From positions 1 through 20,176 of IMG/VR virus record IMGVR_UViG_3300010885_003069: a stretch of DNA of 20,176 nt. One strand, 5' to 3'. How positions within the stretch are numbered: position 1 is the stretch's first letter; the number at the start of each line of letters is the position of its first letter. The notes below the pieces were generated by a model. That model was not told the DNA's origin. It did no database searches and saw only the letters and a program-made list of their open reading frames with translations. Both the position numbers and the translations under genes were made by a program. Positions 1-20,176 of the stretch are shown piece by piece. The DNA comes from a virus.

Positions 1-270
1 AGCATCAGTAAATATAAAATGATCACCTGCATGAACGGCTCCGTCGCAAAATAGCCGACCCATCTGCTCAACCTGCCGAGCCTTGTAGATGTTTGTGCCG
101 CCAAAATTAAGAAAAGCCCCAGGAGTAGTAGCACTAGGGATATCTGTGGGACCAGAGATAATTTGAACATTGTGTCCAGCCTTTCGTAAGAGGTTAGGTA
201 CATGAGTCTTCCACTGACCCGTGTACCTTGTCTCAACTGCTTCTAAATCAACGAGAAATACGTTGCTCAT
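1..270 (-). CDS. Putative glycosyltransferase, N-terminal part (runs off the left end)
   Basis: The first 90 residues are visible, starting at ATG 270; the rest lies beyond position 1. The start reads MSNVFLVDLEAVE, a hydrophobic beta strand followed by acidic residues. Then come a segment with KTHVPNLLRKAGHNVQIIS and a glycine-rich stretch (FLNFGGTN). A hydrophobic strand, a helix ending LLRKAGH and a second strand (VQIIS) is the layout of the first Rossmann-like unit of GT-B glycosyltransferases. Marine T4-like phages carry similar proteins annotated as glycosyltransferases, from memory only. The gene starts 23 bases inside the preceding 84-residue gene, so the two are probably translationally coupled. 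If the call is right, it could add sugar to phage DNA or to a virion or host surface. The catalytic half is not in the window, so the call is tentative. Confidence 0.45.
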   Translation of the reverse strand, partial: MSNVFLVDLEAVETRYTGQWKTHVPNLLRKAGHNVQIISGPTDIPSATTPGAFLNFGGTNIYKARQVEQMGRLFCDGAVHAGDHFIFTDA

Positions 271-502
271 TGCGGCGGCCATTGTTATCCCAGCGAGGCT
301 TATTGCCCATATACGGACGACGGGGACGCTTACTTGTAAGGTACGCTTGATAGTTAACGCTATCCTTACGATATACGTCTGCGGGATTAAAATCGCACAA
401 CTCTATGCGACAGTAATCGTGATATGCTTCGATATCATCGAAAATTCTCACAACATCAGGACGATTTTCAAAATAAGAGTAATCGTTGTAATTCTTAGCC
501 AT
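248..502 (-). CDS. Hypothetical protein, 84 aa
   Basis: I do not recognise a family. The protein is small and rich in aromatic and charged residues. The N-terminal half (MAKNYNDYSYFENRPDVV) is acidic and tyrosine-rich, and the last third is strongly basic (KRPRRPYMGNKPRW, then NGRRNEQRISR). No Cys pairs, membrane segment or signal peptide is visible. It starts 14 bases after the stop of the QueD-like gene, in the same direction, with AGGAAAAG just upstream of its ATG as a ribosome binding site. Its 3' end overlaps the glycosyltransferase-like gene by 23 bases. The basic tail could bind nucleic acid, but that is inference only. The tight packing supports it as a real gene. Confidence 0.7.
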   Translation of the reverse strand: MAKNYNDYSYFENRPDVVRIFDDIEAYHDYCRIELCDFNPADVYRKDSVNYQAYLTSKRPRRPYMGNKPRWDNNGRRNEQRISR

Positions 503-516
503 TTTAGCTTTTCCTA

Positions 517-906
517 TTAATACTTAATAAATGAACCATTTTCTCCGTCTTCGGAGACCTCAATCCAAACCTCACGGTTAGGATACTTTTGTGAAATGCT
601 GTCATACAAATCTTGTGACATCATTTCGCAACTCTTATAATCTAAACTTAGTGTAGCATCTTTGTAAAGATTTAACAACCATCGTTTAAACTGAATAAAC
701 TCAATATCTCGATCATCATGCGTAACACTGATCCAAACTTTAAAGTGGAAGATGTGACGATGTGGATAACCTAAGAAACTTACATCATATTCATCACCTG
801 TTGCTAGATTAGCATCAGTAAGTGCTGCAGGATATTTGTGCATACCTTCTTTATTAAAGGTAACCCAAATCATTTTATTTGGACGAACGTCTTGTCGAAT
901 AATCAT
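517..906 (-). CDS. QueD/PTPS-like (T-fold) protein, possible deazaguanine-pathway gene
   Basis: The 129 residues match the length and layout of 6-carboxytetrahydropterin synthase (QueD) and 6-pyruvoyl-tetrahydropterin synthase. An early His (H23, in GMHKYP) is followed by an HxH pair (H49 and H51, in GYPHRHIFHF), the spacing of the zinc-binding histidines in the family. A DIEFIQFKRWL segment corresponds to the family's DF-x-x-LK region, and a late glutamate (E119, in VSEDGEN) sits where the substrate-binding Glu is expected. QueD makes the pterin intermediate of the 7-deazaguanine (preQ0) pathway. That fits the DpdA-like gene upstream in the same operon. Oddly, the catalytic Cys normally found a few residues before HxH is absent, and I see no His equivalent to the second catalytic residue. 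It may have a changed reaction or be inactive. Its start overlaps the previous gene by 4 bases. Confidence 0.5.
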   Translation of the reverse strand: MIIRQDVRPNKMIWVTFNKEGMHKYPAALTDANLATGDEYDVSFLGYPHRHIFHFKVWISVTHDDRDIEFIQFKRWLLNLYKDATLSLDYKSCEMMSQDLYDSISQKYPNREVWIEVSEDGENGSFIKY

Positions 907-1130
907 ACTGATAATAGTCCTTTGGCAAATGATTGAAGTTCTTCCCTAGTCATATGAAAATTATAAGTGCTGGTAAAGTTTACCTCACCATTGTCGTTGA
1001 GACATTCTTGAATAACATCTAGAGCTATCAAACCCTTGGGACGTGTTACCTCCCAAGATTCTACACGCACTCTAAATGCAGTGTCTTCTTTGACTGTAAA
1101 CTTCTTTACTTTTAAACTATCGTGTTTCAT
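903..1130 (-). CDS. Hypothetical protein, 75 aa
   Basis: I do not recognise a family. The protein is a small soluble polypeptide that appears mostly beta-stranded, with alternating hydrophobic residues (FTVKEDTAFRVRVESWEV, then ALDVIQECL, then VNFTSTYNFHM) and a short C-terminal helix (REELQSFAKGLLSV). There is one Cys and no membrane segment. It overlaps its upstream neighbour by 4 bases at its start, and the QueD-like gene by 4 bases at its end, so all three are probably co-translated. Its place between genes of the putative DNA-modification operon does not by itself say what it does. Confidence 0.7.
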   Translation of the reverse strand: MKHDSLKVKKFTVKEDTAFRVRVESWEVTRPKGLIALDVIQECLNDNGEVNFTSTYNFHMTREELQSFAKGLLSV

Positions 1131-1498
1131 CTCAAACTCTCCATAGTGATGATTTTTGATAATGCTTCTCCGAGATCTGTAGTGTCTGTAACTACATGCA
1201 GGCTGTGCCGATGATCATCTTTTTGACGATCATATTTGGTAGTTTCAATAATAGTACCGCCGCTAGCACTATAGACATTCAATCTAAATCCCTGTGATTG
1301 AATATTTGGGCCGTCGCCGTCGCGACTACTAATGATAGCATTTCCACCGTAATCGGCGCTATCATCCATTATCCAGTTTCTAATTCGTTGTTTAAATGTT
1401 AATTTCATAGGAGTTTTTTCTACATTATACTGTTTCGTCATTGATCGTTGTAATCGATTAACGGACTTAGCAGTTGAGGCATACGGATTTGTTGCCAT
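1127..1498 (-). CDS. Hypothetical protein, 123 aa
   Basis: I do not recognise a named family. The N-terminal 40 residues are basic and probably helical (KSVNRLQRSMTKQYNVEK, then LTFKQRIRNWIMDD). The middle contains a glycine- and serine-rich stretch (SSRDGDGPNIQSQGFRL). The C-terminal half is beta-rich (FRLNVYSASGGTIIETTKYD) and ends in a helix (LGEALSKIITMESL). No catalytic motif, Cys cluster or membrane segment is seen. The start overlaps the stop of the 174-residue gene by one base, and the stop overlaps the 75-residue gene by 4 bases, which makes it a real member of the tightly packed operon. Confidence 0.7.
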   Translation of the reverse strand: MATNPYASTAKSVNRLQRSMTKQYNVEKTPMKLTFKQRIRNWIMDDSADYGGNAIISSRDGDGPNIQSQGFRLNVYSASGGTIIETTKYDRQKDDHRHSLHVVTDTTDLGEALSKIITMESLR

Positions 1499-2022
1499 TA
1501 CTTTATAATCTCATCATTACCATATTGATCCCAACTAGTAAACTTATTTCTATCTAGTAGGTCATGGAGGTTATGGCACCACACTCCAGGATTAGTTGCC
1601 TTAAAGTCTTTGTCATCGACTTTTAACATTGTATTATAATTCCACAATTTAATATACGGAATAGGCACTCGAATCTGCGGAATAAATTGATTGTAATCGT
1701 TTAAACCGCCATCATTAAATTCTTCAACAGCAGTTAGCGGAATATCTAAACTACACCAAAAACCTGCATCTAGAAAATACGTAATCATATCTTCCCATGC
1801 CTTCCAACCTTCATAGTCGTTAAACACAGGATTAAAACTGTGATTAGCACCAAAAAAGATATGTTGAATTTCTTGGTTAGCTAATACTCCCTTAATTGCT
1901 TCTACAGGTTGAATACCAGTGACAAACAATGTCTGCATCCCATACGCAGGTGTGCGTTCAATTTCAACACCTGTAAAAAACGTAATGTCTTCAGCAGAAC
2001 CTGTGGAATATTCTCTTTTCAT
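1498..2022 (-). CDS. Hypothetical protein, 174 aa
   Basis: The protein has no family I can name with confidence. It shows alternating strand and helix segments: a strand (QTLFVTGI), a helix (VEAIKGVLANQE), a strand (IQHIFFGANHSF), a helix (GWKAWEDMITYFLDAG), then a strand (FWCSLDIPL). A further segment (IPYIKLWNYNTMLKVDDKDF) leads to a conserved-looking NPGVWCHNLHDLL near the C-terminus. This alternation resembles part of an alpha/beta fold. I considered QueE because of the DpdA-like gene nearby, but there is no radical-SAM CxxxCxxC cluster. It overlaps the upstream 141-residue gene by 4 bases and the downstream gene by one base. Confidence 0.7.
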   Translation of the reverse strand: MKREYSTGSAEDITFFTGVEIERTPAYGMQTLFVTGIQPVEAIKGVLANQEIQHIFFGANHSFNPVFNDYEGWKAWEDMITYFLDAGFWCSLDIPLTAVEEFNDGGLNDYNQFIPQIRVPIPYIKLWNYNTMLKVDDKDFKATNPGVWCHNLHDLLDRNKFTSWDQYGNDEIIK

Positions 2023-2444
2023 AATTCTAATCCGTTTTCTTTAGCATACTGAGCTTTAAGAGCTTCTTTTTCAATGAGATGAAAATCGCATTGCGTTCGT
2101 ACCCAACCACCTTCTCGTCTTGTACCAGGAGCGCCACATTCTTCACAACTATGCCCGGCCCACGACTCTGCCATACTAACTAATCCACTAACGTAGTCGT
2201 CACCACCCTGATAATAGAAACGTAGTCCACCGAACTTTTCTTTAATCTGTTCTACAGTAACCTGCGGTACAACAGCCGACTTCTTGTTCTTCCAATCAAT
2301 GTGATGTTGGATCTGTCCGCACAGTGCTTCAATAATAGGCCACCAACCTAATCCACATGCAATGCCTCCGTATTTTTCAGAGAACATTGCAGGAAATCTT
2401 GTGTGAAGCCTATCAACAAACTCGGTGTATTGTTTATCATTCAT
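2019..2444 (-). CDS. Hypothetical protein with a C-terminal zinc-finger-like motif, 141 aa
   Basis: The C-terminal third carries a CxxC pair (HSCEECGAPG) followed by a second Cys and a His (RTQCDFH) about 20 residues later, a plausible C-C-C-H zinc site. Before it is a segment reading VEQIKEKFGGLRFYYQGGDD, which I recall as typical of a widespread phage protein of unknown role. The N-terminal half is helical with tryptophans (GLGWWPIIEALCGQIQHHIDW). No enzyme motif is visible. The gene begins 2 bases after the stop of the DpdA-like gene and overlaps the next gene by 4 bases. It may bind nucleic acid or a protein partner, but only the metal site can be argued from sequence. Confidence 0.75.
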   Translation of the reverse strand: MNDKQYTEFVDRLHTRFPAMFSEKYGGIACGLGWWPIIEALCGQIQHHIDWKNKKSAVVPQVTVEQIKEKFGGLRFYYQGGDDYVSGLVSMAESWAGHSCEECGAPGTRREGGWVRTQCDFHLIEKEALKAQYAKENGLEL

Positions 2445-2446
2445 TG

Positions 2447-4081
2447 TTATTCCTCAACAAATTCACTTTCTAATGATCGTAAACTATCGTCGTCTTGTTG
2501 ATCAAATAACGGTAATCCGTCTGGACCAAGTCTAATAACCGGAGTACCTTCAGTAATAAACAAATTGTTATATTCGTTGTCAGCAGGACCACCTTGCAGT
2601 CTAGCACCTTCGAGACTCTTTAAAAATAATTGTGCAGAGTCAATCATATCAAATGCTTCTGCTTTAGTCTTGGTATTGAATAGTTCTTCGATAAATGTAG
2701 AAAAATATAATATTTTGTTTGGAACCCAATCACTATATTCTTTCTCTTTTTTACCTTCAACGCCTTTCATTCTCCAGTCTGGTTTAAATCTAGCACATTC
2801 AATATCCATCAACTGTTGAGCACGTTGTACAGCAATAATATGACATTCAACATTATGTCCCATCATTAACGCATAGGCAAAACTATCCCACGATGTTTTG
2901 TTAGGAATTTTACCTAGCTTGTTTAGTCTAGGAACTTCGTGATAGTGTTCTGTATTCAAGTGATTAAATTTAACACTGCCAAGCTCTTCGTCAGTCTTGC
3001 GAACACCTATATTGTAGTAGGCAATATCACCCATAGTAAGTCGACTTGCAAATTCGCTGTCAAACGGGTACGGAATGTCTGATTCTGAAAGTAACTTGTT
3101 ATCTGGAGCCTTATCCATAATAACACTCCAACGCTTGTTGGTATGTTGTGCATTTGTATACACAAGTCCGTGAGCAGTGGCAATAAACGGTGACGCACAG
3201 TCAAAACTGATTGTGAGTTCTGGATTGATATGCTTACGTATTTGACGTTGAATCTGTGTTAGATAACAACTCCAATCAAGTTGTGCAGTACCCAAGAAGT
3301 GAATCCAGTTCTTGCCAGTAAGCATTCCTTCGTCACGCATTGTCATTAATCGTTTAAGTGTAATAGGCATCTTGCACATATTAGCACCACCGAAAGCCCA
3401 ACCTTCGGCTTCTTTACCAGCATACTTGCCTTTAGGATCACTAAACTCCACAACACCTCGGTACCACTTTTCAGCAGTATTCCAGTCACCACCTTGTAAT
3501 ACGTTAAGCCATTTAGTCTGACCTAAACGATTTTGCAAGAAGTAGTCGTTGTTAAAGCGAGTTTTTTCTAGACAGTCTTCAAATGTTTTCAATCCAGTCT
3601 TAGGACTGTGAATATGATCGCAAGCCCATGTTGGAACGTCTAACATCATAGACCAATCAGCAGTTAGTTCTAACCACTCAAGGATCTTTTGACGAGTCTT
3701 AGTAGCTTCGGGACCTTCGAAGTCTAGCCAATCAAACTTAAGAACACCTTTACCAATCTGATAACCGCCGGAGTCACCAAGGATCATAGTGTTATTGCGA
3801 TCTCGTTGCTGAATCATTGATTCTTGTATCATACTTTTATTTAGGTCTAACTGTGCATGACCCGCAGAATACAGACCGTATTTGTATGTAAAGTAACCTT
3901 GTTCTGGATTAAGGAAGTTCATACCTTCAATACCACGATCGAATCCTTTAGGGATTCGATCTGTAGGAACAAATTCTTCCAGTCTTTGCTTTGCTATGTA
4001 TGTGCTATAGAAACTACTAATAGCAGGCAAATATACTGCGTAATCTTTTTGTAATGGGGTTAAATTAACTTGTCGTGTCAT
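2447..4081 (-). CDS. dpdA: DpdA-like 7-deazaguanine DNA transglycosylase (TGT superfamily)
   Basis: The protein has 544 residues and keeps the signature blocks of tRNA-guanine transglycosylases: LGDSGGYQ (101-108), with Asp103 in the position of the substrate-binding catalytic Asp; MLDVPT around D148; LQGGD (195-199); WAFGGANM (228-235); and SFDCASP (292-298), with D294 in the place of the nucleophile that forms the covalent intermediate. In the DpdA branch of this superfamily the enzyme swaps guanine in DNA for a 7-deazaguanine such as preQ0 or a derivative. I do not see the CxCxxC zinc cluster of bacterial TGT. That absence, the longer length, the phage context and the QueD-like gene in the same operon all argue for a DNA enzyme rather than a queuosine tRNA enzyme. 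The likely role is to protect phage DNA from host nucleases. The start overlaps the preceding gene by 17 bases. Confidence 0.72.
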   Translation of the reverse strand: MTRQVNLTPLQKDYAVYLPAISSFYSTYIAKQRLEEFVPTDRIPKGFDRGIEGMNFLNPEQGYFTYKYGLYSAGHAQLDLNKSMIQESMIQQRDRNNTMILGDSGGYQIGKGVLKFDWLDFEGPEATKTRQKILEWLELTADWSMMLDVPTWACDHIHSPKTGLKTFEDCLEKTRFNNDYFLQNRLGQTKWLNVLQGGDWNTAEKWYRGVVEFSDPKGKYAGKEAEGWAFGGANMCKMPITLKRLMTMRDEGMLTGKNWIHFLGTAQLDWSCYLTQIQRQIRKHINPELTISFDCASPFIATAHGLVYTNAQHTNKRWSVIMDKAPDNKLLSESDIPYPFDSEFASRLTMGDIAYYNIGVRKTDEELGSVKFNHLNTEHYHEVPRLNKLGKIPNKTSWDSFAYALMMGHNVECHIIAVQRAQQLMDIECARFKPDWRMKGVEGKKEKEYSDWVPNKILYFSTFIEELFNTKTKAEAFDMIDSAQLFLKSLEGARLQGGPADNEYNNLFITEGTPVIRLGPDGLPLFDQQDDDSLRSLESEFVEE

Positions 4082-4439
4082 ATTCTCTCGCTAGTTTAGC
4101 AGTAATATCTAACTGCTGTTTTGCCTTTTCTAAATTTGTTAATGCTATTTTAACAGCTTCACAATCATTTGCCAATGATTGCCAAGCCAATTCTTCGTCA
4201 CGCTTCTTACGTGCCCAGTCAAGTAATGATTCTGCTTCACTGTTTAAACCAATTGACGACGAAGCCATGTTAAGTTGCATCCAAGCATTGCCATCAAACA
4301 CTTCCATGTTTTGAGTAGAAGTGTTATATCGCATATTACCAACACCCTGTAAACCGGAATATCCGCTTATACCAGCGGCGCTGGCAAAACCGCCAGAGAC
4401 TGTTATATATCGTCCAATTGGCGTGATATTCTTAATCAT
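4065..4439 (-). CDS. Hypothetical virion-like protein with helical C-terminus, 124 aa
   Basis: The N-terminal half is rich in glycine, serine and tyrosine (SGGFASAAGISGYSGLQG) and leads into NMRYNTSTQNMEVFDGNAW. That phrase is typical of phage tail-fibre and other virion proteins, where it marks a short beta-hairpin module. The C-terminal half, from about residue 68, is a long amphipathic helix (LLDWARKKRDEELAW, then ALTNLEKAKQQLDITAKL) that could form a coiled coil. It starts 2 bases after the sliding-clamp stop codon and overlaps the DpdA-like gene by 17 bases. A structural or virion role is likely from the motif, but its place between replication and DNA-modification genes is unusual for one. 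Confidence 0.6.
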   Translation of the reverse strand: MIKNITPIGRYITVSGGFASAAGISGYSGLQGVGNMRYNTSTQNMEVFDGNAWMQLNMASSSIGLNSEAESLLDWARKKRDEELAWQSLANDCEAVKIALTNLEKAKQQLDITAKLAREYDTTS

Positions 4440-4441
4440 AT

Positions 4442-5179
4442 TTAGGCTTTTGCTGGAATAATGTATTTGTATACTGCTAATCCGCTGTCTAGTGTAATTT
4501 GAACAGCACCTTCATTTGACAAACTCATTTTAGCAGTGTTGCCTTCTGTAGCTAATTTTAAAATAGGCAAAATTTGTGCAACAGGCCAAGTCCAACCGCG
4601 ATCTAACTTACCTACTACATCAGTAGCAAAAATAAATTCACCACCGTGTGTATTTGCATCACCGAATATAAATTTTAAATTTGTACCATCTGTCTTTGCC
4701 AAGAATGTTGGATGTTCACTATTAGCAGTTGCCTGAAAGTTGAAACGTTGTACAGCACTGACTGTAGGTTCAATTTCTACATCCCATTTAACACCACGGA
4801 ACTTGACAGTCTTCATCTTTTCGTTGATGATTTCTGTATTCATAAATCCGTAGTCGTTTTTAAAATCGCCAGTGGCATTTTCAAAGTGTAGACCTACTGG
4901 AATTTCTTCGCCGTTACGTTGTGCAAACTTAACATCAATTTTAGCATCGGTTTGGTATTCACTACCGTCGATTAAAAATTTTAACTTGTTAAGTTGAGGC
5001 ATACCAAACACTCCTAACATCTGAGGATATGGTTTAAGAGTATCGGCCTCCATAATAACTCCGCGATCATCTGCCATTGAGTTAAATGATGTTTTTTCTG
5101 CTGTGCCTGTTACTTTAACTGTAGTAAGGAAGCCTAGATTCTGTGTGTGACTTACAATGTCTTGTAAAATATCTTTCAT
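4442..5179 (-). CDS. Sliding clamp (gp45-like DNA polymerase processivity factor)
   Basis: The protein has 245 residues, close to T4 gp45 (228). The gene follows directly after the DNA polymerase. The N-terminal half has the pattern of a clamp domain: strands and a helix leading to a YPQMLGVFGMPQLNKLKFL stretch, corresponding to the DLNGFLGILSLV region of gp45. The C-terminal half (from about residue 150) repeats the same fold with FIFATDVVGKLDRGW and ends with a beta-rich ALDSG-like tail (ITLDSGLAVYKYIIPA). In the family the trimer encircles DNA and holds gp43, and in T4 it also activates late transcription. The assignment rests on fold pattern, size and synteny rather than strong identity. 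The start at 5179 has GGAGAA upstream. A promoter sits in the 60-base gap before it. Confidence 0.7.
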   Translation of the reverse strand: MKDILQDIVSHTQNLGFLTTVKVTGTAEKTSFNSMADDRGVIMEADTLKPYPQMLGVFGMPQLNKLKFLIDGSEYQTDAKIDVKFAQRNGEEIPVGLHFENATGDFKNDYGFMNTEIINEKMKTVKFRGVKWDVEIEPTVSAVQRFNFQATANSEHPTFLAKTDGTNLKFIFGDANTHGGEFIFATDVVGKLDRGWTWPVAQILPILKLATEGNTAKMSLSNEGAVQITLDSGLAVYKYIIPAKA

Positions 5180-5203
5180 TGAAGATTCTCCATTTATGTT
5201 AAT

Positions 5204-5232
5204 ATTATATTTAGATCGTGTTTAAAAAGCAA
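5204..5232 (-). promoter_or_regulatory. Putative promoter for the sliding-clamp operon
   Basis: On the minus strand a perfect TATAAT (5209-5204) is preceded, after a 17-base spacer, by TTGCTT (5232-5227), a weak -35 box. CTAAATA (5214-5208), the form of late promoter seen in cyanophages, overlaps the -10 box. The clamp gene could therefore be read both early or middle and late, which fits a protein needed for replication and, in T4, for late transcription. It lies in the 60-base gap between the polymerase stop and the clamp start. Confidence 0.5.
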
Positions 5233-5239
5233 TAGCAAT

Positions 5240-7909
5240 TTAATCAAAATCAAACAATTTGTTGAATGTATTATCGTTTCTTGTTGAACTGATGTCCCAT
5301 TCCAAAACACCAATTAAGTTTTCTAACTTTTCATCAATAACGGTATTCTCCATTTCTAGATGATCAAAAGGTAGATCCTTAAACCATTGTGGCAAACGTA
5401 ATTCGTCTACCGGATATGCCACTGACGTATACGCCATTGGATTTTCTTTGAGCTTACATACGATTACTTTAGCACCGTCTGTAATACTCATCGAATACTT
5501 GTCATCCATCATACGCTTCAAAGTGTTCCAGTTAAGACTTGCACGAACGTGTCCGGGCATGTTAGTCTTACCTGCTTTCTTTTCTTTACCAGCATACTCA
5601 GTGATGTTATTAGCACGTTTAGGACTACCCTTCTCCCAACCGGGACGTAGTTTAAACTCTGTACGGAAACTAGTAATGTAATCTAAAATACTATCACGAT
5701 CCTCACCGTTTAGTACTCGAGTTAGTACATCACTTAAAAAGTCTTGGATAACAACCGGGGTGTCTGAACGCTTGAGGTCAAGCCCCATTGCTTTAATCTT
5801 TCCACCTTGTCCGTCTTTATCTGCTCGCTTGCCTTCTTTGTCGTAGTAGAGAACGGCATATCGCTTCTTAGTGATGAAAAGTCCTTTGGAAGCAACAATC
5901 TCGCGACCTGCTTTGATGACCTCTCCTCTACTTTTTGGGCAGTGAAATGCATCTTGCATAAACTTGGGAAATGTTCCATTTACTTCTTCTCCTATGGTAT
6001 CGTATAACTGAATAACACTTTCTCGACTCCAAGGAACTAATCCTTTTTCGATATCTTTCTTTAGAGTAGCGTATGCTGAAAAGTAACAAGAATCTGTATC
6101 ACCATAGATAATAGCTTTACCTATATGATCGTTAGTTCCAGTGACAATCTCATTTACTTTTCCAGCCATGTGACGAGCAATAGCACGACCTGTTAAAGTT
6201 GTACTTTGTCCAATTCTGTTATCAAAGAATCTGCAACCTGGGTTAAGAATAGCGCCATACAGACTGTTCAAGTTAATCTTTTTAACTAGCTGACGTTTAT
6301 CCCAGTATTCTTCTTCAATCTTATTACCTGCCTGAATACATTCTTTAAGTTTGGCCTGCATCTCTTTACGTTCGGCATACCAACGTTTTAATAGTCCGGG
6401 AATAATACCTTCTTTCTCGTAGGTAAAAATAGTTCCGTTAGCTGAAAGCATCCAGGGCTGATTACTTTCAAAGATTAAATCATATGCTTGGGCCCCGCTT
6501 AGAGTATCGTTGCCGCCCTCTTCCCAATCAATAACAATTTCACGTCCTACATCTCGATCCAGAACAGCAGTATACTCTAAAGATCCAAATATACCTTCCC
6601 ATGCACTTGCAAATGATTTTCCTCTGCCTATTTCTGCTGCAATATAATCTTTAGTACCATCTTGACGCAACTGTCCTACAATAGTCTCAGGACCCATGTT
6701 CAACGCACGAATTGCTGAAGGATACAGTGAATTAATATCTAATGAGCCGATCCACTCGTGAATGCCTTTCTTGGGATAGGCAACATACGCACCAGCAGCC
6801 TGATTACTGAATCCTTCTTCACGTTGCACTCGATTAGGCACAATGAATCCTCGTCGATGTGCTTCATTAATAATAGCTTGTTCTGTAACAGCCACGGCAC
6901 CCATTGTAGTCTGTAACAATACAGTACACTCATGTGCTAGTGTGTTGGCAAGATCTAAGAACTTTAATTTCTTATCGAGTTTATCTAGAAGTGCAGTATC
7001 TTGTCTATTGTATTCAATAAATCTTCGAAAATCATTATTGTACAGTTGATCTAAAGATCCTTCATAAACAGTCTTATTCTCACCTATCTCCATTTCTCCG
7101 ATGGCATCGAGTCGATAGGTGTGTCGTTCTTCATAGGTGTATTTACGGTACAACTCTAGACTGTCTAAGTGTACACGACCAATGAGATCATAAGTAACAG
7201 CAGCTTTTCCGTATTTTTCGTATTCTCTCTTTTTAGGAAACTGATTCCACAAACAGAATCTGCGTGTGTCTTCTTTACTGAGAACCTTAGTTACACGATT
7301 TACAGTATAGGGAATATCGAAGCCCTCACTATTCCATCCGCTTAATACATCTGCATCTTGTATTAGATCTAGAAAAGTATCTAACATATCTGCTTCGTTG
7401 TCAAATAGCATAGTATTAGAAAATTCTGCAACTTGCTTTTCAGCTTCTGCCATAGATAAGGTCTTGGGAGGAATTGCTAGACATATCATAGTTTCCATCC
7501 ATTGTAGGTAGACAGCAATAGCAGTAATTGGCATGAACGCATCTTCGGGACTTGCATAGCCACGCTCTGGATCAAAGTCTACCTCAATGTCAAAGAATGC
7601 TACATTTAGTTTAGGTGCATCTTGATTAAGATAATTGTCTTCTAGACAACGATAAATGGGATTGATATCGCTTTCAAATAGTTTCTTGTTTGAATGAATT
7701 GCAAGTTCTTTTCGATGTTCTTTGACATTTTTAGAACTTACTCTGGACAATGGCTGTCCAAAAATGCTAGTAGATTTACCCTTAGAATCAGGGTGATAAA
7801 AGATATGACGGGCAGGAAACTCTTTGTATTGTCGTTGACCTTTTTCGTCACGCTCAACAACACGAATGATATCTTGCTCTCTATCATAGAAAGCGTCTAC
7901 ATAACTCAA
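5240..7909 (-). CDS. 43: DNA polymerase gp43, family B, with 3'-5' exonuclease
   Basis: The protein has 889 residues, like T4 gp43 (898). It carries the whole set of family B motifs in order: exonuclease I with D107-I-E109 (FFDIEVDF), exonuclease II at 193-201 (NSEGFDIPY, D198), exonuclease III at 300-304 (YNRQD, D304), polymerase motif A at 391-398 (DINSLYPS), motif B at 543-551 (KKINLNSLYG) and motif C at 602-607 (YGDTDS). The last residues, FNKLFDFD, resemble the C-terminal peptide by which gp43 binds the sliding clamp. It replicates the phage genome with the gp45-like clamp encoded next. The start codon is TTG at 7909, with AGGAG 6 bases upstream. No ATG occurs in frame before the exonuclease domain, so the polymerase appears to use a rare start. 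Confidence 0.97.
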   Translation of the reverse strand: MSYVDAFYDREQDIIRVVERDEKGQRQYKEFPARHIFYHPDSKGKSTSIFGQPLSRVSSKNVKEHRKELAIHSNKKLFESDINPIYRCLEDNYLNQDAPKLNVAFFDIEVDFDPERGYASPEDAFMPITAIAVYLQWMETMICLAIPPKTLSMAEAEKQVAEFSNTMLFDNEADMLDTFLDLIQDADVLSGWNSEGFDIPYTVNRVTKVLSKEDTRRFCLWNQFPKKREYEKYGKAAVTYDLIGRVHLDSLELYRKYTYEERHTYRLDAIGEMEIGENKTVYEGSLDQLYNNDFRRFIEYNRQDTALLDKLDKKLKFLDLANTLAHECTVLLQTTMGAVAVTEQAIINEAHRRGFIVPNRVQREEGFSNQAAGAYVAYPKKGIHEWIGSLDINSLYPSAIRALNMGPETIVGQLRQDGTKDYIAAEIGRGKSFASAWEGIFGSLEYTAVLDRDVGREIVIDWEEGGNDTLSGAQAYDLIFESNQPWMLSANGTIFTYEKEGIIPGLLKRWYAERKEMQAKLKECIQAGNKIEEEYWDKRQLVKKINLNSLYGAILNPGCRFFDNRIGQSTTLTGRAIARHMAGKVNEIVTGTNDHIGKAIIYGDTDSCYFSAYATLKKDIEKGLVPWSRESVIQLYDTIGEEVNGTFPKFMQDAFHCPKSRGEVIKAGREIVASKGLFITKKRYAVLYYDKEGKRADKDGQGGKIKAMGLDLKRSDTPVVIQDFLSDVLTRVLNGEDRDSILDYITSFRTEFKLRPGWEKGSPKRANNITEYAGKEKKAGKTNMPGHVRASLNWNTLKRMMDDKYSMSITDGAKVIVCKLKENPMAYTSVAYPVDELRLPQWFKDLPFDHLEMENTVIDEKLENLIGVLEWDISSTRNDNTFNKLFDFD

Positions 7910-7980
7910 ATTTTTCTCCTATGCAATTTACGGCTTGCAAATACCAATGTGCGGATTATGGCCCGCCTGCCATCTGCTGT
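7910..7980 (-). promoter_or_regulatory. Gap upstream of the polymerase: ribosome binding site plus a GC-rich patch
   Basis: The gap holds an AGGAG (7916-7920) placed 6 bases before the TTG start of gp43. Positions about 7945-7970 form a GC-rich patch in otherwise AT-rich DNA, with a weak 4-bp stem (GCGG/CCGC). I see no convincing -35/-10 pair, and the GC-rich stem is not followed by a T-run on the minus strand, so neither a promoter nor a terminator can be argued. Confidence 0.4.
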
Positions 7981-8274
7981 TTAATTAATTAGCATTCTTA
8001 CTAACCCAACAGTATCTATAGTGGTTAGCAAAATATAGTTAGCCAGCATACCAAAAGATTTCCTAGTCCAGCTAGCCCAAGCATACAAAGCACAACCAGT
8101 AATCCAAACGGGATAAAGAGCAAGAAGCGGAGGGTTGGGGACGGTAATCGCCATAGTGATGGAGCAACCAATGCTAATAGCCCAAGCAACAAGCTCAACA
8201 ATAAAGCGAGTTCGATTGGACTTAAAGTCATCTTTTATCCACAGTATTGTTGGACCAAATATTGTATCTATCAT
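7981..8274 (-). CDS. Small multi-pass membrane protein, 97 aa
   Basis: The protein contains about three hydrophobic segments: FIVELVAWAISIGCSITMAI, then LLALYPVWITGCALYAWASW and YILLTTIDTVGLVRMLI. They are separated by short charged turns (WTRKS). The layout superficially recalls small PnuC-like or holin-like proteins, but no conserved motif allows a choice, so its function is unknown. Similar small proteins occur near gp43 in marine T4-like phages, from memory. It begins inside the stop of the DsbA-like gene (4-base overlap) and shares the promoter of that gene. The stop is 71 bases before the polymerase start codon. It probably acts in the inner membrane of the host. Confidence 0.72.
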   Translation of the reverse strand: MIDTIFGPTILWIKDDFKSNRTRFIVELVAWAISIGCSITMAITVPNPPLLALYPVWITGCALYAWASWTRKSFGMLANYILLTTIDTVGLVRMLIN

Positions 8275-8534
8275 TCAGGTAGACGTTTAGTGACACCGAG
8301 AATCATTTCGATATCATTCCATTCTTGTTCGTGATCTTTCCAATTATCTTTGTGTGCAATCTTAATTGCCTTGTTGATAATGCTAGGTTTAATTTGTAGT
8401 TCTTCTGCCACTGCCTTAACAGTTTCTTTCAAACCTTCTGACAGGTCTTCGATTTCTCTAATGACATTAGAGCCTTCGTTGATAAGACGCTCAAGTTTAG
8501 CTTTTTCTTCCGGACCGTACATTCTTGTTGACAT
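8271..8534 (-). CDS. DsbA-like late-transcription / dsDNA-binding protein
   Basis: This 87-residue, mostly helical protein resembles T4 DsbA, a double-stranded DNA-binding protein (89 residues) that binds near late promoters. The resemblance rests on the size and on a C-terminal block INKAIKIAHKDNWKDHEQ followed by EWNDIEMILGVTKR. T4 DsbA ends in a comparable segment with ALYHKDNRDVFEAE. The N-terminal half is a long helix rich in Glu and Lys (LERLINEGSNVIREIEDLSE). A clear ribosome binding site, AAGGAG (8541-8546), stands 6 bases before the ATG at 8534. The gene follows a near-consensus sigma-70 promoter, so it is likely made early. That would be in line with a regulator acting before late transcription. 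Confidence 0.6.
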   Translation of the reverse strand: MSTRMYGPEEKAKLERLINEGSNVIREIEDLSEGLKETVKAVAEELQIKPSIINKAIKIAHKDNWKDHEQEWNDIEMILGVTKRLPE

Positions 8535-8555
8535 AGATATCTCCTTAATGCAACT

Positions 8556-8584
8556 ATTATACAGCCGTAAAAAAAGCCAGTCAA
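8556..8584 (-). promoter_or_regulatory. Near-consensus sigma-70 promoter for the dsbA-like/gp43 operon
   Basis: On the minus strand TTGACT (8584-8579) is followed, after 17 bases, by TATAAT (8561-8556). This is one mismatch from the full consensus with ideal spacing. It is followed by AAGGAG and the ATG at 8534, giving a leader of about 15 bases. The -35 box overlaps the terminator hairpin of the upstream operon. Confidence 0.82.
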
Positions 8585-8601
8585 TACATAACTGGCTTTT
8601 T
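8571..8601 (-). terminator. Rho-independent terminator after the 301-residue late gene
   Basis: A perfect 11-bp inverted repeat (8571-8581 pairs with 8591-8601) encloses a 9-base loop. On the minus strand the stem core GCCAGT...ACTGGC is followed by a run of seven T, the form of an intrinsic terminator. It lies 17 bases beyond the stop of the preceding gene. The flanking A and T runs would also allow some termination on the other strand, but no gene comes from that side. It is interleaved with the promoter of the next operon. Confidence 0.85.
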
Positions 8602-8618
8602 ATTAGTAATTGGACTAA

Positions 8619-9524
8619 TTACTTTTGGTCTTCGCTTAGTACATCAAACATTTCAAACTTACCACCCATACGCTCATATACTAAACCTGCATAGACTTCA
8701 GCTTTCATGCCTTCGCCAATTTTTTGTTTAGCAACACGTTTAGCCCATGCAAACAATTCTTGATCAACAGCATCAATCTGTTGTTGTCCGCCACTTTCAA
8801 CTACTAGGTTCATCATCTCACGGAATGACAATGTTGATTCGACACTTTCTTTAACAGGACGCTTTTTGCCTTTAGGCATCATTTTGCTTTCGTCTGTTTT
8901 CTTGGATTTTTCTTCTTTCTCAGCTTCGTCGCCTTTGTACTTGTCGCCTTTAACGGCTGTACCCGGATGTTGCTTACCGGACTTATCTGTCCAAGGCTTG
9001 TCAGTTTTAGTAGCTTCTTTAACTGACTCTTTCTTAGCAAAAGGATTTACGCCTTTCTTAGGCTTAGCACCTTTCTTCTTGCCTTCATTGTCATCTTCGC
9101 CTGGCTTCTCATCAGCCCAGTTTGGAACGCCATCGTTATCATCATCTGGCTTTTTCTTTCCGGACTTTTTAGCTTCAACCATTTTCATAAACTTAGATTT
9201 GAATTTTAGTTCAACGCTTTCGTCTTTTTTCTTGGATTTTTCTTCTTTCTCAGCTTCGTCACCCTTGTACTTGTCGCCTTTAACGGCTGTACCTGGGTGT
9301 TCTTTACCTGAACTGTCTTTCCAAGGCTTGTCAGTTTTAGTAGCTTCTTTAACTTCTGCCTCTTCTTTTTTCTTAGCTTCAGCAACATATGTAGTGCGGC
9401 CGCTTAAAACACGTAGTTGTGCATCTTCGTTAAGTTGCATTGCTTGTGGCAATTGCGGTGCAGCTGGAGTCTTTTTAGGTGCATCCATACTGTCTAATTT
9501 GCTGATGATTGATTTGAAGTCCAT
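8619..9524 (-). CDS. Lysine/glutamate-rich repeat protein, likely virion or prohead-associated, 301 aa
   Basis: I do not recognise a named family. The protein is highly charged and low in hydrophobic residues. An imperfect 45-residue unit (KEATKTDKPW, then GTAVKGDKYKGDEAEKEEKS) occurs twice, around residues 58-103 and 168-213, and reflects a 139-bp DNA duplication. Between the units is DDDNDGVPNWADEKPG, which resembles a calcium-binding type-3-repeat loop. The C-terminal 75 residues are a normal folded-looking helical domain (FREMMNLVVESGG, then LFAWAKRVAKQKIGEGM). The N-terminus (MDFKSIISKLDSMD) is not a clear capsid-targeting tag, but LxE/VxE sites occur inside. It is the last gene of the late operon, with its own late promoter and SD (AAGGAA) upstream and a terminator after it. 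Confidence 0.75.
   Translation of the reverse strand: MDFKSIISKLDSMDAPKKTPAAPQLPQAMQLNEDAQLRVLSGRTTYVAEAKKKEEAEVKEATKTDKPWKDSSGKEHPGTAVKGDKYKGDEAEKEEKSKKKDESVELKFKSKFMKMVEAKKSGKKKPDDDNDGVPNWADEKPGEDDNEGKKKGAKPKKGVNPFAKKESVKEATKTDKPWTDKSGKQHPGTAVKGDKYKGDEAEKEEKSKKTDESKMMPKGKKRPVKESVESTLSFREMMNLVVESGGQQQIDAVDQELFAWAKRVAKQKIGEGMKAEVYAGLVYERMGGKFEMFDVLSEDQK
8886..9024. repeat. Direct repeat, copy 1 (139 bp)
   Basis: Copy 1 of a direct repeat within the 301-residue gene. It aligns with 9216-9354 at a constant offset of 330 bases, without gaps. I count 12 mismatches in 139 bases (about 91% identity by eye). It encodes the KEATKTDKPW...EKSKK unit. Confidence 0.9.
9216..9354. repeat. Direct repeat, copy 2 (139 bp)
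   Basis: Copy 2 of the direct repeat described at 8886-9024. The reading frame is maintained because the 330-base offset is a multiple of three. The mismatches cluster in one 30-base stretch, while the outer parts are nearly identical, consistent with an old in-frame duplication that is partly conserved or homogenised. Confidence 0.9.
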
Positions 9525-9558
9525 TTTTTAAATTCCTTGATCCTAAAGGTTCATAATG

Positions 9559-9566
9559 TATTTATC
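9559..9566 (-). promoter_or_regulatory. T4-type late promoter (GATAAATA) for the 301-residue gene
   Basis: GATAAATA on the minus strand differs at one base from the T4 late consensus TATAAATA. It lies 34 bases before the ATG at 9524, leaving room for a leader of about 25-30 bases containing AAGGAA. It overlaps the stop codon of the 58-residue gene. No sigma-70 -35 box accompanies it, as expected for a late promoter. Confidence 0.6.
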
Positions 9567-9738
9567 TTCTTAGAAGAGTTTCTTTGGCGGGCTTTTGAGC
9601 CTTCTTGTTAGTTCGTTTTTGTTGATAACTACCCCCAAACAACGTTCCTACATTTGGTCCAGATCCACCCTTAATAAAAGCAGCAACATCTCCAGCACCC
9701 ATTCCTGTAGCTGTTTCGAGTAATTCTTTAATTTTCAT
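9562..9738 (-). CDS. Small protein with capsid-targeting-like N-terminus, 58 aa
   Basis: This short ORF fills the gap between two longer late genes. It reads MKIKELLETATGMGAG and so on, with a glycine-rich middle (FIKGGSGPNVGTLFGG) and a basic tail (QQKRTNKKAQKPAKETLLRR). The first eight residues, MKIKELLE, match the MKxxELxE pattern of neighbouring proteins and resemble the T4 capsid-targeting sequence ending in Glu. Removing them would leave a small basic peptide, as expected for an internal protein that packs with DNA. The start is 4 bases after the stop of the metallopeptidase-like gene. No Shine-Dalgarno sequence is obvious, so translation may be coupled. Confidence 0.65.
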   Translation of the reverse strand: MKIKELLETATGMGAGDVAAFIKGGSGPNVGTLFGGSYQQKRTNKKAQKPAKETLLRR

Positions 9739-9742
9739 ACAG

Positions 9743-10528
9743 TTATTTATTTGAATATCTAGAAAGGTATCCGTAGAGTTCTTTTTTAACTTTTTGCCAT
9801 GTACCAGCAGACCCCAACTTTAAGTATCCACCATAGTATTTACTTGCTAGATATAAATGATGTAAAACCGGTAGATTTACAATTTTTCCACCTACTACTG
9901 CGTATTCTTCATTTTTTACTTGCTGTAAAATACCGTTTAATACTTTTAAAGATTTATCGCCTAATGCATTTTGTATGTCGTTAGCAACTTCACTAACCCA
10001 AGCATCACTTTCTAAATTATCTAGTAGATATAAGAAATGTTTTTCATTTTCATTTTTAGCAGGCGGAGGCTGTTTTTTAAACGGACTGTTTGAAAGATCC
10101 AATGCAGTGCCCGCATCATTGTTATTCATTTGCTGACTAACTTGATGAGCATGGTTTAATTCGTGTACTAGTCTAGAACTAATTTTATCTAAAAATTTAG
10201 GCAAGCTACTATTATCTAATATCACGCCCACGTTTATAGTAGAAATTATTTCGTGTTTTAATGGAGATTCATATACCAGATGTTCGGCATCTAATACAGA
10301 AGTAGATGATTCAGAATCATCTACAAATTTAGGACTGATAGTTATTGGACCTGTAACATTGGTCTTAGCCCATTCTTTAAATGCTTTACCTTTGTTTAAA
10401 TTTTTAAAAAACTTTGAGTACCATTCAATACTTGATCCAGTTGCTGGCAAAGGTGGTGCCGATGCGCCTACCCACGAATTAACCCAGTCAGTGCTCATGC
10501 GTTCAATTATAAATTCGTAACTTCTCAT
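9743..10528 (-). CDS. Putative zinc metallopeptidase with capsid-targeting-like N-terminus
   Basis: The 261-residue protein contains HELNHAHQ at 122-129. It is a classic HExxH zinc site (H122, E123, H126) in a helix (SRLVHELNHAHQVSQQ). A Glu-containing helix about 50 residues later (NLESDAWVSEVAND, E173) could provide the third ligand, as in gluzincin-type peptidases. The N-terminus MRSYEFIIE fits the tag shared by several neighbours and resembles the T4 capsid-targeting sequence cleaved after Glu by the prohead protease. If so, the mature enzyme would be carried in the capsid and probably injected into the host. The substrate is unknown. The start overlaps the chitinase-like gene by 4 bases. 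HExxH alone can occur by chance, but its helical context and spacing are convincing. Confidence 0.65.
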   Translation of the reverse strand: MRSYEFIIERMSTDWVNSWVGASAPPLPATGSSIEWYSKFFKNLNKGKAFKEWAKTNVTGPITISPKFVDDSESSTSVLDAEHLVYESPLKHEIISTINVGVILDNSSLPKFLDKISSRLVHELNHAHQVSQQMNNNDAGTALDLSNSPFKKQPPPAKNENEKHFLYLLDNLESDAWVSEVANDIQNALGDKSLKVLNGILQQVKNEEYAVVGGKIVNLPVLHHLYLASKYYGGYLKLGSAGTWQKVKKELYGYLSRYSNK

Positions 10529-11637
10529 TTCATTGCCAATTTAAAACCTTGGAACTTATCTTTTCGTTGATCTAAATGATTCATTCCAGGATTGATACCT
10601 TTAGTAACATCTTTAACATTATCAAAGTTTTTAATTTTATTGCTGACTCTATTTTGCCAAAACCAAACAGATGTTTTAGCAGCTACTTCTGGTTTTTCTA
10701 CAAGTGACGGATCTTTAACAAGACGATCATCACCATATATGGCTTTGGATGCCGCAGCATAATTGTATTTGCCGGTTAGTTGTATATACCCTCTTCCAGC
10801 ATACTTTGCTCCATCTCCGGGTTTTGTATTTCCTAAAGCTGCCGCCTTCTTAGGGGCAAATCTAATATCATACTTTTTAAAATCTAACTTGCCGCCTATT
10901 TCTTTCATGTGCTTAAAATCTATTGTTTCATGGGCACACTGAGATAAAAATGCCACAAGCTCTTGTCCCTGTATGCCTGCTTTCTCTGCTGCTTTCTTTA
11001 GGACAACTTCGTGCGGATTACCTGTAACGCTATTTGATATTTCTTTCTTACTAACTTGTGTTAATGGATCAATTTTTTTAACATCTTGTTTTTTAATCTG
11101 TTGAACAACTGCTGGCTTTTCTATTGGTTTCTTTTTAGCAGCGTCTGCATCGCCATGTCCACCTAATGCAGCAGCGCCTATAGCAGCCCCCGCGACCCAA
11201 TCTTTCCAGCCCTCGTCGATTTCATCGCCCTTTGTGGATTTTTTTAATTGCCATTGTTTTAAAGAATCCCATTCACGATCAGTAAGTGAAATTCCTCTAC
11301 GATGCTTGTCTAATAAAAGTTTAATCCAGTTGTCGTTGTCTTTATGATTACTAACTACTCTAGAATCAGTTGCAGGATTCCATTTCTTTTTAGGAGGCTC
11401 ATCTTTAAGGAAACTTAAAAATCCTTCCTGTTCTACTTCTTCATGTTTTTTACGGCCAGCTTTCATGTTAGCTAACCAGTGTGCCATTCGAGCTTTTTCA
11501 CCAGAACTATTTTTAGCAGTCTTACGCAAACTGCTTACACTGGCTTTGGTATTAACTCCACTGCGTTTGGCCAGTCCCTTACGACCCGGCTTCTTACCGT
11601 CTGCAAAGTTTTCAGTGATAAATTCACTTGCTCTCAT
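10525..11637 (-). CDS. GH19 chitinase/lysozyme-like protein with capsid-targeting-like N-terminus
   Basis: The 370-residue protein has several parts. Residues 1-9 (MRASEFITE) are the tag shared with its neighbours. Residues 15-62 form a basic module (GRKGLAKRSG, then SSGEKARMAHWLANMK) that I recall from other marine phage proteins. Residues 148-160 are a short hydrophobic stretch (VAGAAIGAAALGG). From about 205 comes a glycoside hydrolase family 19 domain with AFLSQCAHET (E237, the predicted catalytic acid), the GDGAKYAGRGYIQLTG block (275-289) and NY. GH19 enzymes cut chitin or peptidoglycan. In phages they are usually endolysins or virion-associated lysins. The tag and operon suggest that this one is packaged in the capsid, which would be unusual for an endolysin. 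A virion lysin or tail-associated role is the alternative. Confidence 0.78.
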   Translation of the reverse strand: MRASEFITENFADGKKPGRKGLAKRSGVNTKASVSSLRKTAKNSSGEKARMAHWLANMKAGRKKHEEVEQEGFLSFLKDEPPKKKWNPATDSRVVSNHKDNDNWIKLLLDKHRRGISLTDREWDSLKQWQLKKSTKGDEIDEGWKDWVAGAAIGAAALGGHGDADAAKKKPIEKPAVVQQIKKQDVKKIDPLTQVSKKEISNSVTGNPHEVVLKKAAEKAGIQGQELVAFLSQCAHETIDFKHMKEIGGKLDFKKYDIRFAPKKAAALGNTKPGDGAKYAGRGYIQLTGKYNYAAASKAIYGDDRLVKDPSLVEKPEVAAKTSVWFWQNRVSNKIKNFDNVKDVTKGINPGMNHLDQRKDKFQGFKLAMK

Positions 11638-12185
11638 TAGCAGTTCCAGCGACGACGTGCTTTACAAATTGCTTTATCGGGAGTTTTTGAGCAGTCGATA
11701 TGGTGCATTTTCTTTTGCCCAGCTGATCTAGAACAATAGCTACTACGGCGTTTACTGGCCTTGCTACCTTTCTTTAGTTTACTTGGCTTTGTTGTTACCG
11801 CTGTCTTTAACTTGCTACCGGGATTTTCACGACGGTATGCATTAACGGCCTTCTTGCTCATGCCGTCTGTCTTGTCTTTCTTGTTGACTTTTTGCCAATC
11901 TTCTAGTACCGGCTGCGTAACAGCAAATACATATAATTCATCATCAGTTAAGGATTCTAAATCTTTCCACACGAGTTCAGCATCAACAGCATGTTGATTG
12001 GCAATCTGTTCAACGATGTTTTCAATTATATCAAACTCTTCAGCAAGCTCTAGACTTTCGTTAGGCACACAGTTGTTGACTCTAACGCCACCTTTGATCT
12101 TAGTGCCTTCTTTATGCTTGCCTTTCCAGCATTTAGGATCTAAACGCTGTTTGATCGCTTCTGTTAAAATTTCATAAGATCTCAT
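11637..12185 (-). CDS. Basic, cysteine-containing protein with capsid-targeting-like N-terminus, 182 aa
   Basis: The N-terminus MRSYEILTE matches the shared tag. The region around residues 16-41 contains [18 protein letters not shown] and VNNCVP, with Cys19 and Cys39. The middle is an acidic helical part ([17 protein letters not shown]). The C-terminal 45 residues are strongly basic with four Cys (C151, C165, C174, C182), in [18 protein letters not shown] and [11 protein letters not shown]. This cysteine-containing basic tail could bind DNA or a metal. I recall it in marine T4-like phages as an uncharacterised protein. Within T4-like logic it would be an internal head protein. The start overlaps the stop of the Fe-S carrier gene by 4 bases, and the stop overlaps the GH19-like gene by one base. 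Confidence 0.72.
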
Positions 12186-12508
12186 ACTGAAAAACTACTC
12201 CCACATCCACAAGTTGATTCTGCATTAGGATTAGTGATAACAAACTGACTGCCCATTAATTCTTCTTTGTAGTCAATTTTAGCACCTTGAAGATACTGCA
12301 TACTCATTGCATCAACTAATACATTGTACTGTTCGTTAATAGGAAATTCAAAGTCGTCTTCGTTCTTTTCCTCGTCGAAAGTAAAGCCGTAGCTAAAGCC
12401 ACTGCATCCACCACCTTTTACAAAGGTACGTAATGCTAGTTTAGGATTGTGTTCATCAATCAATAGATCTATGATTTTAGACTTAGCTGCTTCTGTTATC
12501 TCGACCAT
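12182..12508 (-). CDS. A-type iron-sulfur carrier (IscA/ErpA family)
   Basis: The protein is 108 residues long, the normal size for the family, and has the three invariant cysteines: C35 in GGGCSGFSY, and C100 and C102 in [11 protein letters not shown]. The block [20 protein letters not shown] is closest in wording to ErpA, which delivers [4Fe-4S] clusters to apo-enzymes. The protein starts [11 protein letters not shown], without the capsid-targeting tag of its neighbours. It probably acts in the host cytoplasm. The gene lies inside the late operon, and its start overlaps the upstream 102-residue gene by 13 bases. Cyanophages also carry such carriers. Which proteins the phage would supply with clusters is not shown in this window. 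Confidence 0.93.
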
Positions 12509-12804
12509 TTATCATCTCCTACTTTTTTCTCACCAGTCATATAAGGTAAACTAAACCATAACTTAAACCATTCTGGAGTACCAGGTTTAATATTATGTTC
12601 TTTTTCTAATTTTTGATTTTCCATACCTGTAACACTAATGTTACTTCCTTGATCTACACGATATTCGTGTAGTCTAGCACTATGCCCTAATCCGGCAAGA
12701 TATTGTATAGATTTAAGTTCGTAGATAGGATCACTGGCATCAAGTATACAGTCGTCTGGACTGTCTTGATTTAAATTATCTGTAGTGATCTTATATTGTT
12801 TCAT
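12496..12804 (-). CDS. Hypothetical protein, 102 aa
   Basis: I recall similar short proteins in marine T4-like phages, but no function is known to me. The N-terminus [10 protein letters not shown] has the spacing of the capsid-targeting tag but lacks the cleavage Glu, so I do not count it as tagged. Distinctive blocks are [18 protein letters not shown], then [18 protein letters not shown] and [15 protein letters not shown]. It shares one base with the stop of the 210-residue gene and overlaps the Fe-S carrier gene by 13 bases, so it is firmly embedded in the operon. There is no membrane segment, signal peptide or Cys cluster. Confidence 0.7.
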
Positions 12805-13436
12805 TACATGCCACCGCCAACTAGCTTACCCTTAGGATATCCTTTAGGATCTTTTCCTTTAAGTTGCCCAGCTGGGCCTGCTTTTTGTCCTACTTTCTTT
12901 CCAGCAAACGGAATGTCTTCAGAACTTTCTTCAAGACTAGGACCACCTCCAAATCTAGACTCGTATTCTGCTTCATCTCTTGCATCATCTAAAGAATAAT
13001 TTGCAGATTTAATTAAATATTTTAATGCTTTCTCGATTTCATAAATTGCGCCATTTGCTTTGCGGATAGACTCAACAGCATTTTCCATAGCATCTTGCAT
13101 GTCAACTCTAGCTGAACTGTCGCTTAATTGACTAACTGGTTCAGTAAGGGATCCTATTTCATCTTCAATAGCTTCAAATTCGTAATGATTTTTTTGTAAT
13201 TGCATCACAGCAGGCATTAGTTGCTCTAGCTGAGAAATCATAGCTTCGATTTGTTGAACTTTATTACCTTCTGCCTCAACAACTTCTTTCTGCTTGTGTT
13301 TTTCTTTACGAGGAATAGTTTTACTTTTGTCTTGCATTTTGCCAGCACCACCCATCTTGGCGTTCTTAGCAACAAAGTTTCTAGGTTTTGATGCATCAGT
13401 CTTTTTAGATTCTGTAATTATTTCTGTTGCTCTCAT
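12804..13436 (-). CDS. Coiled-coil protein with capsid-targeting-like N-terminus, 210 aa
   Basis: The N-terminus MRATEIITE matches the shared tag, with a natural cut after Glu9. Next comes a basic, glycine-rich segment (KPRNFVAKNAKMGGAGKMQ, then KSKTIPRKEKHKQKEVV), typical of DNA-contacting internal proteins. Residues 55-155 are predicted helical and acidic (VQQIEAMISQLEQLMPAVMQL, in part) and look like a coiled coil. The C-terminal 40 residues are rich in Gly, Pro and Lys (GQLKGKDPKGYPKGKLVGGGM). The architecture fits a capsid internal protein or scaffold component. It starts one base after the stop of the nucleotidyltransferase-like gene and overlaps the next gene by one base. Confidence 0.72.
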   Translation of the reverse strand: MRATEIITESKKTDASKPRNFVAKNAKMGGAGKMQDKSKTIPRKEKHKQKEVVEAEGNKVQQIEAMISQLEQLMPAVMQLQKNHYEFEAIEDEIGSLTEPVSQLSDSSARVDMQDAMENAVESIRKANGAIYEIEKALKYLIKSANYSLDDARDEAEYESRFGGGPSLEESSEDIPFAGKKVGQKAGPAGQLKGKDPKGYPKGKLVGGGM

Positions 13437-13437
13437 T

Positions 13438-14052
13438 TTAATATCCTTCTTCCATTGTGTCTTTTATACCTAGTCCGTCTCTCACTGCGTGGAATAATGC
13501 CTCTGCATATTGTCCAGCACCGGTAGTTTTAATAAAATCATCTAGGTTGTTTTCTTTTGCCTCTTCTCGAGCCCTACTAGCACTAACACCTTCGAGGCCA
13601 TCACCATCTGGACATCGTTGTCCACATGACACAAAGTTCAGTGTATCAAATTTATAGTATCCGTGCGATTTGCCTTCTATACCGTTGTAATCAGATAACA
13701 ACTTTTTAAATGTTCCTAAGCGATCGTCACCTGCTACAAACGTAGCGTTATGATATCCTTGATCATAAACAAAACTAGCAACTTTTACAATTGTGTTTAA
13801 CTCAGTATTTACTACAACCTTATCTGCATGTTCTGGAAACAATAATTTGACAAATTTAATTTTTGTAGAATAATCTAACGGATTTTCTCTTTTATCTTTA
13901 GTCTGACTAAGAAATATTTTATAATCCCCACCAACACGTTGCATAGTATCAAACATTTGTTTGTGACCAATCGTAGGAGGATTCATTCTACCAAAACAAA
14001 AGGTAAGATGTTTTCCGCTATCTTTAGACTCAAACAATTCTAATAGTTTCAT
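13438..14052 (-). CDS. Nucleotidyltransferase-fold protein (HxGH-type) with capsid-targeting-like N-terminus
   Basis: The 204-residue protein has CFGRMNPPTIGHKQMFD at 19-35, the nucleotide-binding strand-loop-helix of cytidylyltransferase-like enzymes, with TIGH in place of HxGH. It also has VSASRARE at 157-164, matching the iSxTxIR phosphate-binding motif. Further family features are FLSQTKDKRENPLDYSTKI and the AGDDR segment. Relatives such as NMN, pantetheine or glycerol-3-phosphate nucleotidyltransferases make a nucleotide or nucleotide-coupled product. The substrate cannot be read here. The first His of HxGH is Thr, as also seen in related phage proteins. The start MKLLELFES resembles the capsid-targeting tag, so the mature enzyme may be packaged. 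The start overlaps the previous gene by 4 bases. Confidence 0.78.
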   Translation of the reverse strand: MKLLELFESKDSGKHLTFCFGRMNPPTIGHKQMFDTMQRVGGDYKIFLSQTKDKRENPLDYSTKIKFVKLLFPEHADKVVVNTELNTIVKVASFVYDQGYHNATFVAGDDRLGTFKKLLSDYNGIEGKSHGYYKFDTLNFVSCGQRCPDGDGLEGVSASRAREEAKENNLDDFIKTTGAGQYAEALFHAVRDGLGIKDTMEEGY

Positions 14053-14387
14053 TTGTCGTAGTCGCCACGTTCCATAAATTTTTCTTGTTGGTTAGCAATA
14101 TGTTTTGCTAATTCTATAATTTTTTCCTTGGGAAACTTTTGATCTGATTCTTCTATTTCAAATTTTTCACAATAAGAATTTAAAGAATGATTCAATGGTT
14201 TGATGTAAATTTTATAAGCATTTGGATGCCCCTGATGCTGTTTATGTCGCTTAATCGCAGGAAAAAAGTGTTGATTTAACATTGCATCATCGTTGTCAAT
14301 GAAAAACTTTAAATCACCAATCCAGTCGATATCTGATTGATCTTCTTTAGGAGATCCAATTGGACTAAACATTTCTTGTAATAACAT
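14049..14387 (-). CDS. Hypothetical protein, 112 aa
   Basis: The N-terminus MLLQEMFSPIGSPKED only weakly resembles the neighbouring tags (it has MLLQEMF but no clean cleavage Glu), so I do not count it as tagged. The body shows blocks typical of a conserved marine phage protein from memory: DIDWIGDLKFFIDNDD, AIKRHKQHQGHPNAYKIYIK and EKIIELAKHIANQQEKFME. It is rich in His and aromatic residues and has one Cys. It has no membrane segment or known enzyme motif. It overlaps its upstream gene by one base and the nucleotidyltransferase-like gene by 4 bases, so it belongs to the operon. Confidence 0.72.
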   Translation of the reverse strand: MLLQEMFSPIGSPKEDQSDIDWIGDLKFFIDNDDAMLNQHFFPAIKRHKQHQGHPNAYKIYIKPLNHSLNSYCEKFEIEESDQKFPKEKIIELAKHIANQQEKFMERGDYDK

Positions 14388-14608
14388 TATTGTTCTCCGC
14401 CTACATCTAAGCCTAATGACTTTGCTTCTTTGTCAAGATCTGCTTTACGTTGCATTATAGCACGTTTAATTTCAGGGTCGTTAGATTCGGGATCTGATTG
14501 TAGATCTTGTAGAGCTTTAAGTTTGGTTTTATAATCGCCAAGAGGATTATCAGCATTTAGTGCTGTTTCAAACATTGCAAGTTCAATTTTTGTGATAAGG
14601 TCTCTCAT
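14387..14608 (-). CDS. Hypothetical helical protein, 73 aa, first gene of the late operon
   Basis: I do not recognise a family. It is a short, charged, all-helical protein: MRDLITKIELAMFETALN, then YKTKLKALQDLQSDPE and EIKRAIMQRKADLDKEAKSL. There are no Cys residues and no membrane segment. It is the first gene after the late promoter at 14633-14640. Upstream of the ATG only a weak CGGAA is available as a ribosome binding site, and the start codon lies at the edge of an 8-bp inverted repeat. Its stop overlaps the next start by one base. It may be a small structural or assembly protein, by position only. Confidence 0.65.
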   Translation of the reverse strand: MRDLITKIELAMFETALNADNPLGDYKTKLKALQDLQSDPESNDPEIKRAIMQRKADLDKEAKSLGLDVGGEQ

Positions 14609-14633
14609 AGTATGTTCCGTAGGGTCATACTAT
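14607..14633. repeat. 8-bp inverted repeat between late promoter and start codon
   Basis: ATAGTATG (14607-14614) and CATACTAT (14626-14633) are perfect inverted repeats around an 11-base spacer. One arm includes two bases of the ATG of the 73-residue gene; the other touches the late promoter octamer. A transcript starting about 6 bases after the octamer would lack most of the upstream arm, so it is more likely a DNA-level site, or chance, than an RNA hairpin. Confidence 0.5.
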
Positions 14634-14640
14634 ATTTATC
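14633..14640 (-). promoter_or_regulatory. T4-type late promoter (GATAAATA) for the capsid-protein operon
   Basis: GATAAATA on the minus strand lies 24 bases before the ATG at 14608, matching the T4 late promoter at 7 of 8 positions. It would start the long operon down to 9743. No other plausible promoter precedes that operon. Confidence 0.62.
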
Positions 14641-14652
14641 GTTCAAACGACG

Positions 14653-15021
14653 TTAATAATTATAACGGATTGAGATAATCGTACCGTCTTGTAGATTGTA
14701 TGCAGCACGAATCCACATAAAATTTCCAGTAAAATTTCGACTAAATGATACAGCATCTACTGTTTCGCCACTCATAACAGTACTATCATCGCCTATAGTA
14801 GTACCGTCGATGTCAAACCAATCATTGTCTCTGGGGTACATTGCTAGTGTACCTTGAATTTTCACTGTGCCACTGAAGGCATTAACTGTGTATACCGCAG
14901 TGTGTAATGGGTTACTTAGGCGATAATACCCTGCACCTGGTTGTTTTGTACCGTAGGAAAACGATAAATCAACAGCTTCTGCGTTGATATTTTCTAATAA
15001 TAAATGGCTTTCTATTGACAT
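14653..15021 (-). CDS. Beta-rich hypothetical protein, 122 aa
   Basis: I do not recognise a family. The sequence is dominated by short alternating beta strands (GAGYYRLSNPLHTAVYTVNA, then FSGTVKIQGTLAM, then AVSFSRNFTGNFMWIRAAYN and GTIISIRYNY). It has no Cys and few charged residues, the composition of a small phage virion or receptor-binding accessory protein. The only usable start is the ATG at 15021, 3 bases after the stop of the previous gene. Only GATAAATA stands directly before it, with no Shine-Dalgarno sequence. It is either translated by coupling or from a nearly leaderless late transcript. The structural role is inferred from composition only. Confidence 0.68.
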   Translation of the reverse strand: MSIESHLLLENINAEAVDLSFSYGTKQPGAGYYRLSNPLHTAVYTVNAFSGTVKIQGTLAMYPRDNDWFDIDGTTIGDDSTVMSGETVDAVSFSRNFTGNFMWIRAAYNLQDGTIISIRYNY

Positions 15022-15024
15022 CTG

Positions 15025-15699
15025 TTATTTATCGCTAATTTTATATTCGTATACCTTGCCCACAGCATCAGAATTTCTTATTTTTAATAACAGTAGAGTT
15101 TGTTCGTTATCTACAAATACATATCTACGATCCCAATTCCAGTCTGTGGTAATGAACCACGCCTTTACAGAGTCGGACAGCAAAATTTTATTATTTTGAG
15201 CAGTTATCCATGCTATAAACTCTGTCTTTGCAGTTTTATCTCTTGCAAGTTTATGCGGTCTAAGGTATACTTTGTATCTATAAAGATTATGCGGTAATTT
15301 TTTTGTTATTATAGTATATTGGCTTTCGTTAGCCAGCATGTCATTAGCCGGTTCGTAGCAGTGAACCACTAGATCGGATAACACCTCACTTATTTGTTTG
15401 TACAATAATTTATTATTTGTATATATATCTATAGAATTTGATTCTATTCGCTTTGCCCATTCAGTAATATCAGTTGTAAGTAAGAAGTTACAAACACGTT
15501 TTATTGTTCTTTCGTTTGCTCGTACTTTGTGCATCATACTATGTGTAGGATGTGTACTATACGGTAGATGATTTTCAATATAATCAATTACGCTTTCGAG
15601 AGATTTTGTTCGTAAAATGGTTATACCGGACACTTTAAGTGTGACCTTATATAACCACTTTCCGTAAAATTTACGATTGGTTGTTTTCTTCTTCAACAT
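15025..15699 (-). CDS. Hypothetical protein, 224 aa
   Basis: I do not recognise a family, though similar proteins exist in marine phages from memory. The start I prefer is ATG 15699 (MLKKKTTNRKFYGKWLY); the longer option at 15720 adds MLTRLLI and would overlap clpA by 50 bases rather than 29. The protein is basic, with beta-like segments at both ends (FYGKWLYKVTLKVSGITIL, then NLYRYKVYLRPHKL, then DRRYVFVDNEQTLLLLKI) around a helical middle (VRANERTIKRVCNFLL). It contains one aromatic-rich stretch (WFITTDWNWDRRYVF). No enzyme motif is visible. Its place after clpA suggests it shares that early transcript. Confidence 0.72.
   Translation of the reverse strand: MLKKKTTNRKFYGKWLYKVTLKVSGITILRTKSLESVIDYIENHLPYSTHPTHSMMHKVRANERTIKRVCNFLLTTDITEWAKRIESNSIDIYTNNKLLYKQISEVLSDLVVHCYEPANDMLANESQYTIITKKLPHNLYRYKVYLRPHKLARDKTAKTEFIAWITAQNNKILLSDSVKAWFITTDWNWDRRYVFVDNEQTLLLLKIRNSDAVGKVYEYKISDK
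15026..15033 (-). promoter_or_regulatory. Late-promoter-like octamer GATAAATA directly before the 122-residue gene
   Basis: GATAAATA on the minus strand overlaps the stop of the preceding gene and ends 4 bases before the ATG at 15021. With the usual T4 late spacing, transcription would begin at or within the start codon. It may be a real late promoter giving a leaderless message, or an AT-rich coincidence with the stop codon. Confidence 0.4.
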
Positions 15700-18004
15700 T
15701 ATTAATAATCTCGTCAACAATACCTAATTTGCGTTTACCTGCCTTTGTAAGAATTTTTGCAAGTTCTTCAACAGTAAAAGACAGCTCATTGTCAACAATG
15801 CTTATAGTTACTCGTCCTCCATTGACTAGATCCCCAAATAATACCCTACGACTTAACGGACTTTTAATTTGATTATCAATTAGTCGAGCCAACGGTCGTG
15901 CCCCCATCTTTTTGTCATATCCCTTATCAGCTAGCCATGTAGCTGCTTCGGAAGATAAGACAATTTCAATGTTCTTTTCTTTTAATTGATCGTTTAGTTC
16001 GCTGACAAACTTTTTAACAATTTGAATAACAACCTTATCGTCTAAGCTACGGAACTTAACAATAGCATCTAAGCGATTTCTAAATTCAGGAGCAAAGAAT
16101 TTCTTAACTGCTTTATCGTCTTCGCCTTCCTTGCCTAGATCACCGAATCCAATAGTATTACGCTCGCTATCGGCAGCACCTAGATTACTAGTCATAATCA
16201 AAATAGTATTACGACCGTCAGCTTGTTTGCCATTTGATCCGGTAACAAATCCATTATCCATGAATGCTAGTAGAATATTAGTAACATCGGGGTGTGCTTT
16301 TTCAATTTCGTCAAGCAACAAAATAGCATTAGGATGTTCTTGAAGCTTGGTAATCAATTGCCCGGCATTGTCTTCGTAGCCAACATAGCCCGGAGGAGCA
16401 CCAATGAGTCTAGAAACACTATGCTTCTCCTGATATTCGCCCATATCGAAACGAATTAGTTCCATTCCCATCTTATTAGATAGTGCTTTTGCTGTTTCTG
16501 TCTTACCTGTACCAGTTGGGCCTAAGAATAAAAATGAACCAATGGGTTTATTTGGAGATTTCATGCCTGCCTGGCTTACAAAAATCTTATCTAACAGATT
16601 TGCAATAGCAGTATCTTGTCCGTAAACAGCAGACTTCAAACCTTTTTCTAAATCAGCAAGATTTTTAGATTCTTTCTGAGCAACAGTTTCTAGTGGCATA
16701 TTAATCATCTTGGATAATTCATATGTAACTTGTTCAATGTCAACAATTTGTTCAACACCTTCTGTTTCTACATCATCTTTTAATTTATAACGGGCAGATG
16801 CACAATCTAAAATATCAATTGCTTTGTCCGGCAATTTTTTATCAGCCATATATTTTACAGATAATTTAACTGCTTGTTCAATAGCAGCATCTGTAATTTT
16901 AACATTGTGATGCTTTTCATAATACTTACGAATGCCTTTAAGGATTTTAACAGACATTTCTGGACTAGGTTCGTCGATAGTAACACGTTGGAATCTGCGC
17001 ATTAGGGCACGATCCTTTTCAAAGTGCTTGCGATATTCTTCCCAGGTAGTTGATGCAATTAGTTTAATAACACCTTTGGTTAAAATTGGCTTCAACATAT
17101 TAGCCATGTCGTTGCTACTGTTATTAGCAGCGCCAGCACCTTGCATCATATGTGCTTCGTCAATAAACAAAATGATCTTGCCTTTTTGTTCCAACGCTTT
17201 TAAAACTGCTTTGATTCGTTCTTCAAAGTCTCCACGATACTTACTACCGGCAAGCAACGCTGAGATATCAAGAGTGTATACTTGATGGTCTTGAATAAAC
17301 TTAGGAACTTTCTTTTCAAAGATTTTACGTGCAAGTCCTTCTGCAATAGCAGTCTTACCTACACCTGGCTCACCTACCATTAGAACGTTACATTTACTAC
17401 GACGAGCTAGAATAAGTTGAATCTTTTCAAGTTCCTCGTCGCGGCCAATTACAGGATCAATTTTTCTTTGTTTAGCTGCGACACTGAGATTTGTACAGAA
17501 GGTATTGATAACACGTTCCATTTGAGAACTGTTAGCAACAGGCATTGATGTGTCATCGGAATCTTCTGGCTCAAGATTTTCTTGAAAGAACTTGATAAAC
17601 TTTTCTTTTGTAAGACCGCCTTTACTTAAAAAGTAAAAACCAAAGCTATTCTTTTCGCTTAGTACACTGATAATAATGTCGGCAACTTCCATCCGTTGAC
17701 GACCACTAAACAATACCTGTGTAAAACATCTATTAAGAACACGCTCAACTGAGGTAGTTTTTTTAGGTTTATTATCTTCTTCTTCTGTTTTTATATCATT
17801 AAGATTGTTTTTTAAATAATGATCTAAGTTAGATTTAATAAAGTTAGCATCGGCTCCAAACTTTGCAATAGTCTCAAACGACTGCGCATCACACATAATA
17901 GCATATATTAAATGTTCTATGGTGATGTATTCGTGCTTTAATCCCTTGGCATTATTAACAGCACTATCGAAAATATGTTGAAGGTTGTTACTTGGTTCGA
18001 TCAT
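15671..18004 (-). CDS. clpA: ClpA-type AAA+ unfoldase (Clp/Hsp100 ATPase)
   Basis: The 777 residues are the size of ClpA (758 in E. coli). Order of domains: Clp N-terminal repeat domain (1-150); first AAA+ module with Walker A GEPGVGKT (211-218), Walker B ILFIDE (278-283) and arginine-finger region RRFQRV; second AAA+ module with Walker A GPTGTGKT (495-502), Walker B ILLLDE (561-566) and FRNRLD. The ClpB-type middle coiled coil is missing. An IGF tripeptide at 618-620 sits in the loop by which ClpA docks on ClpP. No ClpP gene is in the window, so it would use host ClpP and redirect proteolysis. The text around the loop is closest to alphaproteobacterial ClpA from memory. A promoter lies just upstream. 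Confidence 0.95.
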   Translation of the reverse strand: MIEPSNNLQHIFDSAVNNAKGLKHEYITIEHLIYAIMCDAQSFETIAKFGADANFIKSNLDHYLKNNLNDIKTEEEDNKPKKTTSVERVLNRCFTQVLFSGRQRMEVADIIISVLSEKNSFGFYFLSKGGLTKEKFIKFFQENLEPEDSDDTSMPVANSSQMERVINTFCTNLSVAAKQRKIDPVIGRDEELEKIQLILARRSKCNVLMVGEPGVGKTAIAEGLARKIFEKKVPKFIQDHQVYTLDISALLAGSKYRGDFEERIKAVLKALEQKGKIILFIDEAHMMQGAGAANNSSNDMANMLKPILTKGVIKLIASTTWEEYRKHFEKDRALMRRFQRVTIDEPSPEMSVKILKGIRKYYEKHHNVKITDAAIEQAVKLSVKYMADKKLPDKAIDILDCASARYKLKDDVETEGVEQIVDIEQVTYELSKMINMPLETVAQKESKNLADLEKGLKSAVYGQDTAIANLLDKIFVSQAGMKSPNKPIGSFLFLGPTGTGKTETAKALSNKMGMELIRFDMGEYQEKHSVSRLIGAPPGYVGYEDNAGQLITKLQEHPNAILLLDEIEKAHPDVTNILLAFMDNGFVTGSNGKQADGRNTILIMTSNLGAADSERNTIGFGDLGKEGEDDKAVKKFFAPEFRNRLDAIVKFRSLDDKVVIQIVKKFVSELNDQLKEKNIEIVLSSEAATWLADKGYDKKMGARPLARLIDNQIKSPLSRRVLFGDLVNGGRVTISIVDNELSFTVEELAKILTKAGKRKLGIVDEIINNVEEENNQS

Positions 18005-18006
18005 AA

Positions 18007-18111
18007 TTATTTTTGTTTCCTACAGTTCAATGTAATTAATTGTAATGTCGTTGACAGTGTATTGTCAATAAACAGTTGCTCGTGTGTGTAGTGATCTAAT
18101 TTAAAATTCAT
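18007..18111 (-). CDS. Small hypothetical ORF, 34 aa, between dnaJ and clpA
   Basis: The ORF reads MNFKLDHYTHEQLFIDNTLS and so on and ends ITLNCRKQK. It fills the gap between the J-protein and ClpA exactly: it starts 11 bases inside dnaJ and stops 2 bases before the clpA ATG. No good ribosome binding site precedes it, so coupling to dnaJ is needed. The clpA promoter and an 18-bp palindrome lie within it, which could argue that the segment is regulatory rather than coding. Confidence 0.4.
   Translation of the reverse strand: MNFKLDHYTHEQLFIDNTLSTTLQLITLNCRKQK
18039..18068 (-). promoter_or_regulatory. Putative sigma-70 promoter for clpA
   Basis: On the minus strand a perfect TTGACA (18068-18063) is followed, after 18 bases, by TACAAT (18044-18039), five of six consensus bases. 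A leader of about 28 bases with AGGA precedes the clpA ATG at 18004. The -35 box is one arm of a palindrome (18051-18068). Confidence 0.65.
18051..18068. promoter_or_regulatory. 18-bp palindrome over the clpA -35 box, possible operator
   Basis: TTGACA (18051-18056) and TGTCAA (18063-18068) are perfect inverted repeats separated by 6 bases. A site of two 6-bp half-sites covering the -35 box is the usual geometry of an operator for a dimeric regulator. A second TTGACA faces the other way without a matching -10 box. It is not a terminator, since no T-run follows. Confidence 0.4.
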
Positions 18112-18937
18112 TTTTTAATTGTTCAATAGTACTTCGTTGCTGACTAGATATATTACGAGGGATAACTACTCGTATCTTAATCAATAAATTTCCTCTAGCC
18201 TGTGAACGCATGTTAGGCAATCCTTCATTCCTGCAACTTAGTACAGTATCACTTTGAGTCCCGGCTGGAATGTTAATTTCTAAATTCTTACCATTAAGTG
18301 TTAAAATTTCTATTTTGCAACCTAGCATTGCATCCCAAACAGAAATTTGTCTTTCAACTACAAGAGAGTCTCCTTCTCTTTGAAATTCTGGATGATTTGC
18401 AATTCTAATATTTACTATTAAATCTCCTGGCGGCAAATGAGGAATACTGTTATCACCCATACCTGAATATCGAATCTGTTGTCCTTCATTAATGCCTGGA
18501 GGAATATTAATGTTAATTAATTTAGTTTTCCCGCCCGGCATACTAATTTCAGCATCTAGTGTTTTACCTGTCAGAACTTCTTCAAGGGTAACATCGACGC
18601 CAATGTTAATAGTCTTGTTTCGCTGCATTTGCCTGTGCCCACCAAACCCAAAGTTCCCAAATATATCATTAATATTTCCGGTATTGAAATGGAACTCAAA
18701 AGGTCCTTGATTAAATCCACCACCAGGATGAGGTTGCCCATTGGGATCACCGCCCATATCGACAATTTGTTTTTTCTGTGGATCAGTCAACACATCATAT
18801 GCTTCACTGATTTTTTTAAATGTTGCTTCATCCCCTCCACGATCGGGATGATGTTTCATAGCCATCTTACGATAAGCTGATTTTATTTCATCGGGTGATG
18901 CGTTTCGTTGAACGCCTAGTGTAGAGTAATAGTCCAT
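18101..18937 (-). CDS. J-domain co-chaperone, type II (DnaJ/CbpA-like)
   Basis: The 278-residue protein starts with a J-domain (DYYSTLGVQRNASPDEIKSA), with HPD at 30-32, the motif that triggers DnaK ATP hydrolysis. A Gly/Phe-rich linker (about 63-105) and C-terminal substrate-binding domains (105-270) follow. The DnaJ zinc-finger repeats CxxCxGxG are absent, so it is type II, like CbpA. It should work with the host DnaK, since no DnaK is in the window. Together with ClpA next door it may steer host protein folding and turnover or help capsid assembly. The first codon is fixed because the J-domain begins at residue 2. No ribosome binding site precedes it, and the -10 box is only 5 bases before the ATG. 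Confidence 0.93.
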   Translation of the reverse strand: MDYYSTLGVQRNASPDEIKSAYRKMAMKHHPDRGGDEATFKKISEAYDVLTDPQKKQIVDMGGDPNGQPHPGGGFNQGPFEFHFNTGNINDIFGNFGFGGHRQMQRNKTINIGVDVTLEEVLTGKTLDAEISMPGGKTKLININIPPGINEGQQIRYSGMGDNSIPHLPPGDLIVNIRIANHPEFQREGDSLVVERQISVWDAMLGCKIEILTLNGKNLEINIPAGTQSDTVLSCRNEGLPNMRSQARGNLLIKIRVVIPRNISSQQRSTIEQLKNEF

Positions 18938-18942
18938 AGTTT

Positions 18943-18971
18943 ATTATACATGAAAGAAAAGGCTGCGTCAA
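18943..18971 (-). promoter_or_regulatory. Sigma-70 promoter of the dnaJ-clpA module
   Basis: On the minus strand TTGACG (18971-18966) is followed, after 17 bases, by TATAAT (18948-18943), one mismatch from consensus. The dnaJ ATG begins only 6 bases after the -10 box, so the transcript should start at or next to the start codon. The -35 box lies in the loop of the terminator of the upstream operon. Confidence 0.85.
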
Positions 18972-18981
18972 GCAGCCTTTT
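18957..18981 (-). terminator. Rho-independent terminator after the lysis-like operon
   Basis: A 10-bp perfect stem (18957-18966 with 18972-18981) encloses a 5-base loop, GC-rich at the core (GGCTGC/GCAGCC). On the minus strand it is followed by TTTTCTTT. It lies 24 bases past the stop of the small exported-protein gene. Confidence 0.85.
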
Positions 18982-19005
18982 ATTTACTAACAATTTCACT
19001 GCTAA

Positions 19006-19230
19006 TTATTTTTTCTTAGCATCTTCTGGTTTAGTGCCGTCGTGTTTCTTATGTGCTTTAACTTCTTTGCATTCTTGTTTGGGCTTTTTAGTTTTTGGAT
19101 CAATAACAGGCTTTCCGTCCTTGCCCTGTGCATCAACGCAGACTTTTTTAGTTTCTGCTTTAACTTCTTCGGCTTGAACCCCGCCTGCTAATGCTAATGC
19201 TAGACCTGCTACAAATATAATATTTTTCAT
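19006..19230 (-). CDS. Small exported lysine-rich protein, 74 aa
   Basis: I chose the ATG at 19230 rather than a longer in-frame start because it has AAGGA 7 bases upstream and gives a textbook Sec signal peptide: MKN, then a hydrophobic core (IIFVAGLALALAGG), then VQA as a likely signal peptidase site before EEVKAE. The mature part of about 54 residues is very rich in Lys and contains two Cys (VCVDAQG, then KQECKEV) that could pair in the periplasm. It has low-complexity PKTKKPK and HKKHDGTKPEDAKKK stretches. It lies 11 bases after the holin-like gene and is the last gene before a terminator. A role in the host envelope is likely, and lysis is a guess from context. Confidence 0.72.
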   Translation of the reverse strand: MKNIIFVAGLALALAGGVQAEEVKAETKKVCVDAQGKDGKPVIDPKTKKPKQECKEVKAHKKHDGTKPEDAKKK

Positions 19231-19241
19231 TTTATGTTCCT

Positions 19242-19790
19242 TTAAATTTGTGGTTGCTCTGGTTGCATAGGAGCAGGCTTGCCTCCAAACCCTGCTACTA
19301 CTTGACCGGTTGCTGGTGCGCCAAATCCTGAACCAAAACTTGATGTTGGTGCTGTTGGAGTTGTCCCCCAACTTGGTGCTGGTGTAAAACTTGTGCTTGG
19401 TGCTGGTGAACCAAAACTGCCGGAGTTGCCAAAGCCTCCTGCTGCCGGAGAGCCAAATGCTGAAGACCCGCCCTGAAATCCTGTTGTTGGTGCTTGTATT
19501 CCGCCATTATTTGCTCCTGCTAATTTTTCTTGTGTACGTCCAAAAGCTGCTAGACCTAAAACGGCACCCATAGCAATATGGTACAATCCTGCACCTTGTA
19601 AAGTCAGTGGTTGCCATTGTGTGATAGCACCTACTTTTGTAACAGCCTGTAATAGACTCCACAATACTGGAAAGATAACAAAGTCAAAAGTACATGTAGC
19701 CATGTATAGCCAGCCCATCATTGGGCGCCATTTACTATTCATCCAATCTTCTTTTTTCTTTTCGCTTTCGCTTTTAACTTCTTCAGCCAT
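19242..19790 (-). CDS. Holin-like membrane protein with FG-rich low-complexity tail
   Basis: I prefer the ATG at 19790 (MAEEVKSESEKKK), with GGAG 8 bases upstream; an in-frame ATG at 19805 adds MGANQ. After a charged N-terminus come WRPMMGWLYMATCTFDFVIF, a second hydrophobic part (VLWSLLQAVT) and a third (GLYHIAMGAVLGLAAF). This is the layout of the three-transmembrane holin family described for gene transfer agents (GTA_holin_3TM), from memory. From about residue 95 the protein is a low-complexity tail of Gly, Ser, Pro, Ala and Thr with six FG dipeptides (SAFGSPAAGGFGNSGSFGS, in part). The membrane part would make pores for lysis. The role of the tail is unknown. Neighbouring small membrane proteins fit a lysis cluster. 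Confidence 0.62.
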   Translation of the reverse strand: MAEEVKSESEKKKEDWMNSKWRPMMGWLYMATCTFDFVIFPVLWSLLQAVTKVGAITQWQPLTLQGAGLYHIAMGAVLGLAAFGRTQEKLAGANNGGIQAPTTGFQGGSSAFGSPAAGGFGNSGSFGSPAPSTSFTPAPSWGTTPTAPTSSFGSGFGAPATGQVVAGFGGKPAPMQPEQPQI

Positions 19791-19810
19791 TTGGTTCGCT
19801 CCCATTTCCG

Positions 19811-19930
19811 TTATTGTTTTTTGGCTAACATAGCCTGAATTTTTTCTTGTATTGCTTTAGCCCAGAACGGTTGAGGAAAATTCCATCCTACAAATGCTCC
19901 AACTGCTACCCATAATAAAATATCTAACAT
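19811..19930 (-). CDS. Small single-pass membrane protein, 39 aa
   Basis: The ORF reads MLDILLWVAVGAFVGWNFPQ, then a positively charged amphipathic end (FWAKAIQEKIQAMLAKKQ). A strong ribosome binding site, GAGGAGA, precedes the ATG at 19930. One short hydrophobic segment with a WNFP turn and a basic tail suggests a small inner-membrane protein. It sits between a membrane protein and the holin-like gene. Short proteins of this type are common near lysis genes of marine phages, from memory; function unknown. Confidence 0.7.
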   Translation of the reverse strand: MLDILLWVAVGAFVGWNFPQPFWAKAIQEKIQAMLAKKQ

Positions 19931-19940
19931 AATGTTCTCC

Positions 19941-20174
19941 TCAGAACCAAAGGAATAAACCGTTTAGGCTCAATAATATTCCAAATATTGCGACGGCAAA
20001 GCTGCCCCAGAACATGCCCATGCTAACTGCAAGAATACTTGCCGATAGTACAACAATAGCCAATTGATATGCGGTATTAGCATATGCAATCCAAGGACTA
20101 GATTTTTTAGCAATTTCTCGTTCAGCTTCCATAGCTCGTGCTTTAACAGCAAGTTCTTTTTTATCTTCATCCAT
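19941..20174 (-). CDS. DUF4337-like membrane protein (possibly the C-terminal part of a longer gene)
   Basis: The visible 77 residues start with a charged helix (MDEDKKELAVKARAMEAERE) and continue with two hydrophobic segments (YQLAIVVLSASILAVSMGMF and GSFAVAIFGILLSLNGLFLW). A charged helix with a YQLAIVVLS membrane entry, then a short turn, then a glycine-containing second segment is the ending I associate with DUF4337 proteins. Those are usually around 180 residues. The ATG at 20174 is only 2 bases from the window edge, so it may be an internal Met of a longer gene that begins outside. Its stop is 10 bases before the next start. Its role is unknown. Confidence 0.6.
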   Translation of the reverse strand: MDEDKKELAVKARAMEAEREIAKKSSPWIAYANTAYQLAIVVLSASILAVSMGMFWGSFAVAIFGILLSLNGLFLWF

Positions 20175-20176
20175 GC

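Follow-up and report, generated by a model that had tools for sequence, protein, structure and literature searches.

A terminator-promoter composite ahead of a phage dnaJ gene and a recurrent class of predicted leaderless genes

The dnaJ locus and its terminator-promoter element

The window, that is the whole 20,176-nucleotide stretch analysed here (IMG/VR record IMGVR_UViG_3300010885_003069), represents a 20-kb piece of the genome of a T4-related myovirus belonging to a freshwater jumbo phage group. Relatives of this phage include a 353-kb contig, G003; among cultured phages, those closest to it by DNA polymerase are Agrobacterium phage Atu_ph07 and Sinorhizobium phage Phosso (46–50% identity). 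The features around dnaJ are the following.

15671–18004, minus strand: ClpA/ClpB-like AAA+ ATPase, downstream of dnaJ (Pfam)
18101–18937, minus strand: dnaJ, 278 aa, J domain with HPD and DnaJ_C (Pfam)
18937, minus strand: predicted transcription start, the A of the dnaJ ATG, with T at -1 (from the spacing and the 5–7 nt class described below)
18943–18948, minus strand: -10 box TATAAT (window scan; relatives)
18957–18981, minus strand: terminator-like hairpin with a 10-bp stem and loop TTGAC, then CTTTC (window scan, folding, compensated changes in relatives)
18966–18971, minus strand: -35 box TTGACG (window scan; TTGAC kept in relatives)
19006–19230, minus strand: upstream gene, 74 aa, signal-peptide-like start as in a secreted protein (ORF list)

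The predicted DnaJ matches PF00226 (3.5e-22) and PF01556 (1.5e-41) and contains MKHHPD, and Pfam gave no zinc-finger family match in it. By its predicted domains it is thus a type II, or CbpA-like, protein, with an HPD J domain and DnaJ_C and without zinc finger. An alternative start of dnaJ is ruled out: the in-frame TAA at 18943–18941 excludes an earlier one, and since the J domain begins at residue 2 a later one would destroy it. On the other side of the element, the stop codon of the 74-aa gene lies 24 nt ahead of the hairpin, which is predicted to end the transcript of that gene; for 71 of the 74 residues of its product there was no Pfam match. The clp gene has its own promoter-like site, TTGACA-N18-TACAAT (18068–18039), and a longer leader. 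The dnaJ-clp neighbourhood is also present in Atu_ph07 and Phosso.

Read on the minus strand, the hairpin and its tail are AAAAGGCTGC-TTGAC-GCAGCCTTTT-CTTTC, and the layout as a whole is TAAATAAAAGGCTGC-TTGAC-GCAGCCTTTTCTTTCATG-TATAAT-AAACT-ATG, so that terminator, promoter and start codon are packed into 47 bp. The -35 box consists of the entire hairpin loop together with the G that opens the 3′ stem arm. A sequence-only reading of this DNA had described the loop and stem edge as spelling TTGACG, 17 bases before TATAAT, with the dnaJ ATG six bases after the -10 box and no visible Shine-Dalgarno (SD) sequence. These coordinates and this description hold: the spacer is 17 nt, five bases (AAACT) separate the -10 box from the ATG, whose A is the sixth base, and no SD is visible in the sequence preceding the ATG, TTTTCTTTCATGTATAATAAACT. 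In the window scan, both the promoter and the hairpin rank first, among promoter-like and terminator-like sites respectively, and the promoter is one of four with 11/12 consensus matches. The folding energy of the hairpin is -14.8 kcal/mol versus -5.2 ± 2.1 in shuffles (z -4.6). The U-tract that follows (TTTTCTTT) is interrupted, and the efficiency of termination, like termination itself, is a prediction.

Conservation of the element and a second composite

Conservation was examined in 34 IMG/VR loci with a related DnaJ. The hairpin, the loop TTGAC, the 17-nt spacing, the -10 box and an ATG after 5–6 nt are all kept at L002–L007, L015, L022 and L032, where DnaJ is 62–74% identical, and at L024–L028, where it is about 43% identical and where the composite stands behind a different upstream gene. 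The stems vary with compensation (GGCTGC/GCAGCC, GGACTGC/GTAGTCC, GGCAGC/GTTGCC). Two loci (L033, L034) have hardly any hairpin but retain the promoter and the ATG close to it. Four groups of sister loci (L008–L011, L012–L014, L016–L018, L020–L021) retain the hairpin and the SD-less ATG and have no -35/-10 promoter. That the hairpin is kept without the promoter in these lineages indicates that it is valuable on its own, most simply for termination, and that dnaJ must be expressed otherwise there. The promoter half is, by this comparison, dispensable; it was lost, or never gained, in several sister lineages. In two of these loci (L020/L021), just before position 3001, the hairpin loop is AAGGAGG and the ATG comes directly after the stem, an arrangement that looks as if the stem joined SD and start.

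A second composite of this kind was found in the window.

8571–8601, minus strand: terminator-like hairpin with TTGACT (8584–8579) in the loop and 3′ arm (window scan, folding, related contigs)
8271–8534, minus strand: DsbA-like transcription regulator, 87 aa, downstream of the second composite (Pfam)

It reads AAAAAGCCAGT...TTGACTGGCTTTTT (8601–8571), and TTGACT is followed after 17 nt by TATAAT at 8561–8556. The regulator gene is led by an SD (aaggag), with its ATG 21 nt after the -10 box. This composite is also conserved in related contigs; the sequences of the two composites in the window are unlike, and related contigs have one or two each. More generally, a terminator-like hairpin lies over the -35 box at 10 of 191 unique strong promoters from 15 related contigs, against none of 1141 positions slid by 100–300 bp; in phage 121Q, this is the case for 2/117 promoters. 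Since the element is conserved and such overlap is absent from the slid positions, chance overlap of hairpin and promoter is ruled out, as it is by the genome-wide excess of 5–7 nt spacings reported below. These comparisons support the proposal of the sequence-only reading that a terminator and a promoter are shared between successive genes, an overlap now seen in related phages as well.

PeSLs (promoter-early stem-loops) have reportedly been described in T4-type phages by Arbiol (2010) and Comeau (2014). The dnaJ element is like them in that a sigma70-type early promoter (11/12, spacer 17) and a terminator-like stem-loop (z -4.6) are fused in a short intergenic segment of a T4-related myovirus. 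Since terminator-promoter composites are already known as PeSLs, the composite half of our finding is of a known kind. Unlike in PeSLs, the hairpin loop itself is here the -35 box and the dnaJ ATG follows directly, so that the predicted 5′ end of the mRNA falls at the start codon.

Short promoter-to-start distances at sigma70-type and late promoters

Distances between sigma70-type promoters and start codons were counted in 1.14 Mb of related contigs, for unique promoters with at least 11/12 consensus matches; the contigs are metagenomic and gene starts were called by simple ORF rules. The distances are bimodal, either 5–7 nt without an SD or 18–36 nt mostly with one. An ATG that opens an ORF lies 5–7 nt after the -10 box at 27 of 192 promoters, where 1.4 would be expected from neighbouring offsets, a count that is not fully independent because the contigs are partly related. 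Scrambled consensus pairs give 0–3 at these distances. The short class comprises dnaJ (11 contigs), queE (4 contigs) and single or paired cases of a primase, a DexA-like exonuclease and a UV endonuclease; some of its small members are probably due to chance. It occurs at many genes without any hairpin. The 5 nt at dnaJ in the window is one below the commonest value. When a -10 box ends at -7, six intervening bases put the ATG at +1 and five put it one base earlier, within the usual range.

We also examined promoters of the late type. In G003, ATAAATA is enriched upstream of genes (45 versus 13 on the reverse strand). Compared with ATAAATA, the variants GTAAATA/TTAAATA show only weak enrichment there. 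The late motif NATAAATA, which resembles the T4 late motif TATAAATA, stands either 4–7 nt or about 14–33 nt before the ATG; the valid control motif for this spacing is AAATATTA. The late form in the window is GATAAATA, exact TATAAATA and TTAAATA being absent from the window or on its plus strand only. Two genes there are predicted to be leaderless late genes.

15026–15033, minus strand: late-type motif GATAAATA; the ATG of a virion-protein-like gene (14653–15021) follows after 4 nt
9744–9751, minus strand: late-type motif AATAAATA; the ATG of a 58-aa gene (9562–9738) follows after 5 nt

In the family of the first gene, the late motif stands 4 or 5 nt before the ATG in 11/15 contigs. The motif GATAAATA is also found at 14633–14640 on the minus strand, 4 nt before the ATG of a 7-codon ORF (MTLRNIL) whose TGA overlaps the ATG of a 73-aa gene at 14608 (minus strand); motif and first codons are shared with G003, and this may be a leaderless upstream ORF that is translationally coupled to the gene. 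Elsewhere in G003, dense early promoters of the form TTGACAnnTTGGnCn..GCTATAAT precede small genes (positions 310000–327000; L051, L052), and this is probably the early region.

At short distances, the start codon is always ATG (28/28 for sigma70-type and 59/59 for late promoters), and GTG and TTG are found only at longer ones. The base at -1 is a pyrimidine in 25 of 28 cases of the sigma70 short class versus 43 of 92 (p 5.6e-5), and in 49 of 59 cases of the late short class versus 53 of 89 (p 0.003), as expected if the A of the ATG is the transcription start. Together with the distance of 5 nt, the AUG start and the missing SD, these regularities point to a leaderless dnaJ mRNA and so favour the start predicted in the sequence-only reading, the transcript start being a prediction here too. 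That reading had treated dnaJ as a singular case. This view is rejected: leaderless starts are predicted for many genes of the group besides dnaJ, at sigma70-type and late promoters alike. The advantage under stress or early in infection that the same reading suggested for a leaderless dnaJ is speculative.

Interpretation and distribution of the proposed leaderless class

Altogether, we consider it quite probable that the element is a PeSL-type terminator-promoter composite, that the dnaJ mRNA is leaderless and that dnaJ belongs to a recurrent leaderless class. RNA of the upstream gene would end at the hairpin. On the DNA, the hairpin loop would supply the -35 box to a sigma70-type promoter, with the -10 box immediately past the U-tract, and host RNA polymerase with sigma70 would begin transcription at the A of the dnaJ ATG or next to it. 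Ribosomes would then bind the leaderless mRNA through its 5′-terminal AUG, and both sigma70-type and T4-like late promoters would serve the class. As a terminating polymerase would sit on the dnaJ promoter, interference or recapture is possible.

Three other explanations were weighed. First, a late promoter immediately ahead of the hairpin (conserved TTAAATA/GTAAATA) could give a dnaJ mRNA that carries the hairpin as a 5′ stem-loop; the locus would then have two promoters, and the hairpin would not be, or not only be, a terminator. Indeed, 12 of 14 aligned loci (near matches counted), including loci without the sigma70 promoter, have TAAATA adjoining the hairpin on its 5′ side, and NATAAATA acts as a late motif in these phages. 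However, the U-tract of a terminator is also usually paired with an A-rich stretch of this kind, and the two variants concerned are those with only weak enrichment upstream of genes. We regard this explanation as unlikely. Second, dnaJ could be translated mainly from transcripts of the upstream operon that read through the hairpin, or from RNA cleaved between the hairpin and the start codon, with a promoter that is a minor or dispensable addition. This would suit the sister lineages that have a hairpin and an SD-less ATG without promoter, as well as Atu_ph07 and Phosso, where dnaJ lies inside an operon. We judge it rather improbable, as most relatives retain promoter and hairpin together, down to 43% DnaJ identity, and the excess at 5–7 nt is genome-wide. 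Most doubtful is that the element persists as a patch for recombination, a role proposed for PeSLs, its exact overlap with the ATG being of little importance: the change of upstream gene at L024–L028 would fit, and PeSLs are credited with gene shuffling in work cited in PMC4503421, but the element sits in the conserved dnaJ-clp neighbourhood, not obviously a shuffled region, and many genes have the leaderless spacing without a hairpin.

The reading of a leaderless dnaJ within a larger class leads to the question of how far this class extends. Short sigma70 cases number 0 in T4, S-PM2, 121Q and Atu_ph07 and 1 in Phosso; short late cases number 0 in T4 and Phosso, 1 in S-PM2 and in 121Q and 2 in Atu_ph07. 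Thus, unlike the window group, Atu_ph07 and Phosso have promoters almost without the 4–7 nt class; they share the dnaJ-clp neighbourhood, but their dnaJ has no composite. At consensus promoters among the IMG/VR matches listed, ORFs of at least 60 aa were opened by 76/120 ATGs at 6 nt versus 19/83 at 12 nt. In a second IMG/VR sample, with promoters outside the selection, the count was 10/233 at 6 nt and near zero at 9–17 nt, again among the matches listed. Proteins in the IMG/VR sample include a clamp loader, a primase, exonucleases, thymidylate synthase, a ligase and another J-domain protein. The same peak in this sample indicates that the leaderless class is not confined to the lineage of the window.

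The lambda cI mRNA is leaderless. In Bacteria, 'TA-led' genes are leaderless genes with a -10 box about 10–12 bp before the start codon, and beta-proteobacteria have 6.8% leaderless genes on average in the 9/71 genomes having them (PMC3160421). The phage genes described here are like lambda cI and the 'TA-led' genes in having a -10 box about 10–12 bp before the start, no leader and an AUG, and unlike them in forming a whole class in lytic-type phages that includes T4-like late promoters. A literature search with partial coverage found no paper on a leaderless class in T4-type phages. On balance, we lean towards a broader view, in which many uncultured T4-related phages generally, and under selection, produce leaderless mRNAs from both early and late promoters. 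The genes so expressed would comprise replication genes (primase, clamp loader, exonucleases, thymidylate synthase), dnaJ, queE and virion genes, and such mRNAs would have escaped notice because they are lacking in T4 and its commonly studied relatives. If so, a large group of environmental phages would run part of its expression through 5′-terminal AUGs, from early and late promoters. No SD pairing would be needed, and these phages could escape or exploit changes of ribosomes or initiation factors during infection. The sequence rule of a promoter 4–7 nt before the ATG would then help to correct start sites, and to select phages for the study of leaderless translation during natural lytic growth.

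A tie between phage bS21 and the leaderless class was considered and is unsupported, because Atu_ph07 and Phosso have bS21 almost without the class and, among the contigs, only G003 and G016 show it. In G003, bS21 (33352–33510) lies near dnaK. Among the products of this contig are a complete DnaK and an Hsp20-like protein (L183:1492–3896; region G003:34565–36358), and its dnaK is SD-led, with TATAAATA upstream. The G003 DnaK is closest to that of Burkholderiales (70–74%), which weakly suggests a freshwater beta-proteobacterium as the host. Finally, other genes of the window, on the minus strand, encode a cytidyltransferase-like protein (13438–14052) and an endolysin-like protein whose N-terminus carries a long extension (10525–11637), and an N-terminus of the MR-A/S-x-E type is common to several window genes.
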